Source: a virus
Virus record (IMG/VR): IMGVR_UViG_3300047094_002183
Location: 1 to 64,000 of that record
Length of the DNA stretch: 64,000 nucleotides
Strand: one strand, 5' to 3'
The first letter of the stretch is position 1. Every line of letters starts with the position of its first letter. Position numbers and translations under genes: made by a program. The notes under the pieces were generated by a model. The model had not been told where the DNA came from and made no database searches. It worked only from the letters and a program-made list of their open reading frames with translations. Positions 1-64,000 of the stretch are shown in pieces.

Positions 1-546
1 CTAGTTGACCGACGTGGCGTTGATAACCTTGCGGGGCTTCTGCGGCGCGACCACAGACCGCGCCTTACCTACGCGGGAATACAGGCCAGCGTTATCAGCC
101 GACAGGCAGCGACCTGTCGCCCAGTTGCGCAGGCTTTCGATCTGCTCAGCCGACGTGACCGATACCGGCACGACGTTCTGCGCAGCTTCAAGCAGCGTGA
201 CCTCAAGCAGCGCAGCCAAGCGGCAGCACGACTTGATCTCGGCACCAGTCCAGTTGGAATCGTCCGGCTTGGCCTGCGACTTGTCGATACCGAACTGATC
301 CAGATAGATATCCCAGATCGTCGCGCGCTGTTCGTCGCCCGGCAGATCCACGAAGAAGATGCCGTCGAAACGCTCGGCACGCGCGAACGGCGCCGGCAGC
401 TGGCTGGCGTCATTGCAAGTACCGATGAAAAACACGTCGCTGGTGTGGTCGTTAAGCCACGTCAGCAGCGTACCGAACAGACGGGCACCAACGCCGGAGT
501 CGTTCTGACCAGAGTTGCCGACGCCGGCCAGACCCTTTTCAATTTC
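1..546 (-). CDS. AAA+ ATPase (Ycf46-like), exon 2
   Basis: This is the C-terminal 181 codons of an AAA+ ATPase whose N-terminal exon lies at 1361-2323. It begins with the Glu of Walker B (reading EIEKGLAGVG...), has a sensor-1 region FFIGTCND near positions 435-410, and a downstream RAERFDGIFFVDLP segment typical of the arginine-finger/second-region of AAA proteins. The stop is TAG at bases 1-3. Read alone, the segment has only a GTG at 435 as a start, which would remove the Walker B Glu; joining to exon 1 gives an unbroken 502-aa protein. The resemblance to Ycf46-type ATPases rests on overall pattern and on the neighbouring DUF2997 and DUF1257 genes. Its biochemical job in a phage is unknown. 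Confidence 0.88.
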   Translation of the reverse strand, partial: EIEKGLAGVGNSGQNDSGVGARLFGTLLTWLNDHTSDVFFIGTCNDASQLPAPFARAERFDGIFFVDLPGDEQRATIWDIYLDQFGIDKSQAKPDDSNWTGAEIKSCCRLAALLEVTLLEAAQNVVPVSVTSAEQIESLRNWATGRCLSADNAGLYSRVGKARSVVAPQKPRKVINATSVN

Positions 547-1360
547 CGTTTGTGTTACGAATTAGCCGTTACCGCTAATTCTCCTGTATTTTCATACAGG
601 ACCAGACTATGTCATCTTGTAGCGTAACGTCTCACATTGCATCGGTTGCATAAACCTTTTGACGCGTGTGGTGACGTTGTTAGGCCGCATGAAATACACG
701 CGTTATGTTGCGTGCTCCAGCGGCCACACTTTAAAAGTTTTGGCGTGGCGTATTTTTCTGTGCGTGCAACTTGTAGTTCTGTCTTGTGCTCTAACAAATG
801 ACAGCGTCTACAAACTGTTTCAAGATTATCAAGGGCGTTGTTTGGATTTTTTTTCCCGCGTCCTAAACGATCTTTGTGATGTACGACAAGTTTGTTTTTA
901 TTACCGCAACGAGAGCAGCGCTGCTCATCGCGTGTAATAACTGCAACTCTTTGTCCGTCAAAATGACGCTGTTCGCGATTAATTTTGTATTGCGGCAAAA
1001 TTTCATCGCGATATTTGTCGTACCACTTTTGTTTTAACTTTGCTATACGCTGGCGATTTGCGGCGTCGTTGCGATAGCGAGCCAAATAACAAACTTTGCA
1101 CAGTCCTTTTGCCATATGCGGTTTTTCTGTTTTTGCGCATGTTTGGCAGCAGGAGTATTTTTTTGACCACATTTCAAAACTCTACTACAAGGCCCCCGTT
1201 TCGAGCCCACTTGGGCCCTACGATCTTTCGATCTAGTCGTTGAACCTTCCAAGTGTATTATTACTTGGCTTGGCTGCAAGTTGTCCGGCTTACGCTGAGG
1301 AGTTTCTTGCAATTAAAGGGCTTTGCGCTGATTTGTTGCCAAATCAGGGGACTGAATTCA
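547..1360 (-). ncRNA. group I intron interrupting the AAA+ ATPase gene
   Basis: The 814-nt intron separates codon GAT (Asp321) from GAA (Glu322). The 5' exon ends in T and the intron ends in G, as group I splicing requires. A P1 helix can form in which exon GGAT pairs with intron GTCC (about 1348-1351), placing the splice-site U opposite G. The core is readable on the minus strand: P-like element at 1299-1314, Q-like GACAACTTGCAGCCAAGCC at 1267-1285, R-like GTTCAACGACTAGAT at 1231-1245, and S-like AAGATGACATAGTC at about 604-617, with GACTA/TAGTC forming P7. Two 3' hairpins follow: CCTGTAT/ATACAGG closed by a GAAA loop, and GAATTAGC/GCTAATTC. The HNH gene sits between R and S, i.e. in the P8 region. 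Confidence 0.93.
612..1172 (-). CDS. intron-encoded HNH homing endonuclease with duplicated zinc fingers
   Basis: The 186-aa protein has an HNH core: C86 and C89, His98-His99, Asn116, C121 and C124, then H125/H129. This nuclease type nicks or cuts the intronless allele and spreads the intron. Flanking the core are two related zinc-finger modules, one at residues 9-30 (CxxC...HxAKGLCxxC) and one at the C-terminus (CxxCG...HASKGLCxxC), which look like an internal duplication and probably add DNA contacts. The gene lies entirely inside the group I intron, in the same orientation, and its TGA stop at 612-614 falls inside the S/P7 element, so the last codons double as ribozyme core sequence. Confidence 0.92.
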   Translation of the reverse strand: MWSKKYSCCQTCAKTEKPHMAKGLCKVCYLARYRNDAANRQRIAKLKQKWYDKYRDEILPQYKINREQRHFDGQRVAVITRDEQRCSRCGNKNKLVVHHKDRLGRGKKNPNNALDNLETVCRRCHLLEHKTELQVARTEKYATPKLLKCGRWSTQHNACISCGLTTSPHASKGLCNRCNVRRYATR

Positions 1361-2323
1361 ATCCACAAAAAGAACACAGGGTGCCATGGCGTCGACCTGC
1401 TTGAGGGCTCGGCGCATGTTGCCCTCAGACTCGCCGACAAACTTGCCCATCAGGCTGCCGAAGTCGAGCATTACCGTGGGCCGACCCACTTCGTTGCCAA
1501 GCGCCTTGGCGAACTGGGATTTGCCGCAGCCCGGAGGCGACAGCAGGAGAACGCCCTTGGGTCGCTTGTCGACGTTCTTCTCGCCCTGCCGGCGCATGGC
1601 GCGCAGGCAGAACTGCTTCAGGTTATCCAGCCCGCCAAGGTTCTGGAAGTTGGCGTCGCCGCGATACAGAGTCAAAGTGCCGCTCTTTTCGAGCGTTTGC
1701 GCCTTGATGCTCCAGATCACGTCAGCCGACAGCTTCTTGTTACGGACGAACGAGAGCGCATACGCGTTCTCGGCCTCCTGCCGGGTCAGACCGCGGGAAG
1801 CGTCTACAACCGCCTGCACTTCAGCCTCGGTCGGCTTGGCGAACGCCGGGTCGTCATTGACCAGATCGTTGCAGGTCTTGGTCAGCTGCGCGGTATCGGG
1901 CAGCTCGTGGTGCACAACCGTAAACAGCTTCTCGATCTCGGGCTGAAGCTGCAGAACAGGCGACACGATCACGATATACTGGCCGATGCCCTTGCCCAAG
2001 GCAGCCCGGTTTGCGAGCGTCTGCAGCACCTCGGGGTTTGCTAGAAACCGGTGGAAGTTCTTCAGCACCATCACCATGGGCGGCGAGTTGGGTGGCGTGC
2101 TCTCGGCCAGCTGGGTCAGATACTTCAACGGGTGCAGCGGGCTCGGAGCCGGAACCGCGCCAGAATACAGCTGGCGGTCGATGTCCCACAGTTCAAAGCT
2201 CCACTTGTTGGCGTCCGTCATCTTACGGATAGACGCGATTGCATCGTCGCACTCCAGCGTTTCTACCCAGATGCCGGAGAAGCCAGCGCAGACCAGCTCT
2301 TTGATATCTTTATCGAGTGCCAT
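1361..2323 (-). CDS. AAA+ ATPase (Ycf46-like), exon 1
   Basis: These 321 codons encode an N-terminal domain followed by the first half of an AAA+ module: Walker A SPPGCGKS around residues 262-269, a pore/second-region segment GKFVGESEGNMRRAL near 293-307, and the Walker B strand CVLFVD ending at Asp321. In genomic DNA the reading frame then meets TGA (1358-1360), which lies in the intron; splicing restores the Glu codon at 546. The ATG at 2323 is preceded by AAGGGAACAA. It sits 14 bp downstream of the DUF2997 gene, which in turn follows the DUF1257 gene, so all three are probably co-transcribed. The family (Ycf46) is best known from cyanobacteria and plastids; a chaperone-like role is a guess. 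Confidence 0.9.
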
Positions 2324-2337
2324 TTGTTCCCTTCAGG

Positions 2338-2529
2338 TTAGTTCTGGATTTCGTTCGTCTGGTCGTTGGTCGCGGTGTAATACTCACCGGTAAACGTCTC
2401 GCTCGTCGTGGCGCCCAGCGCGGCTTCAAGCGCACGGGTGGCGTCTTGGCACGAACTGCCGGAGAAGCCGCTGGTTTCAATCTTCGTCTCGCCCTTGGGG
2501 CTGATGGTGATCTGGATAGTCTTTGACAT
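2338..2529 (-). CDS. DUF2997 family protein
   Basis: The 63-aa product opens with TIQITISPKGETKIETSGF, then GSSCQDATRALEAALG, which is the pattern I associate with the DUF2997 family (a small beta-hairpin followed by a helix with a conserved Cys). Function is unknown. In bacteria this family commonly sits beside a DUF1257 gene and a Ycf46-type ATPase, and that is the case here: the DUF1257 gene ends 2 bp upstream and the ATPase starts 14 bp downstream. The context suggests a protein complex or pathway of three partners rather than three unrelated genes. Confidence 0.8.
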   Translation of the reverse strand: MSKTIQITISPKGETKIETSGFSGSSCQDATRALEAALGATTSETFTGEYYTATNDQTNEIQN

Positions 2530-2531
2530 GT

Positions 2532-2897
2532 TTAGAAACCCTCCACGCTGATGTTGAGCTTGATCGAACCGTCGTCCAGCGTCTCCTCGTACACCGAGTA
2601 GCCGCCCTTCTGGGCCTCATAGATGGCCTTCTCGACCGCGTACGCCTGCAGGAACCGGTCCAGTTCTTCCTGCTTGCCCCACGAGCCGTTGTAGTTGTCG
2701 TAATCCAGTGCGCCGGTAGCGAGATTGACAACGACTGGATAATTCCAGTCCTTCAGCTTGACACCAAGCCCTGTGCGCTGAACGCCAAACACGTTGAACG
2801 TGCCGGTCGTGGCAGCCTCAATCCCCAGCCGGCGGCAAGCGGCCTGCACGGCGTCGGCATCTTTCACTTCAGTCTTGATCTGGACAATGTGCGACAT
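2532..2897 (-). CDS. DUF1257 (Ycf35-like) protein
   Basis: The 121-aa product begins MSHIVQIKTEVKDADAVQAA and continues with a GVxLKDWNYPVVVN region and a C-terminal helix-strand part (LDRFLQAYAVEKA ... LNISVEGF). This is the DUF1257/Ycf35 layout and normal length. The function of the family is not established. It is the first gene of the trio with DUF2997 and the AAA+ ATPase. The gene is intact, with no sign of truncation. Confidence 0.82.
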   Translation of the reverse strand: MSHIVQIKTEVKDADAVQAACRRLGIEAATTGTFNVFGVQRTGLGVKLKDWNYPVVVNLATGALDYDNYNGSWGKQEELDRFLQAYAVEKAIYEAQKGGYSVYEETLDDGSIKLNISVEGF

Positions 2898-2899
2898 TG

Positions 2900-3208
2900 T
2901 TACTTTCTTTTTGTTCTAAAGGGGTCTTGAAGCGCAAAAACGATGGTGCATTCAAACTGTTCTGGCTCGATGTAATCGTTTTTGGCGAAACACTGCAGAA
3001 CATCCACAGCTGTTGCGCGGTTATAAGCGACTTTAAATTGTTTCGGTCCGGCAGGTGTGTCCAACCGATACTCTGTAATATCGTGGAGCGTAACTACCTC
3101 CGGGATAGCAATAATGTCTTTGTACTCTTCGCTCAACTTCTTCAGCTTGTCGAGCGCGGTCAAGATGCGTTCTTTGTCTAATTCGTGTTCTGCGTCGGTG
3201 TAACTCAT
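2900..3208 (-). CDS. hypothetical protein, 102 aa
   Basis: I do not recognise this protein. It starts with a charged helix (about 30 residues, DKERILTALDKLKKLSEEY) and ends with strands and a basic tail FRTKRK. It ends 2 bp before the DUF1257 gene and its start overlaps the stop of the 94-aa gene upstream (ATGA-type overlap), so it is probably translated in coupling with both neighbours. No signal peptide or membrane segment is seen. Confidence 0.7.
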   Translation of the reverse strand: MSYTDAEHELDKERILTALDKLKKLSEEYKDIIAIPEVVTLHDITEYRLDTPAGPKQFKVAYNRATAVDVLQCFAKNDYIEPEQFECTIVFALQDPFRTKRK

Positions 3209-3489
3209 GCGTGGCCTATCACTAGTGCAGTTGTTTCAACCCAGACATGGGCGCCGCAACTCAGCGGTTTGTCTGGCGAATAAAAAACCGTTGACGGCCC
3301 ACGAATCTCAACTTTGGCGCATCGATACGATTTGTTTCGCCACTGAATAGTTGTGACGGCTGCTTTGTCGCCAGTCTTTTTGTTGCGGCGAATGATGTGC
3401 TGGTTAACGTGAATTCGTTTGATGGTGCCAGCGGGAAAAACGCGGTCACACGTCTCTGCCGGCTCGGTGGGGCATACGGCTGTAGCCAT
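3205..3489 (-). CDS. hypothetical protein, 94 aa
   Basis: The open frame extends further upstream, but I place the start at the ATG at 3487-3489 because AGGAG lies 7 bases before it and the upstream extension is Pro/Cys-rich low-quality sequence that crosses strong hairpins. The protein contains four Cys (CPT, CDR, CAK, CGA) and a likely beta-rich core; function is unknown. It has a 158-nt leader upstream holding three hairpins, one of the longest non-coding gaps in the window. Confidence 0.7.
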   Translation of the reverse strand: MATAVCPTEPAETCDRVFPAGTIKRIHVNQHIIRRNKKTGDKAAVTTIQWRNKSYRCAKVEIRGPSTVFYSPDKPLSCGAHVWVETTALVIGHA

Positions 3490-3647
3490 AAGAACTCCTA
3501 AGCGATTCAAGCGTGAATCGCGATGCGGCGGACAGAAGATCCGCGCGATAAAGATATCTAGCCCGCCGCCGCCTTTGGGGTATGCTGGCCGCTTTATCAG
3601 TGCGGGGCAGGCCAAAGGCGGCTGAGCGGGTAGACAGGGAGATGAGC
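3490..3647. promoter_or_regulatory. structured intergenic leader with three hairpins
   Basis: This 158-bp gap holds an 8-bp perfect stem with a 4-nt loop at 3502-3521 (GCGATTCA/TGAATCGC), a 5-bp stem at 3528-3544 (GCGGA/TCCGC), and an 11-bp perfect stem at 3568-3578 paired with 3612-3622 (GCCGCCTTTGG/CCAAAGGCGGC). It separates the acidic protein gene from the 94-aa gene. It could combine termination of the upstream unit with a regulated leader or promoter for the downstream one; no convincing promoter boxes are visible. Confidence 0.5.
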
Positions 3648-4496
3648 TTAGCGGCTCACAGCGTAAACACTGCCCAGCTGCTTGTGGGTCGACAGAATCT
3701 CTTCTGCCGTCTCGTAGCAGCCGTCGCACGCGGCCAGAAACGCACCGGCAGCCGTCAGCTGCGCCATCGGCAGCGTGGTCGACTTTCCGCCAGTCACGAC
3801 GGGCCGCTTGGGCGTGGCTCGCGGCGGCTCGGCCGCGGGCTGGCGCTTCGCCTTTCCGGCAATCCGGCTCTTTTCTTCGACGCCGGCGGCAACCTTCTTG
3901 CCGCGCGGAGCGCCGCCCAGACCAGCCTTCTTCAAAAGCTGGCTAACTTGCGCCGGGCTGACTTCAATCTTGCGCTTGGCCAGCGCCGCCACAATGTCAA
4001 CGCCGCGCATCGAATCACCAGCGCGCTTACGCTTTTCAATTTCATCACGGATGTGATCAGCACCACTTTTCTTCTCGGACATAACTACCTTCCTGTTTTT
4101 GGCTCCGGTTGTAGCCGGCGCATCTTCTTCGTCGTCGTCCACGGTGGCGGCGACTTCATTTTCCGTTTCTGCGACGGTGTCGTCATCCGAGTCGGACTCT
4201 TCATCTTCCTCGTCAAACTCTTCGTCGTCATCGTCATTGCCGGACTCGTCGCTTTCGGCCAAAGCCTCTTCGGCAACAAGTTCGGCGTCGTCTTCGTCGG
4301 TAACGGTCACTTCTTCAGTGTCGTCGCCGTCTTCCAACTCATCATCGACGTCCGAGTCGACAGCATCATCATCTTCGGTCTGCATCCGTGTGACCTTTTT
4401 CTTTTTGTCGTCAGTTGCTTGCCGCACTGACGACGCGAGTGGCTTTCCCCACATGTTTTCTGACATTGTGAAAGCTTCAGCGCTTTTCTTTGGCAT
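3648..4496 (-). CDS. acidic-linker protein, 282 aa
   Basis: The start is placed at ATG 4494-4496 (MPKKSAEAF), which has GGAG 7 bases upstream; the longer frame to 4574 lacks a good site. Residues about 45-130 are a run of Asp/Glu/Ser, presumably disordered. Residues about 140-200 are basic-helical with the segment VDIVAALAKRKIEVSPAQVS, which resembles a small helical motif frequent in planctomycete proteins (recognition by eye, weak). A Lys/Arg/Pro-rich stretch follows and the C-terminal 50 residues are helical with CDGCYETAEEIL. It may be a DNA- or protein-binding scaffold; function is unknown. Confidence 0.75.
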   Translation of the reverse strand: MPKKSAEAFTMSENMWGKPLASSVRQATDDKKKKVTRMQTEDDDAVDSDVDDELEDGDDTEEVTVTDEDDAELVAEEALAESDESGNDDDDEEFDEEDEESDSDDDTVAETENEVAATVDDDEEDAPATTGAKNRKVVMSEKKSGADHIRDEIEKRKRAGDSMRGVDIVAALAKRKIEVSPAQVSQLLKKAGLGGAPRGKKVAAGVEEKSRIAGKAKRQPAAEPPRATPKRPVVTGGKSTTLPMAQLTAAGAFLAACDGCYETAEEILSTHKQLGSVYAVSR

Positions 4497-4621
4497 TTTT
4501 ATCTCCAGTCGTACCGCGCCCAAAACTTTTCGGGCATCCATGCGGCTAAATACACAATACGCCGCAAAAATCAAAAATCAACACCCCGATAGAATTTACG
4601 TAAACTGCCCGTAAATCAGGG
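4497..4621. promoter_or_regulatory. non-coding gap upstream of the acidic protein gene
   Basis: This 125-bp, relatively AT-rich stretch lies between the DUF5664-like gene and the acidic-protein gene. On the minus strand it contains TTGTGTATTTAG near 4545-4556, which resembles TTGTGTATACTACT ahead of the sheath gene (about 61847-61860). That similarity could reflect a phage promoter element. No strong terminator hairpin is seen. Confidence 0.3.
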
Positions 4622-5038
4622 TTATTGGTTGCCGACAACTTTGTCGCGCGGCGCATCTATTGGGGCGCTAGTTGTCAGCACAACATCGTTGTCAGGAATC
4701 TGACAGTTGGGTCCGCGCAGGCGGCCTGTGTTGAGTTCGGGCCATTTTTCTAACGAGTGTATGGCACCCAGAATATTCCACGCGGCGTGACCCAGATGGT
4801 CTTCGTCTTGGTTGCCCGCTAAAAATTTGTACACGTGGGCAATAGCATGATTTAGCAGGTCGCTCACTGGCATGCCGTTTTCCCAATTGTGGGCGCCGAA
4901 TTTTTCAGCTCCCTCGGCGTACGTTTTGGCCAGCGCGTGCAGCCCAATTGGCGAAATCAGATCGTATCGAACGGTATCGCAATCTGCGCTGCGGACAGCG
5001 CCGCTGGCGTATTCATGCCGCTCTTCTGTCATCATCAA
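4622..5038 (-). CDS. DUF5664-like dATP/dGTP diphosphohydrolase
   Basis: The 138-aa protein has the pattern of the DUF5664 / 'dATP/dGTP diphosphohydrolase N-terminal' family: ALAKTYAEGAEKFGAHNW, then a helix with HAIAHVYKFLAGNQDEDHLG and HAAWNILGAIHSLE. The E-x-x-K and E/D-D-H residues are those expected to bind metal in all-alpha NTP pyrophosphatases. Such enzymes trim purine dNTPs; one branch (MazZ) serves phages with 2-aminoadenine DNA, but no PurZ-type gene is visible here. AAGGA precedes the start. The C-terminal 35 residues look like a divergent tail. Confidence 0.75.
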   Translation of the reverse strand: MMMTEERHEYASGAVRSADCDTVRYDLISPIGLHALAKTYAEGAEKFGAHNWENGMPVSDLLNHAIAHVYKFLAGNQDEDHLGHAAWNILGAIHSLEKWPELNTGRLRGPNCQIPDNDVVLTTSAPIDAPRDKVVGNQ

Positions 5039-5364
5039 TCCTTTACGGGTTGAAATGCAAAATAAAATCTCGGCGCAGCAACGAAGAGCACAGTGCCGCG
5101 TACGGCGTCTGCTTTTCGTATAACGTGGACATACGGCGGCTCAAAATGCGAGATTTCAAAAATATCTAGCAGTTGTTCGCTGGTCCACACATTTTGGTCA
5201 TTGGTCTGCGGGGCATTTGGGTACGCGGCTTCTAATATTGCGCGCACTTCGCCCGCATCCATATTGGCGAAACGATTATCTAACAAGTGCGTTAGCGCGG
5301 CGCTGGCATCAGCGGCAACGTCGATATTTGTTGTCCGCGGTTTTGTCCGGCTAGGCTGGGTCAT
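5035..5364 (-). CDS. hypothetical protein, 109 aa
   Basis: I chose ATG 5362-5364 (MTQPSRTKPR) over a TTG 18 bases upstream. The protein has a basic N-terminus, a helical middle (LTHLLDNRF, VRAILEAAY) and a strand-rich end. I do not recognise it. It overlaps the stop of the upstream 129-aa gene by 14 bp and its own stop overlaps the start of the DUF5664-like gene by 4 bp, so translation is probably coupled. Confidence 0.65.
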   Translation of the reverse strand: MTQPSRTKPRTTNIDVAADASAALTHLLDNRFANMDAGEVRAILEAAYPNAPQTNDQNVWTSEQLLDIFEISHFEPPYVHVIRKADAVRGTVLFVAAPRFYFAFQPVKD

Positions 5365-5740
5365 TGGTTTGGGTTGTTGCAATTTTGTTCAATTCTTCAG
5401 TGTGTTCTTGAATCTTGGTGTGCAGTTCAACAGCGTAATGCTGGAAGAATTTCAGCTGCCCGACGAGATCTTTATGGACTTCGCCGCTAAAATTGGCTAA
5501 CTGCCCCAAAAGAGTGATGAGGCTGACGTAATAGGGCGGCTGTGTATTGCGTAATTGCAGCAGACCGGCCGGCATTTTTTCTGGTTTGTTTTCCCACACA
5601 GGAATAATAGCAATTCCGTGGAGTTCTGGAATTGTGCGCAGGACGTCAACGCAGAACTCTTCAGTTTTTTTGATGAATTCTGCGTCGAACGGCAAACGGC
5701 TGACGGGAATTTCGGTCTGAGGCTGGGCTTGGGCGTCCAT
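5351..5740 (-). CDS. hypothetical protein, 129 aa
   Basis: The protein has an alpha/beta N-terminal half (FIKKTEEFCVDVLRTIPEL, then GIAIIPVW) and a long amphipathic helix at the end (QHYAVELHTKIQEHTEELNKI) likely to form a coiled coil. No membrane segment is seen. Function is not recognised. Confidence 0.68.
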   Translation of the reverse strand: MDAQAQPQTEIPVSRLPFDAEFIKKTEEFCVDVLRTIPELHGIAIIPVWENKPEKMPAGLLQLRNTQPPYYVSLITLLGQLANFSGEVHKDLVGQLKFFQHYAVELHTKIQEHTEELNKIATTQTNDPA

Positions 5741-5751
5741 GCTTGTCCTTG

Positions 5752-6096
5752 TTATTGGGTATATCGCATTCGTTCTGGGAGCAGGCCGTCAATGATATTG
5801 CCGAGCCGCGTTGCCGCAAGACCGTAGATCACGAGTTTTATCGCGCCGCCCAGAATACCGCCTACCCAGTTCCCTGCCAAGAGCAGCAAAAACAGGTAGA
5901 TAGGTATGTGATATGACTTGCAAAATGGACATCCAATCCATTCGAGCACGTAGCCTTTAAGCGTGTTGTGCGGCGTGACGTCCTGCAATGCTTGAGTGTA
6001 GGCGCGCATCAACGCAAAAATTGAACCCTTATGCCACACCTCGATGACCGCGCCAGCTGCAAATACAACAGCAAAAAAGTCAAAGTATGAAATCAT
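5752..6096 (-). CDS. small membrane protein, DUF1360-like
   Basis: I start at ATG 6094-6096 (MISYFDFFAVVF); the longer frame is an Arg/Cys-rich extension inside the upstream gene. The 114-aa protein has a hydrophobic N-terminal segment, then EWIGCPFCKSYH, then a second and third hydrophobic stretch (IPIYLFLLLLAG, AIKLVIYGL). A WxxCPxCxxxH motif between membrane helices is reminiscent of DUF1360 membrane proteins, which is a weak assignment. It overlaps the upstream membrane protein by 4 bp. Confidence 0.65.
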   Translation of the reverse strand: MISYFDFFAVVFAAGAVIEVWHKGSIFALMRAYTQALQDVTPHNTLKGYVLEWIGCPFCKSYHIPIYLFLLLLAGNWVGGILGGAIKLVIYGLAATRLGNIIDGLLPERMRYTQ

Positions 6097-6320
6097 GGCA
6101 GCTCTTTTCTTTTCCTTCTGCGGGCTTGTTTGAGTTTTTGTGCGGCTTCTTGTTCGCCTTGCCGAAACCCGGACATAGCAGCAGACATACAATAGATCAC
6201 AAAACCGACAACAATAAAGCCGCTGATGCCCATAGCGCGATAATTAACGGCAGCGCTAACTAATAACGCAGCGGCAATACTCATGAAAACAGTATGCGTT
6301 ACGTTGAATTCGGGAGACAT
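6093..6320 (-). CDS. small two-helix membrane protein, holin-like topology
   Basis: The 75-aa product has two hydrophobic segments (about residues 11-27 and 33-50) and a strongly basic C-terminal tail (QARRRKRKEL). This size and topology fit a holin or another small phage membrane protein, but no endolysin gene is adjacent, so a lysis role is only a possibility. It is coupled by a 4-bp overlap to the downstream DUF1360-like protein. Confidence 0.65.
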   Translation of the reverse strand: MSPEFNVTHTVFMSIAAALLVSAAVNYRAMGISGFIVVGFVIYCMSAAMSGFRQGEQEAAQKLKQARRRKRKELP

Positions 6321-6326
6321 TAAATG

Positions 6327-6554
6327 TCATTCTGCGTACTGATCGCCAAATGGCCATACGCGCGTTCTACCCGTATCTGCCGGTGTGCAGCTTTGTTGTG
6401 TAGTTTGCGCGTCGGCGTACGGCGGTTCGAGGTTTAAATGGTTAACTGCGTTATCCGGTAGATAAACGCGGGGACCCGGACCACGCAATGTGCTCTGGAA
6501 AATTGGTTGTCGGCGTTCTTGATACAGTTTTGCTGATCGGCCAATCTGTGGCAT
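6327..6554 (-). CDS. hypothetical protein, 75 aa
   Basis: AAGGAG sits 8 bases before the ATG at 6552-6554, supporting this start. The protein is Pro/Arg/Gln-rich with no recognised domain. It contains YLPDNAVNHLNLEPPY, which suggests a short structured core, and a probably flexible C-terminus. Confidence 0.65.
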   Translation of the reverse strand: MPQIGRSAKLYQERRQPIFQSTLRGPGPRVYLPDNAVNHLNLEPPYADAQTTQQSCTPADTGRTRVWPFGDQYAE

Positions 6555-6618
6555 AATTTGCTCCTTAAACTGCAGCGGCTCACCGTCTAGTATACCGTTG
6601 CAGTTGCGTGGGTTGTAG

Positions 6619-6945
6619 TTACTGTGGCGGCAACGCCTTCACAGTGATATACGGCAGCCGCTTTTGCTTCGCGCGAATTGCGGTGCGGGGCTGCGGGGGC
6701 AACACAAATACCGTAATCTGTTGCGGTATTTCTTTGGGCCGTTGTTTTGTTTTGTTGAACAAAGTGACAACCCCCACACACGCAAGCCAAAGACTGTAGG
6801 CGATTTCACACAGGCCGCATACAATCATTTGGACGTACAGCACCGCAAATTGGCCTAGAATGCCGCAGCTATCTTCCACCCATTGCAGTTCCGGCTCATT
6901 GGCTTCTGAATATACGCGATTTCTCGCGTGTCTATATTTACGCAT
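6619..6945 (-). CDS. hypothetical membrane protein, 108 aa
   Basis: The start at ATG 6943-6945 directly abuts the start codon of the rightward terminase (CATATG). The protein has a charged N-terminus, a hydrophobic Cys-rich membrane region (about residues 28-62, including AVLYVQMIVCGLCEIAYSLW), then a basic, Pro-rich cytoplasmic-type tail. No clear Shine-Dalgarno is visible because the upstream bases are terminase coding sequence. I do not recognise the family. Confidence 0.55.
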   Translation of the reverse strand: MRKYRHARNRVYSEANEPELQWVEDSCGILGQFAVLYVQMIVCGLCEIAYSLWLACVGVVTLFNKTKQRPKEIPQQITVFVLPPQPRTAIRAKQKRLPYITVKALPPQ

Positions 6946-8877
6946 ATGGCACCAAAAATAGTGCGAGGTAAGTCCTCGCTGGATAAAAAGCAGGCGCTTG
7001 ATATACCGACAGCCGGTATTCAAGCTCTTATCGACGATCTTCTGTCAATCGACGCGACTGATCAAGCGTCTGTACACGCTAAAGCAGCCGTCATGCGGGA
7101 GTTGGCGGGGCGGCACGCGTTCCCGTCCCTTGAACCATTACTTCCGCTTGTACTGAATCTTAATGGTCGCCCGTACACTATTAAGGACCATTTCGCTTTT
7201 TCGCCTTTATTCCGCGTCTTGACACCGAAAAACCAAGTGTGGTGCACCGGGCGTCAGGTATCAAAATCGACATCGCTCGCGGCGCATGGCGTAGTGTTCG
7301 CCAACTCTGTGCCGTTTTTCAAAACATTGTATATCACTCCTCGGTTTGAGCAGGTGCGAAGGTTTAGTAACAACTACGTACGTCCGTTTATTGACCTGTC
7401 TCCGATTAAATCGCAGTGGAGCGGTACAAGTACGGAGAATTCTGTATTGCAGCGTTCGTTCAAGAACAACTCAATGATGTTGTTCAGTTTCGCGCTGCTC
7501 GATGCCGATAGAGTCCGCGGTGTGTCTGCTGACCGCGTGTGCATCGACGAGGTTCAGGACATGGACCCAGACCATGTACCTATCATTCAAGAAACAATGT
7601 CGTATAGTCGCTGGGGCACTAGTTATTACACGGGCACGCCGAAGACCCTCGACAACTTAATTTACGGATTATACAAGCGCTCATCGCAAGCCGAATGGTT
7701 TATACCTTGTGATTCATGCAAGCACTGGAACATCCCAGCGCTTGAGCATGATCTTGACGCCATGATCGGCGACTACAGCATTCATATCAGCGAGAAGCAC
7801 CCGGGCACTGTCTGCGCGAAATGCCGCAAGCCGATCAACCCGCGGCACGGGCGATGGGTGCATAGATACCCCGAGCGCCGCTGGCAGTTTGCTGGCTACC
7901 ACGTTCCGCAGATTATTCTGCCGTTGCACTTTGCCGACCCGGAAAAGTGGTCGACTTTGTTATTAAAACGGGAGGGGTATGGCAACATGACCCAAGCCCA
8001 GTTCTACAACGAAGTCATGGGCGAAAGCGTTGACACCGGGCAGAAGCTCATCAGCGAAACGGATTTGAAGGCTGCGTGTGTGCTGGACTGGGAAAACAAG
8101 AAAGAACCCGATCCCAAGTGCTACAAAAACTTGGCAGACTACAAGCACCGCATTCTAGCCATTGACTGGGGCGGCGGCGGCGAAGCTGGTATTAGCTTCA
8201 CTGTGCTCACCGCAATGGGTTTCCGCCCAGACGGCACAATCGACGTGCTGTGGTCCAAGCGGCTACTTATCGGCGGCGATCACTTGGCCGAAGCCGTGGA
8301 GTGCATGAAGTGGTCGAACTTCTTCAAGTGCGACTTCGTGACGCATGACTACACAGGCGCCGGCACTGTCCGTGAGACAGTAATGGTTCAAGCCGGGTTT
8401 AATCTTGACCGCGTCATGGCAATGCGGCTTGTTCGGTCGGCGGCGCAGGATCTGCTGGTGTACAAACCGCCGACCGAGATTAATCACCGCGCCCATTACA
8501 GTATCGACAAGACTAGATCGCTGCTGTACACCTGCCAAGCTATCAAACTGAAACAAGTCCGGTTTTTTCAGTACGACTGGGCGTCGCAGGATATGCCGGG
8601 TTTAATCTCTGACTTCTTGGCGCTTGTCGAAAACAAAGCGGACTCCCGAACCAGTAGTGATATTTATACCATTACCCGGAACACGCTTCTCACCGACGAC
8701 TTTGCACAGGCCGTGAATCTTGGCTGCGCTGCGCTCTGGCACATCAATGACGCGTGGCCCAACTTTGCCGCTATTGCCGGCGTAGCGCGGATTACGCCAC
8801 GACAGGCTGCCGCGGAGCGCATCGACGATGACGACTGGGCCGATGACGCAATTAGCGGCCGGTATATGGGCTACTAG
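6946..8877 (+). CDS. terL: terminase large subunit (TerL)
   Basis: This 643-aa protein is the DNA-packaging motor ATPase and nuclease. Walker A is the variant GRQVSKST at residues 102-109, preceded by an adenine-binding FxLTP-type segment; Walker B is VCIDEVQDM with D201/E202. Two CxxC pairs (near residues 253 and 289) form a zinc ribbon as in some phage terminases. The RNase H-like nuclease domain starts with LAIDWGGGGE near residue 405, and FVTHDYTGAG supplies a second acidic residue. I use the ATG at 6946 rather than the GTG at 6928. It is one of only three rightward genes; its start abuts a leftward start codon and its TAG stop overlaps the TAG of the leftward gene downstream. Confidence 0.95.
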   Translation: MAPKIVRGKSSLDKKQALDIPTAGIQALIDDLLSIDATDQASVHAKAAVMRELAGRHAFPSLEPLLPLVLNLNGRPYTIKDHFAFSPLFRVLTPKNQVWCTGRQVSKSTSLAAHGVVFANSVPFFKTLYITPRFEQVRRFSNNYVRPFIDLSPIKSQWSGTSTENSVLQRSFKNNSMMLFSFALLDADRVRGVSADRVCIDEVQDMDPDHVPIIQETMSYSRWGTSYYTGTPKTLDNLIYGLYKRSSQAEWFIPCDSCKHWNIPALEHDLDAMIGDYSIHISEKHPGTVCAKCRKPINPRHGRWVHRYPERRWQFAGYHVPQIILPLHFADPEKWSTLLLKREGYGNMTQAQFYNEVMGESVDTGQKLISETDLKAACVLDWENKKEPDPKCYKNLADYKHRILAIDWGGGGEAGISFTVLTAMGFRPDGTIDVLWSKRLLIGGDHLAEAVECMKWSNFFKCDFVTHDYTGAGTVRETVMVQAGFNLDRVMAMRLVRSAAQDLLVYKPPTEINHRAHYSIDKTRSLLYTCQAIKLKQVRFFQYDWASQDMPGLISDFLALVENKADSRTSSDIYTITRNTLLTDDFAQAVNLGCAALWHINDAWPNFAAIAGVARITPRQAAAERIDDDDWADDAISGRYMGY

Positions 8878-9200
8878 TAGATCCGCCAGCAGTAGTTGCG
8901 CAGATATTCTTTTACTATCGCAATGTCGCGAATTGGCGTGGCTTCGATATTCCGCACCACGACTAACGCAGCGTCGTGCATGGCATTTGCAGCTTCTGTG
9001 CAATCCATACTACTGGTGTATAGATCCCAGCCAGCGCCTGTTCTCGGAATTGCTGGGCCTTTACCGTGTACGGCGGCATCCAGCAAGCTTTGAAATACGC
9101 CATCTGGTTCTGTGTCATTTGCGCCGAACGAACGATACTTGCTTTGGATTTGCTCAAACTCTTTAATCCACGCTTTAATCGCCTCCAGCGGTACCACCAT
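8874..9200 (-). CDS. hypothetical protein, 108 aa
   Basis: The start is taken at ATG 9198-9200 (MVVPLEAIKAW), just inside the end of the upstream gene. The protein is mainly helical, with one short segment TGAGWDLYTSSMDC. Its stop shares two bases with the terminase stop on the other strand (CTAG). No domain is recognised. Confidence 0.6.
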   Translation of the reverse strand: MVVPLEAIKAWIKEFEQIQSKYRSFGANDTEPDGVFQSLLDAAVHGKGPAIPRTGAGWDLYTSSMDCTEAANAMHDAALVVVRNIEATPIRDIAIVKEYLRNYCWRIY

Positions 9201-9618
9201 CTCTGCCGATTTCGTCGAGGAGTTTTCCAAGATTTTTGCCCTTTTCTGTGATCGAGAACGCAAATGCGCCCTTATCGATGTCGAATTCAGCGTCAAGCAA
9301 ACCGCGCTTTACGCCGGCGTGCAGTACATTTGACATAATGCGCTCGCCAAGCGCGTGCATCATTTTCAGCATCTTCTGTTTGTACTCAGTTTCGGTGTCG
9401 GCGCCGATTCCGAATTCATGCTCTGTAACAATATTACAGTGCTCTTTGATGATGTTAATTGTTTCTTGCGTAGATAAAAACTCTTTCATGTGCTCGGTCA
9501 TTTGCGGCAGTTTTTCCTCGCACATTTTTTCAAGAAATCGGTGAAAGCCGTGCAGTGCCAGATTTCGGACTTCTTCTACGCCTGTATGCGTGTGGTGCGT
9601 GTCATTGTCGTCAAGCAT
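9175..9618 (-). CDS. hypothetical protein, 147 aa
   Basis: A helical protein beginning with a His-rich stretch (DDNDTHHTHTG) followed by long charged helices and a C-terminal winged-helix-like portion (RGLLDAEFDIDKGAFAFSI). I do not recognise it. It overlaps both neighbours by a few bases and is probably part of one translational unit with them. Confidence 0.65.
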   Translation of the reverse strand: MLDDNDTHHTHTGVEEVRNLALHGFHRFLEKMCEEKLPQMTEHMKEFLSTQETINIIKEHCNIVTEHEFGIGADTETEYKQKMLKMMHALGERIMSNVLHAGVKRGLLDAEFDIDKGAFAFSITEKGKNLGKLLDEIGRDGGTAGGD

Positions 9619-9925
9619 TGATGTTCTCCTGCAAACGGGCGGCAGCGACAGCAGCGTCGTAGCGACCCTTGGCCAGAATACGGTCGCGGGCGGCGTGCCG
9701 CAACTTGGTGAGGTGCGCGGCGTAGCTATCGTCGGTGTGGACCAGCGCTTCGGCGCTGGAAAAGCTGTGCGGCTTCCCGGTCAGCTTGTTGTCGCCGCTG
9801 CCCATGATGTACTCGATGGCGTTCAGCTTGACGACGTGCCGGTTGTCTTCCAGCTCCATTTCGTGGACGACGGCGTCGGCCAGTGTGACAGCGGCTTGTT
9901 CGATCTTGTTTGCGTAATTACTCAT
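9611..9925 (-). CDS. hypothetical protein, 104 aa
   Basis: AAGGAAGAAG precedes the ATG at 9923-9925. The product is helical and Ala-rich (IEQAAVTLADAVVHEMEL; AKGRYDAAVAAARLQ), with a central segment HSFSSAEALVHTD. Function is unknown. Confidence 0.68.
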   Translation of the reverse strand: MSNYANKIEQAAVTLADAVVHEMELEDNRHVVKLNAIEYIMGSGDNKLTGKPHSFSSAEALVHTDDSYAAHLTKLRHAARDRILAKGRYDAAVAAARLQENINA

Positions 9926-10209
9926 TGGTCTTCTTCCTTATCGTATTTGTTAGCTAGTGCTTCAACAACTTGTTCTATATCGGAAATCGCCGTGTCAAAG
10001 CGGCGGATTACTTCATCGGGATTGGCGGACTCGTCTGCCGCTTCAAATAACAAAAAAGCGAACAGCGTGTCACCACAATCGAGAATGCCTTCGCGCCCAC
10101 CCATGCGTTCTTTGTAGGCGGCAAACGTTTCGTTTTCTTCTGGCGGAAACAGTGCCAATAGGTCCGACCCGGGATACGCGTCATAGATATCTTTAGGCGT
10201 GACGGTCAT
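9922..10209 (-). CDS. stand-alone copy of an FAxYxxRxGG/LFAFLxF domain protein, 95 aa
   Basis: The protein is unrecognised by family but is clearly related to the N-terminal 100 residues of the cadherin-repeat protein at 11012-12646: both have an E-x-FAxYxxRxGG segment, then IL-x-x-GDxLFAFLxF, then a Gly/Asn linker and a basic/acidic helix with RxxDxA. The shared domain therefore exists both alone and fused to an adhesin. Its role may be docking the adhesin to the virion or to a partner. Confidence 0.7.
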   Translation of the reverse strand: MTVTPKDIYDAYPGSDLLALFPPEENETFAAYKERMGGREGILDCGDTLFAFLLFEAADESANPDEVIRRFDTAISDIEQVVEALANKYDKEEDQ

Positions 10210-10937
10210 TCAGCGCATACTCCTCCCACGAGCCATTGTTCGCCGTGGTCAACTGTCTTTGTAGCGTAGAGCTTCTCTGCGAGCTTTTCGTCTAAAGTCC
10301 GCAACTTCTGTGCCGCTATGTCCGCGGCAGCTCGCAGCCCGTGGCGCTGAAAGCCGCAAACCTTTAGCGACTTCAGCATCTCGTTTGTGATTCGCTCTTT
10401 TGTGGCGCCAATCACAGCCAGCGAATCGCGAAATGTGTTTTCTGCCGTACGCGCCGCGTCGTGTTTTGCGCGCCACGTGTCGTAGACCTTGGCGAATCGT
10501 GCGCGTTGTGCCGGCGTGAGCTGGTCGGCAATAAGCATTCGGCGCGTGTAGTCTGGCGCAGCGAGTACGCTAATTGCGCAACGCAGGCCGTACGTACAAT
10601 CAGACGCGTCGGTGATGATGACAGCGCAGTTGTATTCTTTGCTCGGCTTGCCTTGAAACGTCGGCTCTTTCGTCTTCTCTTCGCGGCGATCTTTGTACTT
10701 GACCGCGACCGCGTTGCCCCATTTCTCGCAGACACCGTCGAGATAGTCGTCTGCTTCGCGTTGTGTCTCAAACACGCGGTTACCGACCGTGATTCCGTGC
10801 AGCGTTGAGAAGGTGCCGTTGTAGGCGTTGCTGCCGTATTCGTCGCGCAGTGACTCGACACGCGCGTTATATGCTTTCTCTAATTCTTTCGGTGTTAGCT
10901 TTCCGTCAAAAACTTCGGTGTGAAAACACGCGCCCAT
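10206..10937 (-). CDS. hypothetical protein, 243 aa
   Basis: GGAG precedes the ATG at 10935-10937. The N-terminal 85 residues are alpha/beta with FETQREADDYLDGVCEKWG, a pattern like small phage 'NinX-type' or host-interaction domains but not assignable. The rest is helical and charged with scattered Cys, ending EQWLVGGVCAE. No catalytic motif is visible. A 74-bp non-coding gap separates it from the cadherin-repeat gene. Confidence 0.65.
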   Translation of the reverse strand: MGACFHTEVFDGKLTPKELEKAYNARVESLRDEYGSNAYNGTFSTLHGITVGNRVFETQREADDYLDGVCEKWGNAVAVKYKDRREEKTKEPTFQGKPSKEYNCAVIITDASDCTYGLRCAISVLAAPDYTRRMLIADQLTPAQRARFAKVYDTWRAKHDAARTAENTFRDSLAVIGATKERITNEMLKSLKVCGFQRHGLRAAADIAAQKLRTLDEKLAEKLYATKTVDHGEQWLVGGVCAE

Positions 10938-11011
10938 TGTTACTCCGGGGTGGTGAGGTCATTATTGGCCTGTTGTTTTTTGCGCGGCGCGGTAGGCCGA
11001 TCACGCATAGA

Positions 11012-12646
11012 TCACGGGGATAAATCAGGCGCCACGTCAATCGTGATCGTGTTCGCGGTGGCAGAAAGGTCTGCGCCGGTGCTCTCTGTGCCGCCGTCGT
11101 CTTGCACTCGGAACGTGAAATGCGAGTAATTCATAATGGTTTCGAGAGGCGTATAAATCAACCGCGCCAGATCGCCGGCTGGGATTAGATCGCCGACGGC
11201 TACGGGCACGTTGTCCAGTGTAAGTGTCCCCGTTGCTGGCAACGCTGTAATTGTTACTGTGAGCGGATCTGTTAGCGCGCCGTTATTGGGTAATTGGAAC
11301 GTAAACCCGGCAAAATTTTCTGTTTCGTATTGCGCGTTGTACTTTAACGATGCAATTTCCGCTGCTAAAATTGTTTGATTGCTTACGACGGGTACGTTGT
11401 TGTGCGTCAACAATCCTGTCGCGGGCAATGTTACAATTTTTACGGCTATAAAATTGTTTGGCGGACTGTCATTGCCGTCTGCAAATTCGAAATCGGCGGC
11501 TGTAAAAGCATAATCCCGGGTTTTTGACACGGTTATTGTTCTATTCGCGCTGGTCGGCGCGTCGTTTACGCTGACTACATCCAACGTCAGCGTGTTTACG
11601 GTAGGCGAAATACTTACGCCGTCGTTTTCCGTACCGCCGTCGTCTTGCACTCGAAACGTAAAATTTGCGTAATTCAATCCGTAAGCGTTTGCTGCCGGCA
11701 CGAACACAAATTTATTAGCTACGATATCATTGGCCGTAATTATTTGCGGAACGACAATAGCGCTGTTGTCGAGTTTTAATTCGCCGCTGCCAGCAGTCGT
11801 CAAAATTGTTACGAGCAAAAGGTTGTTTGGCGGATTGTCGTTTACATCTGTTAACCCAAAATCGCTAATTTTAAACGTATAGCTGCTGTCTTCTAGCAGC
11901 GTAATAGTTTTATCTGTTCCTGTCGGCGCGTCATTTACTGGCGTTACGTCAAACGTTATTCTGTTTGGCGTGTCGTCGATGTCACTTCCGCCGCGGGCTA
12001 AGACGTCGGGGTCTAGCCCCTGAAAACCGTCGTCTTGCACTTGGAACAGGAAGCTTGCGTAGTTTACGCCGTTTGCGTTTAAAGCCGGCCGGAATACCAA
12101 TGAAGAAATACTGTTTGCCGGAATAAAATCGCCGGCAACAACGGCGACATTGTTGAAACGCAATGTACCTGCGGCAGGCAACGTTGTGATTTTTACAGCA
12201 AAAAATGTATTTGGCGGCGCGTCATCTGGGTCTGTGAAACCAAAGTCGCTGGCGCTGAATATGTAATCGCTGTCTTCTTGTATTGCGATAACCGCATTTG
12301 TTCCCGATGGCGGATGGTTGATTGGCGGGCAGATCGGTCCATTCGGGAATTTGCGTAGTAACTTGATACGCACCTGCGTTAGATTTCGCATTGCGCGATC
12401 GAGCAGGCGGACAGCTGTGCGGCCGTCGCCGCCGGCACTTGACAGTTTAAAGATCAAAAAAGCAAACAGTATGTCGCCATTGTGCAGAATGTTTTCGCCG
12501 CCTACACGGGCAATATAAGTTGCAAATTGTTCGTCGCCGACTGGCGCGGGCAATAAAATCGGATTTCCGCCGTCCGGCAGCAAGTCAAGACCCGCGACGT
12601 ACCACGTATAAATTTCACCGACAGTAAACTGCTGGATAATAGGCAT
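11012..12646 (-). CDS. cadherin-like repeat adhesin, 544 aa
   Basis: Residues 1-100 carry the same small domain as the 95-aa protein at 9922-10209. The rest is tandem cadherin-like ('VCBS/tandem-95'-type) repeats of about 118 residues, each with DxxYxFxxxDFxFxD...PPN, then a LPAxGTLxxxN strand, a VxxGDxIxA turn, and FxFxVQDDGGTE...VNDAPT. Two repeats are complete, the third is truncated and spliced in phase into the last one (after FTFQLPNNGA). Such beta-sandwich stalks bind calcium and mediate surface contact in bacteria; here a virion-decorating or host-binding role is likely but unproven. Confidence 0.8.
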   Translation of the reverse strand: MPIIQQFTVGEIYTWYVAGLDLLPDGGNPILLPAPVGDEQFATYIARVGGENILHNGDILFAFLIFKLSSAGGDGRTAVRLLDRAMRNLTQVRIKLLRKFPNGPICPPINHPPSGTNAVIAIQEDSDYIFSASDFGFTDPDDAPPNTFFAVKITTLPAAGTLRFNNVAVVAGDFIPANSISSLVFRPALNANGVNYASFLFQVQDDGFQGLDPDVLARGGSDIDDTPNRITFDVTPVNDAPTGTDKTITLLEDSSYTFKISDFGLTDVNDNPPNNLLLVTILTTAGSGELKLDNSAIVVPQIITANDIVANKFVFVPAANAYGLNYANFTFRVQDDGGTENDGVSISPTVNTLTLDVVSVNDAPTSANRTITVSKTRDYAFTAADFEFADGNDSPPNNFIAVKIVTLPATGLLTHNNVPVVSNQTILAAEIASLKYNAQYETENFAGFTFQLPNNGALTDPLTVTITALPATGTLTLDNVPVAVGDLIPAGDLARLIYTPLETIMNYSHFTFRVQDDGGTESTGADLSATANTITIDVAPDLSP

Positions 12647-12690
12647 TATGTATCACATACTCCACCGGCACATGTTTTTGCCGCGCCGGG

Positions 12691-12942
12691 TTATTCGCAC
12701 TCTGTGTTATTAAAATCCTGATTGACCTGTTGTTCTTGCCGCGTTAGTTTGCGCTTGGGAAACTTGTCAGAGTGGCATACATAGCAGCGGCTCTGGCGGC
12801 AGCCCGAACAGCGCCACGTTTTACGGAAGCGGCCTACGTCTGGAACGAACTTGTCGTTCTGCGGGCCAAGATAGCCGCCGAGCTGTTTATACATCTTTAC
12901 GCGATGTTCAATGATATGCTTTTCTTCGTGGTAACGCTGCAT
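12691..12942 (-). CDS. small zinc-finger protein, 83 aa
   Basis: The C-terminal half has WRCSGCRQSRCYVCH, i.e. a CxxC-x4-CxxC zinc-binding knuckle, followed by a basic stretch (KFPKRKLTRQEQQ). The N-terminal half is His/Lys/Glu rich helix. A nucleic-acid-binding role is plausible. The ATG overlaps the stop of the GNAT-like gene (TAATG). Confidence 0.68.
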   Translation of the reverse strand: MQRYHEEKHIIEHRVKMYKQLGGYLGPQNDKFVPDVGRFRKTWRCSGCRQSRCYVCHSDKFPKRKLTRQEQQVNQDFNNTECE

Positions 12943-13385
12943 TAGGTGACCTCACAAAGTAAGACGGTTTTACATCCGCATTGTTTGGCAATGTTTACGA
13001 CATTCGTTGCGTAAACCGATACGGGGTTTTCGCGTTTTAGGGCGCCGGCGGTAATCAGCGCCTGTAGGCCCAGTCGCGCAAACCCACGACTCCGCAGTTC
13101 TGGGTCGACAAAGCATTCTATGGTTTGTGCCGTAATTGTCTCGCCCTTGAATTTTTCGGGCCATGGGCGGGTGCCGACCCAGCCCGCGAGCATGCCGTTG
13201 CACCAGACAAGCGCGATGGCCATTTCGGGGTGCGGGCCCGGCGTGGGCGTGACGTAGCGTTTTTCCAGCTCTTTTTGAATCGAGCTGTCGCTTTTGGAGT
13301 CCGGCCACGACAGGCGCGTATAGATAGCCGAAACGTCGATGGTCCCGAGCTTATTGATATCTTTGACGATAATCCGAAAATCCAT
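12942..13385 (-). CDS. GNAT-like acetyltransferase, 147 aa
   Basis: I start at ATG 13383-13385 because GGAGG lies 7 bases upstream and the longer frame runs into the tRNA. The pattern fits a small N-acetyltransferase fold: AIALVWCNGMLAGWVGTRPW (beta hairpin), then TIECFVDPELRSRGFARLGL, where ECFVxPxxRxRGxxxxGL resembles the acetyl-CoA pyrophosphate-binding motif, then a final VSVYATN strand and a helix ending in QCGCKT. The substrate cannot be inferred. It lies next to the tRNA gene. Confidence 0.7.
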   Translation of the reverse strand: MDFRIIVKDINKLGTIDVSAIYTRLSWPDSKSDSSIQKELEKRYVTPTPGPHPEMAIALVWCNGMLAGWVGTRPWPEKFKGETITAQTIECFVDPELRSRGFARLGLQALITAGALKRENPVSVYATNVVNIAKQCGCKTVLLCEVT

Positions 13386-13421
13386 GGCAAGTCCTCCGCG
13401 ACTTACCACAAATTTTAACAA

Positions 13422-13494
13422 AGCCAGTGGCCGGGAACGATCCGGCGACATTTTGTTTACAAAACAAACGCTCTACCAACTGAGCTACACTGGC
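13422..13494 (-). tRNA. tRNA-Thr (anticodon UGU)
   Basis: A complete cloverleaf is present: acceptor GCCAGTG/CACTGGC (7 perfect pairs), D arm GCTC-AGTTGGTA-GAGC, anticodon arm TTTGT-TTTGTAA-ACAAA with anticodon TGT, variable loop ATGTC, and T arm GCCGG-ATCGTTC-CCGGC. The T loop is atypical: positions 54 and 58 are A and T instead of T and A. The discriminator is T and no CCA is encoded. It lies between the GNAT-like and glycosylase-like genes and likely supplements host decoding of ACA codons. Confidence 0.93.
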
Positions 13495-13501
13495 AGTCTT
13501 T

Positions 13502-13963
13502 TTACGTGAGCGCTGCAGCCTCCGGCCAATAGTATGGCAGATCTACAGGTTCTTGCCAGCCAAATTTTGAGTAGTACGCGTAGTCTTTACGCAGCAGGTT
13601 GCTTCTGTGCGATGCGTGAAATCTGCGGCTGCCGATCCACGGCGGATAGTGATTGTGTACCACGAGCGGTCGCAACCGCGCATACGCTGCCATGAATTCC
13701 GGGTGCAGGTTGTCGTTGAAGCCGCGTGAAATCCACTCACGGCAAATGACGGCGGCGTATACGACTAACGCCAGCTCGTGCCCGGTCCACATTTTTACGG
13801 CCGGATGATTGCGCCAGCGAGATACGTAGGGCTCGTGTTGTCCGATGCCCACGCCAAGCGCTAATAAGATTTGTTTACATTCGACTCGTTGTTTACCCAA
13901 CCTTTTGTTATCAAGACAGCGCGCCGACTTGCGAAAGCTGGCGTGCGGTAAAAACGTTTGCAT
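13502..13963 (-). CDS. MSMEG_6728-like protein (pyrimidine dimer glycosylase relative)
   Basis: The protein begins MQTFLPHASFRKSARCLDNK, then RLGKQRVECKQIL, followed by WRNHPAVKMWTGHELAL. This N-terminal arrangement (LDxxRLGKQRVE...HPAVxMW) is typical of the MSMEG_6728 family, which is grouped with T4 endonuclease V-like pyrimidine dimer glycosylases. Whether this copy is catalytic is not known. The C-terminal part ends with a Tyr/Trp/Pro-rich stretch (YYSKFGWQEPVDLPYYW). AAGGAG precedes the ATG at 13961-13963. Confidence 0.8.
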   Translation of the reverse strand: MQTFLPHASFRKSARCLDNKRLGKQRVECKQILLALGVGIGQHEPYVSRWRNHPAVKMWTGHELALVVYAAVICREWISRGFNDNLHPEFMAAYARLRPLVVHNHYPPWIGSRRFHASHRSNLLRKDYAYYSKFGWQEPVDLPYYWPEAAALT

Positions 13964-13971
13964 AGCTCCTT

Positions 13972-14286
13972 CTATTCGTCATCGGTGTACTCGTCGTCAT
14001 CTGCGTCATAATCGTCTTCGTAAGCCGCGTCGTCATCATCGTCTAGTGCGTCATCGTCTTCGACATCGTCGACCCATTCTTCTGCTTCTTCAAACATTTC
14101 GTCGTCGTCGTCATCGATGTAGAAATTTACTTTTGGTTTAACCTCAGTAATATTGCTGTCATCATCATCGTCATTGTTGTCGTCAACGAAATGCCACTCT
14201 TCTTCGATAAAATCATCATCGAGACCGTCGTCGTGACGACTGTGGACGTTTTTACACGTTAACGACAGAGCCGATGATTGATGCAT
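13972..14286 (-). CDS. highly acidic protein, 104 aa
   Basis: After a 17-residue polar N-terminus nearly every second residue is Asp or Glu, with runs such as DDNNDDDDDSN and DDDDDE. Predicted charge is strongly negative and the chain is probably disordered. It could be a DNA mimic or a chaperone-type acidic protein. The start overlaps nothing strong; there is no clear Shine-Dalgarno, but the primase-like gene ends 2 bp upstream, favouring coupled translation. Confidence 0.6.
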   Translation of the reverse strand: MHQSSALSLTCKNVHSRHDDGLDDDFIEEEWHFVDDNNDDDDDSNITEVKPKVNFYIDDDDDEMFEEAEEWVDDVEDDDALDDDDDAAYEDDYDADDDEYTDDE

Positions 14287-14287
14287 G

Positions 14288-16912
14288 TTAGCCTATCTCG
14301 CGCACAATGGAGTTAGTATTTCGCCAAAACTGATCACACCAAGCTGTATTTACAAGAATTCCGTTTGCACCGTGTATGACTTCTTCGCCGGCAAAGAGGC
14401 CGGCGGCGAGTAATAAGTCTACAATTATTAGCCAATTTGGGGCAGTGGTACGTTCGGTATAAAAATAACGGTCAATTGCGCGTTGGTTTAGCCACCAGTT
14501 ATCTTTGCGCCGGAGCACGTAATTTTGAGGCTGATCTTTGCGTCTTGGCCGCGGCAAAACCGCCAATTTTTCGGCCTGTATTGCGGTATTTAGCTCGGTT
14601 AACAAGGCAACATGCGCCAGTTCTGGCGTGAGCAGCTGATTCTGGGCGCACGACAGCTGAAATGACGCTTCATATGTCTGCGTCAGCCACTCGTGCAGAT
14701 CGCGAATAACGGCGCGCGTAAATGACTCGTCTTGGGCGGCGAGCCGCATTCTGTTGCGCAAAGACCGTTGGATGTACGCCGGTAGAATGTGCTGGAATAC
14801 AGAGAAATCGGTGTTAGCCGGCGGCGCCGTGCCCTGAATGATCTGCCAGTTATATCCCGGCGCTACAGCAGCGGACATCGCCGTCAGGCGCGACAGCAGC
14901 GGGCGATTATGGCATTTCACGATAGATGAGTTGAACGTGGCGTCATTGAACTCGCTGGACGCAAACAGCGGCCAGTCTAACTCGTGTGTAGAATCAGTCA
15001 GTTGTTTGCTGACGTGGTTTTTTTGCATCATCGACAAGCGCAGGTGCCGGCAGCCAAGCGCCCCGCCAAGTTTGGCCGCGACAGCGAAATTTTCTCCGAT
15101 AATACCTGTCGCAATGTTATCTTTACGCAATATGGGCGCCAGCAGATTTGTGGCCACGGCAGCGACCACATTCCAGACAAATGCGTTTTCGTAACTGGGC
15201 GTTAAAAACTGTCTGATAGCTGGAGGACCCACAAGGGTTGGTCGCGGAAAAATGATCCTATTTTTTCTCGTGACGCCAGCCGTTGTGTCTGTCGCGCAAC
15301 CAAAACTGTCGATAGCGTAATCGGCAAATCTGAATACGGAGTTGCGGTCATCCCACCCCATGCGACTAGAGACAACCACCAGCTCTGGTTGATGCAGCTG
15401 TATAGCAAGCAAATGACTGCGACGATTCCATGCTCGGTCAAATACGATGAGTTTTCCGCTCGATGCAGCTGTCGCGGCGGCATACGCTAGCAGGCCCATG
15501 TTTTCAATAGTTTGCGCGCTGTCTACGAAATCTATAGCAATGTCGTCGACGTATATTTTGCCGACATAGCTTCTGTCACCTGTATCCGACTGCACAATTT
15601 TTTCAATAACAACACGCGCAGAACAGACTTGATGCCCGATGTGGTTCCACCAGCCATTTTCTTTTTCTATGACAATCCAGCGCCGGTGGGCTTTGGTTGG
15701 CGCCGCAGGCGTGACAGACACAGAGTTAAGTACGCGCGTCACAAAACCGGGTGAAAATTGCGTATCCGTTTTTTTAAAAAACAGGTTCAACTTTTCGTGC
15801 GGCACCAGCAACCGCGAGGCGAACGAATACGCGGCGACTTCGCTCATGCCGTGTAATGTGTGTTGTAAGCTCGTTTGCCACGTTTCCGCGTGTTTATGAA
15901 TGTTGGCGAGTTGCTCTAAGATCGGGTTGGGGCTTTTTGTTTTATGCGTGAGAGGCGTAACGCAGACATACCCTTTGGCTGCGCACGCGCGACTGATTAA
16001 CTCTGGCGTAATTGCGCTGCCATGAAACAACCGCGGGATAACCGGAAACGCCTGCCAACTTGTGCCGTAACTGTTCGCCTCTGTGCCGTTATAGCTGGAC
16101 ATAATAGGCAGAAGGTTTAAGCCGCGCTTTAATTGTGTGCACTGCGCGCTGAGCGCCCAAAACGGGTCGTCAACAATGAATTGTGCGCCGCGGAGTGCTG
16201 TAGGGGCGGCACGCAACGCGCTATGCAGTAAAAAATAACCGGCGTCGGGGCGTTGCCGACGATATCCGGTTGTTGGCACAAACGTTGACTTGGACGTGAA
16301 ATCATCGGCGTATTGCACAAGTAAGACGCCGGTAAGACGGCCGGGCAGATCGTAAAACGGGAATACAAGCGTTGCGCCGTTTTCTCGTAATTTTGTCGGT
16401 TTTGCCCTGCCCAGAGCTGCGCATAGTTTTACTACCTGATCTTTGTGCGCAACGCCGACAAGCCCGGACGCATTGATCTCGTGATATACGCCCAATTCGC
16501 GCAATCGGCACGCGATAACGTCGTCGCCGTGATTCCATATTTGTGCCTCGGCGTCGAACCAAAAGCTCTCGATGGCGTGCTGCCGACTAAGCGTACGTTC
16601 GTAATCGCCGGCTAAATGGTCTTTTTCGCCTTGATTTACCAGTCCCAGCTCGGCAAATTTCTTTAACGTGCTGGGCAGGCTTGTATTCCATATCGCCGCT
16701 CCAAACGTTATGATATCTCCATGGGCGGCGCACGCATTACAGTGCAGCCATATGCCGTCCGTAATGGTGTCGTCAAACAAATGTAACGTGTTTTGTTGAC
16801 ATAACGGACAGGAAACCACCGCCGGGAAAGATGGATTTTCCGGTGCCACGCCTAAAGCCGACAAGGCGTTTATGTGGTGATGTCGGCGGACTAAACAGGT
16901 AGGCAATCCCAT
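14288..16912 (-). CDS. primase-like protein with degenerate helicase half, 874 aa
   Basis: The N-terminus holds a zinc ribbon (C35, C38, C58, C61; CPLC...CNAC) followed by GDIITFGA, as in CHC2-type primases. Residues 150-260 include ATLVFPFYDLPGRLTGVLLV and GAQFIVDDPFWAL, which is how TOPRIM/primase regions often read. Around residue 515 comes VVSSRMGWDDRNSVF and near 601-618 GIIGENFAVAAKLGGALG, an arrangement like DUF927-type helicases but with the Walker A Gly-Lys-Thr missing. I infer a replication protein whose helicase half may be inactive. The ATG overlaps the start codon of the rightward gene (CATG). Confidence 0.6.
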   Translation of the reverse strand: MGLPTCLVRRHHHINALSALGVAPENPSFPAVVSCPLCQQNTLHLFDDTITDGIWLHCNACAAHGDIITFGAAIWNTSLPSTLKKFAELGLVNQGEKDHLAGDYERTLSRQHAIESFWFDAEAQIWNHGDDVIACRLRELGVYHEINASGLVGVAHKDQVVKLCAALGRAKPTKLRENGATLVFPFYDLPGRLTGVLLVQYADDFTSKSTFVPTTGYRRQRPDAGYFLLHSALRAAPTALRGAQFIVDDPFWALSAQCTQLKRGLNLLPIMSSYNGTEANSYGTSWQAFPVIPRLFHGSAITPELISRACAAKGYVCVTPLTHKTKSPNPILEQLANIHKHAETWQTSLQHTLHGMSEVAAYSFASRLLVPHEKLNLFFKKTDTQFSPGFVTRVLNSVSVTPAAPTKAHRRWIVIEKENGWWNHIGHQVCSARVVIEKIVQSDTGDRSYVGKIYVDDIAIDFVDSAQTIENMGLLAYAAATAASSGKLIVFDRAWNRRSHLLAIQLHQPELVVVSSRMGWDDRNSVFRFADYAIDSFGCATDTTAGVTRKNRIIFPRPTLVGPPAIRQFLTPSYENAFVWNVVAAVATNLLAPILRKDNIATGIIGENFAVAAKLGGALGCRHLRLSMMQKNHVSKQLTDSTHELDWPLFASSEFNDATFNSSIVKCHNRPLLSRLTAMSAAVAPGYNWQIIQGTAPPANTDFSVFQHILPAYIQRSLRNRMRLAAQDESFTRAVIRDLHEWLTQTYEASFQLSCAQNQLLTPELAHVALLTELNTAIQAEKLAVLPRPRRKDQPQNYVLRRKDNWWLNQRAIDRYFYTERTTAPNWLIIVDLLLAAGLFAGEEVIHGANGILVNTAWCDQFWRNTNSIVREIG

Positions 16913-18083
16913 GACAGATATCCCGCTCGATCAGGCACACGACGTCAGTGGTCGCGAGACACACCGGTTAACAACCCTGCACCCGAGCCCCGATTTCGTC
17001 AAGGCGGCATCGCAGGATCGGCTGCAAGGCGACGAAACCCTGCCGCGCCATCTGTACGCTGATCAGAACAATAAACTTTACCCGTGCCATACTGCGGCTG
17101 CAACATGGATGTCTGCGTTGTTTTTCAACGACAAGCAGGCCCAGTTTAACAAAGTTGCTTCGGAATACATTCGTACACGCATCCAGCTAGCCGCCGAGTA
17201 TTTCGGTATTGCCGGGCTGGTGGGCGATCTGGAAGAGAAGATGGCAGCCGAAGTTGGTCAGACTTTAGACCAGCTGCCTGATTCTGAGTTTGCCATTGTC
17301 TGGGGTAGCGACACGGGCAAAGAACGCCACTGGCCCCTGCGCAACGCCAACGAGGTCAAGTTCGCCGCGGCTAGCTTTAAGCAGTACCGGGACGAGTTTG
17401 TGTTTGACGACCGGCACACGATTGCGAACAAGATCCTCGAAAAAGCTGCGCAGTACGGCGCCGACGTGAGTGACGCCGGCGGCACGCTGGAACTGGCCGC
17501 GGGCCAAGGTGCCTGCGCCGCCAAGGTTGCCAGCCAAATGCTCAAAGACCGCGTACGGCTTACCGCCCGCCAGCACGGCGATCTGGCGGCTGAGTTGTCC
17601 AAGTTGGCCGAGATTGTCGACCAGAACCCGGAAAAAGCCCGGGAGGTCGATACTCGACTGAAGTTGGCGAGCGCGGTCGATAATTTTGATAAGAATACCG
17701 GCCTGTATCGGCTGTACGACGCCGGCGGGCTGGCCCGGCCTGAAGAAGTCCTGTTCGCGATCACCGAGAAGGTGGCGCGTGACTTCCTTGATCAGAACGT
17801 TGAGACGACCACGGGTAACGTGTACGCGCTTGACGATCTGGAGAAGCTGGCCGTGGAAGACGTCCGCGAGTGGCTGGGCGACGACTTTGCCGACGCTGTC
17901 AGCGCCGGCGGCGTTTACATGGACCGCGACAAGCTGGCCGAGATTGTGCCCACGCTTGATCGTGGCATGGCGTCCACGCTTGACCGACTTATGTCGGAGA
18001 AGACCGCCGGCGCTGTCGTGAAGTCGGCGTCGTTTGAAGGGCTGCTGCCGCTGGCCAAGCTCCATGAGCTGGCGAACGGTTAG
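16911..18083 (+). CDS. hypothetical rightward protein, 390 aa
   Basis: The ATG shares two bases with the leftward primase-like start (CATG). AGGTAGG 8-14 bases upstream can serve as ribosome site. The protein has an N-terminal segment KLYPCHTAAATWMSALFF, long alternating helices rich in Ala/Asp/Leu, a FDKNTGLYRLYDAGGLARP motif near residue 265, and a Lys/Ser/Ala C-terminus. It is not recognised; its composition and helical content fit a phage structural or scaffolding-type protein. The stop overlaps the next leftward gene's stop by two bases. Confidence 0.8.
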   Translation: MTDIPLDQAHDVSGRETHRLTTLHPSPDFVKAASQDRLQGDETLPRHLYADQNNKLYPCHTAAATWMSALFFNDKQAQFNKVASEYIRTRIQLAAEYFGIAGLVGDLEEKMAAEVGQTLDQLPDSEFAIVWGSDTGKERHWPLRNANEVKFAAASFKQYRDEFVFDDRHTIANKILEKAAQYGADVSDAGGTLELAAGQGACAAKVASQMLKDRVRLTARQHGDLAAELSKLAEIVDQNPEKAREVDTRLKLASAVDNFDKNTGLYRLYDAGGLARPEEVLFAITEKVARDFLDQNVETTTGNVYALDDLEKLAVEDVREWLGDDFADAVSAGGVYMDRDKLAEIVPTLDRGMASTLDRLMSEKTAGAVVKSASFEGLLPLAKLHELANG

Positions 18084-18265
18084 TCATCATCGTCGCTGTC
18101 CGGGCCCATGTCTTTCAGGTCGTCGATGACCTGCCAGCCAAGTTCTACACTGCGGTCTTCAACATGCTTGCGGCTAGCGCCGGCAAGCTCTTCTGGCGTC
18201 CAGATAATAACTGCGTAACCGCGACTTCGCAGTTCCGCAACGACTTCTTTTTCTTCTGGCGTCAT
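18080..18265 (-). CDS. hypothetical protein, 61 aa
   Basis: A short protein with a helix-strand beginning (EEKEVVAELRSRGYAVIIW) and an acidic tail SDDDD. It overlaps the upstream gene by 4 bp. The start region resembles small host-takeover proteins in size only. No family is recognised. Confidence 0.62.
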   Translation of the reverse strand: MTPEEKEVVAELRSRGYAVIIWTPEELAGASRKHVEDRSVELGWQVIDDLKDMGPDSDDDD

Positions 18266-18681
18266 TGCTTTGGCCCTCTAACAAACTTCGCTAGACAACG
18301 TTCTAGCGTTTCGCGTATTACAGTTCCGCGCTCGGGTTCGTTTTCTGGCAACGTTACAAGAGCGCCCGGATCAATATTTTGAGACGTCAGCGTTTGCCCC
18401 GTTTGCCCCGTCAAGGTTACAAAATCTTCCATGGCTTCTTTGATATAACTGTTCATCAGCGCGCGCAAATATTCGCGATCTTTGAGCGCAAAATTATTCT
18501 CGGCCATAACTGTCTCTGCCGCAATTGCGTACGCTACAACTTTTACAAGCCAGTTTTTAGCGTCAGATACAGCCGAACGATTGTCTTCGACATACTCTGC
18601 CCACGCGTCGTAATCGTCTCTGTCTTGCTGTGATTCATATGGAATATTCGGGTCTTCAGGGAGTCTGTCGTTCCACCCCAT
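18262..18681 (-). CDS. hypothetical protein, 139 aa
   Basis: A mostly helical protein with a polar, acidic N-terminus (PEDPNIPYESQQDRDDYD), a central hydrophobic helix LVKVVAYAIAAE and a C-terminal basic tail. It begins inside the 3' end of csrA (26-bp overlap), which suggests translation coupled to csrA. Function is unknown. Confidence 0.65.
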   Translation of the reverse strand: MGWNDRLPEDPNIPYESQQDRDDYDAWAEYVEDNRSAVSDAKNWLVKVVAYAIAAETVMAENNFALKDREYLRALMNSYIKEAMEDFVTLTGQTGQTLTSQNIDPGALVTLPENEPERGTVIRETLERCLAKFVRGPKQ

Positions 18682-18856
18682 GCTTGCGTTGCTTTCTTTG
18701 TTCGGCGGCGACTACTTCACCGCGCAGGATTGATACGGCCTCCGGTGCCGTAAAGCCGAGCTTCACACGATCTCCGCAGATTTCGAGAACCCGCACTACG
18801 ACAATCCGGTCGCCAATGATGATCTCTTCTTCCTTCTTCCGAGATAGCACCAACAC
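18656..18856 (-). CDS. csrA: CsrA-family translational regulator
   Basis: The 66-aa protein has the canonical CsrA sequence: MLVLSRKKEEEIIIGD, then a VRVLEICGDRVKLGFTAP core with the RNA-binding GxxVxxGFxAP motif, then SILRGEVV with the conserved arginine-containing end. Bacterial CsrA is a dimer that binds GGA-containing mRNA leaders and controls carbon storage and motility; a phage copy would let the virus redirect host or phage translation. The start is GTG 18854-18856 with AGAGG five bases upstream. The only unusual feature is a basic C-terminal tail (QRKQRKHGVER). Confidence 0.94.
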   Translation of the reverse strand: MLVLSRKKEEEIIIGDRIVVVRVLEICGDRVKLGFTAPEAVSILRGEVVAAEQRKQRKHGVERQTP

Positions 18857-18880
18857 GACAACCTCTTTTCAGCGTTACCG

Positions 18881-19549
18881 CTATTTGTGAACATTTTGCA
18901 GCATTTCAACGACATGCTGCGTGCTGCCATTTTTTAAATGCAGCGCGGCCATTTGCTCTGCTAACAACTTGGTCTTTATTCGAATGGTGTTATTGATATC
19001 TTCTGTCTTGCCTGTTTCGAGGTCGTAGACAGCGTTAAACATTTCCGGGTCGTCCGAGAAGTCCGTGATGTTTTTCGATACGCGATTTGTGCGCAGAGCA
19101 ATCCGCAGGATATCGGGCGGATTAATAATGCCCTCGCTGTCCAGCACGGCACCGATGTACCCGCGGATCTCGTCTGTAAACGGTTCCGGGTCTTTTTCGT
19201 CCGGCGGTTCGATCAGCAGGGCCTCGGTAATACCCCATGCGATTTCTTCAGCGTCGGCCGGGTCCCACATATCCGGGCGGTATGTGTCATCGCCCAGCAC
19301 GTTGCAGAACGAGATGAAGTCTGGCAGATTCTTGAAGAACCGGTCGGTGGTCAGGATCTGAATGCAGACGATAAGCTTATCTAGCGAACTCTGGCTCAGC
19401 TTGACGTTGAACTCTTCTTCGATCTCCAGCGCAATAGTCGCCGGGTCCCATTCCAGCCCCTCCATGCCGAAGCGGTCAAGAAACAACGTCAGAAGCACGC
19501 TGCCAAATGTTTCCCGACTCGTCCACGCTATTTGCATTAGGTTTGACAT
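18881..19549 (-). CDS. hypothetical protein, 222 aa
   Basis: An acidic, helical protein (LDRFGMEGLEWDPATIALEIEEEF) with an all-helix fold expected. AGGG lies before the ATG at 19547-19549. It overlaps the end of the 173-aa gene by 74 bp in another frame, unusually long for this genome. I do not recognise a domain; the position just upstream of csrA does not clarify its role. Confidence 0.68.
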   Translation of the reverse strand: MSNLMQIAWTSRETFGSVLLTLFLDRFGMEGLEWDPATIALEIEEEFNVKLSQSSLDKLIVCIQILTTDRFFKNLPDFISFCNVLGDDTYRPDMWDPADAEEIAWGITEALLIEPPDEKDPEPFTDEIRGYIGAVLDSEGIINPPDILRIALRTNRVSKNITDFSDDPEMFNAVYDLETGKTEDINNTIRIKTKLLAEQMAALHLKNGSTQHVVEMLQNVHK

Positions 19550-19997
19550 GCATCCCTGCTCTTTTCTCGATCTGCAGTACGCCCCGGCGGTACAGCTCTC
19601 CTAGATTATACGCAATCGTCTCCATGGGAGGATGCGGAAGTGTCGTAACCTGTTCGCCCGTTTGGAGATCGGTAAAACCCGTGTGGCCGGTCCACGTGCA
19701 ATATCGGTTATCGGCAAACACAAGCTGCTTTAGGCACGTGTCGCAACTGCCGTCAAACAGCGGCGCGATGTTTGCGAGGATGAGTGCCCGCTGTTCCGGC
19801 TGCAGGAACCCCAGCCGATGCAGCATGTCCGCAGCGAGCAGGATAAAAATAACATTAACCGGCAGCGGGTCGGTTTCAGCCGGCAACTCCGCGCTGAGAA
19901 TGGTGTTAAAAATAGACCGGATTTGTAGCTTGCTTAACTCTACAACGCGCATTACCATATTCAGCGTAAGGCTCTTTTTTTCACCGGAGGTTTCCAT
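19476..19997 (-). CDS. hypothetical protein, 173 aa
   Basis: I start at ATG 19995-19997 (METSGEKKSLTLN) because the rightward 91-aa gene begins one base later and the longer frame is the antisense of that gene. The protein has a helical N-terminal half (MRVVELSKLQIRSIFN; VIFILLAADMLHRLGF), a CDTCLKQ motif, and an alpha-helical end. Function is unknown. Confidence 0.65.
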   Translation of the reverse strand: METSGEKKSLTLNMVMRVVELSKLQIRSIFNTILSAELPAETDPLPVNVIFILLAADMLHRLGFLQPEQRALILANIAPLFDGSCDTCLKQLVFADNRYCTWTGHTGFTDLQTGEQVTTLPHPPMETIAYNLGELYRRGVLQIEKRAGMHVKPNANSVDESGNIWQRASDVVS

Positions 19998-20271
19998 GGT
20001 TTCCATCGTCGACTCGCTTTCTAACGTCTCTACGGGCCGGGCTGAATTTGTGGTCAGCGGTAATGGTATCGAAGAACTCATGGCGGCTGCAACGTCAAAT
20101 ATGGTTCTGCAGAAGGCGGCCGAGCTTGGACTGAACCGACCCGGTGTTTCCAACGCTAGCGGTCCGTACCCTGTTGACGAGAACGGCAAGACTGACGATG
20201 AGCTTATGATGGGCAAGCGTGGGCCGGTCGCCGGTTATCAGCGCGACTTTGTCATTTTAGCGTCGCTCTAG
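19996..20271 (+). CDS. small rightward protein, 91 aa
   Basis: This gene is convincing because GGAGG at 19986-19990 sits five bases before the ATG. It reads MVSIVDSLSNVSTGRAEFVV, then ELMAAATSNMVLQKAAELGL, then a Gly/Pro-rich middle and a basic end. It starts on the CATG shared with the leftward 173-aa gene and ends 15 bases into the 110-aa gene on the other strand. No family is recognised; it is a third isolated rightward gene. Confidence 0.75.
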   Translation: MVSIVDSLSNVSTGRAEFVVSGNGIEELMAAATSNMVLQKAAELGLNRPGVSNASGPYPVDENGKTDDELMMGKRGPVAGYQRDFVILASL

Positions 20272-20589
20272 TCCGTAATGGTCGTCTTTGCGGTCGACCC
20301 AAAGAACGGCTACCGGTTTGCCTTTTTCGAACTGAACAACGGAAAAACAAACTGGTGTCGTGCAGTCGATTTCAAGTTTGGCAGTGACCGCCTGTCCGGC
20401 GCGAAGGCTCATTTTTTTCGCAACCTTGAACGCCTCTTCACGGTCAGCGAACAGTCCGACCGGTACGTCGTCCATGGTGTGCCGCCAGATAACGAGATAA
20501 CCGGTCATGCCGGACTTAGGGGCCGCGCTGCGTTTTTTACGCGGCGCGGTTTTCTTTTTGATAACGGTCTTTTTGGTTTTAGTTTTCAT
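20257..20589 (-). CDS. basic N-terminal hypothetical protein, 110 aa
   Basis: The start is taken at ATG 20587-20589 (MKTKTKKTVIKKK), within the end of the 58-aa gene; a second ATG lies two codons upstream. Residues 1-27 are almost all Lys/Arg/Thr/Ala, followed by a compact alpha/beta domain (YLVIWRHTMDDVPVGLFADR, EEAFKVAKKM). The basic tail suggests nucleic-acid contact; family is unknown. Confidence 0.65.
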   Translation of the reverse strand: MKTKTKKTVIKKKTAPRKKRSAAPKSGMTGYLVIWRHTMDDVPVGLFADREEAFKVAKKMSLRAGQAVTAKLEIDCTTPVCFSVVQFEKGKPVAVLWVDRKDDHYGLERR

Positions 20590-20755
20590 CGGCATCGCTT
20601 TCTATTACGTCCGGGACTTCGGTTATTTTGGTAAACGCGGTTACTCTGACGCTTTCTGTGGGCTCAAGATCGAGCAGCTCTGCCCACTTCCAATACTGCG
20701 GCGGATCAATGGCCCCGCTGCATATGATTTCTAACGTAATCGTTTGTTTTCGCAT
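20579..20755 (-). CDS. short hypothetical protein, 58 aa
   Basis: A small gene with ATG at 20753-20755 and TAA at 20579-20581, encoding MRKQTITLEI...PPQYWKWAELL...VTAFTKITEVPD...DADEN. AGAGGAA lies 6 bases upstream. Its end overlaps the start of the next gene (ATGAAAACTAA), so it is likely translationally coupled. It fills the interval between two larger genes completely, which supports it being real. Function is unknown. Confidence 0.68.
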   Translation of the reverse strand: MRKQTITLEIICSGAIDPPQYWKWAELLDLEPTESVRVTAFTKITEVPDVIESDADEN

Positions 20756-20756
20756 G

Positions 20757-21224
20757 CTATTCCTCTAGTCCAAATGTGTCGATGTGGGCGAGCCGGGCAG
20801 AATAGAACTCTGCAACATTTCCGGCAACGGCAGTAAAACGTTTCACGATTTCGGGCACAATCTTGGTTGTGAACACGGTCAAGATTGTTTTCTGATACTT
20901 AGCTAGCGCCTCTGGCGTGTAATTAGCGCGCCGCACTTTTTCCGCGCCTTTTCTGATGTCGGGGTCGCTGTCCAGCATGAGTTGCACAAACGCCGGGTTT
21001 ATGAACTCGATGATGTGCCCGTAAACTTGTTTGACTTCATACGGGACGGGGACTTCAAACATACATGCGCCGGGCCACACGTCATCAGGTTTGGAGTCTT
21101 TTGACGGATAGCGCAGCTTTCCAAGCGACCAACCAAACGCTGCGGCGTCGTCATTTGGCTCGGCCATGACGAACGGCGGCTTAGCCTTCTCTGGTTTTTT
21201 ATCGAGTTTTAGTTTGCGTTTCAT
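20757..21224 (-). CDS. hypothetical protein, 155 aa
   Basis: Starts with a Lys/Pro-rich tail (MKRKLKLDKKPEKAKPPF), then a mixed alpha/beta region with a long C-terminal helical part (TPEALAKYQKTILTVFT, IVKRFTAVAGNVAEFY). It follows a 111-bp gap that contains a long imperfect hairpin. I do not recognise it. Confidence 0.65.
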   Translation of the reverse strand: MKRKLKLDKKPEKAKPPFVMAEPNDDAAAFGWSLGKLRYPSKDSKPDDVWPGACMFEVPVPYEVKQVYGHIIEFINPAFVQLMLDSDPDIRKGAEKVRRANYTPEALAKYQKTILTVFTTKIVPEIVKRFTAVAGNVAEFYSARLAHIDTFGLEE

Positions 21225-21245
21225 TGATAGCTAAGGAAAATTGAA

Positions 21246-21326
21246 ATCACCGGCTGCACAACTGGGAATACACATTACCGTCGGGTTAGGACAGTAGATG
21301 TGTATCCCAGCTGCACAGCCAGTGAT
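21246..21326. repeat. 29-bp imperfect inverted repeat (hairpin)
   Basis: Arm 21246-21275 and arm 21298-21326 pair over 25 of 30 positions, with a run of 8 perfect pairs next to the loop (ATACACAT) and runs of 5 (CTGGG, GGCTG, ATCAC) further out, around a 22-nt loop. It fills most of the 111-bp gap between two leftward genes. It has no U-run, so it is not a standard intrinsic terminator; an RNA regulatory element, processing site or protein-binding site is possible. Confidence 0.6.
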
Positions 21327-21335
21327 ACGGATTGA

Positions 21336-21722
21336 TCAGTCGAGACTCGCAGTGCACGCCACGTAGGCATGATACTGCGCCCGCGCCTCAGCGTGGGGGT
21401 CAGCCGGCTTGAGGACTGTGTCCTCACCTTCAGAGGCAAGCATGCCCCTGAACATAGCCGCAGTGTACTCGTTGTACAGCCGCGACATGTTTCCCCGCCG
21501 AGAAGTGGCGGTGATTTCCAGCACGCGCTCCCGAATGAACGCGGCCTTCGACCAAAACCCGTCGATGTTGTCGACGGCTTCGGCGTGTCCTTCCATTACG
21601 TACTCGAAAAGACGCACAGCCTTTTCGGGCACGATTTGAAACGACGGGGCGGCTTTGTAGAGCCGCTTGATCACATTGCCACGAAACTTTTCAACGACCG
21701 GCGAAACAGCTGCAGCAACCAT
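21336..21722 (-). CDS. hypothetical protein, 128 aa
   Basis: The start is taken at ATG 21720-21722 (MVAAAVSPVVEKF), with GAGGGA 8 bases upstream; the longer frame adds Cys/Ser-rich residues of poor quality. The protein is mostly helical (VIKRLYKAA, AVRLFEYVMEGHAEAVD, LYNEYTAAMFRGML) and looks like a small soluble protein. Function unknown. Confidence 0.62.
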   Translation of the reverse strand: MVAAAVSPVVEKFRGNVIKRLYKAAPSFQIVPEKAVRLFEYVMEGHAEAVDNIDGFWSKAAFIRERVLEITATSRRGNMSRLYNEYTAAMFRGMLASEGEDTVLKPADPHAEARAQYHAYVACTASLD

Positions 21723-21846
21723 GACTTTAAATCCCTCGCGAGGCACGGATGTTGACCCACTGATACAACACAGTAGCGTCAACTAATATGCCGCGATATC
21801 GCGAGAAATTTAGCGGTTTCCAGTTTCCAGAAAATGGAACGCGACG
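21723..21846. promoter_or_regulatory. intergenic region with 12-bp palindrome and tandem TTTCCAG
   Basis: This 124-bp gap has a perfect palindrome CGCGATATCGCG at 21792-21803 and a tandem TTTCCAGTTTCCAG at 21817-21830, followed by a partly inverted copy. These are the kind of elements an operator or binding site would show. On the minus strand a TTGACG element (about 21777-21782) precedes the downstream gene, but no good -10 follows at normal spacing. Confidence 0.4.
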
Positions 21847-22146
21847 CTAAAACGTCAGCTGTACCACTTGGCCGCCAGCGTTGACGTAAACAATCCGAAC
21901 TTTTTCGGCGTCGATAAGCTGCTTGAATTCTTTTTTCTTTTCGCTGCTCATGCCAGCCAAGCATGTTTTGATCTTGGCCATCTCGCCGCGCTGGTGTTCT
22001 TGCCGTTTACGGGCGCACGCCCCGCAGCCAGATTTTGACGACGCAAAAATATCGCGCTTATTAATTAAGCACGGGATGCCTGCAAACTTAGCGTCGTGCA
22101 ACATCGAGAAGATGGTGCTATCCTCTATAACAACTAGCGCAGACAT
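21847..22146 (-). CDS. hypothetical protein, 99 aa
   Basis: N-terminal part is mixed (ALVVIEDSTIFSMLHDAKFAG) with GCGACARKRQEHQ in the middle, then a Lys-rich helix (SSEKKKEFKQLIDAEK) and a final strand VRIVYVNAGGQVVQL. A metal site of the type GCGAC is possible. Unrecognised. Confidence 0.65.
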   Translation of the reverse strand: MSALVVIEDSTIFSMLHDAKFAGIPCLINKRDIFASSKSGCGACARKRQEHQRGEMAKIKTCLAGMSSEKKKEFKQLIDAEKVRIVYVNAGGQVVQLTF

Positions 22147-22155
22147 AATACATCC

Positions 22156-22680
22156 TCACGGTGGTGGCGCTGATGGCGCGTCGCCAATCCAGATTTGGCC
22201 GCCGGGAAGTAATGTGTCTGTCAGATCCAGCGTGGCTTTTAAGCGTTGCACGTCTTCAGCAACGTCGCGGATGAATGCCTCTACCTCTGCACGCGAGCGT
22301 AAAAGAACGTCTACGAAGTCAAGGCGAAACCACTCTGGTCGCGTGTCCGGGATCGGCTCGTCTTCTGGATATTCTTCGAGATCAGTCGGCGAGCAGACAT
22401 GATCAAACGCGCCGACGCGTTCCGATTCACCCGGCTTGAGCGGCAGCAGAAGGTACGCAAAAATTTTAATCGGCATCAGGAGCGCGTCGCTCGCCACGAT
22501 GCGCACACGGATGCCGTCTGTTGCGTGATAGTTATACCGGCTTACTTGCCACGTCAGCCTGACCCGCCGGCCGCTGCTTGTGACGGCCATGGGCGCGATG
22601 CGCGGCGAATAAAAATCCATCCCGATCGTGTCAGGGATTTTGATTTCATCGTCCGGGTTTGGCGCGCGGCAATCTGACAT
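22156..22680 (-). CDS. hypothetical protein, 174 aa
   Basis: A beta-rich protein: MAVTSSGRRVRLTWQVSRYN, VRIVASDALLMPIKIFAYL and a final helical stretch RSRAEVEAFIRDVAEDVQRL. AGAGG precedes the start. It could be a virion-associated or fibre-assembly protein in view of the collagen genes that follow upstream of it in transcription, but this is only positional. Confidence 0.65.
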   Translation of the reverse strand: MSDCRAPNPDDEIKIPDTIGMDFYSPRIAPMAVTSSGRRVRLTWQVSRYNYHATDGIRVRIVASDALLMPIKIFAYLLLPLKPGESERVGAFDHVCSPTDLEEYPEDEPIPDTRPEWFRLDFVDVLLRSRAEVEAFIRDVAEDVQRLKATLDLTDTLLPGGQIWIGDAPSAPPP

Positions 22681-22688
22681 TAGGGCCT

Positions 22689-23057
22689 CTACGGAAATAG
22701 ATATCTTGTCGGCGTTGTTTCGTTCGGCTTGGCGTAGAATATTGTAACACCTGTCGACTCGATGTTATCTGTCTTTGCAACATAGCGCACAAACTGCTGC
22801 ACCGTTTCGGGGTTTGTTTGCTTCGCGGCCTCAAGCGTTTCTAACAACTCCGATACGCAGCCGGCAATAAGCGTAGTATCTGCACGGCAGCGGCAACCGG
22901 CGTTTTTTGCCGAGCTTTCAAACGCGGCGTTGCAGGCGTCCATCGTTTCTTTTAAGTGTTTTAACCCCGGATTGCGGTCAAAAAACTCGGGCGTTTTACC
23001 CATTTGTAAAATATTGTCGCGATTCAATGACAGCATGCGGGTCATATTGCCGGCCAT
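22689..23057 (-). CDS. hypothetical protein, 122 aa
   Basis: Helical N-terminal half (LKHLKETMDACNAAFESSA), CRCRADTTLIAGC, then LLETLEAAKQTNPETVQQF and a C-terminal strand. GGAG precedes the ATG at 23055-23057. It is unrecognised and separated from the collagen-like gene by 75 bp without an obvious function. Confidence 0.65.
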   Translation of the reverse strand: MAGNMTRMLSLNRDNILQMGKTPEFFDRNPGLKHLKETMDACNAAFESSAKNAGCRCRADTTLIAGCVSELLETLEAAKQTNPETVQQFVRYVAKTDNIESTGVTIFYAKPNETTPTRYLFP

Positions 23058-23132
23058 GGCTTTTCTCCGGGTTGGTTGTCACGTATTTTAGCGGCGGATT
23101 ATTTTTTGTGCAGCCATTTACGTGTAGCCGGC

Positions 23133-24581
23133 TCATGGGTTTGTTGCTGCCTCTTTAATCGCCGCGCGGAGCACGGCATTTGTTTGAATTGCTGCAACAA
23201 GCTGGCTAATTGTCAGTCCGCCATTTGGCCCCGTCGGCCCAGTCGCGCCAACTGGACCGAGCGGTCCGGTCGCGCCCGCCGGACCCAATACACCGGTAGC
23301 GCCCGTGGCTCCGCGATTGCCGTCGGCACCACGGGGTCCGCTTGGTCCCAGCGGACCTGTGGGGCCTGATGCGCCTGTAGGGCCAGCTACGCCTGTAGGG
23401 CCAGTGCTTCCGGCGGGACCGGTCGCGCCCGTCGCGCCTGTGGCCCCGCTAGGGCCGATAGCGCCGCTAGGGCCGCTGGGGCCGACGGCCCCTGCCGGGC
23501 CGCTTGCGCCCGTTATACCGCGCTCTCCGGGGTTACCGCACGGCCCTGTAGCGCCAGTCATACCTACCGGCCCTGTCGCACCCGTAGCGCCTTCTTGGCC
23601 CGTAATACCGCCCGCACCCTGCGGGCCAGTTGCGCCCGTAGCGCCTGTCTCACTCGGCGCACCGCGCTGGCCGCGCTGGCCGCGCGGGCCGGCCGGGCCT
23701 AAATAACCGCGCGGACCGGTAGCGCCTGTTGGTCCTTGTCGTCCCTCCGGCCCTAGTAGCCCGGGAAAACCTTGTAATCCGGTGGGACCTCGCGGGCCAT
23801 CGGCACCGACAGGGCCAACCGGGCCGGTTGCGCCGGTTGCACCGGGCACGCCATTTGTGCCGTCTCTGCCGGGCACACCTGTAACGCCCGTGCTGCCTGT
23901 AAACCCGCGCGCGCCGGTAGAACCGACAGAGCCGCGGACACCGGTAGCGCCGCGCGGGCCGGTTGGGCCGGTTGCGCCTGTAAGCCCGCGCAGCCCGGTA
24001 GCACCTGTTGCGCCGCGCGCGCCGGTCGCGCCGGTAATACCGTTAATTCCGCGCAAGCCAGTAACGCCCGTAGCGCCGCGCGGGCCGACAAAACCCTGCG
24101 GGCCAGTTTGTCCAGTTGCGCCAGTTGCGCCCGTAGCGCCGCGAGCGCCTGCAGTACCAGTGGCCCCTTTGGCGCCTGTTACGCCAGTTGCACCTGTTAT
24201 ACCGGTAACGCCTGTTGCGCCGCGCGCGCCGGTCGCGCCGGTAATACCGGTGGCCCCAGTAGCGCCGGTAACGCCATCGGCGCCTGTTGCGCCGGTAACG
24301 CCTGTTGGGCCAGTTATGCCCTGCGGGCCGGTTACGCCGGTTGCGCCCTGAATGCCGGTTGCGCCAGTAGCGCCGACAGCGCCAGTAGCGCCGGTAACGC
24401 CAGTGGCGCCTGTTGCGCCGGTAACACCAGTAGCGCCGGGATCGCCTTGCGGTCCGGGTGGGCCGGGCGGGCCGACTGCAGCGCCGCAACCGGCAGATGT
24501 TAGCGGCAAAACCGGCGCATCGAAAGATTGCAGTACGATCTCTTCTTCTTCTGGCTGCGCATTGTCGTTGTTTTCGGTCAT
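23133..24581 (-). CDS. collagen-like protein, 482 aa
   Basis: Residues about 37-455 are uninterrupted Gly-X-Y triplets dominated by [12 protein letters not shown] and GPQ; this should form a collagen-type triple helix. The N-terminal 36 residues are acidic and the last 25 ([20 protein letters not shown]) likely trimerise or attach the rod. Phage collagen-like proteins are usually tail-fibre or virion-surface rods. It lies immediately downstream of the giant fibre (5-bp gap) and shares an identical 51-bp block with it. Confidence 0.9.
23868..23918 (-). repeat. 51-bp block identical to 26408-26458
   Basis: This 51-bp block is identical to 26408-26458 in the other collagen-like gene, and both flanking bases differ. 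The block encodes the same collagen-type residues ([15 protein letters not shown]). Synonymous identity over 51 bp in a degenerate repeat suggests recent gene conversion or duplication between the two genes. Confidence 0.9.
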
Positions 24582-24586
24582 GATAT

Positions 24587-27500
24587 TTATTCCAGCAGCT
24601 CTAATATCAAGGCGCGAAACTTTGCTCGCAACGTCGGGTTAACTGGTTGTCCGTTTGTGTTCAAACCAAGTTGCGTAATTAACGCCGTGGTAAAATCAGC
24701 ATCTGCCGCCAGATTTTTTGTGTTGAACTCTATTGTTGCGCCAATAACTGCGTTATCAACAATTGTAACATTACCCGACAGCACAGCCGGTCGCGACGAG
24801 ATAAAATTATTGCCGACTAACGCAATTTGCGGTCCGGTCGCGCCCTGCGGCCCTGTAGCACCACGGGCGCCGACCGGCCCGGTAATACCGCGCACACCAG
24901 TTGCCCCCTGCGCGCCTGTGGCACCTGTAACACCCTGATTGCCAGTTGGGCCTGTTGCACCACGGACACCGGTTGCGCCTATTTGCCCGTCATTTCCGCA
25001 CGGACCCGTTGCGCCGCTAACGCCACTAGCGCCAGTAGCGCCTATTTCGCCGGCAACGCCCGTCGGGCCAGTGACACCGCGCGAGCCCTGAACGCCCGCC
25101 GGCCCAGCAGCCCCCGGCAGACCCGGAGCACCTCTTTCACCCTCTGGGCCTGTTTCTCCGGCGCAGCCTGTCGCACCAGTTGGACCGATTTGACGCCCGT
25201 CGAGAATAGTATCGAACTTCTGCCAGCCCTTGATGTCGAGTTTTTCTTCCGCTCCGTCAACAATTACTGTTTTTTGGTACGGCGTCCATACGTACGCGAA
25301 CAATGTCGGTTTTTCGATCCAAAAGTCACCATACGTCGGCGAGCGCTGCGGGCGAATCTGTGGTTTGGATTCGTCTCGCGGCGGGTTGTCGTACAAACGC
25401 AGCGGAAAATCTGTTGCGAGGCCCTTATAAAAAATTGGCAGTTGGTCGGGCGGTGTGCGATTTGTTCCGATAAACCAATCGCGCGTTGTCGGATACCGAC
25501 GCGCTGGTGGTTCTGGCGGGTCTTCTGCCGATGGCGGGGGTGCAAGTGGGTCAGGATCGACATCTGGGCGGGCCATGTCCACGCTATAGCGAAGTGTGTA
25601 GTATTCTTCGTAGCGCGCTCGAATTACGTCTTCCGGTACGTATTTCAAACATTCATCGGTGTTTGTAAGATTAATATCAATCGGCCCAATATTGATCCAC
25701 CCGACGCGCGGCGGGTCTGGCAATAAACCGTCGTTCATCGTCCCGATTGTCGAAGTATCGTTGAACCATAAAAACGCGTCGCCGGCTTCGGCCGGGGGTT
25801 GCGCGCCCAATATGACATCTTCCATTGACACGCCGTCGTCGTCGTCGGCTGGTTCCGGGACTGGATTGAGTTGCCGCCGACCAGAGAGCGGGTCTGATCG
25901 GTAGCCTAGGCCTTCGTCCGTAACGACAATCACTGCCCCGCCAACGCTAAAAGGCCCGTAACGATATGTTAGCTCTACATTTTCAACCGTCGGTACTTTT
26001 CTCGTGATGTTACCGACCGTGAGATCCGACAACAGCTCAACGTTTCCGAAAACTAAATAATCATTCCATGTGCCGCGCGTATACAACGCAGCTGCATAGC
26101 CGGCGTCGATCCCGCGGTCGCCCTTGTTGCCCATTGCGCCAGTTGCCCCCCGCGCGCCCGTGGGCCCGATCGGACCAGTAGCGCCGGCGGTTCCTCGCGC
26201 GCCGCGAAGCCCCCGAGGGCCGGTTTGGCCCAGCGCGCCTTTTTCTCCGCGCGGACCTGTCGCTCCGGGCGATCCAGTCAGCCCTCTGTCGCCCTTATTG
26301 CCCTTATCGCCTTTGAGGCCACGCGGCCCAACTAAGCCCGTTACACCAGTTGCGCCCGTTGCGCCGGTAACGCCTGTGACGCCGCGTGGGCCAGCGGCGC
26401 CTGCTGCGCCGGGCACACCTGTAACGCCCGTGCTGCCTGTAAACCCGCGCGCGCCGGTCGCGCCGGTAATACCCTGATTGCCAGTTGCGCCTGTTGCGCC
26501 GCGCGCGCCAACGGCGCCTGTGGCGCCGGTTTGACCGCGCGGGCCTGTTGCACCCGACACGCCTTGGCGGCCTGTCGCTCCGCTTATACCCGTTGCGCCA
26601 GTTGCGCCTGTAACGCCGGTAGCGCCTTGCGCGCCAGTGGCGCCTACGGCGCCGGTTTGACCAATCGGGCCGGTTTCACCAACGACGCCGCTCGGCCCAG
26701 TTGCGCCGCTTATACCTGTTGCGCCAATTGCGCCTGTTGCGCCGGTAACGCCGCTTGGCCCTGTTGCGCCGGTAACTCCTGTTGCGCCTGTTACCCCGGT
26801 AGCGCCTGTAAGTCCTGTTGCGCCACTCGCCCCCATATCTCCTGTTGGACCAATACAACCTGTTGGGCCCGTTGCACCGCGCGGCCCCGCTGGACCCGCG
26901 GGCCCTTGCGGACCAGTTGCGCCGCGGGGGCCGGTCGGACCTGTCGGACCACTAGGTCCGCTTTCGCCCGTCTCGCCCTGCAGGCCTTGCGGGCCCATCA
27001 TACCCATAGCGCCCGGCATACCCATTAAACCGCGCGGGCCGGTTGGGCCAGCGGGGCCAGTAGCGCCGGTCTTACCTTGCGGGCCGGTTGCGCCTCTTTC
27101 ACCTTGATCGCCTTTGCTCCCACCGCCGCCGGTGCCGTCAGACGGACAATCAGTCGTATCTAATGTAACCGTGACATTGACGACGTTATTTTTTATATCT
27201 ACATAACCGCCACCAATTTTTTGACTGCCGCCGGTAACAGTTACTGTGCCGCCTTGTAGCGTGTTTGTCGCGGTGAGTAATTTGATGTCATAAAAACAGT
27301 CGCCGTTTTTATCGCCGCGTGGTGTGATTGATAAAGCACCGCCGGAAATTGGCGTGTATTCTCCACCGCCGGCATACTGTACTGGCGTCGGGTCAATTTT
27401 GTAGTCGCCGGCGCCGAAAATGGGGCACGCTGTAATCGCTTTGACGGAAACATACGGCGTGATTTCCCAACGACAAAGATCCGTTTGCGCCACATTAAGC

Positions 27501-30500
27501 GTTACGGTATTGTCGAGATCTTTACCGGAATAAAGTGTTCCAGTTTTACCAATAATAACTGGAATACACGGTTTGGGAATGCCGAGATTAATGACAACGT
27601 CTGTCGCGCAACTTTGCCCCGGAAAATATGCCGGCGTAATGCTCATGCTGCCGACTGGGTCTGCTGTCGGCGGTAGTGATGTCACATTGACGGCGCCAGT
27701 CCAGATTGTGCACGGCGGCGTCGGTATTTGGATGTCTAAATCCAGTACAACATCGAAGTTACATTGCGGCGGTTCGTTTACGCCGATATTCAGCGTATGC
27801 GTTGGTAAAATTTCAAGCAGCACCGTCGATGCTGCGCCGTAACCGACACGCAAACTTTGATTTACAACATTGATAACCGGGCACGGCGGTCGCGGAAGCA
27901 GCGTGTCAATGTTGATATCAAAGTGATACAGACACTGTCCCGGGTCTCGACAACTTGGGCCGCTGGTGACCGGCGTGATTGCAAGAAAACTACCGGTGCG
28001 CAAAGGCGCAACGTCTTCGTAGCGCGTAAAAAACGTGCCGCTCGTCGACATAGTCGCGCATACCGGCGGCGGAACCGGCACAAAAAGATCTAACGCCAAA
28101 TCAAACGCGCACGTGTCAGGCGTAGTGCACGCCGACGACGGAATTGTTCTTTTTGTGACTGTGAGCTTATTCTGTTTTCCGCTGACGCACGCCGCACCGG
28201 CAAAACCGGTGGTCACTCGCACCTCGCCGCTTTTAATTTCAACGCAGGGCGGCTCAGGGATCGGGATAACAATCGCGAGATCAAGATCAAATTCGCACTG
28301 CGGCGCACCGCAATCAACCGGTGTTTGCCGCGACACGACGCTAAACGAGCTGGACTTACCCGCAACGCACGCCGACCCGGCATACCCACTCCGCACGTCC
28401 AAGCGACTAACATTAATTACTGGGCACGGCGGCGGCGGAATCGGAATGTTTAATTCCAGATCGACGTTGAATTCGCAGTTGTCGACGCCGCACTCATCCG
28501 TAGTCGATGCGTTTATTATTTCAAATTTGCTTGCGCCGAGTCCTTTTGTGCACTGCGTGCTATAAAACACGTTTTGCGCGAAAGTGCGGCGACGAATTAC
28601 CGGGCACGGCGGTTTTGGAATCGGAATAGCGAGTAATAGCTCGACGTCAAATTCGCACTTGCCGGGATCGTCGCAACCTTCCCCGAGTTTATGGTTTGGG
28701 GTTATTGCAAAGTAATTCGATTTACCCACCAATGACGAGCACGTTTCGTAGCCTGTCGTGACATCAAAAGCTGTAAGCCGCAGCTGCGGGCATGGCGCGC
28801 GCGGAATTGGAACGTTCAGCTCCAGTTCGACATTAAATTGGCATTGCCCGGGATCGTTGTGGCTGCTGCTCGGTATATGCTCTGGCGTAATGCGCAAAAC
28901 GTTTTCGCCGTCTGCGCAAGTAACGCCGCCGCCGTCCGTAAACCCAACGGTCATTGAAACCGCTTGTACCGCAATAATAGGGCAGGGCGGCAGCGGGATC
29001 GGGACTGCGATTTTTAGGTCGATATCAAAATCGCACTGGTCGGGCGTATCGCAATTGCCCTGCGTGACGCGCGGTGTAACGGCGAGCCCGGACGTGAAAT
29101 TCTCAAAAATGTTTTCAGGTGTTCCGCCGCTATCACCACCGCCACCACCGCCGCCATTATTGGTGACGCTGCCGCTTTGTATTTGACAATTTGAATCTGA
29201 ATAACACACGTTACCCATAGCCATGTTGTACTGCGCTGATCTGCACACAGCCATTGTCGCGTAGCGCCCAGCCGCTACCTCGCCGGCGCAGTATGTTTCA
29301 ACTTGACGACATTCTGTCCCGTCGCCGCAGTCTTCGCATTCGGCGGGGCGGTATATTAAGACGTATTCGCCCGAACAAGTCGCGCTCTCGCTACTTGATA
29401 CTTTACAATTTGAATCTGCATAACACACCCCGTCTGCAGAAAAACCGCTACTAGCGAGATGTATTCTGCATTGCTCCATTGTCCCGGGTACCACGACGCC
29501 ATTTTCTATGCTGTCGAAGTAGCCGTTCGCCAACAAGGTAGCGCAGTGTTGGTCAATAGAAACACACGTGATCGACGCGGGGTCGCCAACCACGGTGTAC
29601 CTTAATGCATACCCGCCGGGACAAAACTCGACGCCGGCGCTGTTGCTATTGGGATCCGTGAGCGAGAGCTTCGTGCCGCCGCTACTATTACCACCACCGG
29701 CGGCAGTGAAAGAGAGCTTTGTGCTGCCGCCACTAGTGCCGCCGCTGCCACTGACGATGTATCCGCTGCGTACGTCAACATTTATAACGTTGAGATTTGG
29801 GCACGGCTGTCGCGGGATTGGAACTTCTAAATCTAGCTCAACGTTAAAACGACACTCACCCGGATCATCACAGTCTGTGCCCGGCACGTGTTCGGACGTA
29901 ATGCTGAATTTATTTTTTCCTGTGAAGCACTTACTATCGGAATCGTTTCCGATAAAGCCAACAGTTAACCCAAAATTTTGCACGCTGATAACTGGGCACG
30001 GCGTGCGCGGAATTGGGACTGCGATAGCAAGATCGACATCGAAGTCGCACTGGTCCGGCGTATTGCAATTGCCGACAACAATTCTCGGCGTAATGGTGAA
30101 TGCTGGCGTGACGCCATAGAGGCACGAATTTTTATCGTTAATATCTGCCGGTTGAAATCCGCTAACTACAGTGAAATTGTTAACAAAAATATTCGGGCAC
30201 GGTTGTTTCGGAATTGGAATGGCGAGTTCCAGTTCAACATCAAATTGGCACTCATCTGGCGTGTCGCAGCCGCCCGGAATAATGGTCGGCGTAATGGCGA
30301 AGCGCGTGTTCTTGCCAAACAAGCACTTATTGTCTACGCCGATTTCGGCGTCGGCAGCTGCAAAACCGACAGACACGTCGAACGTTTTTGTATTAATTAC
30401 GGGACACGGTGGGCGCGGAATAGGGATAGCCAGCGCTAGGTCTACTAAAAAATTGCACTGGTCGGGTTGATCGCATTCGCCCTGTATGTGCTCTGTTGTG

Positions 30501-32146
30501 ATTTCAAATTTTTGTTCGACGCCAGTAAAACAAATAGCGTCGTCATACGCCGTAACGACGTCGAAACTGTTGACATTAATAACTGGGCAAAATTGCCGCG
30601 GCAGCGGCAGAACGACCTGCAAATCAACGTCAAAATTACACTGATCTGGATTGTTGCAATCTCCGGGTACGATCGTTGGCGTGATGCGAAATTTACTGTG
30701 TTTTTCTTCTGCGTCGCGAACTTCGCCAGTACAACTGTTGCCTATCGTTACGAGCGTGCCGTTGTAGGCTGTAATTTCTGGCGAGACCGGCATCCACGGA
30801 ACAACCTCCGCGCCGCTAAAATCACCGTCGGGCACCCACCAACCGCCAACACCCCACGGGTCGGGCGGCGGATAAACGATACCGGCGCCGATAGTTCCGG
30901 TTATTACGCCCGTGCCGGTTATCAAAGCATTCTGCGGGCCGGTATAGAAAGCGTATTGGGTTGTCGCTTGGTCGCAATCTGGCGGATATAGCGGCAGACC
31001 TTCGTCGTCCAATAGCTCTGCGCACGGACAGCGCAAGCTAGCCGATCCGTTGAACGAGTTTAAAAGCAGATTTCCAGTGCAATACCACAGGGTTCTTACG
31101 ATGTAGCAACCGTCGTCGAACGGCACGCTAATTTTATTTACTGGCCCAACAAAACATTTAATATCTAGCGGGTAATTATTTTCGTCGTACTCGCGGCCCG
31201 TAAAACCGGCGTTGACTTTAAAATTACTGATATTAATGTCGGGGCAGGTTGGCGCTGGAATTGGAATAAGAATTTCCAACTCAACATCAAAACGACACTG
31301 GTCAGGCGTACTACAGCCGTCGCCAAAAATATGCACTGGCGTGATGCTGAAATTATTGGCGCCATTTTCAAGGCAGAGATCCTTGGAGTAGCCGCTTGTA
31401 ACGTTAAACTTAGTAAGATTAATTGACGTACACAACGGTCGCGGGATCGGCACGACTATGCTTGCGTCGATATCAAAGTTGCATTTATCGGGTAGGTCGC
31501 AGCTGCCCACTTCGATGCGCGGCGTAACGGTAAAAAATGCTTTTTTATCTATGCAGCCCGGGTTGCCGTCGTACGGCGCATAGCCGGCGAGTACCTCGAA
31601 CGAATTTACATTGATTCGCGGGCACTCCGGTGTCGGAATTGGGACGTTGATCTCTAGATCTAAACTAAAATCACATTCGTCTAGCGTAGAGCAGTCGCCA
31701 ACCGTGACATTTTTTTGAACCAGAAAACGCGATGGCGGCAATGGGCATTTGTCGTACGCTACCGCAAAATTAAATGCGCCGATAGTTACATTGGGTGCGC
31801 ACGGCGGTTTTGGAATCGGTATCGTGAGATCAAAGTCGAGGCTGTACGTACACGGGTCTATATCTTTTTTATCAAGTGTGATTACCGCCGCAGCGGGGCC
31901 GATATTACACGGGTTCCCGTTGCCGCCATCCGCGTACCCAAGGTTTAGCGTCGCGGTGGCGAGAAATACGGGGCAAGTTGGGCCAACGTCATCGGGCGGC
32001 TCGGGAGCGATGAACGGCGCAGTACAGCCGTAGATCGGTTTTGGCGCCGGCGGAATGTTGCACACGTCAAGCGCGATGAAATTGAAGTCGGCTTTTGGCA
32101 CGGCCTCAATTGGACAATTAGAGTCTTTGAACAAGTTTTCTGTCAT
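24587..32146 (-). CDS. giant modular tail fibre with collagen segments, 2519 aa
   Basis: Residues about 90-1500 hold about 17 copies of a 65-80-residue repeat, each with CxxPDxCxFDVxLxIxxPIPxPPCP followed by INVxxFDVxxGY: three Cys and a PIP-x-PPCP strand per unit. One unit has a 110-residue Cys insertion, and after the ninth copy two copies of a CxVCYxDSNCxxxSG module are inserted. A collagen-like segment spans about 1675-2013, a globular region about 2014-2317, a second collagen segment about 2318-2440, and a C-terminal helical domain about 2441-2519. The architecture is that of a long fibre; receptor binding is inferred. Start ATG 32146 follows GAGCGGA. Confidence 0.88.
26408..26458 (-). 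repeat. second copy of the 51-bp collagen block
   Basis: Identical to 23868-23918, located in collagen segment 1 of the giant fibre. See that entry for the likely origin. Confidence 0.9.
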
Positions 32147-32153
32147 AGTCCGC

Positions 32154-33080
32154 TCACGCTGTGCAATTCGTTTGCGCGTTCAATTTTTTGGTGACGGTTA
32201 TTTTATTGTTGTCGCCGTCCGTCGCAATTGTTACCCCGTTACCGCCAATAATATTTATGTTTTTACCGCCGACGCCGTTAATAGTGCTGATGACCTGTTT
32301 GCACGTAGGGCTGTTACTGTAGAGTTGCGTAACCGGATCAAACGGTTCGCCGACGTACAGTGGCACCTCGCTGCCGTGCGCGCAGAAATCGGCATCGACT
32401 GGCGCGCCGGCATTTTTAAGCGCGCTGATTGAAATCTCGTTAGATCTGGTTATCTGCGTAATTTGACAATTATAACCTTCTTTAAAAACGAGCGGCCCCT
32501 TTAAATTGCTGCTGGCCACTACGAGTGTTCGTTCGCCCGGGGCAATAGCTTCTGCGCCGCAATCCGGTACGCGCGGGCGGTCATAATTAGCAAGTGTTAC
32601 GGACCGCAAGTAAGCTTTGTGCAGATTTTGAATCCGTCCCGGCTCGATCTGATAGTTATTCTGCGCAAAAACAAGCGTCTGCCCGACCGTCATTGTGGCG
32701 ACAAGCGTTTCGATTTTTCCAATAACGATAAAACCCTCCCAGATTGGGTCTGCTGTTTCGGTCGACACGGGTACGGACTCGGCAAAAACGGTCACCCAGT
32801 CTGGTGCGTCGGCGGGGCACACAAATACAAGCGGCGCGGGTGACGCTGTGTAGTTTTTTTCTGCGTACCTGAGCGTGAAAACAAATGTGGTCGCTTGCCG
32901 TTCGACAGCCGCGAGCCACACGGTGTAGTCCCCGACATTGGCGCTAAACGCGTCCAGCCCCAAAATAATTCCAGCGTCTACGATCACATTTGTGGGTAGA
33001 AGCGGATCCGGCAAATTTGGTTTGAATACAAACGGGTATGCGCGGTATTCGTTGTCGTTATAAAATCCGGGACGCGGCAT
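32154..33080 (-). CDS. fibre-array paralogue 5, 308 aa
   Basis: I start at ATG 33078-33080 ([17 protein letters not shown]), since the longer frame overlaps the upstream gene and looks random. It shares the N-terminal R-x-YPF motif and a C-terminal [16 protein letters not shown] motif with four upstream genes. A Cys-rich stretch ([16 protein letters not shown]) lies between. The protein is beta-rich and ends with a small acidic beta region ([17 protein letters not shown]), common at the ends of fibre proteins. It lies 7 bp upstream of the giant fibre gene. Confidence 0.75.
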
Positions 33081-33850
33081 TAGATTAAACTCCGTCCAGC
33101 GGTATCGATAACAAGCGTGCCGTTTTGCGGGTACACACGCAGCGCCGTGTCGGCGGCCAGTTCTCCTGTGGCCGTGATTGTGAAATTGCCGAACGCATCT
33201 GGCGGGCAACCGTTGATCGTTTTTAAAAACCGTTTGCTCTGAAAACTACCGTACGGTTCGCACAAAAGGCGCTGATACAGCGGCACGCCAATGACATCTA
33301 CACGAATAATATTCGGCGGCTCGTGGCGTAAAACAACGCCGCGGTCGCCAATCAGCCATATGTCGCCGGTCAGTAACGGGCTGTTATCCGCCAGTATTCC
33401 GCGTACGCCGGGCTCGTTAGCCGGTATAACAACGCTCGACACGAATTCGGTGGCTGTGACAGCAAACGCGTACGTCCCGATGTCGTTATCGGCTAGGTTC
33501 GCTAATTCAGTCGGACTCGACAGCAAAGAACCGACAGGTCGGCCATAAATATCAAAAAACGAAATTAGCCCGTTGCTCGGAATAGCGGATATCGCGTATT
33601 CGCCGATTGCTCGCGCAGGCGTGTCAGGGTCGCCAACAGTTATTGAAACTGTTTCCGCCCCGACTGCAACGCTAGAGATATACAGCCGCGAGCCACCGCC
33701 AATGATAAAAAATACGGCATCAATGAACGCCGTCGGGCGAATTACGAATTTCGCGTCTGTCGATTTAAGCGTAGCGGCGTCAGCAAACGGGTAGCGTGAA
33801 TCTGACTGTTCGTCGCGAAACTGCGGGTATAGGATACGTGCGTCGGTCAT
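33080..33850 (-). CDS. fibre-array paralogue 4, 256 aa
   Basis: It has the N-terminal EQSDSRYPFADAATLKS motif, a beta-rich middle (VAVGAETVSITVGDPDTPAR) and LKTINGCPPDAFGNFTIT near the C-terminus, i.e. the INGxxPDxxGN motif shared with its neighbours. The start ATG 33848-33850 follows a short gap; its end overlaps the next start by one base. Probable tail-associated or fibre-tip protein. Confidence 0.75.
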   Translation of the reverse strand: MTDARILYPQFRDEQSDSRYPFADAATLKSTDAKFVIRPTAFIDAVFFIIGGGSRLYISSVAVGAETVSITVGDPDTPARAIGEYAISAIPSNGLISFFDIYGRPVGSLLSSPTELANLADNDIGTYAFAVTATEFVSSVVIPANEPGVRGILADNSPLLTGDIWLIGDRGVVLRHEPPNIIRVDVIGVPLYQRLLCEPYGSFQSKRFLKTINGCPPDAFGNFTITATGELAADTALRVYPQNGTLVIDTAGRSLI

Positions 33851-33860
33851 GTATCACCCG

Positions 33861-35540
33861 CTATGTCACAGTGAAACGATTAAATACGGCGTACGAGCGA
33901 TTTGCGAATATGCCGGCAAGACCTTGTCCAAATGTTGAAATGCTCATTGGCACCGTTCCGCTAATCCCAGCAGTGTTTTCGTCAAGTACTGTGACCGCGA
34001 AATTAAGATTGACTGTGGTAAATACATCATTTACCGGCGCGGCAAGTACCGGGTTTAGGCTGATGCGATACCACTTGGTAAGTTTTATGTCGAAATTGAC
34101 GCGCGCTTCCTCTATAAATTGGCTGTTATTATACCGCAAAATACGAAATTGCGCCTGTGCCGCATCGAGCAGCGCGACAATATAGGTTGTCGTAACGACG
34201 CCCAGTACCAATTCTTGTTTGTAGTTCAAAATGAGGCCGGCGTTACGCGTTAAACCCGAGGCGCCAATTCGCGTCTCCACTGCGATCGTGCGCTCGTATA
34301 CCCAATCGGTCGGGCAATTTCTTAACACTGAGATGTTTAAATTTGCAACGCGGCCCGCTGCATAAACATTGTGATCCGTAAGGCTGTTTGTTGGCAGTTC
34401 CGGTGGTACGATAGGGTCGGGATTTGTATTCGGGTCGGCATCGGGATCTGGCGCAGGAATGCTGCACGGGCATATCTCTGGTGCGCGTGTTTGTGTGATA
34501 AAAAATCGACCGTCACGTGTTTCAAAGTACGGCGATATTGTGCACGCGCTAAAATCAATACACAGCGGCAAGTTTAAGCACGGGTAATCTGGCGCGACAA
34601 TTGTTTCGTCTACGACGGTGTCAATTTGCGTGGTTGGATCTGGCCAACAGTATTCATTTTCGCCGTCAAACACGGGGCTGTCTGGATTACAACAGTCATC
34701 GCTAAATTCCTGCGGTTTTGGCGGTTTATTGGCCGCGCAAATTTCTGCCAAACCCGTATCCGCAAGTACGTCTAATCCCCCGCAGGCCGTAAAATTGCGC
34801 GGCGTAAAACCAACAAAATCGAGGGCAATATTGCCGGCGCAATCTGGCTGTATGCCGTTGATCGACTCAATTGCCGGTTTTGGACATGTGCCGCTTTCAG
34901 GCCGCTGACCACACGGCCCGAGAAACTCTATGAGCGGATTGTAATTTGTAGTTATCTGTGTTGTATCTATCGCAAAGATTACGGCCGTTCGCGGTGTGCC
35001 GGCCGTGACCAGTCGCGTGTACTTAGCTGTAACAGGTGTCGTCGCCGCCAGCGTTATGACACCGCTAAGCTGATCTTCTAAATTGATTTTGCCGAGTGTT
35101 GGGATTGGTAACGCGCGGTACGGCCGCGCGCAGCGTGGCTGTAAAAGCGTTTGAATTGGTTTAGAGTAACGGCCCACAAAGCTAGTATCAACGCCGGGAC
35201 CAAACACAACCCAGCCAGAAATGCCGGGTATCAGTCCAGTAATCGGATAATTGACATACGGCGCGACGGGCTGCGGCACAGACACCGTAGCGATAGTGTA
35301 GCCGACGTCCTGCGGGCTACCGTCGCTTGCGCCGAAAACGACCGTTACAAGACCGGCTGAAACCGTGATCGCCTGCACATATAAACAACCACCAGCTGTC
35401 GACGGAAATTTGATATGGCAATCAACTAAAATATCATTACGGATAAACACGTTCGCGTCATCCTCGCCCGTACTCTTTTCGTCGAGCGGGTAGCTGCGCG
35501 TAGATTGTAGGTTGTACCAGTTTTGGTTTCTGATTGACAT
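33861..35540 (-). CDS. fibre-array paralogue 3, 559 aa
   Basis: N-terminus has NLQSTRSYPLDEKSTGEDD, like the other paralogues, then a beta-rich domain, ESINGIQPDCAGNIALDFVG around residue 230, a Cys-rich acidic part (SDDCCNPDSPVFDGENEYCW; CPCSIPAPDPDADPNTNPDP), and a final concanavalin-like beta domain ending in FANRSYAVFNRFTV. The latter may be a carbohydrate-binding lectin-type domain; this is inference. Confidence 0.75.
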   Translation of the reverse strand: MSIRNQNWYNLQSTRSYPLDEKSTGEDDANVFIRNDILVDCHIKFPSTAGGCLYVQAITVSAGLVTVVFGASDGSPQDVGYTIATVSVPQPVAPYVNYPITGLIPGISGWVVFGPGVDTSFVGRYSKPIQTLLQPRCARPYRALPIPTLGKINLEDQLSGVITLAATTPVTAKYTRLVTAGTPRTAVIFAIDTTQITTNYNPLIEFLGPCGQRPESGTCPKPAIESINGIQPDCAGNIALDFVGFTPRNFTACGGLDVLADTGLAEICAANKPPKPQEFSDDCCNPDSPVFDGENEYCWPDPTTQIDTVVDETIVAPDYPCLNLPLCIDFSACTISPYFETRDGRFFITQTRAPEICPCSIPAPDPDADPNTNPDPIVPPELPTNSLTDHNVYAAGRVANLNISVLRNCPTDWVYERTIAVETRIGASGLTRNAGLILNYKQELVLGVVTTTYIVALLDAAQAQFRILRYNNSQFIEEARVNFDIKLTKWYRISLNPVLAAPVNDVFTTVNLNFAVTVLDENTAGISGTVPMSISTFGQGLAGIFANRSYAVFNRFTVT

Positions 35541-35543
35541 AAA

Positions 35544-37106
35544 TTAGCACGCAACTGGTGTGTGACCGTTCTCATCGCAATTCAACAGTTGCGACGTTTG
35601 CGACTCTGCGGCCAACTCGCTGTCCGCGGTAGAACAGTTGATTTTTAATGGTTTATTTGTGCTGTTAATAGTTGCGGTCAGTATGCCAGCTATTTCGTAC
35701 GGGCTGCGGGCGCGCCTAAAGGGCGGCGTCTGTGTTACATCTGGCTCCAAAAATTTAAGTCTGAATTGCGCGTAAGCGGAGTCACCGCCGCGAATTTCTG
35801 GAAACGGTATTGTGTAACCTATTTCGTCTACGAGCGGTATTAACGCTGGCGTGCTTACCGGCGCGCCAGTCGCGTAAAACGCGGAGTGGCCGCATTCTAA
35901 CGCCATAGTAACGTCGGTGTCGATAGTTAACTTTAGTTTTAATGTGCTCGCTGGAATGCACGTATCGCACGGGTTGCATAACATCACAACAACGTCTAAG
36001 TACGGACAACGTTGCGGTAAAAACAACAACTTTAACGGGCGCGCCAAACTGCATGCGCGCTGATCGTTCCAACGGCTGATGTTGTTTTCGTGGTACGCGC
36101 GAATGTTTTCGCTTCGCGCGCCAATAAGTTTGTAGCGCAGACTGGTATCGTTCATGTACTTTGCGGTGGCGGCGTAATCCGCACAACTGCAGCACGGTAA
36201 ACAATCGGCGCCAATTTGCTGCTGCGCGGTTGTGGCGGGCGCTACAATCAACGCGTTATTACTGTTTTGCTCGTGTGCAGTTGGTCGGCGAACCCACAAA
36301 CAATCTTTACCCGACAACAAGAAGTCGCCGACATTGTCTGGGCCAATGCCGTTTATGCTCGTAATTGCCGCCGGGGCCGTAATTTCGCTGCAGTCTGTAT
36401 ACTTACCGCGGCCGGTGCCCGCTTCGGCGGTGAAGGTAACGGGCGTTTCATTTCTAAAATTACGCACTGCGGGCGCGGCGGGCGCAATCTCTACGTTATA
36501 ACCGTTTACAAACAAAAACCGGCCGGTGTATTTTTGGCTTGTCGTCGCGCCGTTTTTAACCGCAACTGACAACACGCGTTTGGGCATTTTATACACAGCG
36601 CGCTCGTCAATTATCGCGTTGGCCGGTTTGATGTACTTGTCATAATTTTTGGCAGCCGTATCGCCGCTGGGCCACGTGACATAAGCGACAAGCCGGCAAA
36701 CCGCGTATGATTTTTTCCACTCATAAATAATGTAGTCATTTCCCCACGGCGCGCTGTTAAAAACAATGTCGCCAACTGTGGTGTCAAAAATCACGTTATT
36801 TGCAGCGTCGACAATTACGATGTCTGCATCATGCGCCGGCGCAGGAAAATCTGGATAAGCGCCAACGTTATCGTTGCAGCCAACGCCGTACAGGTACGCA
36901 ATACGTAACGGATGCGCAGTTGGCGTCGTATTGTCGTAGACGTGCGGATCGTCGTACTCAAAGTACAGATCTGCCAATAAATAGCGGATATCGTCTTGCG
37001 CCTCGGTCGTCGGCGAGACTAGCGGATAATCCAAACCGCTTTGCGGCTGCACAACGCCAATGCCGCGGCGACCGTACGAAGATGTAACAAAATCGGGGCA
37101 CGGCAT
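35544..37106 (-). CDS. fibre-array paralogue 2, 520 aa
   Basis: Contains GLDYPLVSPTTEAQDDIR near the N-terminus and ITSINGIGPDNVGDFLLSGK around residue 250. The central part has CxxCCSC and CNPCDTC clusters. It ends with a Cys-containing tail. Beta-rich and presumably virion-surface. The gap to the next gene is 3 bp, so all five are one transcription unit. Confidence 0.72.
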   Translation of the reverse strand: MPCPDFVTSSYGRRGIGVVQPQSGLDYPLVSPTTEAQDDIRYLLADLYFEYDDPHVYDNTTPTAHPLRIAYLYGVGCNDNVGAYPDFPAPAHDADIVIVDAANNVIFDTTVGDIVFNSAPWGNDYIIYEWKKSYAVCRLVAYVTWPSGDTAAKNYDKYIKPANAIIDERAVYKMPKRVLSVAVKNGATTSQKYTGRFLFVNGYNVEIAPAAPAVRNFRNETPVTFTAEAGTGRGKYTDCSEITAPAAITSINGIGPDNVGDFLLSGKDCLWVRRPTAHEQNSNNALIVAPATTAQQQIGADCLPCCSCADYAATAKYMNDTSLRYKLIGARSENIRAYHENNISRWNDQRACSLARPLKLLFLPQRCPYLDVVVMLCNPCDTCIPASTLKLKLTIDTDVTMALECGHSAFYATGAPVSTPALIPLVDEIGYTIPFPEIRGGDSAYAQFRLKFLEPDVTQTPPFRRARSPYEIAGILTATINSTNKPLKINCSTADSELAAESQTSQLLNCDENGHTPVAC

Positions 37107-37109
37107 ATG

Positions 37110-38051
37110 TCACCCCGTCTGGCAGCCTGAGTCGCCAAGCTTGCTGCTGAGCACAACCAAGCTCATTTGCGTGACCTCAGAACCGAGTCGCGTAACGAAA
37201 TTTTGTAACGTTGTAACGCCGTCGCCGAAACGGTTAATTTGCTGTGTAATCGCGTCCAGTTCTGTACAGCCGCAGCACGGAGACGCGCATGTGTCAGCAA
37301 ACGACAAGCCGTTGGTGATCGGTTGAATACTGATGCATTCGTCTTGCGCAAATGTAAACGTGCCGTCTGTGCTGCACACACCGTTGATGCACGTAATGCA
37401 GGCGCCCGTTTGCGGTACAGCGCACTGACAGCTTTGATTGAGATTCACGCCGGAAATAGCGTCAAATGTGATTTCGGTTGTGTTTGCCGACTGCGCAACG
37501 CTAAGCCGGACATTTGTGCCAGCAACAAGCACGACGTCGCCGTAAATTGGGGCACTAAGTTCATTATTGTTAAGCACACGCAGCCGAGACACGGCGCGAA
37601 TCATTGGGCGTATGACGTCTGTTTCGAGCCCGCCGCCAGCCAAATTAAATGTGTATGCGCCGGCGGGCAGTTTATCAATTTCATCAAGTGCGCCGAGTAC
37701 AATGCGCCCGACACAGTCGTCAAAGTTATTTATACCGCCCAGCGCATACGACTGATTAGCAACATAATTATTTCGTGCAATTACGGCAGTTGCTACATCT
37801 ATCGTTACGTCGTCGGCGATGTAGGCGACCGTGATTGTGAAACCGGTCGGGGCGATAACAACCGTTCTGATAAAAAAATTGTTGGGCGTGAAGGCGATGC
37901 CGGAATGCACCGGTAAATACAGCCCGACAATAAAACTGTCCGGCAGCGTTATCGTTCCGGTGATATCTGTTTTTGTGGCTTGCTCTGTCAGCGGATAAGA
38001 CCGCTGCGAATTGTGGTTAAGCCACTGTAGATTCCAATTTCCAATAGGCAT
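37110..38051 (-). CDS. fibre-array paralogue 1, 313 aa
   Basis: N-terminus NWNLQWLNHNSQRSYPLTEQ shares the RSYPL motif; the C-terminal part has CQCAVPQTGACITCINGVC, a degenerate ING motif with paired Cys, and CASPCCGCTELD. It has a helix at the end (LQNFVTRLGSEVTQMSLVV). The first of the five paralogues in transcription order, immediately after the 718-aa fibre. Confidence 0.72.
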   Translation of the reverse strand: MPIGNWNLQWLNHNSQRSYPLTEQATKTDITGTITLPDSFIVGLYLPVHSGIAFTPNNFFIRTVVIAPTGFTITVAYIADDVTIDVATAVIARNNYVANQSYALGGINNFDDCVGRIVLGALDEIDKLPAGAYTFNLAGGGLETDVIRPMIRAVSRLRVLNNNELSAPIYGDVVLVAGTNVRLSVAQSANTTEITFDAISGVNLNQSCQCAVPQTGACITCINGVCSTDGTFTFAQDECISIQPITNGLSFADTCASPCCGCTELDAITQQINRFGDGVTTLQNFVTRLGSEVTQMSLVVLSSKLGDSGCQTG

Positions 38052-38066
38052 AGCAGCAACCCGGTA

Positions 38067-40223
38067 TCATGTTACGTTGTAAACAATACCGTCAATGCGC
38101 AGCAGTCCAACTTCAGCGTACACGTCTGCGGGGTTGTTTGCTCGGAGCAGCGTGACCAGCACGGTATCGCCCGCTGCGACGTCAAACGCCTCGCTGTCGC
38201 GCACGACCGCCGTGTCAGAAGGCAGCGTGACATTCGACGTAAAGCCAATCGCCGTGTCCGACACTGGTAGCGCGGTACCATTTGTGGCGGGGGCTTGGAT
38301 TCTGCGATACGTCATAAGCAAGGAAGGCAATGTTGCCGCCTGTGTCGGCGTGCCGCCGCGGCCAAAAAAGTGCACGCGCACTTTCATATTTAAGTTCGAC
38401 CCCAAATTCGCGTGCGCTACATTGAATCGAACCCGAATCGCAGACGCCTGCCCGGACGGAAAACCAATGTACGGGATATCTAAATACAGGCGTTCGACCG
38501 TATCATCAAGCCGAATGATCTGTGGCGCGATTTCCCGCTCCACCAGATTATCGGTGTAGTCGATCTTGATTACGCCCTGCTGCACGAGCACTTCTTGCGA
38601 CAACGGAATGTTGAAGCCCGTTTTTTCGGCATTCGTTAACAGCCGAATTGTTTCTACAGTGTGCGGGCCGGCTTGCGGGCCAGTCGTAATTACAGCTGTT
38701 CCAGCCGGCGCGTCTGCCACGCAAAATGTGTTCGTCGTCAAACCTGCGCTTAACACGTAGTACGTTTTATTCGCGAGCACGCCGCCGGGCAGAATGCCTG
38801 CTGTTTTAAAACGCACTGGAGCGTTTGCGGTGAGCCCGTGATTAGCGGCAGTAAATACGCCGGGGTTTGCCAGCGTGATCGTTACTGTGCGCGCGGATAA
38901 ATTTCGCGAACCGGCGATCGACAGCTGATTTGACAGCGTAAATACGCCATCGGAAACCCAGCCACGCTTGAGCTTGCGGCCGGAAACCAGCTCTTTAAAT
39001 ACCTGCCCGCCGATTGCTTCTTCCGGTACAACGGGCAGATTCAGGTTAAGCGCCAAATCGCCAGTCATAGCCGGCGCGCCCGCGCAATTAGTGACGGTGA
39101 TCGGGCTGTCGGTATCCGGCTGCAGGCTTGTAACCACGCTGCGATCGTTGCCGACGAGCATGCGCAAAAACACTACCACGACGCGCATAGCTTCTACGCG
39201 GGGGCACTCGCCCGTCGTCGCGTCTGGCGGCGTTTGCGGGTTTGCTGTGTCGATCGTAGCCGGCCACGGCACATCGCCGTAGCAGTTGCTCATCCACCAG
39301 ATGCCGTTGAGATCACATACGACAAGCCCCTCAACACCCTGCGGCACTTCTGTAGCGCCGACGCGGTTGACGCCTTTGTCCCACAGCAGCGCGACGGACT
39401 GGATTGGCACAGGCGGCCAAACATTAGCCAGAGCTGGATGCTGCGCGAGGTTGTAACCGAACCATGCGCCTACAGGCGCTTTGCCGTTAAAGCTTGCGTG
39501 GTTCGCGGGCAACCAGCCCGGGAGAGCCGGGTTAGGGCTCGTGATCTGATGGCGGTTGGTGTTTACGGCAGCGTCAGGGTCGTGCTGGCCGGCGGGAGCT
39601 GGAACCAGATCAAATCGGTAATGCGTGTGCTCGCTGATAAAGTCGCCTGTATGCGGCATTACGACAACGCGCGGTACGTCGCTGCAGTTGTCTTTCGGGC
39701 CCTGTACGTAGCACACGCTAACGGTTACGCCCGGCTTCTGCTGCACCAGCTTGCCCGGCTCAGCGGCGGATAAGTAGTAGCGGCCGGCGGGAATAGGGGC
39801 GTGAGTCACATTATCTTCGAGCAGCGGAGTTGTAACGGCATTTCCCAGCTCGGCGATCTCGACAACGCCGCGTAGCACAATATCGCCAAGCGTTTCAGAT
39901 CGTTTACGCAAGCATAAACCAACGCAATCAGACGACGGCTGAATAGTCAGCAGCTGTGTGGTTGCGTCGATGGCTGCAGCGGCAAGCGCTTTTTCATATC
40001 TGTGCGATGTGTAGTTCCAGTACACAGGATGTCCGGGAAGCACATCGGGTGCAATTGTGGCGCCCGAGTCGAACAATGCCTGCCCGACGGAAGATGCGTC
40101 AAGGCGGTCTTTGAGATAATCCGTGCGATCCGCCAGTGCGCGATCGGGCCGGCCCACAATGCCAGCCTGTACAGGCTCGCCGGGGTTGACGTGTTTAATG
40201 TTGTGCAGCCAGTTCCCGGACAT
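38067..40223 (-). CDS. tail fibre / baseplate-associated protein, 718 aa
   Basis: N-terminal residues 1-45 (NIKHVNPGEPVQAGIVGRPDRALADRTDYLKDRL) form a helical docking region; the rest is beta-rich with HTHYRFDLVPAPAGQHDP and Pro/Asn/Cys-containing loops. A segment around residues 430-520 (VTITLANPGVFTAANHGLTAN..., LANKTYYVLSAGLT) resembles a structural repeat common in phage fibre proteins. It follows the 208-aa and 571-aa baseplate genes, and GGAGG is upstream of the ATG. Host recognition is a likely role. Confidence 0.72.
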   Translation of the reverse strand: MSGNWLHNIKHVNPGEPVQAGIVGRPDRALADRTDYLKDRLDASSVGQALFDSGATIAPDVLPGHPVYWNYTSHRYEKALAAAAIDATTQLLTIQPSSDCVGLCLRKRSETLGDIVLRGVVEIAELGNAVTTPLLEDNVTHAPIPAGRYYLSAAEPGKLVQQKPGVTVSVCYVQGPKDNCSDVPRVVVMPHTGDFISEHTHYRFDLVPAPAGQHDPDAAVNTNRHQITSPNPALPGWLPANHASFNGKAPVGAWFGYNLAQHPALANVWPPVPIQSVALLWDKGVNRVGATEVPQGVEGLVVCDLNGIWWMSNCYGDVPWPATIDTANPQTPPDATTGECPRVEAMRVVVVFLRMLVGNDRSVVTSLQPDTDSPITVTNCAGAPAMTGDLALNLNLPVVPEEAIGGQVFKELVSGRKLKRGWVSDGVFTLSNQLSIAGSRNLSARTVTITLANPGVFTAANHGLTANAPVRFKTAGILPGGVLANKTYYVLSAGLTTNTFCVADAPAGTAVITTGPQAGPHTVETIRLLTNAEKTGFNIPLSQEVLVQQGVIKIDYTDNLVEREIAPQIIRLDDTVERLYLDIPYIGFPSGQASAIRVRFNVAHANLGSNLNMKVRVHFFGRGGTPTQAATLPSLLMTYRRIQAPATNGTALPVSDTAIGFTSNVTLPSDTAVVRDSEAFDVAAGDTVLVTLLRANNPADVYAEVGLLRIDGIVYNVT

Positions 40224-40249
40224 CCTTGTCCTCCGGCGGTTATAGACAA

Positions 40250-40876
40250 TTACTCAAACGCCACATCCCATGTAATACCGATCTGGGAGGACGGTTCTTT
40301 TGTGACTTGGTTTTCGGCCGTAAAGATCGTGCGCGCAAACACGACGTCTTTTGTCCTGTCGCTAAACACTGGGGCGGCAACCAGCGCGGCCGAGAACACT
40401 TTGCTGTTTACAAGGTGGCTGAATGTCTTGCCGTACACGCCAGCTGTGCCCGCAGTCTGCACGAAAAACGTTAGCTGATTGCCCTGCTGGGTGCTCGGCA
40501 GCTTTTCTACATAGCCAGCCGATACGGACAGCGCCGGCTCAATTGATAGCGGGATTCGCAAAAAGTCGCGCGAACTAGAGTCGACCAGCGAGTTGTAGTA
40601 ATTGATATCAATATCGCGGGCAAACGGAGCGGCGGAAATCGGCGTAGCCGGGTCGGCTTGGTTTTCAAACTCGATATACAGCGCAGAAATGCTGTAATCG
40701 AGCCTGTCTGCCTGCCGCTTATAGCCGAGCTGTTTGGCAGCGATATAGCCCCACGCATACTGAATTTGATTAGGCTGCGCCACAACAGGCGTTTTTAAGC
40801 CTGTTTTATCGTCGACGCGCCAGAGCGTTACGTGGCCGCGCACGCCAGTATTCGGGCTAATTTTGTCGGTAGCCAT
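40250..40876 (-). CDS. baseplate/fibre-connector candidate, 208 aa
   Basis: A beta-rich protein with VTLWRVDDKTGLKTPVVAQPNQIQYAWGYIAAKQLG, followed by conserved-looking aromatic/acidic positions and ending ITWDVAFE. It is in the usual place for baseplate-to-fibre connector proteins between the gpI-like and fibre genes. I do not recognise a named family. Confidence 0.6.
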   Translation of the reverse strand: MATDKISPNTGVRGHVTLWRVDDKTGLKTPVVAQPNQIQYAWGYIAAKQLGYKRQADRLDYSISALYIEFENQADPATPISAAPFARDIDINYYNSLVDSSSRDFLRIPLSIEPALSVSAGYVEKLPSTQQGNQLTFFVQTAGTAGVYGKTFSHLVNSKVFSAALVAAPVFSDRTKDVVFARTIFTAENQVTKEPSSQIGITWDVAFE

Positions 40877-40885
40877 AGTGTTTCC

Positions 40886-42601
40886 TTACTGACACGTACC
40901 TGATACAACCCGCGCCGTCGCCTCAAAATCCCGCAGAAGTGTCGCGGGTACCGTATCCTGCCGCCGCGCCATACCTGTAAACGTATCTAGCGTCTCCCGC
41001 ACGTTATCTGCGCCATTTACGGTGTCCGTGCCCGGCGCCAGCTCAAATATAACGATCATGGCCGTTTGTGGCGGCAACAATTGGCGCAGGTGTCTAATAT
41101 TGTACAGGCCGAGGCTATTTTGCCCCAATGCCGACACTAAAATTCTGACAACAAATACGTTATTTCTAAGCACATTTTCCACTAAAAACTGCAGCGGATT
41201 GATAGTGCGCGGTAAATGTGTTTCGTTCGGTTCGGTGGCGGGGTTTACGCGGCTATCTAGTAAGTGCGCAAGCGTACCGTGCCGTTTATGCGGTTGCGGG
41301 CAATCTGGTGGCGGCTCGGAAGCGGCCTGCACCCCGCGATAATGCAGCTCATCAAAAAACCGCTCTACGTCAGCCGGCAGACCACCGAGGCCAAACCGCA
41401 GGTATGTATAACCGCTCGGGTGCTCGGTATCGACCTCCAGCGGGATTTGCTTATTTTCAAATATCAAATCGCTGTAGAAACAAGCCGACAGGAATCCGCC
41501 GTCCAGCGCCAGCGCAGCCAAGTCTTTTCGCGCGGCGCGGCATGGAAACAGATTCGGGTTAAGTATCAAGTCTTTGTCTGTTTCTGGCAGCAATGGTTTC
41601 CAGACGTTGTCGGACCATTTGCCGTCGCCGGGCGGGTAACAGATAACGGCGTCTTGCGCGTTTAATGTAGCGTACTGATTACCGACAAAAAACTCGCTGA
41701 TCTCTACGCCGCCGATAAGTTGCGTGCCGGCTGTAATAACCTGCCCAAGACCGACTCGGGGTTCTACTGTGTTGTTAAAACGGTACACCGTCTTATCCGT
41801 AGCGATAAAAAAGCCGCGGTTGTCGTAATCCATAGTTTCAACGGTTTCGACAGGTTCGGCGCTTACGGGAATGCCGCAAATAGCCGCGAGCGCTATGTCT
41901 AACGTGGCGGCTGTCGCACCGCCATCAATAAGGCCGTCGATAATAGCGTTCGTCAGATCTTTGTAGCCTTGACTGCTCTGGAGCTTGACCCCCAGAGCAT
42001 ACGCGAACTGATTAAACACAAGCTCGTAATCGAACTTGCCGCAGAAGCCCCACAGCGTAATCTCTTCGTCGTTTTCGCTAACAGCATGCCGCAAGAAAGC
42101 TTCGTTATCGAACGGGTCGCTGCTAAAAATAAGCGCGCCGGCAACAGGGTCCAATACGAAATCGATATTCCTGTCCAGCATAACAGTGGGGAACGTGATC
42201 TTATTGAAAAGCTGCTCGACGCCGGCAAGCTGACTTGGCGCCGGATACGCAAAAAACATTTTGTTTGTTAGCACGTCAAAAAAGGTGCCGTCGTCAAAAT
42301 GCGCCAGCGTGGTGTCGAACTTGTCGCTGTTCGTCACAAATGTGTTGAGCTGCGCCTTTTTAATTGTGATGGGCACAAGCGTTTTTTCTTCAAATAGCGG
42401 CACGTCGTAGCGGCTCAGTGCGGCGACTACAGCCATCAGCTTTCGATGCGTCTCGGCGACGGTGTAGGCTGTGGCATTTATATACGACGTAAGCTGGTCG
42501 CGGCCTGTGAACGTGCGCATCCAGAACGACCCCAACGCTGCCAGCATTGTGCGGCTACGGTCCAAGTCTGATCCCGGGTACGTAAATACTTGTTGTTTCA
42601 T
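40886..42601 (-). CDS. baseplate protein downstream of gpJ, 571 aa
   Basis: Starts with a segment reading TMLAALGSFWMRTFTGRDQL, as in phage baseplate proteins that sit after the J-like wedge gene; the N-terminal 70 residues are helical, then beta-rich sequence with VLDPVAGALIFSSDPFDNEAF. The C-terminus is Pro/Cys-rich then alpha/beta. The role as baseplate wedge component is inferred from position, not from a recognised domain. Confidence 0.65.
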   Translation of the reverse strand: MKQQVFTYPGSDLDRSRTMLAALGSFWMRTFTGRDQLTSYINATAYTVAETHRKLMAVVAALSRYDVPLFEEKTLVPITIKKAQLNTFVTNSDKFDTTLAHFDDGTFFDVLTNKMFFAYPAPSQLAGVEQLFNKITFPTVMLDRNIDFVLDPVAGALIFSSDPFDNEAFLRHAVSENDEEITLWGFCGKFDYELVFNQFAYALGVKLQSSQGYKDLTNAIIDGLIDGGATAATLDIALAAICGIPVSAEPVETVETMDYDNRGFFIATDKTVYRFNNTVEPRVGLGQVITAGTQLIGGVEISEFFVGNQYATLNAQDAVICYPPGDGKWSDNVWKPLLPETDKDLILNPNLFPCRAARKDLAALALDGGFLSACFYSDLIFENKQIPLEVDTEHPSGYTYLRFGLGGLPADVERFFDELHYRGVQAASEPPPDCPQPHKRHGTLAHLLDSRVNPATEPNETHLPRTINPLQFLVENVLRNNVFVVRILVSALGQNSLGLYNIRHLRQLLPPQTAMIVIFELAPGTDTVNGADNVRETLDTFTGMARRQDTVPATLLRDFEATARVVSGTCQ

Positions 42602-42611
42602 GCTGTTACCG

Positions 42612-44261
42612 TTAGCTCAAGAAGCCAGCGGCAACAGATGAAATCGAGATATCATCTGGGCCGACGAGGAAAGCCACCGTGCGCCCTGTGACAAGTCGTG
42701 CGGGATCATTAGGTACAGTTAAAACTGCGCTATCGCGAATGAACGCTACTGAACCGTCAGGCCGGCGAATTCGACCAAACATGTCAACTTCGCTAATAGC
42801 TTGCCTGCCGGTCAGAAAACTTTGCGCCGCGCCAGTGATTAGCGACGCATGCAGCTGACCTGAAAACCCGACTTTTGCTACCGCGGCCACAATAGCCGCT
42901 TTGATCGCTGAAATGGTCGTGTCGTCGAGCTGCGCGTTGACTTCAGTGCGCACCTGAAAAGCGATCTTTGTGAAGCACGGTACCGCTGCTTTTACGAGAA
43001 CATCCGTTCCACGCGGGCGCACGGCGTGGTCTGTCATAACGTCGCTCATTTCACCAATAAGCGGCAGCCCCACCGTTGTTACAGCGTATTTGGCCGTCGA
43101 CTCGTTTGGAACAAGTGGGCCGACTGGCGTGTCCGTGTCTTCAAACTGAATTACGGCCGTCTGGTAACGTGTGTAAGCGCTTTCAGGCAGCAGTTGGATA
43201 TCCGGTACAAACGTACTCGACGCTAAATCGGCGCCGCGCACATCGTTAACAACAGCGTAACCGTTACTTGTAATGTCCGTCGGCTTTGACACGCGGCTGA
43301 TTTCGTAAAAACCCGGCGCTGTATCGCGTGTAAGCGTAACTTGCCAGATTCCGCCATTCGGCGATTGCCGAATAAATACCGCATCTAATACGTGATCGGT
43401 GGTTTGCGCGTGGCTGTTTGTTTGCGCGTAGATATCTACCTTGCCGCCGCCAGAGATCGGAAAAAGGCTGTGCTGGTCGCGCTGCTGTTCCGCGTCGCCG
43501 CAACCGAGTATCGACAGATGGAGCGTATTTTTAAACGCGGTTTGATTGCGAATAAACGCTTCGTAGCTTTTACGGCTGCCAACAGTTTTAGCCGCTAACC
43601 CGGCAGACAGTTTGGTGATGTATTCCTCGTTTGTCAGCGGGTTACGCCCACTAATAAAATCGCTTGTCGCAAAGATACCCAGCACGTTATTGGGCACAAA
43701 GTTCGGCAGCATCTTTGTGTAGCGCTTAATATTGCCCGCGGCGCCAACAGTTGTCGCGGTGACAGTAATGTTAGCGGTGTAAGTACCGTCGCCAACCGGG
43801 ACCATGACGCGGTCCGTGCTGCTTGACGGCGAAGACCCCGGCGGCAGTACAGTGAAATTGTCAGTCGCTACGAATGTAACGCTATTTGCGGTGAATCCGC
43901 CGGCTGTCGTAATCGCCGTGCGTGTCGGCAGGTTAAATATGAGTGTAATGACACCTGTTGCGGGTGTGCCGTTGTCGCGGGCGATGTTGTAGTTAGACAA
44001 CACCTGATCCACAAGGTCTGTGTCTGCCAGCGTGGGATCTTGTGTGATGGCCAGCAGGCTTTTGCTTTGTAAAACGCGGTCTACGTTTTCCTGCACGGCT
44101 GTGTTTAGCAGTCCATTAAAATACAGCACCAAATCGTGGAATACACCGCGGGTGATCTCAATTTCCGGGTGCCGTTCCTGCACAAGTTGCGTAAGCGTCG
44201 TCACAACGCTTTCAATCTTAGCGGGATCAAGGCTTTTTAAATCAGTGATGGAAATCGGCAT
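42612..44261 (-). CDS. baseplate J-like wedge protein (gp6-type)
   Basis: The 549-aa protein begins with a helical domain (VTTLTQLVQERHPEIEITRGVF, LQSKSLLAITQDPTLAD), then the J-type beta region GTYTANITVTATTVGAAGNI with the ISGRNPLTNEEYITKL segment, and a C-terminal ISEVDMFGRIRRPDG. This order (LxxxxxD..., VxAxxxGxxGNI, SGxDxETxEEY-like) is that of Baseplate_J proteins, which form the hexagonal wedge. It is preceded in transcription by the gp25-like gene, as expected. Confidence 0.85.
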   Translation of the reverse strand: MPISITDLKSLDPAKIESVVTTLTQLVQERHPEIEITRGVFHDLVLYFNGLLNTAVQENVDRVLQSKSLLAITQDPTLADTDLVDQVLSNYNIARDNGTPATGVITLIFNLPTRTAITTAGGFTANSVTFVATDNFTVLPPGSSPSSSTDRVMVPVGDGTYTANITVTATTVGAAGNIKRYTKMLPNFVPNNVLGIFATSDFISGRNPLTNEEYITKLSAGLAAKTVGSRKSYEAFIRNQTAFKNTLHLSILGCGDAEQQRDQHSLFPISGGGKVDIYAQTNSHAQTTDHVLDAVFIRQSPNGGIWQVTLTRDTAPGFYEISRVSKPTDITSNGYAVVNDVRGADLASSTFVPDIQLLPESAYTRYQTAVIQFEDTDTPVGPLVPNESTAKYAVTTVGLPLIGEMSDVMTDHAVRPRGTDVLVKAAVPCFTKIAFQVRTEVNAQLDDTTISAIKAAIVAAVAKVGFSGQLHASLITGAAQSFLTGRQAISEVDMFGRIRRPDGSVAFIRDSAVLTVPNDPARLVTGRTVAFLVGPDDISISSVAAGFLS

Positions 44262-44269
44262 GTGGCACC

Positions 44270-44737
44270 TTACAGAAGCGTGGCGACCGGAATAATAACT
44301 TGTCTCGACGTACCCGCGACGCTGTTGATTTTAACATTTAACTGGAGAAACCCGGCCAGAATTGCCGTACTCAGCAATTCCACCGAGCCGAACTTTTCGT
44401 CATCGGGCATATCGGCGTATTCTTCGTTCTTCAAATTGCGCCTGATATCTAAATCCGCCGCAGAAAACGTGGTACGAACGTTCAGATCTGTGCGCAACCG
44501 ACCTTGCCGTACCGCGGTCATAAAATCGCAGCCGCGCGTTGGGTCAGCCAAAATGGAGCCTGTTTCTGTAAAAAACTCTAGCACCCAGCGCTGCGCCAAT
44601 TTTTGCACACCGACGCAAATTTCTCCCGACGAGCTGGGCGTGAACAACTCCATGTCGAGCTTTACGTTTTTGACCGGATCGACATTTCGAAACGCAAGGT
44701 AGTCGTATTTGCGTGTTGCGTAGTCTTGTAAGCTCAT
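44270..44737 (-). CDS. gp25/W-like baseplate wedge candidate, 155 aa
   Basis: The protein lies directly upstream of the J-like gene and reads with DPTRGCDFMTAVRQGRLRTD (the PxxG/GxxL core region of gp25-like proteins is similar in place) and then strands ending LQLNVKINSVAGTSRQ. The usual length of gp25 (about 130 aa) fits. Confidence is moderate because the characteristic sequence is divergent. Confidence 0.6.
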   Translation of the reverse strand: MSLQDYATRKYDYLAFRNVDPVKNVKLDMELFTPSSSGEICVGVQKLAQRWVLEFFTETGSILADPTRGCDFMTAVRQGRLRTDLNVRTTFSAADLDIRRNLKNEEYADMPDDEKFGSVELLSTAILAGFLQLNVKINSVAGTSRQVIIPVATLL

Positions 44738-44741
44738 GTAA

Positions 44742-45200
44742 TTACCCTGTTACGCCGCCAGCGTCGATCTGTGTTTGCACGCCGTCTTTCAAAAAAGAGA
44801 ATATGCCTACGGATGCTTTGCCGTGGCCGTCAAATCGGCCGTGGGCCAGCGCGGCGCAGCGTACAAAACTGGCGTGCCGCGTACGAAATGCCCGTTCTTC
44901 TACGGCCATAAAATCAGCTTGCCACTTCATGCCGATCAGGTCACCGCATGTGCCGCCTTCTTTACCGGGACCGGCAAGAATTGTTTCTGAGTACAGCTGA
45001 TTAATCGCGTTGCGCTCCCACGCCGGATTGTGCAAGCTCGGCACGTCTAACGGATCGCCAGTTTCTTTTGGCATGTGCCAAGGCCGCAAAGATCCCATAG
45101 TCTTGAAAGACTCGGAGATCTTTTGTGCTTTTTCTTCCAGATCGTCGATACGCTTTGTAAATTGCGGATCAACGATACCTTTTTTTATGCCGTGTGACAT
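44742..45200 (-). CDS. hypothetical tail-region protein, 152 aa
   Basis: N-terminal helix (IVDPQFTKRIDDLEEKAQKI) with coiled-coil potential, then HMPKETGDPLDVP and a compact C-terminal domain rich in Gly (GGTCGDLIGMKWQADFM, HGRFDGHGKASVGIFSFL). It is between the sigma-like gene and the gp25-like gene; a baseplate-associated role is possible. No family is recognised. Confidence 0.62.
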   Translation of the reverse strand: MSHGIKKGIVDPQFTKRIDDLEEKAQKISESFKTMGSLRPWHMPKETGDPLDVPSLHNPAWERNAINQLYSETILAGPGKEGGTCGDLIGMKWQADFMAVEERAFRTRHASFVRCAALAHGRFDGHGKASVGIFSFLKDGVQTQIDAGGVTG

Positions 45201-45207
45201 AGCGCTC

Positions 45208-46017
45208 TCAGAAGTTATGTGTGTATCGTTTGTCTAACATGGTCTGGATCTTAGCCGCACGCTGACTGACCGCGCCCGGCGTAATGTTCAACTTTTTTGC
45301 AATATCTTGTGTGCTTGCGCGCCGCCGACCATTACGACCAAGCGTCATGTCCATAACAAGCTTATCGGTTGGGCTCAGGTCGTCATATACAAAATTCATC
45401 CACGCGTCGATATGCCTGTGGTCGCCCGGAAGATTACTGGCAGCCGCACCGGAGTTTTCGCCGTCGCCTGTGTCGATCGTTGTGGTGCCTTCCGCTAACG
45501 GCTGATTAAACGCCCTAATTTTATTAATGCGGCGCGATGACAGATTGGTATAGTCTGCCAGTTCGTCGTCAGTAGGTTCACGGTTGAGCTGGTCGGACAA
45601 TTCTTGATGTGCCGCGTGAAGCCTTTGAAAATCTAAACCGACCTGCTCTGGGATAGAAATAATGTTTTGCTCTTGCGCAGACAGCCGCCGGAGTCCTTGC
45701 ATCTGCGATAACAAGTGCGTGCGCACGTTACCGCGCTGCGGGTCATACGTATGCATTGCTTTTAGCGCCATCAGCCGGGCGCGCGAGCGTAGCGTTGGGC
45801 TGGGACTTGCGCCGCCATAGCTCGTAACCGCCGTGTCGATGACGGGCTGCAGTGTGGATAACAGGTGCGTATTTGTTTTTGGCGTTTTATCTACCTGCCA
45901 AGATGAAAACGCTGTGTCAAACTCAGGCGCAACACCTGTGGGACGTGTACCTGAAAATGGCGGTGTTACATCGCCAAGGATGGACGGCGACTTTTGCGGT
46001 TTTGGTGTATTGTTCAT
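45208..46017 (-). CDS. sigma-70-family-like factor in the tail operon, 269 aa
   Basis: The protein has sigma-like features: HTYDPQRGNVRTHLLSQMQGL (region 2/3-like), ISIPEQVGLDFQRLHAAHQE, then REPTDDELADYTNLSSRRI (region 3 helix-turn-helix), and a C-terminal region 4-like SPTDKLVMDMTLG...STQDIAKKLNITPGAVSQRA. It would direct host RNA polymerase to phage late promoters or recruit another protein to the virion. It lies between the hub gene (3-bp gap) and tail genes, so it is expressed with the virion proteins. The first 90 residues are unrecognised. Confidence 0.78.
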   Translation of the reverse strand: MNNTPKPQKSPSILGDVTPPFSGTRPTGVAPEFDTAFSSWQVDKTPKTNTHLLSTLQPVIDTAVTSYGGASPSPTLRSRARLMALKAMHTYDPQRGNVRTHLLSQMQGLRRLSAQEQNIISIPEQVGLDFQRLHAAHQELSDQLNREPTDDELADYTNLSSRRINKIRAFNQPLAEGTTTIDTGDGENSGAAASNLPGDHRHIDAWMNFVYDDLSPTDKLVMDMTLGRNGRRRASTQDIAKKLNITPGAVSQRAAKIQTMLDKRYTHNF

Positions 46018-46020
46018 ACG

Positions 46021-47652
46021 TCACTCTTGAATAGCTAGCGGTCCGCCGGTCCAACGTTCAGAATATAAAGGCGGCTCATTCGAAGTTAAATTGTCGTTTT
46101 TGTTTTCTTGTTCTGTGCGCAAATTAGCCAGCGTAAACGATGTGCCTGCTGTGTGCTGCTCTGCGTTAATCACGATAGACACCTGCACAACACTACCCAG
46201 CATGGGCATCTCGTCACCAATGGCGCTGTCTGGCGTCATGATTCTAACAACGCTGCCGGGCGCGATATCAAAGCGCAATTTGCCTGATAACTCGCCGTAC
46301 CGCTGCGACAGAACTTCGCTCTGGTACCAATGCTTTGCAAAGCGGTTAAGGATGTTTGCTTCTTTGAAATTATGCTCGGATTCAGTCGGTCGCGGGGTGC
46401 CATCTGCGCCTGATTCCGATCCGGTGCCGGGCGCTGCGCCGTCACCAGCTTGTTTTCCAGTTGTACTCGTTGTTTCTGACGCGTATATCGAGTGCGGTAC
46501 AGGACTCGACAGCCACGCGGGCGGTTCTTTTATCAAAATCTGTCCGCGGAAATCTTGATTCTCTTCTGGGAATCGACCCCACGGGCGGTAATAAGACAGC
46601 GGCTGCGGCATTGTTCCGCCTGTCGAGTAACCAGAGCCGGCTTGCTGCGAGTAAAAAATATCAACAGACTCAATGAGCGCAGCGACGCTAGCATTAAAAT
46701 TTGCCGCGTTGTACTCATTGCCCTGAATCGTAATCCACGGCTGGCGCAAGCCCGGAAAAAACGGAATGACATTCGCGAATGTCACGCCCGGCGATACAGC
46801 AAAAAGAAATGATGCGCCAAATTCACCGATCAGTTTGCCCCAAAAAGACGTATACGCCATCCCGTCTGTAGCCATACGGCTAATGCCCATATTAGCAGAA
46901 TAGCCGATAAGTTTTTCATTGAGGCCTTTTAGGTTTAATTTCAGCAGGCCGGGCACAGGCGCGTCGCCGGGCATTTTAGCGAGCGCGTTTAACGCAGCGG
47001 CGTTATTGCCGTTTTTGTTCGGGTCGTTATTTGCCGCGTCGTCGTCGCGCAGCTTGGGGTGCGGAAAATCAGCCACTTCTTTGAAAATAGGTTTTATTAC
47101 CTGATCCCAAAGATCTTCTTCCATGTTCGCTTTAGTAATGATTTTTCGCTGTCGATCAACAATCGGCACACTGTTCGCATACCCGCCACCACCACCTTGA
47201 CTGGCCGCGTGCATGCTCGCAGCGGTGGCAAGATCATGCGGCACGCCGACAGCCCAATTGCCGTTGACCATAGATGACGAGTTCAGGTCGTCGAGCCAGT
47301 GAATTAAATGCAGCGTGTAACAAGAGTTTGTGCTACTGCGCTGATACCCGATACCAGCGTAGTAGCCTTCAAAAATGACATACTTTCCGGCGGGCATCTT
47401 GGACAGAAACCCGTCAGTTGTTGTTATGGTTAATGTCACTGTAGCGGGGTCGCGCGGTTTCATGCTGTATACCGCGTCGTGGATCGTCGCGGGTTTTCCC
47501 GTGCGGACTTCATACCCAGTTGCTACGATCAGTGACGCCGTGGGAATAGAATTCAAACCGAACGTCGACGAGTACGACACAACGTCTTTGAAGACGATGC
47601 CGCCGATTTTGGCTTCAATTTGAAATTCTGAACGAACGTACGGATCAGGCAT
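46021..47652 (-). CDS. baseplate hub-like protein, 543 aa
   Basis: I start at ATG 47650-47652 (MPDPYVRSEFQIEAK); a 44-residue longer frame is not credible. The first 160 residues are beta-rich with FKDVVSYSSTFGLNSIPTAS and YTLHLIHWLDDLNSSS, as seen in gp27/gpD-type tail hubs; the middle is helical with acidic Asn-rich linkers, and the C-terminus has LRFDIAPGSVVRIMTPDS as in hub domains that receive the spike. The role is inferred from this and from its position after tape measure and before J. Confidence 0.7.
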   Translation of the reverse strand: MPDPYVRSEFQIEAKIGGIVFKDVVSYSSTFGLNSIPTASLIVATGYEVRTGKPATIHDAVYSMKPRDPATVTLTITTTDGFLSKMPAGKYVIFEGYYAGIGYQRSSTNSCYTLHLIHWLDDLNSSSMVNGNWAVGVPHDLATAASMHAASQGGGGGYANSVPIVDRQRKIITKANMEEDLWDQVIKPIFKEVADFPHPKLRDDDAANNDPNKNGNNAAALNALAKMPGDAPVPGLLKLNLKGLNEKLIGYSANMGISRMATDGMAYTSFWGKLIGEFGASFLFAVSPGVTFANVIPFFPGLRQPWITIQGNEYNAANFNASVAALIESVDIFYSQQAGSGYSTGGTMPQPLSYYRPWGRFPEENQDFRGQILIKEPPAWLSSPVPHSIYASETTSTTGKQAGDGAAPGTGSESGADGTPRPTESEHNFKEANILNRFAKHWYQSEVLSQRYGELSGKLRFDIAPGSVVRIMTPDSAIGDEMPMLGSVVQVSIVINAEQHTAGTSFTLANLRTEQENKNDNLTSNEPPLYSERWTGGPLAIQE

Positions 47653-48580
47653 TAGTATTCTCGTAGATCTCGTTACAGCGGTAGATAAACGCAAGCACGA
47701 AACCCGACAGCTTGTACGCGGGTAGTGGGTGGTCAAACCACAGATTTTTAAACGTCGTGTACGGCTCCGACGGCGCGGCACCAAATAAAGCTAAAACGTT
47801 GGGCTCGCCGAGCAGTTCTAAAATTGGCAGAATAGTCGTAATGGCTGCCGGCGGGCGCGCGCGCACATCCAGCGACCACCGGGCCGCTGAAAACTGCGCC
47901 GGTTCGGCGCCGCCTCCGGCGCTTTCTAATGCAATTGCGGCTGTTGAATTGTAGTCTTCAACAACAATTATATCGCCAACTTCAGTGATAATAGCGGCGT
48001 CTGGCACCAGCGTACCGACACCAGTATTGGAAAAGCGTAACTTTAAGTTTGTCTGCGGCACGTCAATAGCCGGTGCTGTACTTAAGTCATTAAAAGTTGT
48101 TGTTACTGGAACTGACGGCGCCGTATTTAATTCTGTAATAGTCGTCGTAAAAAGCGTTGTATTGCCGGGCGCCAGTGTAACGGTGTATTGACGCGCCGCG
48201 CGACCGCTCGCGTTACTAACGTCAAACCGACCCGCTACTGCGATGCGCCGCGGCTGGCCGGCAGTTTGCGTAAGCGTGACCTGTTTCGTCGCCGTAAAAT
48301 CTGTAGCGTCGTACTCGGGCCAATAAGTTACGCGTTTATCCAGCGCGTAGATATACTGCGCCAAGTCTGTTTCGTGGATGTAGCGCAGCAGCTCTCTAGC
48401 GCGAAAATTTAGAAAGTAATTGTCAGGCGTTGTGCCAAATAACGCAGCGCGGATCGCTGCCAACGGCCCGGATAACTGGAGCGGGTGAAATGCTGGCGGA
48501 ATGTACTCGTAGCTAACGGCGTCACGCCGCGCTTTTTTAGCGGGCGTATTCAGCAACAGTGTGCGCGCGTGATTAATCAT
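47645..48580 (-). CDS. hypothetical tail protein, 311 aa
   Basis: The ATG at 48578-48580 (MINHARTLLLNTPAKKARRD) is used because the longer frame overlaps the preceding gene. The N-terminal helical part is followed by a beta-rich region (VTLAPGNTTLFTTTITELNT, LRFSNTGVGTLVPDAAIITE) and a helical C-terminus. It overlaps the hub start by 8 bp. Probable baseplate or tail-tip component; not recognised. Confidence 0.65.
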   Translation of the reverse strand: MINHARTLLLNTPAKKARRDAVSYEYIPPAFHPLQLSGPLAAIRAALFGTTPDNYFLNFRARELLRYIHETDLAQYIYALDKRVTYWPEYDATDFTATKQVTLTQTAGQPRRIAVAGRFDVSNASGRAARQYTVTLAPGNTTLFTTTITELNTAPSVPVTTTFNDLSTAPAIDVPQTNLKLRFSNTGVGTLVPDAAIITEVGDIIVVEDYNSTAAIALESAGGGAEPAQFSAARWSLDVRARPPAAITTILPILELLGEPNVLALFGAAPSEPYTTFKNLWFDHPLPAYKLSGFVLAFIYRCNEIYENTNA

Positions 48581-48587
48581 GTTAAGC

Positions 48588-49061
48588 TCAGGTTTGCTGC
48601 GGAATGACGTCAAAGCGCAATGTCCAGTAACCGATTGTGCCCAGTGTGCCGTCATTTACATCGAGGCGCATGCCGGTCAAAAACCCGTGAAATGTTTTGA
48701 TATCTTTGTCGTTGCCTATTGTGACTTTAAGCGCACGACCACCACGTTTTGAGGCGCGTTTTGCCATATAGTAGTCATAGAGCTTCATAATTGCGCCTTT
48801 ATTGTCAGCGCCAGCGCATGGACGCACAAAGCCGATGCCACTCACGCTAAGCTGGCCAACGCGATCACCGAACGAGTAGAAGTAAATAAAATCGTTGACC
48901 GTGTGCAAAAACTGATAGTTGCCGGACATTTCCAGCGTCATGCCGGTAATGATTGCGTCCAACTCAGCGCCGTCAACTTTAATAGCAAATACGTCCGCGC
49001 TTGTACAGCCCGGCCGCGCCACGGTCACAGCGCCACTACATGGTGAAAATGCGAGTGTCAT
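48588..49061 (-). CDS. tube-like or tail-tip protein, 157 aa
   Basis: A beta-rich protein with MTLEMSGNYQFLHTVNDFIY, RVGQLSVSGIGF, then ALKVTIGNDKDIKTFHGFLTG and a final strand WTLRFDV. Size and the DxxxFHGFLTGM/F pattern resemble tail tube-fold baseplate proteins (gp48/54-like or LysM-free). The gene follows the tape measure by 2 bp, where tail-tip adaptors normally are. Confidence 0.65.
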   Translation of the reverse strand: MTLAFSPCSGAVTVARPGCTSADVFAIKVDGAELDAIITGMTLEMSGNYQFLHTVNDFIYFYSFGDRVGQLSVSGIGFVRPCAGADNKGAIMKLYDYYMAKRASKRGGRALKVTIGNDKDIKTFHGFLTGMRLDVNDGTLGTIGYWTLRFDVIPQQT

Positions 49062-49063
49062 GC

Positions 49064-52000
49064 CTAGTCCTTTGGCGCAAAATTATCAATTGGTGTGCGC
49101 GGCGGGTCCATAACAATTGGCGCGCCGCCACCTTCTGTGGCAATCGGCTGCGTTCCCCGCGCGGTGACAATAGCCTCGTTCAGGCCCTGCAGCGATAAGG
49201 TGCCGCTAATAGACAGCTTTTGCGTTTCTTTACTGCCTGTCATGCCCGGATCTACGTTACGCGAATTAATAGCAGTTGTTTGCGCAGCAGCTACGCCACT
49301 GCGGGCAGACGCTGTTTGCGATGCGTCGCCACCTTGTTTCGCGTCCGGCATGCTAATACCGAGCGCGCTATTTGCAACAGCCATAACTTTTTTGGTGACG
49401 CTCGACCACAAGCTGTCGCCTGAAGATTTTGGCGTAGTTTGCGCTGTCTCTGTAGGTGCGGCTGAAGGCTTGGGAATATTTTGTTCCGGCGTCGGCGGCG
49501 TTGTGCCTGTGGGCTCTTCACCAGCCGCCGCAATGTCCTCTGGCGACATACCAGTAGATTGCTGCACAATTGCTTGATCATTTGCTGTTTTAACAGCAGC
49601 CGCTTGTTGTTCTGCCTGTTTTTTCTTCTCTTGCTCGATCTTCTCGTCAACCGCGATTATCTTTTGCGCTTCGGGGCTGTACGGACTTTTACCTTCTCGC
49701 TTTGCGGCGTAATACTCTTGCTCTACTTCGTCTAAAACTTTTGGATCCAGCAGCTTGCCGCCTAAATAGCGGTCATCGGTATTTTTGACAATTACGCCAT
49801 TTACTTGCGCAATTTCGCGGTCCCGCTGGTAGCCGCCGCGTACGGAGAGCCCCATTTTTTTAGCTGCACGCTGCGCGATAATTTCTTCTTCTTGCGTTTT
49901 TACATTTTTTTTATCTTTAACAGGTGTTTTTGAGTTTGGAAGATCGCGCTCGGCGGCGGCATGCTCCGCTTCGGTTCGCGCCATGTACGCATCGTCAGCC
50001 GTCATAGGTTCCTGAATAGCTTCGCGCTCTTTTTTCAGCGCGGCAACTTCGGGCGTATCTACTTCTCTGGTTGTCCCGCCGGGTGGCGCCAGCGCAGCGT
50101 CTTCTTTTTTCTCCTGCGTCGGGTCTATGCTGCCGGGCAGGCCCAGTAGCCACTCCCACGTGGTTTGTTTCTTTGCGGGCGCAGCGGATGCCGGCGCGGC
50201 AGCTCCGGCGGCGGGTGTATGCGCCGCGTCTGGCTTGTAGCGCTCGTTCGGCTGATGCGGCGGCGCTGTAAGTTGTTTGTCGGCTTCTGGCCGGAAACCA
50301 GCGGCATCAAGCATTAACTGTTTGCCGGCTTGCTGCGCCGTTAAGATAGCCGTGAAATCCTTCTTGTGCTGCTCTGACGCAAATCGCATTCCGCCAATCT
50401 CTTTTTGCAGCGCTTCTTTCGACGCTTCATCGTTGCCCATTACAAGCTTATGCAGTTTTTCGGATTGCGCTGCGTCAACACCCAGCGCGCCAAATTGCCG
50501 AATAGCCGCGTGGACACCAGCCTGTACTTTGTCTGGGTCTTCGCCCTTGAAGAAGCTCGCGCGAATCTTGTCGAGATCTTCTAACCGCGCTTTGTCCGCC
50601 GGTGTTTTGGCTGTACCCGAGCTGACGTCTTTGGCTTTTTGCGTCGCGTCAGCCATGGTCATTTCGTTAGGCTTGAGCAGTTTGGAGTCCACTGCGCCTA
50701 AAAACTTTGAGTTAGTTTTCAGCTCTTTAAGCCGGTCTGCGTGCGTTAAGCTTTCGCCGCCGCCGATGTGGTCAGCGTACGCTTTTTTGACGGCTTCTGG
50801 CGTCATCGCGGCAATTTCGGTGTCGCGTTTTTCGGTCATCTTGGCGTCGCTGTAAATCGTGACGAAGTCTTTGTCGGCCGGGTCTGTTTTCATCCCGCCG
50901 AGTTCGCGCAATTTTTTGATGTCACCGCTTTTGGCAATAGCATCAATATCTTTGTTTGTATAAGACGCGTCACGTGTAGCATTCTGTAACGCTGTAAACC
51001 CGCCGGTCATTTCTTTTGCATACCGCTGGCGCAGTTCGCTATCTGGAATGCTTTTCAGCGTTGCTTGCATCGCGCCTTCGTAAGTGAAGTTTTCACCGCT
51101 TTGCGCAATTTCAAACAGATAGTCAGACATGCCTTGCAGCGGGCCAGCTTCTTGGCCGCCGAACTGTCCTTTACGTTTTGCAATAGCCTGACTTGTTTGA
51201 AACTGTTTGCTGATTTTGGCGCCACGGCCGTGCGCGTCAGTCTGCGCTAATGACGCCAGATTTTTGCCGCCGGTCTGGAACCCGTAAAACGCGTTGGCGC
51301 CAGCAATCATTTCTTGCAGCTCAGCGCGTTGTGTGTCCGAGTCAGCTCCGATCATTGCGGTCATGGCTTCTTTGGCAGCCGCGGCAGGATTCGCGTGCCC
51401 TCGTTTCGTAAATACATCCGTGAGCGACGCTTCCATGTTCTTCTGGATATGTGTGATCTGTTCGCCGCGCTCCATGTCTGACGTTGCAATAATTAAATCG
51501 GTAAGCGCGGCGCCCGCATCGTGCGACAGCTCGTTGCGGTCTTTTTTGCTCAGCTTTGCGAATTCGCTGCCAGCGTTTTTGCTGGCATATGTTGCTATGT
51601 TGCTATGGATAGCATTTGACGTTTCAGCGTTATTGATATCCCGCGCAACTTCGTACTTTTGTGTAGAAAACCCGAACCCAGCTTGCACATGCTGTTTTGT
51701 CGTCGGGTCATAGTACGTGGTAGAGAACTGCGACTGGGTGCCGCCAGCGCGTTCAAACATTTCACCGGCTGCTTGGATGCCACCTTTGCCAATGACTTCT
51801 TTAATATTTTTCTTTTCGCCGGTTTTGGGGTCTTCATAAGTGCCGTCAGAGTTTGGATCGCTATAGGCTTTAATAGCGGCTTCCATTTCAGAACCGGCAT
51901 ACTTTCCGGGGCTGGCTTCGTACAGCGCTTTGAGCGTGGCCATACCCATCGCGTTGGTCGACGCGTTACCGCGCATTTCCCGCTCCGCGACGTTCTGCAT

Positions 52001-53653
52001 CGCTTCTTCTTGGCTCATCGCACCATAGACAGGCTTTGCAAACGCGCCGGTGTCTCGCATGACCTTCGTCGCGGCGAGTACGTGCGCTGTACTTTGCATG
52101 GTGGTGCCTTTGGCGACGCCCAGCATGTCGCCCATCGCGCCCATGTTGGCAGACAACCCCGCCAGCTGCTCAAAACCAACGCCGCTTTCTTTTGCCAGCG
52201 TTTGCATCTGCCGCAACGCCGTCTCGACTTTGCCGCCGCTAACTTGGCTGCCCGCGCCCTGTGTTAACTGATCCAGTGCCGCAAGCAGTGCCGGCATCGG
52301 AGCGTTGGGATTGCCGTTGTCTCCAAAGATCTCGCGCACGGCGGCTACGGCGCCGGTCATTTCTTTAATAGCGCCGGCTGAGCGTTTGGCGTCAACGTTG
52401 CCGGCCATTAGGTCCATGCCAGCAAGCTGCTCAAGCTTATCTACAGATTTTGCGCCCGTGTCACCGCGCTGCGCTTTGTCTAATTCTTTAAACGTTTCGC
52501 CCAGTGTGTCTTTGAATGTGCCCAGCTTCGACTCAAGCTCTTTTTTCTGGCCTTCGGCTGTCTTGCCGCGGTACTCGGTGTCTTTCATCAGCTCGCGGTG
52601 GCCATAGTCGCGCGCCAGCTTGTCCATAGTTTCTTCGTCACGGCCAGAACTCTGGATGAGCTTCACGCGATCAGCCGCCGACATAGACCCGAGCGCCTGC
52701 GGTAACTTACCGCGTTGAAACATGTCTTCCGCAAGCTGGCCAATCTGCCCGGCCATAAACCCGTGCATGTCGTTCGTGGCCATCTTGTCGGCACGTTTCT
52801 TCAAGCCGCCGACTGTAATTTCGGTGTCTGACAGGACGCCGGCTTCATTCAACGCGCGGTCGAACTTTGTTAGTTCTTTTGCCTGTTCTTTAAGATCCGT
52901 CGCTTTGCCGCCGGAAACGTACTTCTTATACAGCTGGTCAACGCGGGTTTTAGAGTCGTCTAGCTCCATTAGCCGTGTGCTGGCCATATCATCAGACACG
53001 ATCTCTTTTTCTTCCGCGCGGGCGGCTTTTTTAAGCCGGCGCGCGCTGTCTGCGTTACCCTTGCGCGTTTCGTCGGCGAGCTGTTCGGTGTTGCCGTGCG
53101 GCTCGTACAGCTCGTTGTAAATGCCAGTGCTGTAGCTTTGCAGCCCCTGCGCGCTCATGCGCCCGCCGCCAGTAGGGTCTTGGCGAAAATAGCCGATTTT
53201 ATTAACACTCTGCGCTAGCGCACCCACGTCGCCCTTGCTGCCGTGGAAGGCGGCCTCAAGGTTCTCTGGCCCAACAGCTGCGCCAAGTAAGGCTTTGGTC
53301 ACGGGATTGTTTAACATCCCGGCCATGTTTTGCGCTTGTTCGTGATTGAGCTGTGTCGCCGGCGCGTTTGTGACAGCAGCCCGCATACCCAGCAGGCGCG
53401 TGGCAAGATTGTCGTTGCCCGCGGCATTGGTGTTAAACGTGGCCACCCGCGTATCGTTCTGGTATGCCCGCATGGCGTGCTGGTCCATGACAGCCTGCGT
53501 CGGCATCAGGTGGGGCACGAAATTGCCCGGGCCCGCCATTGCGCCCATTAATGGCCCAGCAAACATGGCCATCAGCTGGCCCAGATCGCCGCTGCCGGGC
53601 CCCATATTACCCGGATTATACGGCGTCGGGTGTAAAAATGGGTACTGCGGCAT
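49064..53653 (-). CDS. tape measure protein candidate, 1529 aa
   Basis: The longest protein between the chaperone pair and the hub genes, where a tape measure is expected. It is mostly helical and rich in Ala, Lys, Asp, Gly and Gln, with long coiled-coil type stretches (residues about 200-1100), Gly/Met-rich N-terminus (GDLGQLMAMFAGPLMGAMAG) and a Pro/Ala/Lys low-complexity linker near residue 1160-1200. If the tail-length rule of about 1.5 angstrom per residue applies, the tail would be about 230 nm. No classic hydrophobic segment was found, so the call rests on size and order. Confidence 0.75.
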   Translation of the reverse strand: MPQYPFLHPTPYNPGNMGPGSGDLGQLMAMFAGPLMGAMAGPGNFVPHLMPTQAVMDQHAMRAYQNDTRVATFNTNAAGNDNLATRLLGMRAAVTNAPATQLNHEQAQNMAGMLNNPVTKALLGAAVGPENLEAAFHGSKGDVGALAQSVNKIGYFRQDPTGGGRMSAQGLQSYSTGIYNELYEPHGNTEQLADETRKGNADSARRLKKAARAEEKEIVSDDMASTRLMELDDSKTRVDQLYKKYVSGGKATDLKEQAKELTKFDRALNEAGVLSDTEITVGGLKKRADKMATNDMHGFMAGQIGQLAEDMFQRGKLPQALGSMSAADRVKLIQSSGRDEETMDKLARDYGHRELMKDTEYRGKTAEGQKKELESKLGTFKDTLGETFKELDKAQRGDTGAKSVDKLEQLAGMDLMAGNVDAKRSAGAIKEMTGAVAAVREIFGDNGNPNAPMPALLAALDQLTQGAGSQVSGGKVETALRQMQTLAKESGVGFEQLAGLSANMGAMGDMLGVAKGTTMQSTAHVLAATKVMRDTGAFAKPVYGAMSQEEAMQNVAEREMRGNASTNAMGMATLKALYEASPGKYAGSEMEAAIKAYSDPNSDGTYEDPKTGEKKNIKEVIGKGGIQAAGEMFERAGGTQSQFSTTYYDPTTKQHVQAGFGFSTQKYEVARDINNAETSNAIHSNIATYASKNAGSEFAKLSKKDRNELSHDAGAALTDLIIATSDMERGEQITHIQKNMEASLTDVFTKRGHANPAAAAKEAMTAMIGADSDTQRAELQEMIAGANAFYGFQTGGKNLASLAQTDAHGRGAKISKQFQTSQAIAKRKGQFGGQEAGPLQGMSDYLFEIAQSGENFTYEGAMQATLKSIPDSELRQRYAKEMTGGFTALQNATRDASYTNKDIDAIAKSGDIKKLRELGGMKTDPADKDFVTIYSDAKMTEKRDTEIAAMTPEAVKKAYADHIGGGESLTHADRLKELKTNSKFLGAVDSKLLKPNEMTMADATQKAKDVSSGTAKTPADKARLEDLDKIRASFFKGEDPDKVQAGVHAAIRQFGALGVDAAQSEKLHKLVMGNDEASKEALQKEIGGMRFASEQHKKDFTAILTAQQAGKQLMLDAAGFRPEADKQLTAPPHQPNERYKPDAAHTPAAGAAAPASAAPAKKQTTWEWLLGLPGSIDPTQEKKEDAALAPPGGTTREVDTPEVAALKKEREAIQEPMTADDAYMARTEAEHAAAERDLPNSKTPVKDKKNVKTQEEEIIAQRAAKKMGLSVRGGYQRDREIAQVNGVIVKNTDDRYLGGKLLDPKVLDEVEQEYYAAKREGKSPYSPEAQKIIAVDEKIEQEKKKQAEQQAAAVKTANDQAIVQQSTGMSPEDIAAAGEEPTGTTPPTPEQNIPKPSAAPTETAQTTPKSSGDSLWSSVTKKVMAVANSALGISMPDAKQGGDASQTASARSGVAAAQTTAINSRNVDPGMTGSKETQKLSISGTLSLQGLNEAIVTARGTQPIATEGGGAPIVMDPPRTPIDNFAPKD

Positions 53654-53665
53654 TGGGCGACTCTG

Positions 53666-54052
53666 CTATTTATCGGCTGGTTTTTCGGCGCGCCAAACTT
53701 TGTACTTATTAACTAGGCGCTGCGTCTCGTCATCTATTGTACCTTTTTCGTCTTTATTCTCGGTTTTTACAGCCCACGGGAAAACAAGGGCCTGTAATTC
53801 AGTCAAAGTGTCTGTCGCAGAGCCTTTGATATTTTTAAAACTGTCCTCGGTAAGCGACCCGTGAGCGACATAGGCGCACCAATGCCGGTGCAGGTGTTCT
53901 GTCAGGGATTGTTCTTCTCGGCGCTGTAGCTCGGTCAGCAGTAATCTGTGTTTTATCCGCCAGTTTATGTCTGTGGGATCGGCACGGGAGTAGTCAACCG
54001 CTCCCGACGCGGCAGCGCGCACCATATACGCTGCTATTCGATCCCGTTCCAA
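53666..54052 (-). CDS. tail assembly chaperone, frameshift-extension part
   Basis: This 128-aa frame is open from a TTG at 54052 (ERDRIAAYMVRAAASG) and has no good start: the first ATG is at codon 10 with weak ribosome site. It lies in the -1 frame relative to the upstream gene, which ends at 54034. The product is helical with charged C-terminus (DETQRLVNKYKVWRAEKPADK). By analogy to lambda gpG/gpGT I infer that it is mainly produced as a -1 frameshift fusion to the 336-aa protein. Confidence 0.65.
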   Translation of the reverse strand: MERDRIAAYMVRAAASGAVDYSRADPTDINWRIKHRLLLTELQRREEQSLTEHLHRHWCAYVAHGSLTEDSFKNIKGSATDTLTELQALVFPWAVKTENKDEKGTIDDETQRLVNKYKVWRAEKPADK

Positions 54053-55044
54053 AAACTTGGTTCAAGCGCCATGGCTTCAAGAGCTTCAACCAGCCTTTGG
54101 AACTGCCGCAGGTGCGTTGCGACAAGGCGTCGTGTTACTTCTTGGGCCAAAATCTTCGTACTTACAAACTCTAACTGTTTTACAAGTGCTGTTTCCAGCG
54201 GCTGCTCTGGATTTCGCGTAAACGGCATCTCGCTCAGCTCTGGTACCACCGCGATAACCTTGCCCGCCTTGTCTTTGATATCTTCTAGCGAGCACGCCAG
54301 CCGATAATCCATCATCTGGACGAACCACTCAGCTTCTGTTGCAACTTTGTTCTCTTGCTGGTCTAGGACAAGCTGCCGATAGATCAGTTTGTTCTCGTCG
54401 GCCAGCAAACCCCTGAATGTCACGATAATTTTGCCGCCAAACAGCTCGTAGCTCTTCTTGAAGCGCGTACCACCAAGCAACGTGGCCAAAAAGTCTTCTT
54501 TATCGCGGTCTGTCGGCTGCACCTCGAACTTTTGTCGCATGTCCCAGCCGCAGCGCGGGCAAAAAGGCAGAATTACCGACTGTTCCGCCGGCGGATTGGC
54601 GATAACGGCAGGTTCTTGCGGTACGTCAACCTCGATAGTCGGTTTTTCCATCTCGGGCGCAGGCTCTTTGCTGATTTCAGCGCGATCATCGACGATCTGC
54701 GGCGCTTCTGGTGGCTGCGCCTCACCTTTTACGATTTGCTCGTATACCGCACGGGCGCTGGCAGACAGGCCAGCTGTTTTTTGGTCAATTTCTGCTTGCT
54801 GTGTCTTATCCGCCGCGTACTTTTTGGCGGCTACCAGTAAGTTTTTAACTTCTTCAACGCTTTCGGGCGTCATTACAGCCAAATCGACTAAAACATCCGT
54901 ACGTTGAGACGGCGGCAACGTTTCTTTAATGCGCAATAACGTGTCGCTGAGCGCTGTCGGCAGAGGATCGCCTTCGACCCAGCCAAACTGCGCCAGTGTT
55001 TTCTTTGTAAAGTCAGAAAAATACGGATTTTCTACCAATTCCAC
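54034..55044 (-). CDS. tail assembly chaperone-like protein, 336 aa
   Basis: Located between the spike and the tape measure, as tail chaperones are. It has a helical N-terminal half with a Pro/Glu linker (EPAPEMEKPTIEVDVPQEP), then CPRCGWDM, a zinc-knuckle-like half, and a helical C-terminal domain (ATEAEWFVQMMDYRLACSLE, ALVKQLEFVSTKIL). It is longer than typical gpG proteins. The zinc-type motif is unusual for a chaperone. The T-run before its stop can fuse it to the -1 frame. Confidence 0.65.
   Translation of the reverse strand: MELVENPYFSDFTKKTLAQFGWVEGDPLPTALSDTLLRIKETLPPSQRTDVLVDLAVMTPESVEEVKNLLVAAKKYAADKTQQAEIDQKTAGLSASARAVYEQIVKGEAQPPEAPQIVDDRAEISKEPAPEMEKPTIEVDVPQEPAVIANPPAEQSVILPFCPRCGWDMRQKFEVQPTDRDKEDFLATLLGGTRFKKSYELFGGKIIVTFRGLLADENKLIYRQLVLDQQENKVATEAEWFVQMMDYRLACSLEDIKDKAGKVIAVVPELSEMPFTRNPEQPLETALVKQLEFVSTKILAQEVTRRLVATHLRQFQRLVEALEAMALEPSFWNGIE
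54051..54055 (-). promoter_or_regulatory. candidate -1 frameshift site (T5 run)
   Basis: The upstream frame reads AGT TTT TGG (T-run at 54051-54055) shortly before its TAG; slipping back one base on TTT gives TTT TTG GAA CGG, joining the open frame of 53666-54052. P-site re-pairing is perfect; A-site re-pairing (TGG to TTG) is imperfect, so the site is plausible rather than textbook. Confidence 0.5.
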
Positions 55045-55061
55045 AGCGCACTCCTTTGCGG

Positions 55062-57950
55062 TTACTTTCTCGGGATAATCGGGTACGTACCGTCCAGTGT
55101 TTGCTTATTGTTATCTTTGAACTCGGGGTTTTTGTACTCGCCGGACAGGCTTGGCGCTGTACCACGAGCCTTATCAATGTACCCGCCGTTTTGCTGCACG
55201 ATATTAAAGTCTTGCTCGACGTACGTCTGCTCGTCTTTCGTCCACTTTTTACCCGGGAACGGAAACGAGTCGGGCCCCGTTTTGACTTTCACAGGCTTTT
55301 CTGTCCATTTTTCCGGGCTACCAGAGCCCAAGCGCGCCATCTGCTGCCAACGGTCTTCGTACAGCACAAAATCAGGGATGTTGTAGTCGGCGTCGGTGCG
55401 GAACGAAAACTCAGCGATATCCATAACGCGCGCATTGCCAGCTTTTTTATCTGCGTACCACAGCTGTTCTAGCAATTGGTTATCAATCTGCGCGCCGATT
55501 TGCGGTATTTCGTCGTCAATAAGCTTGCGGATCTCGTCAATGGCTTTGTTAACCTGCGTTTGGCAGTCGCCGTCACAGGGCGCCACGAAAATAGCGCCTT
55601 TTGCCGCGGCCTCTGTAACAATGTGGCCCTTTGCGACCAAGACGCTGGCTTTTGATAACAATCCACCGCCCGCAATGATGTGGCTTTCAGTGCCTAGCGG
55701 CCCAGTCAACAGCGTAAAGTTCTCTGAGAACATGTTCGCCTTCTGGTAGTCGTTCATGCCGAAGAACTGATAATGCCGACCTCCGCGCTGCAAGAACTCA
55801 TAGAAGTTATTCGACTTAGTAACGATCTCTTTTTCACCCTTGCCGGCGTCGATGGTGATGTTGCCCGGCTTGATTGAACTGCCGCCGCCACCCGTGCGCA
55901 GGTAAATCTGGTGTGCCAAACTGACAACATTGGCGTTCGGCGCGCGCAGCACAATGCCGGCAAATTTAACGTTATCACCGCTTTGCTCGAAATCGTAGTT
56001 CGGCGTTTTCATGCGGCTTTCAAGCAAAATCCCGCCTTCTTTTTCGGACGAGTCGTTGCCGGCGAGCACCATCACGTTGGCCTCGGCCTTAATGCGCACA
56101 TTCTTTTTCGTCGCAGAAATGTCGACCGACTTGTACGCTTTCTGGATTACATCGTTGCCCGCCCATGTTTGCACGTCACGGCCGCCCTTGAGCCATACGT
56201 CGCCGGGCGCGGAGATGAACACGCACCCGCCGGACATGCGAATCTCAGCGCCGTAACCGTCTCCGATAACTACACCCCCGTCTTCCAGCAACGACACGAA
56301 CGATTCTGTCTCATAGAACTTCTGTTCGCCGGCCTTTTCATACCGATGGTCAATTTTGAATGTCTTCGGCTCTTCTTCCTTGAGGTACATCTTTGACGCA
56401 GCAAGGTCTTGAAATTTTGGAATCTTTTGATTGACCTGCGCGTACTCTAGCTCTTGCTGCTCCCACGTCTTGTAGTCTTTCGCGTGCCAGTAAAAAGGAT
56501 GCAGCCCCGCGTAATTAAACAGATAGCCGTGCAAGTCGAGAACGGCAGCAGCGCGCTGTAAATTAGGGTAATCAGTGTCGGTAGCCTTGATCGTACCGGT
56601 AATCGAATGTTCTGGTCCTTCGCCGTATTTGCTCGCTGCCTTGTAGTTTTTTTCAGCGTCGTCGCCTTCCTTTTGATCTTCCGGGCGCTTAATCCGTTGC
56701 GGCATGGGCAACAGGATCCGCTTGGACAGCACAATACCTTTGGCCGACGCAAAGAATAAACGCCCGTCTTGCGCTGTGTTTTCTTCGCGCAAACCGTAAG
56801 CGGGTTTCGGGTTGTGATCTGTCAGTTTGTCGCCGCCGCCGCCGCAATCAGGCGCGCCACCCCCTTCAGTCTCAACGCGAGAGTCGTAAGGCGTTTCGCC
56901 GGGGCTGCCCTTTTTGCCGTCATACGTCCAGCGCTCTAGTCCGGGCGGCGGCGCATGAATAACATTACGGCTGCCTTGTCCTAAATAGCCAAAGAACTGC
57001 TGGGTGCGATGGTACGGCTGCTGAAACTCGTGTTTATTTTCCCAGTGCGCATAATAGGGCTTTGCCGACGAGCACTGGTAATCTGCGGGCTGATACTCTT
57101 CAATCATTTCGCCCGGGATTAGCATGCCCATGGCTTCCCACGGATACGGCGAATAACCCTGCGTATCGTTGCACTCGGCTTGATCCATGAACGCCTCGCG
57201 CTCACTGCCGGCCGTCCACACCTGCATGTTATAACCGGCCACCCGCAAGAGGGAGTCGTGGTAGAAGCCGTACACGCCGCAAAACTCGTTCATCGACACG
57301 CGGAACATGAAATCGTCCAGCGTGACGCCCGCGCCCGTACTGGTGATGGCGCCCCATTCACTGGCGAGCGTGGCGTCCCACGCCCGCCACGCGCTGTAAT
57401 CGACCATTTGCCCGCTTTGGGGCTGCTTCAGGTACTTCTTGTGTACGTCGTCTACGCGCTTCCTAGAGGCCTGTGAGATATAGTCGTGGTAAGCGCGTTT
57501 ACCGATATCCAATACGTTTGGCACGGCGCCAAGGATAAACCCTTTAAACTGCTTATCGTGCGCCATGACGATAACGCAGGTGCCGGGAGTGTATGTATTG
57601 ATCTCCGTGGCGCCAAAAGCCACGCCACTGGTCCCAGAACAGGCCGTGGCAATAATGGGCGTAAAACCCTTTTCTAGATGCACGCGGTAGCAGTTCGCTA
57701 TCGACGTGCCGTCCATGATCCAGCCCAAACATAGCCGGCCAGTATCTTGGAACCCCGTTTTAAAGCCCGTAAGATTGCAGTTAGGGTCGGCAACCGGGGT
57801 AGTGTGGGCACCATACGCTGTCGTCGTAGTCCGCCCGCCGTACTGCGTCTGGTTTTGCAGCCGGCGCGTGGCTAACGTCGGATCATTGGCGTACGGCGGG
57901 CTCGACGCGGGCGTAGTGCCCACCCGATGAGCCGGGGGGTCGATGCTCAT
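55062..57950 (-). CDS. central spike-like baseplate protein, 962 aa
   Basis: Residues 60-145 look like the OB-fold of gp5/VgrG spikes (FQDTGRLCLGWIMDG..., GTCVIVMAHDKQFKGFILGAVP). Residues about 555-690 repeat VVIGDGYGAEIRMSGGCVFI, GDVWLKGGRDVQTWAGND and similar lines, the pattern of a VgrG-like beta-prism needle. A Gly/Lys C-terminal region and a large helical middle (RAYHDYISQASRKRVDDVHKK) are additional. It follows the tube and terminator and precedes the chaperones. It would pierce the cell envelope upon contraction. Confidence 0.8.
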   Translation of the reverse strand: MSIDPPAHRVGTTPASSPPYANDPTLATRRLQNQTQYGGRTTTTAYGAHTTPVADPNCNLTGFKTGFQDTGRLCLGWIMDGTSIANCYRVHLEKGFTPIIATACSGTSGVAFGATEINTYTPGTCVIVMAHDKQFKGFILGAVPNVLDIGKRAYHDYISQASRKRVDDVHKKYLKQPQSGQMVDYSAWRAWDATLASEWGAITSTGAGVTLDDFMFRVSMNEFCGVYGFYHDSLLRVAGYNMQVWTAGSEREAFMDQAECNDTQGYSPYPWEAMGMLIPGEMIEEYQPADYQCSSAKPYYAHWENKHEFQQPYHRTQQFFGYLGQGSRNVIHAPPPGLERWTYDGKKGSPGETPYDSRVETEGGGAPDCGGGGDKLTDHNPKPAYGLREENTAQDGRLFFASAKGIVLSKRILLPMPQRIKRPEDQKEGDDAEKNYKAASKYGEGPEHSITGTIKATDTDYPNLQRAAAVLDLHGYLFNYAGLHPFYWHAKDYKTWEQQELEYAQVNQKIPKFQDLAASKMYLKEEEPKTFKIDHRYEKAGEQKFYETESFVSLLEDGGVVIGDGYGAEIRMSGGCVFISAPGDVWLKGGRDVQTWAGNDVIQKAYKSVDISATKKNVRIKAEANVMVLAGNDSSEKEGGILLESRMKTPNYDFEQSGDNVKFAGIVLRAPNANVVSLAHQIYLRTGGGGSSIKPGNITIDAGKGEKEIVTKSNNFYEFLQRGGRHYQFFGMNDYQKANMFSENFTLLTGPLGTESHIIAGGGLLSKASVLVAKGHIVTEAAAKGAIFVAPCDGDCQTQVNKAIDEIRKLIDDEIPQIGAQIDNQLLEQLWYADKKAGNARVMDIAEFSFRTDADYNIPDFVLYEDRWQQMARLGSGSPEKWTEKPVKVKTGPDSFPFPGKKWTKDEQTYVEQDFNIVQQNGGYIDKARGTAPSLSGEYKNPEFKDNNKQTLDGTYPIIPRK

Positions 57951-58078
57951 TGATTATCCACCAAAAATGGTGTGGTTACGGGTATAAAACCCAAGGCGTT
58001 ACCGCCTAATACCTTAAACGGCGGTTGCGTAAAACGCAACCGCCGTTTAATTACCGACATAAATAGCAAAACCGCAAA
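57951..58078. terminator. intrinsic-type terminator region after the tube gene
   Basis: The 128-bp gap carries a perfect 16-bp stem at 58014-58029 and 58035-58050 (arm TTAAACGGCGGTTGCG) with a 5-nt loop; A and T tracts at the stem base make it usable in either direction. Two weaker hairpins (57959-57972 and a GGCG/CGCC stem near 57994-58005) follow toward the spike gene. It would reduce read-through from the abundant tube and sheath transcripts. Confidence 0.8.
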
Positions 58079-58522
58079 TCAGGCATAGTCAATGTCTAAA
58101 AACATGAAACCAAGGTTTTCCGTGATCACGACATCTTGCGCCGTGACGCTGGCGCCCAGTTGCGTGAGCGTTGCCTTTTTCAGCGTATACGTTACGGAAC
58201 CGCTAGTCCCGCCGCAGCCGCCGGCGGCTGTCAGTACGACGTCCTTGGGCGTGCACATATCGCCGTAGTCATTGACCAGAGTCTTAAAGTTAGCAGTGCC
58301 GCCCACAATGCGACTCAGCTGCGCTTGACCCTGACGCCGATTACCGACGTAATACACGTTTGACGAACCGATTTCATACAGCGTGTTAATCTGCCGCGTC
58401 AGCGTGAAATTAACTTGCTGTACGAGCGCACCCGGGCCGCCTGCTCCGCCAAATGTCATTGTCAGATCTTCAGCGCGAAACGAGCCATTGTGCGTTTGTT
58501 CTTTACCGAAAGGAGATGCCAT
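58079..58522 (-). CDS. tail tube protein, 147 aa
   Basis: Short beta-rich protein directly after the sheath, with FRAEDLTMTFGGAGGPGALVQQVNFTLTRQINTLYEIG, a loop YVGNRRQGQAQLSRIVG, and a GGTSGSVTYTLKKATLTQLG end: the order and size of T4-like/tail tube monomers. It polymerises inside the sheath. AGGTGA precedes the ATG at 58520-58522. Confidence 0.85.
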   Translation of the reverse strand: MASPFGKEQTHNGSFRAEDLTMTFGGAGGPGALVQQVNFTLTRQINTLYEIGSSNVYYVGNRRQGQAQLSRIVGGTANFKTLVNDYGDMCTPKDVVLTAAGGCGGTSGSVTYTLKKATLTQLGASVTAQDVVITENLGFMFLDIDYA

Positions 58523-58567
58523 AGTTCACCTAAGTGTTGTGAAGTTGACTGCTTAACTAATTTGAGA

Positions 58568-61500
58568 TCAGACCACCAAGTGCAGCTCAATGTTGTTGAG
58601 CGGCGCCGGGACAACAAGGTCAAGAACGATTTCAATACGATCCTTCAGCAGCGGATGAATCTGCAGCTTGCGGATACTACCGCTGATGAGCTGCGACCCA
58701 AGCTCTTCTGTGTAACCGTTACTCGACAGGAAATCGATCACGGCTGTGACTTCGTATTTCAGCCGTGCGACCATACCCGGTTGCGCGTTGGTGCGGCCGA
58801 TAAACGGACGCAGGCGGCGCAGGAACAGGTACGACATGCTATCCACGTTGCGGCGGATCATCTCTTCCCGACGATTCAGGTCGAGGTTGTCCGTCGTCAG
58901 CGCATGCCGCGTGAACGGCGTGCCGTCCTTGTCTTCAGTCACGATCCACGTTCCCGCCTCGGCAAGCCGATTAAGCTGCGTTTCGTTGAAGTACTTGTAC
59001 GACCGGCTGTAGTCGTCAAAACCGGCGACTTCCACGTTCGTCAGCGGCTGGTGGGGCACAACACCCGACACCAAACCAGCCAGCGCGGCCGACAGGTAAT
59101 AGCCGGGCTGAACTGTGCCAGCCTCGCCAACCTGATCGGGCCACACTGCGCACACGCGACGATTCGACAGCGAACCAGCCTGTTGCACAATGTCGTCAAC
59201 GACTTCGTTGCGAGTACGGTTGTGATAGATCTCAACGCGCTGCGGCACGGTCACGGCGACGTCGCCGCCCGAGTACAACAGCAGTGTCGATTCCGAAACA
59301 ACCGCGTCTACAACGTATTCTTCGTATTGCTCTTCACCGAAACCGTCAACAGTGTAGTTATACCGAACGACGTCGCCCGGACGCACGTCGTTGGTGATGA
59401 AATAACCGTTGCCCGACGTGACCGTAAGCCGCGTGTACTGCGTGTTGGTCGCATTCGGATCATCCGACAATGTCGCCAGCACGGGGTCGACTACTTCTTC
59501 GCCAAGCACGCCTGCGATCAGCGCGCCCTGACCAGCAACCTTCGCTACCGGGTGCGCCTTCACGGCGAAGAACCCAGCCTTCCAGTTGTTGGCGATCTCG
59601 TTCGACTCGCCGCCGATGTGCGCCGCCCACAGGTTCTGCACCCTGCGGTCGAACGTCATCGGGACAAGGTTGTACATGTCGTCGCGACCCTTGATGCGCT
59701 CAAGCACTTGCGCCCATTTGGCGAGGTCCGGTCCGAGCGAGCGGCCTTCCTCGTCAAACAGTTCGGGATCGGCAACCGCGGTGTACTTCACAACTGTACC
59801 ATTGCTGTTAGAGAGCGCCTTGTACACGCCCCATTTCAGCGGGTTATCGGGGTCAAGCTGGCCCTTGATCTGGTCGAGGTTAGCCACGTCGCTGATCGAG
59901 TTGACCTCGTCGGCCAGCTCAGCCAGCCACTCGCGGTACTCGACGTACACCTTGCCAGCCATGACGTTCAGCGGCTGCTCAGCGCCGGCGCTTGTCCACT
60001 CAGGGTGGTAAGCGACGATGCCTTCTTGCACGCAGATCTGGGTATCCTCGTACCAGAAGTTCGTCATCGGCGCGAAGCCAATGCGGTTCTTCGAGATCTG
60101 GATATCGTCCTTGATGAACAGCTTGAGGTCCATGTCCTCACCGCTGATCAACTGGCAGGTTGCCGTAGCTGTTACCGACCCGCCGCCGGCGGGCGGCGCC
60201 GCAATCGTAATAGTCGGGGCAACGGTGTAACCGGCGCCACGATTTGTTACGGTGATGCCAACAACCTTACCGGCGTTGTCGCCAGTACCGAGCACAGCCG
60301 TGCCAGTAGCTGTCGCAGCGCCAACAACACCTTCACCCGGAGCCGAGAACGTTACCGCGGGCACAGTGCCGTATCCGCCGCCGACATTCGTGATGCTGAT
60401 CGGGCCCACCTTGTCGACCGGCACGTTGTCCTGCGTCAGCAGTGCAACCGGCAGGTCGTCGCGGAGGATAAGCTTGCGCACCGGGCCAGCCTGACTGGAA
60501 TTCACGGTGATGTACCACTTGTCGCCCTTGCGCAGACCGGGCACAGCGTAATCGTCTTCTTGACCGTCGGTGAACGACTTAAACTTCACCTTCACGCCGT
60601 TCGTGCCGATGTTTACGCTGACCGCGTTGCCACCGACGCCGTCGCCAGCCACTTCAGTCGGGCCGGAGAAATCGAGGCCCTTGACGGTGCGCACGGTGAT
60701 CTCGGGGAGATCAGCCCACACGCCGCCCTTGGTGCACTCGATGACGTAAGTGTCGTTCTTGGCACCAGCGTAGGCACCCAGAATATCAAGGTCGCCCATC
60801 ACGCCGTTCACGGACTCACCAGTCGCGTTAACGCCGTCGGCGTCCGACACCGCTTTGACCTTTTCGTAGGTCTGCTTAACGTCAAACTTCCACTTCTGGC
60901 CGACCACGAACTGGTCGAGGTTGACTGTCGTGAAACGTACCGACAGGCCGCGTGTGCCGATAAAGGTCACGCCATCAGCATCGTCGAAATCATTCGGCTG
61001 AATTTCAGCCACGTCGTCGGTGCCACTGGCAGACGTGACGCGCAGACGCGCGGCAGCGCAACCAGCCACCGAACTCTTAACAACTTCGACAACGTACTCT
61101 TCCTCGACGTAACCGGCGGCAAGGCCGTCATAATCGTTGGCGCCTTCGTCCTCAGCATCCAGCACGGTCACTGCCACGCTGTTGTCAACGCCATCAATTT
61201 GCGAAACTGTAACGTCAACGCCGTTAACGCTTAAGGCTGTATAACTGTCTTGGTTGTTTACGTCAGCCGTCGCCGGCAGAATGCGCGACGGCACGAGGTC
61301 GCTGGCAAAGCCAGTGACGTACGTGCTAAGCACAGTCTCTTCGCAGTCGTTGTCGGCGCTTACGCTCCGAAGCTGAACGACGTCGCCGAGCTGTACGTCA
61401 CGATCAAAAAACACACCGGATCGCGGGTAGGCCGCGCCGTTCGACTTGAACGACAGCGTGCTGGACTGAATCCAGTTCATCTTGCCCGGGACGGCAGTGA

Positions 61501-61801
61501 TAGTTGTATCACTCTCGCCGAGATTGTGCACGTAATATTGCAGCATGGCGTCGTCGATGTGAACCTTCACATACGGAAGGTCAACAACCGAACCCGGCTG
61601 GCGCTGCGGCCACGGATAGCATGTGTCGTTCAGCCGGTCGTACGTGCCGAGCAGCGTGTGCTTCTTTTCATCCGTGTTGCTGTAACGATGGAGAACGGCG
61701 TGAGGGCCGGCGATGTGAGCGCGCAGCGGCTCCGTGATCTCGGTCGGGACGATCTTGAATTCTTGGAAAACGAGAACTTGGGGTTTTACGTAGCTCGACA
61801 T
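58568..61801 (-). CDS. tail sheath protein with large insertions, 1077 aa
   Basis: N-terminal KPQVLVFQEFKIVPTEITEP and the C-terminal half (QAGSLSNRRVCAVWPDQV, GYYLSAALAGLVSGVVPHQP, TNVEVAGFDDYSRSY, FNETQLNRLAEAGTWIV, ending in VDSMSYLFLRRLRPFIGRT) are classic contractile sheath sequence. At 1077 aa it is far longer than T4 gp18 (about 660), owing to inserted beta domains at about residues 150-560, including two copies of a VTNxGxGYxxxPTITxxAP module (residues about 467-550). These probably decorate the outside of the sheath. GGAGG precedes the start by 8 bases. Confidence 0.92.
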   Translation of the reverse strand: MSSYVKPQVLVFQEFKIVPTEITEPLRAHIAGPHAVLHRYSNTDEKKHTLLGTYDRLNDTCYPWPQRQPGSVVDLPYVKVHIDDAMLQYYVHNLGESDTTITAVPGKMNWIQSSTLSFKSNGAAYPRSGVFFDRDVQLGDVVQLRSVSADNDCEETVLSTYVTGFASDLVPSRILPATADVNNQDSYTALSVNGVDVTVSQIDGVDNSVAVTVLDAEDEGANDYDGLAAGYVEEEYVVEVVKSSVAGCAAARLRVTSASGTDDVAEIQPNDFDDADGVTFIGTRGLSVRFTTVNLDQFVVGQKWKFDVKQTYEKVKAVSDADGVNATGESVNGVMGDLDILGAYAGAKNDTYVIECTKGGVWADLPEITVRTVKGLDFSGPTEVAGDGVGGNAVSVNIGTNGVKVKFKSFTDGQEDDYAVPGLRKGDKWYITVNSSQAGPVRKLILRDDLPVALLTQDNVPVDKVGPISITNVGGGYGTVPAVTFSAPGEGVVGAATATGTAVLGTGDNAGKVVGITVTNRGAGYTVAPTITIAAPPAGGGSVTATATCQLISGEDMDLKLFIKDDIQISKNRIGFAPMTNFWYEDTQICVQEGIVAYHPEWTSAGAEQPLNVMAGKVYVEYREWLAELADEVNSISDVANLDQIKGQLDPDNPLKWGVYKALSNSNGTVVKYTAVADPELFDEEGRSLGPDLAKWAQVLERIKGRDDMYNLVPMTFDRRVQNLWAAHIGGESNEIANNWKAGFFAVKAHPVAKVAGQGALIAGVLGEEVVDPVLATLSDDPNATNTQYTRLTVTSGNGYFITNDVRPGDVVRYNYTVDGFGEEQYEEYVVDAVVSESTLLLYSGGDVAVTVPQRVEIYHNRTRNEVVDDIVQQAGSLSNRRVCAVWPDQVGEAGTVQPGYYLSAALAGLVSGVVPHQPLTNVEVAGFDDYSRSYKYFNETQLNRLAEAGTWIVTEDKDGTPFTRHALTTDNLDLNRREEMIRRNVDSMSYLFLRRLRPFIGRTNAQPGMVARLKYEVTAVIDFLSSNGYTEELGSQLISGSIRKLQIHPLLKDRIEIVLDLVVPAPLNNIELHLVV

Positions 61802-61898
61802 GCGTCAGCCTCCGTGCCTAAATTTGTGTGCGGTATGGTGCTCAGCAGTAGTATACACAACCACGCGTTTCAAAAAAAAATACACGACCGCAAAATTC
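61802..61898. promoter_or_regulatory. possible promoter upstream of the sheath gene
   Basis: On the minus strand TTGTGTATACTACTG (about 61846-61860) contains a TATACT -10-like element at 61850-61855, preceded by a T-rich block and TTGAAA only 12 bases upstream, so the spacing is poor. Similar TTGTGTAT occurs ahead of the acidic protein gene. Weak evidence; the gap otherwise shows only the ribosome site for the sheath. Confidence 0.3.
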
Positions 61899-62609
61899 TT
61901 AATAGGACAGTAAATCTGATGCCTTAAAGACAATCCGCTTTAAACGCGGTACGTACGGCTGGAGCGTCCAAGCTTCCTCGGCGACATACGAAACAGTGAC
62001 AGGTACGGCATAACCCTGTACAACTTCTTGAATCTCTCCTATCCCACCAACCTCGGCCACAATAAACCGGTGAAGGTTCATTTGGTCGCGGATGAGGGGC
62101 GAAAAATTGATTAAAAACTTAACGACTTCCGTCGTTAAAAATTCGGTTTCAGCGCCGTTTGGAGACAGGCAATACAGTGTGTGACTGCCCTCCCACACTC
62201 CGGCGTACGCATCAGCACCAGTATACTCATTTTTACTTGCCAAATCACCAATACCCTGCCGCAACCATTTCCAGCCGTTGCGTTTAATTAACACAGCCGG
62301 GCGTTTATCGGCAGTTTGGGGCAGCCAACGAGTAATACTTTCTATCAAAATGCCGCCGGCGTTCAAACCGTTATCTACCGGCTGCCACGCGCCAAGGTTC
62401 TGGATGTGCTTCCGTACGCGCGGCTCGTCAATATTGCTCGGGTCAGAGAAGTGCCCGATTAACAATTGCCGTAAAAGCCCGGTCATAACGTGCGGGCGCA
62501 TACCATAAGAACATAGCGTGCTGACCTTATCAACACGGTTCTCCGGCTCGCTGCCCGGCGGGAACTGGGCTTCAACCTCTGGCGGATTTGAGTCGTCGTA
62601 GGTACTCAC
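61899..62609 (-). CDS. tail completion/neck protein candidate, 236 aa
   Basis: Protein upstream of the sheath with MTGLLRQLLIGHFSDPSNIDEPRVR, KRPAVLIKRNGWKWLRQGIGD, then a beta region HTLYCLSPNGAETEFLTTEVVKFLINFSPLIRDQM and EEAWTLQPYVPRLKRIVF. Position and size fit tail terminator or tail-completion proteins that cap the tube at the neck. Family membership not recognised. Confidence 0.65.
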   Translation of the reverse strand: MSTYDDSNPPEVEAQFPPGSEPENRVDKVSTLCSYGMRPHVMTGLLRQLLIGHFSDPSNIDEPRVRKHIQNLGAWQPVDNGLNAGGILIESITRWLPQTADKRPAVLIKRNGWKWLRQGIGDLASKNEYTGADAYAGVWEGSHTLYCLSPNGAETEFLTTEVVKFLINFSPLIRDQMNLHRFIVAEVGGIGEIQEVVQGYAVPVTVSYVAEEAWTLQPYVPRLKRIVFKASDLLSY

Positions 62610-62763
62610 GCAACGGGTCCTTTTTTGGCTGTTCCAACATCTTTACGGGCGGCAACATTTTCGGCAGTTTTGACCCAAGCTTGATTTTGGCTAGTTGCGG
62701 CACGTGCTTGGCCGCTTCTTTGGCAGCATTGGCTTCGGCTGTTTCGTCCGCATTTTCGCGCAT
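62572..62763 (-). CDS. short hypothetical protein, 63 aa
   Basis: A basic/helical small protein with a Glu/Ala-rich N-terminus, LAKIKLGSKLPKMLPPVKML and a basic C-terminus (PLREYLRRLKSARG). It overlaps the tail-completion gene by 38 bp and follows the neck protein by 2 bp, consistent with a coupled structural-operon gene. Unrecognised. Confidence 0.6.
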   Translation of the reverse strand: MRENADETAEANAAKEAAKHVPQLAKIKLGSKLPKMLPPVKMLEQPKKDPLREYLRRLKSARG

Positions 62764-62765
62764 AC

Positions 62766-63989
62766 TTAAATCGCCCAGAAGTCATTTTTGTCCGCTTCTT
62801 TGGCCGGTTTTGTCTGCACAGGTATGTTACGCGACGCACTTGGCTTTAATACAGGTGCGACGTCGGCCGCGTTGCTCATAATAGCGGCCGGGGCTGTCAC
62901 TGTGAGCGCCTGCACGTCTGGGCCGTAATCGCCGACACGTTCAAATAACAAAACGTAATTACCGGGATTGAGCTTTAAACCTGTGTCCCAACGCCCGCTT
63001 CCTGCCGTGTTTGCCCGCGCAATCGCGACATCACGGGCTGGAAAACTGGGTTGCGCCGCGGCATAGACGGCCGCTGGAAACACGTATACTGTCGCCCCTT
63101 CAATTGGGCAGCCGGCGCCATTGTAATAAGCTAACGTATCGGGCCCGCCGTAGTTATGGTCTACAAGCACGCTCCCGGCGCCTACAATTGGTCGCCTGTA
63201 TACCGGTGTTTCTGCTGGCGCGCCGGTAACGTCTAACGCGTAAATTGGGTTGCTAAACGGCATTAAACCCAGCTGCACGTTATACACAATGGGTACGTTA
63301 CGTAGCGCCGCAATGATCTGAATTGATTCCACCAGCCAGCGCTCATCACTGGCGGCGTTAACCCAGACGTCATTTTTATTTAGCGCCGGAAATCCGATTA
63401 CGCGGGCTGTGATATATGGATTGTCGCGTGTTGTGCCTTTAAGCTGCTCGTCAACTTGTTCCGTAATCGTCGGCAGCGACAGGTCCCAGCACTGCAGTTC
63501 CAGCGGCGGATGATAGCCAACCCTAAACCCGGTACCTTGGCAGACGGGGCAGTCCGAGTCTGTGATTTCTTGAGTTAGCTGGTCACGGCAGCGCGGACAC
63601 GGCTCACCAAAACGCATTGGTTTGACTAAATAGCCGGGCGTCGCAACGAGCCTATTGCGCACTTGTTCTTTGCGAATAATCTCACGCGACAGCGCCCAGT
63701 CGTGCTCGTTTAGTTCGCCGAAACAGCTGGCCGGTTGCGAGACGTATGTTTCCGCCGGTGTTGTGAGCGTGACGCGGTAATGGCTGAGTAAATCGTAGCC
63801 AGAGTCGTGCCAAGCCGGGTCATAGGCTACAAAGCCGTTGGTAACAGGCGGGCCAATGTTTACCCAGTCGTTGGCGTTGCGCAGCCCTGTTTTGCCGAAC
63901 TGCAGCTGGAATACATACGGTCCCGGCTGCTTAAAATCTGTTTCAAGCTGCCACCAGACACGGGTAACGCCGCGGACCATATGATCCAC
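62766..63989 (-). CDS. neck/head-tail connector-like protein with zinc ribbon (5' end uncertain)
   Basis: The frame is open to the window edge; GTG 63989 or ATG 63980 are possible starts, and it may begin beyond the window. Residues about 140-165 read CPRCRDQLTQ...CPVCQGTGF, a DnaJ-type zinc ribbon, followed by a beta-rich part (VIYNVQLGLMPFSN; then YVFPAAVYAAAQPSFPARDV with an Ig/adhesin-like look) and a Lys/Pro/Ala tail. It sits at the head-proximal end of the tail operon and is probably a neck or adaptor protein; no family is named with certainty. Confidence 0.65.
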   Translation of the reverse strand: MDHMVRGVTRVWWQLETDFKQPGPYVFQLQFGKTGLRNANDWVNIGPPVTNGFVAYDPAWHDSGYDLLSHYRVTLTTPAETYVSQPASCFGELNEHDWALSREIIRKEQVRNRLVATPGYLVKPMRFGEPCPRCRDQLTQEITDSDCPVCQGTGFRVGYHPPLELQCWDLSLPTITEQVDEQLKGTTRDNPYITARVIGFPALNKNDVWVNAASDERWLVESIQIIAALRNVPIVYNVQLGLMPFSNPIYALDVTGAPAETPVYRRPIVGAGSVLVDHNYGGPDTLAYYNGAGCPIEGATVYVFPAAVYAAAQPSFPARDVAIARANTAGSGRWDTGLKLNPGNYVLLFERVGDYGPDVQALTVTAPAAIMSNAADVAPVLKPSASRNIPVQTKPAKEADKNDFWAI

Positions 63990-64000
63990 AGATACGCGGC

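Follow-up and report, generated by a model that had tools for sequence, protein, structure and literature searches.

To our knowledge, Ycf46, Ycf35 and DUF2997 are old names whose function is unsolved. A full-text search of open papers on the family names of the module described here returned no mechanism. In cyanobacteria, the published cluster consists of DUF2997, ycf35 and fed7, the last encoding a ferredoxin (PMC4284462), and ycf46 (slr0374) belongs to a different operon (PMC7496141). Synechocystis lacking Ycf46 is cited as having lower activity of the carbonic anhydrase EcaB (Jiang et al., 2015, cited in PMC7496141). An initial annotation of the DNA studied here described the three families as common neighbours in cyanobacteria: the published chromosomal clusters, which carry DUF1257 (Ycf35) and DUF2997 without Ycf46, do not agree, but a Planktothrix plasmid does have an AAA ATPase of the same type beside DUF1257 and DUF2997, near ParA and a replication protein. 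Two further systems invite comparison: the two-ring ATPase Cdc48/p97 and the AAA/DUF3150-like/VWA triads of Burkholderiales plasmids.

The phage locus lies at one end of the window, by which is meant the whole 64,000-nucleotide stretch that was analysed (IMG/VR virus record IMGVR_UViG_3300047094_002183, positions 1 to 64,000). Its features are:

2532..2897, minus strand: DUF1257 gene, 121 aa (PF06868, E=2.9e-5; PHROG 20456)
2338..2529, minus strand: DUF2997 gene, 63 aa (PF11211, E=5.6e-18; PHROG 23133)
2323 down to 1, minus strand: AAA+ ATPase gene, split by a group I intron
1361..2323, minus strand: ATPase exon 1, with an AAA domain that lacks a P-loop, followed by Walker A and by Walker B as far as ..LFVD
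547..1360, minus strand: group I intron, 814 nt (RF00028; empty sites in relatives)
612..1172, minus strand: HNH homing endonuclease ORF inside the intron (PF01844, 2.9e-6; HNH PHROGs)
1..546, minus strand: ATPase exon 2, with sensor 1, arginine fingers and lid; its stop codon is the contig end

Read on the minus strand, the genes run DUF1257-DUF2997-ATPase, and profile searches confirm both DUF identities. The DUF2997 match is full-length (positions 1-47 of 47; 65 bits against a cut-off of 24.1). DUF1257 passes its curated Pfam cut-off narrowly (24.6 bits against 22.2), a score backed by relatives and by a predicted-fold match to a viral protein, and the window protein begins MSH, as the family does. 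A tblastn search with the window DUF1257 found no match in known phages; divergent relatives nonetheless exist. The spliced ATPase matches the AAA family (PF00004, E=2e-27, 96.6 bits) and PHROG 8638 (1e-82), and all three PHROG families of the trio are of unknown function. Neither Pfam nor NCBIfam returned a Ycf46 model for this protein; the name "Ycf46-like" describes an architecture only, and the Planktothrix plasmid ATPase is the only cyanobacterial one compared. Upstream of the module, the window also encodes a dATP/dGTP diphosphohydrolase-type protein that is conserved across related phages (4622-5038; PF18909, E=1.2e-16).

The intron reported in one of the three genes is borne out by Rfam (RF00028, 72.2 bits against a cut-off of 50) and by empty sites in relatives. 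These empty sites also set its ends: at this point the intron-less relative L004 reads TTTGTGGAT directly followed by GAAATTGAG (FVD, then EIEK). Cutting out 1360..547 joins LFVD to EIEK within Walker B, and the resulting translation is 502 aa long with no stop. Introns occupy the same site in L002 (100% identical), L003 (100%, cut short) and, at about 83%, L018, L026 and L029. Judged from these sequences, the ATPase intron probably splices.

With the ATPase stop codon the contig comes to its end, and the coordinates above therefore cover only part of a larger unit. In L002, a sister contig of the window that is identical over the shared genes, and in nearly all related phages, the ATPase is followed by a gene that we call F4 (~315 residues) and then by F5 (~85 residues). 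The conserved unit is five genes, with the window trio as one end; the trio proposed as a working module is indeed conserved and repeatedly phage-borne, but it is not the whole of the unit. The order DUF1257-DUF2997-AAA-F4-F5 is the same in the related phages and in 10/10 loci fetched from Planctomycetota genomes, several of them on megabase-length contigs; the ATPase frame of one Planctomycetota locus (L120) is broken into two ORFs. All told, carriers of the unit comprise L002, about 40 related phage contigs of up to ~205 kb, one plasmid from Nitrospirota and chromosomes from Planctomycetota. The Manganitrophus plasmid (CP114559) has all five genes in the order AAA-DUF1257-DUF2997-F4-F5, and its F4 is annotated as DUF3150. 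A divergent phage homologue of F4 (L048) matches DUF3150 as well (PF11348, 31.3 bits against a cut-off of 24.9), the near-window F4 of L004 has no match in Pfam, and F5 falls in no Pfam or PHROG family. In the cultured phages SM1, HJ05, L338C and Tunturi_3, F5 also stands behind DUF2997. Among the cultured phages, F4 can be recognised in Tunturi_3 only; in the rest, an unrelated protein of ~200-240 residues lies between ATPase and DUF1257, and hhalign gives no support to the idea that it is a diverged F4. Behind F4 in phages there is also a protein with hexapeptide-like (left-handed helix) repeats (L004 9773-10777; L015 9653-10606), which in L004 matches PHROG 5070, of unknown function.

The five-gene unit can now be set against two of the described systems. 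With the cyanobacterial and plastid proteins it shares the DUF1257 (Ycf35) and DUF2997 Pfam families, and it differs in having F4 and F5 in addition. The Burkholderiales triads contain a DUF3150-like gene homologous to F4 (profile E=1e-31) and are likewise borne on mobile elements: on a Burkholderia plasmid the F4 homologue has another AAA protein on one side and a VWA protein on the other, and the PRTRC genes for ThiF and protein A are several kb away. However, the AAA protein of the triads is shorter and does not match the window ATPase profile, and its partner is the VWA protein, whereas the phage unit has a Cdc48-like ATPase with DUF1257, DUF2997 and F5.

The trio is widespread in phages. 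A scan of viral contigs for DUF1257 found 48 loci, many on contigs of 120-205 kb; all three genes are present in 46 of them, and the other 2 contigs end inside the module. Together with cultured phages of Rhodobacter, Agrobacterium, Rhizobium, Pseudomonas, Aeromonas and Tunturiibacter, in which the genes are mostly annotated "hypothetical", these loci answer positively the suggestion that other phages be surveyed for the trio. The cultured phages with a divergent trio are RcTiptonus, JP1, L338C, SM1, HJ05 and Tunturi_3. Several of the cultured-phage DUF1257 and DUF2997 genes exceed the Pfam cut-offs, and the DUF1257 of RcTiptonus and JP1 is recognised by the custom profile of this analysis only. 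The HJ05 type of DUF1257 is found in 17 phage records, one of which was already annotated as such. A relative of the ATPase also occurs in Mycobacterium phage Catdawg and in Vibrio phage KarBoss, where neither DUF1257 nor DUF2997 lies within ~8 kb of it. Plasmid copies are found on Thermovibrio pTHEAM01, Planktothrix p4 and the Manganitrophus plasmid. Upstream of the trio in L074 and L068 lie genes that by eye are TnsB-, TniB- and TniQ-like, which suggests a Tn7-like element.

Among cells, the module is found chiefly in sequences assigned to Planctomycetota. Seventeen loci from metagenome-assembled genomes have the same gene order at 45-59% identity; 16 are labelled Planctomycetota and 1 Nealsonbacteria, a single odd label that points to imperfect binning. 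Of 199 Planctomycetota genomes, 18 have DUF1257, 31 have DUF2997 and 62 have the first domain of the ATPase, and these sets are nested; the ATPase is thus also found without its small partners. Within 3 kb, DUF1257 and DUF2997 are linked at 19/19 places, DUF1257 and ATPase at 18/19, and DUF2997 and ATPase at 32/37. Such nesting would arise by chance with a probability of ~1e-17 if the genomes were independent, but they are related and the figure is a guide only. A chance neighbourhood of the three genes is ruled out by their linkage in unrelated phages, plasmids and chromosomes. In a maximum-likelihood tree of the ATPase, the 30 large-phage copies form one clade (100/100) beside Planctomycetota rows; the cultured phages group apart from it, and L046 pairs with the Thermovibrio plasmid, on long branches. 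The nearest relatives of the phage module are Planctomycetota loci. Since the root of the tree is the midpoint, transfer from Planctomycetota to phage, and a Planctomycetota host, are plausible only. The module is best read as a mobile-element set shared with Planctomycetota.

What the module might do is suggested by the ATPase, which was modelled from its intron-less relative L004 (92% identical to the window ATPase; AlphaFold, pLDDT 85.4). Residues 1-494 of the model align with D1 and D2 of p97 (7lmz_C, Z 25.4, 454 residues), the best PDB fold match, followed by Cdc48, Drg1 and NVL. The second AAA ring alone already reaches Z 23, and the first-ring match, which sits inside the whole-chain alignment, adds only modest weight. 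The helix-strand order of the first domain does mirror that of the second in the model. Compared on its own with PDB sequences, the first domain gave nothing significant (the best sub-threshold match, to a subunit of replication factor C, had E=0.16). Among 87 relatives, none has the canonical GxxxxGK[S/T] loop in residues 1-200, and the looser G.GK[S/T] appears there in two copies of one row (one genome) only. By contrast with this lost P-loop, the second domain is catalytically complete: the Walker A lysine, D321, E322, N366, R377 and R380 are nearly invariant among the 87 relatives. Of these, 83 have F or L at pore-loop position 295, and in large-phage ATPases the first G of Walker A is replaced by S (SPPGCGKS). 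From the two-ring alignment with p97, the mirrored domain order and the motifs, we read the ATPase as a Cdc48-like tandem AAA protein with a dead first ring and a second ring that keeps every catalytic residue.

The likeness to Cdc48/p97 thus covers two AAA domains per chain, complete catalytic residues in the second ring and, in pore loop 1, a residue that is hydrophobic or aromatic. The ATPase is not, however, a member of the Cdc48 family: the p97 N-domain is absent (the first residue of the model corresponds to p97 residue 210), the first domain lacks a P-loop, and the NCBIfam CDC48 score of 86 bits is far below the cut-off of 802.65. The partners encoded by the module are also unrelated to Ufd1-Npl4. 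Membership of the IetA/IteA anti-phage ATPases was rejected too (NCBIfam IteA, 55.7 bits against a cut-off of 510).

The DUF1257 protein is predicted to adopt an alpha/beta fold (AlphaFold, pLDDT 86; order b-a-b-b-b-b-a-b-b). Its model has one significant viral fold match (A0A7S5REL3, E=3.8e-5, TM 0.70), which supports a predicted fold shared by the window DUF1257 and another viral protein, itself probably a phage DUF1257. The fold search in the PDB returned no significant match (the best, at Z 5.4, is a common arrangement), and nothing significant was found for DUF1257 or DUF2997 among PDB sequences. In DUF2997, a G-x-x-G-x-x-C motif (G21, G24, C27) is invariant across 27 relatives.

We consider it fairly probable that the five-gene module encodes an ATP-driven protein remodeller of the Cdc48/p97 kind, an unfoldase carried by mobile elements. 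The remodelling role put forward by the initial annotation is favoured by the ATPase model and motifs; for the RNA- or energy-sensing role offered beside it, nothing was found. The first AAA domain would probably act as a scaffold or docking ring, and the second would thread or pull protein through the pore of a hexamer. DUF1257, DUF2997, F4 and F5 would dock on the ATPase as substrate-selecting or handover subunits, standing in for the N-domain and cofactors of p97. Because DUF1257 has no significant PDB fold match, it is linkage that suggests these adaptor roles, including substrate selection by DUF1257 and DUF2997. As a guess, the phage might benefit if the machine unfolds a protein complex of its host or of a rival, allowing the element to establish itself or replicate. 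The names Ycf35 and DUF2997, and by architecture Ycf46, are now joined in one mobile unit with a tandem-AAA motor and two further partners; with a definite motor, further partners and genes that can be deleted in cultured phages, the question of function becomes testable.

The neighbours of the module bear on this reading and on its rivals. Near the more distant Planctomycetota trios (L096 3113-12613, L113, L107, L108, L109) are NrdG-like radical SAM genes or Hsp70-like, GrpE-like and HEAT-like genes, both kinds being present in L096 and L113. The Hsp70-like and GrpE-like genes provide a protein-handling context and count for an unfoldase, but a pure unfoldase does not explain the NrdG-like genes, nor the cyanobacterial ferredoxin beside DUF1257-DUF2997. 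Among the flanks of the closest Planctomycetota copies, those of L122 and L123 contain a type I restriction methylase, joined in L123 by GmrSD; L124 has a helicase that matches SNF2/ResIII, and L120 has an OLD-like ATPase. Such flanks, the weak IetA similarity of the AAA domain and the carriers (phages, plasmids and the locus beside genes judged Tn7-like by eye) fit a defence or counter-defence module that blocks rivals or disarms the immunity of the host, its ATPase acting as a sensor or as an effector motor. We regard this as unlikely, if still credible, since no partner resembles any known effector, the IteA score falls well short, the copies in cultured phages are close to replication genes and that of the window is close to structural ones, and other Planctomycetota trios are outside such islands; defence genes nearby may merely mark a mobile region.

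A remodeller for DNA replication, or for plasmid or phage maintenance, would account for the position of the trio in cultured phages, where DnaB helicase and DNA polymerase are encoded a few genes downstream of it, and for the ParA and replication protein near the Planktothrix trio. Several Planctomycetota loci (L119, L121, L122, L123, L124, L128, L065, L059) also continue with all or part of an alternative cassette of F6, F7 and a PD-(D/E)XK nuclease. Yet F6 resembles the DnaN sliding clamp by eye only and has no Pfam match, F6-F8 were found in no phage locus searched, and the window copy neighbours structural genes, which makes this role quite unlikely. Highly improbable, in our view, is a carbon/energy or redox regulator of the kind proposed for cyanobacterial Ycf46 and Ycf35, borrowed by phages as a metabolic set. 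The EcaB effect cited above and the fed7 ferredoxin next to DUF2997-ycf35 speak for it; but the closest relatives are in Planctomycetota, plasmids and phages rather than cyanobacterial chromosomes, and no ferredoxin or carbon gene was recognised around the phage copies.

No lead is more striking, or less certain, than the ubiquitin-like company of the module. In three Planctomycetota loci (L070 11311-14041, L120 2063-5001, L127 10956-13764), the five-gene module is directly followed by genes for ThiS-like, Cys-rich, JAB and ThiF/E1 proteins, and L073 has DUF1257, DUF2997 and part of this cassette. The ThiF/E1 match has E=1e-22 in L070, the JAB protein is just under its cut-off (about 8e-5), the ThiS-like protein is under cut-off in the two loci tested (E=0.003-0.011), and the Cys-rich protein is RING-like by eye only. 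No E1 (ThiF) was found in 15 phage records, which may be fragments. Beside the unfoldase module, the ThiS-like protein would supply the ubiquitin fold, the Cys-rich one would be RING-like, JAB would be the protease and ThiF the E1-like enzyme. This run prompts the doubtful reading that phages carry only the unfoldase half of a bacterial p97-ubiquitin-like system, using or hijacking tagged substrates. If functional, the cassette would be a bacterial parallel of p97 and ubiquitin.

In two Planctomycetota genomes, a contractile tail-sheath-like gene lies ~5-7 kb from the trio (L101 16656-17918, L102 16176-17435), and a link to an injection system is possible. The window itself also carries a tRNA gene at 13422-13494 on the minus strand (RF00005, 66.6 bits). 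Its stretch 23133-32146 encodes two tail-fibre-like proteins, of 482 and 2519 aa, which match many PHROGs of the collagen-like and fibre kinds.

Follow-up and report, generated by a model that had tools for sequence, protein, structure and literature searches.

How can 814 nucleotides come between the two Walker B acidic codons of an AAA ATPase gene, a pair that this phage motor protein needs for ATP hydrolysis, and what keeps them at that place? The question is raised by a stretch of viral DNA of 64,000 nucleotides, referred to here as the window, which is part of a virus record of 66,285 bases (IMGVR_UViG_3300047094_002183). On its minus strand, the ATPase gene begins with an exon at 1361–2323, which comprises codons 1–321 and terminates in GTG GAT, the latter being the Walker B Asp codon ending at 1361, and resumes with an exon at 1–546, which comprises codons 322–502 and the stop codon and opens with GAA ATT GAA from 546, the first of these being the Walker B Glu codon. 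The intervening segment, 547–1360 on the minus strand, starts with TGAATTCAGTCC and ends with ...ACACAAACG, with the omega G at 547. A first-pass annotation had described it as a group I intron inserted exactly between D321 and E322; these limits are correct to the base and the residue numbering holds, and the strand, which had not been given, is minus.

The covariance model check proposed in that annotation favors the intron: Rfam model RF00028 (Intron_gpI, gathering score 50) accepts the core fold with 72.2 bits and an E value of 2.3e-16, matching 583–1370 (−) over model positions 1–253, and this is the sole Rfam hit in the whole 66,285-base record. The exact limits of the intron were taken from the ATPase gene and not from the ends of this match. 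Removal of the intron gives VLFVD321|E322IEKG and an intact AAA ATPase of 502 amino acids, in the same frame as its uninterrupted relatives. This spliced protein matches PF00004 (E 2e-27) and phrog_8638 (E 1e-82), it has an AAA domain with Walker A GxxGxGKS and Walker B hhhhDE, and its best relatives in the PDB are Cdc48/p97. For conservation in the ATPase family, D321|E322 and G267|K268 tie for the top of 501 junctions; the prior choice of sequences by a DE-like motif inflates this rank for E322, K268 not being so affected. If the intron is retained, a UGA follows D321 immediately, hence the earlier prediction that failed splicing would produce a truncated, Walker-B-dead protein is borne out by the reading frame. 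Elsewhere in the window, positions 24590–32146 (−) encode a protein of 2,519 amino acids that contains collagen-like repeats (PF01391) and is probably a tail fibre.

The RNA elements that had been picked out by eye, namely P1 with its U·G pair, P7, and the 3′ hairpins, are all present in a complete set running from P1 to P8, with P7.1/P7.2, P9, and P9.1, all on the minus strand. In P1 (1349–1364), the exon sequence GGAU (1364–1361) pairs with the internal guide GUCC (1352–1349), and the U·G pair joins 1361 with 1352. The P2 hairpin (1328–1347), the P4–P5 region (1275–1311, with P4 strands at 1306–1311 and 1275–1280), the P6a hairpin (1249–1268), and the P9 and P9.1 hairpins (559–601, with P9 at 582–601 and P9.1 at 559–581) are each seen both in the fold and in the comparison of pairs, and the 3′ strand of P3 (1192–1197), which pairs with 1315–1320, is seen in the Rfam match as well. 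P7, the G-binding helix, forms a pseudoknot between its 5′ strand GACUA (1234–1238) and its 3′ strand UAGUC (605–609), and the P8 5′ strand CUUGUAG (1185–1191) pairs with CUACAAG at 616–622. Between P7 and the 3′ strand of P3, the segment 1203–1233 folds into P7.1 (1222–1233) and P7.2 (1203–1218), both with compensatory changes; we take these hairpins to be the mark of subgroup IA, and the intron is therefore presumably IA-type, an assignment made at the level of IA and no finer (IA1, IA2, or IA3).

When the core is folded with the endonuclease gene, described below, swapped for a short loop, the minimum-energy structure recovers P1–P6, P7.1, P7.2, P8, P9, and P9.1 (z = −5.85 against 200 shuffles), P7 being the expected pseudoknot. 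Across the 11 distinct introns found at this same site, 92.5% of the cells are paired, compared with 34–42% in slid controls, where partners were shifted by 1–3 columns, and in 49 of 80 pairs, P7 included, both partners have changed; none of the shuffles attained the observed values. In the alignment of structural pairs, P1 is misplaced for L095 and P8 for some rows, errors that reduce the paired count and do not raise it. P7 is 100% paired in the 11 sequences, with compensatory changes in three of its five pairs and the variants GACUA/UAGUC, GGCUA/UAGCC, and GAUCA/UGAUC. Guide and exon pair with a U·G at the splice site in 11 of 11 introns, over 4 to 9 uninterrupted pairs; the window's own P1 is short, at four, which counts against the explanation preferred below. 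By eye, a P10 can form as well, between the GAA that starts exon 2 and the UUC or UUU that immediately precedes the guide (GAG and CUU, respectively, in L095). The last intron nucleotide is G in all 11, the exon ends in U in all of them, and the first intron codon is an in-frame stop, UGA or UAA, in nine.

Relatives of the ATPase are encoded at 64 viral loci, and members of its own clade occur in phage genomes of about 200 kb. The closest intronless allele, L002 (92% amino acid identity), is uninterrupted exactly at the junction, as are about 40 further clade members, and the intron is present at D|E in seven clade records: the window, L037, L038 (which lies at a contig end), L042, L043, L044, and L053. 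The window and L037 are identical over all 2,323 bases and are thus not independent. Alleles that lack exactly the intron at the same junction, together with the compensatory changes, exclude chance, and the comparison confirms 547–1360 as a group I intron at the D321|E322 junction of an AAA ATPase. Related introns occupy the same D|E junction in much more distant ATPases, namely L070/L072 (a pair with no differences over the stretch compared), L088, L089, L090, L094/L100, and L095, which brings the total to 15 viral records with 11 distinct introns of the same intron-plus-HNH lineage. The host proteins share 43% (L088), 29% (L089), and 25% (L070) identity with that of the window; one intron lineage holds one exact junction across hosts about 25–43% identical, and D|E is its standing home. 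In L097 a related intron lies 5 nt further on, splitting the DEI codons after AT, as read from the sequence. Rfam at the gathering cutoff misses L088–L092, and at E ≤ 1 it still misses several of the introns, so absence of an Rfam match was not counted as absence of an intron.

Matches in the DNA of Vibrio and Klebsiella phages are short and confined to the core of introns that lie in other genes, those for terminase and primase/helicase. In each of two Vibrio phages, MG592553.1 (L078) and MG592562.1 (L079), three group I introns interrupt the terminase gene, and the phage records annotate the terminase exons as separate terminase-like genes.

The first-pass annotation had overlooked a gene inside the intron. 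Located at 612–1172 (−), within P8 and with its stop codon just before the P7 3′ strand, it encodes an HNH endonuclease of 186 amino acids (PF01844, E 2.9e-6, above the cutoff; phrog_119) whose HNH core is flanked on both sides by similar Cys-rich elements (CxxC...H...GLCxxC). H98, H99, N112/N116, H125, and the CxxC pairs are invariant in eight HNH homologues. The frame is maintained with dN/dS of 0.09–0.27 in five intron copies, which indicates an enzyme under purifying selection. A Pfam scan of the protein finds HNH only, with no NUMOD or I-HmuI DNA-binding modules; its AlphaFold model (mean pLDDT 80) gives only weak Foldseek matches in the PDB, to the HNH core of other nucleases and none with E < 0.001. 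Sequence searches of the PDB and of a phage protein collection gave no match, and in one genome per bacterial or archaeal species, patterns were matched and no relative was confirmed. By analogy, the protein may act like I-HmuI, yet it lacks the modules of that family and is not filed there.

Relatives of the enzyme also occur outside this setting. L092 is a free-standing HNH relative with no intron match. Two others (L096:2974–3459 and L098:2974–3435) are free-standing as well, directly downstream of an ATPase gene of permuted type, described below, that has no intron, as if the endonuclease lineage had remained with the ATPase gene after loss of the ribozyme. A further relative (L099:2317–2608) adjoins a group I match of 41 bits, which is below threshold and falls in a terminase-like gene; the nuclease lineage is thus not confined to ATPases.

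Several lines of evidence bear on how the intron reached its present hosts. In the gene tree of the host clade, intron-bearing genes stand in four separate places. The D321 codon is GAT in six of six intron-bearing genes and GAC in 41 of 42 intronless ones, and the surrounding footprint is GTG GAT|GAA in the former and mostly GTC GAC|GAG in the latter. The flank is CTT TTT GTG GAT|GAA ATT GAA in both the window's gene and L044, and CTG TTC GTC GAC|GAG ATC GAG in L014, the intronless sister of L044. The Asp codon alone is no proof of co-conversion because GAT is partly demanded by the U·G pair of the splice site; the neighbouring synonymous positions, which change together with it, are the better evidence. 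Between the window and L044, identity is 98% in the intron core, 82% at fourfold sites of the HNH gene, and 61% at fourfold sites of the exons. The window clade joins L072 in the HNH tree (support 99 and 95 on adjoining branches) and L088 in the ATPase tree (support 100), and AU tests reject each tree for the other's data (p 0.009 and 1e-7), with the proviso that support in the HNH tree is modest in places and that alignment is difficult for very distant ATPases (weak nodes, 38–51). Taken together, the scattered places in the tree, the footprints, the contrast between intron and exons, and the AU tests show horizontal movement into the same junction. L002 has the footprint GTGGAT|GAAATT near locus position 4964 but no intron, and every other gene with this footprint is intron-bearing; the site in L002 is either an exact loss or a retained ancestral site.

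From these comparisons, the segment is best explained as a mobile intron of group I (IA-type) whose P8 houses the gene of an HNH homing endonuclease, a reading to which we assign a probability of roughly 0.88. The sequences themselves show the fold, the junction, the presence or absence of the intron in relatives, and its movement between hosts, whereas splicing, cleavage, and the succession of steps are inferred. The transcribed RNA would fold, guanosine would attack after U1361, and the joining of 1361 to 546 would restore D321–E322, so that the ATPase can be made; these steps are well supported. Unspliced RNA would halt translation at the UGA and leave a fragment of 321 residues with no catalytic Glu, and the early stop would also keep ribosomes off the ribozyme core. 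As the comparative data suggest, the HNH enzyme would cut or nick the Walker B codons in the ATPase gene of a co-infecting phage that has no intron there, and the ensuing repair would copy in the intron along with a few flanking codons, the ribozyme rendering its presence nearly harmless to the ATPase gene. Because the Walker B codons are nearly invariant, the site would persist in ATPases that are very distant, and no removal but an exact one would be tolerated, which would explain why the lineage has stayed at the junction while moving between phages.

Other explanations account for parts of these data. An old, vertically inherited intron that was lost in most family members, with no recent mobility and with the HNH gene as a relic, would agree with the same site being occupied in very distant hosts and with the resemblance of L002 to an exact loss; it is rendered improbable by the mutual rejection of the HNH and ATPase trees, by the four separate places at which the intron, with synonymous footprints in common, is nested among genes that lack it, by the far greater likeness of the window and L044 in the intron than in the exons, and by the purifying selection on the HNH frame. 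The stop directly after D321, and the in-frame stop that opens 9 of the 11 distinct introns, would yield a defined product and could suggest that the intron is kept as a regulator of the ATPase, through slow splicing or through a 321-residue fragment acting as a dominant inhibitor, and not as a selfish element. An early stop is equally expected as protection of the ribozyme from ribosomes, however, and with a patchy presence and some 40 close relatives that manage with no intron, such a role seems very improbable. An intein, an in-frame insertion, or a gene broken by misassembly is barely conceivable, even though phage terminases are known to carry inteins in both Walker motifs, A and B (PMC5050341), as the insert fits the group I covariance model and recurs, identical or homologous, in independent assemblies. 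The intein was rejected outright, there being no open frame through the insert, whose first codon is UGA.

A different emphasis is placed on the enzyme if the HNH protein is seen mainly as a weapon against the ATPase gene of co-infecting intronless relatives, homing being secondary. Its model is gp210 of phage PhiPA3, which has been shown to act against PhiKZ in interference competition and which, like the enzyme described here, is an HNH protein from a group I intron that adjoins the codons for catalytic acidic residues in a conserved gene of the phage (PMC11620839). The majority of the relatives of the present ATPase have no intron and hence would be targets; the footprints, on the other hand, show that homing occurs. 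We regard a primary weapon function as rather unlikely. It is compatible with the mobile intron preferred here, and the present data separate neither from the other.

The setting has clear precedents. Mobile group I introns are an established class that favors conserved sites (PMC2814812), so the earlier remark that homing elements choose invariant codons is correct, and the placement that had been called striking is a strong example, but of a known rule and not an exception to it. Likewise, the position on the DE pair is exact, as claimed, but the occupation of the same junction in very distant ATPases points to the standing home of an intron lineage and less to a lucky landing. In phages, introns that carry HNH genes are commonly found in the genes for polymerase, terminase, and reductase, and group IA introns are known in Bastillevirinae (PMC11878797). 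The DNA polymerase introns of SPO1, SP82, and Bastille, with the HNH genes I-HmuI, I-HmuII, and I-BasI, are, as cited in two papers (PMC11620839, PMC12908238), similar in being phage introns of group IA type with HNH in a peripheral loop and in a conserved stretch of an essential-type gene; the hosts differ, an AAA ATPase here and a DNA polymerase there, as do the endonucleases, the present one having Cys-rich elements on both sides and no NUMOD in the Pfam scan. The intron of PhiPA3 gp210, also of group I, immediately follows the codons of two conserved aspartates in an essential gene of a large phage (PMC11620839), and the likeness is one of architecture, the host gene of gp210 being that for a viral RNA polymerase beta subunit. 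The terminase inteins of mycobacteriophages are also mobile self-splicing elements in ATPase catalytic motifs, Walker B included (PMC5050341), though they reside in another protein family and act by protein splicing, whereas RNA splicing is predicted here. The open-licence papers searched contain no report of an intron at the D|E site or in this ATPase gene family, and host gene, site, and recurrence thus appear unreported, the mobile group I intron at a conserved site being a well-known class.

The ATPase family harbors further introns. In L201/L202:1890–3010, an insert of about 1 kb with a LAGLIDADG-type frame lies between PGTG and KS of Walker A; L179 has one of about 270 nt just before PGTGKT; and L091 (HNH-type frames) and L199 (LAGLIDADG-type frame) have inserts after D-x-G, 17 codons downstream of D|E. 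L179, L199, and L201 have no Rfam match at E ≤ 1; from a GCAUA/UAUGC P7-like pair seen by eye and exact in-frame rejoining, we infer that their inserts are probably group I as well.

Another feature of the family is a subfamily with reversed motif order, in which a Walker B segment (GFIDEIEKGLAG...LQVFLKVMQD) precedes Walker A (GHPGTGKS), followed by sensor 1. It occurs in ten loci (L096:1333–2943, L098:1375–2970, L058:2762–4276, L162, L063, L059, L181, L174, L195, and L187), and an isolated phage, Tunturiibacter phage Tunturi_3 (PP885686, 70766–71218), matches the whole reversed stretch, so the order is no assembly error. The L058 protein gives a confident AlphaFold model (pLDDT 83, pTM 0.72) whose Foldseek matches are tandem AAA proteins, and the subfamily looks like a segment-permuted AAA domain, on which our literature search found no report. 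At L096:558–626, there is a Type-P1 twister ribozyme-like match of 42.6 bits, below the gathering score of 67.2.

What sets the intron apart is how exactly, and how deeply, it is attached to a single catalytic junction. A practical warning follows for annotation: gene callers break such ATPases into a fragment with no Walker B and a headless C-terminal part. Within one data set, a single lineage at a single exact junction comes with footprints in the flanks, many alleles that lack the intron, and hosts that are very distant; this is an unusually clean test, supplied by nature, of why catalytic codons are occupied by mobile introns, with defined substrates for asking whether the HNH enzyme reads the coding sequence of the motif and tolerates synonymous changes at wobble positions. 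It is possible, and we put it forward only tentatively, that one intron-plus-HNH lineage recognizes the DNA encoding the Walker B motif D-E-(I/L)-(E/D)-K and homes between ATPases 25–43% identical. If so, homing would extend beyond its ordinary allelic range, recombination would depend on hardly more than the motif, and the Walker B codons would be a long-lived address across families, other introns holding Walker A PGTG|KS and DSG|V. Such RNA parasites can stay tied for very long to one unchangeable place in a gene.
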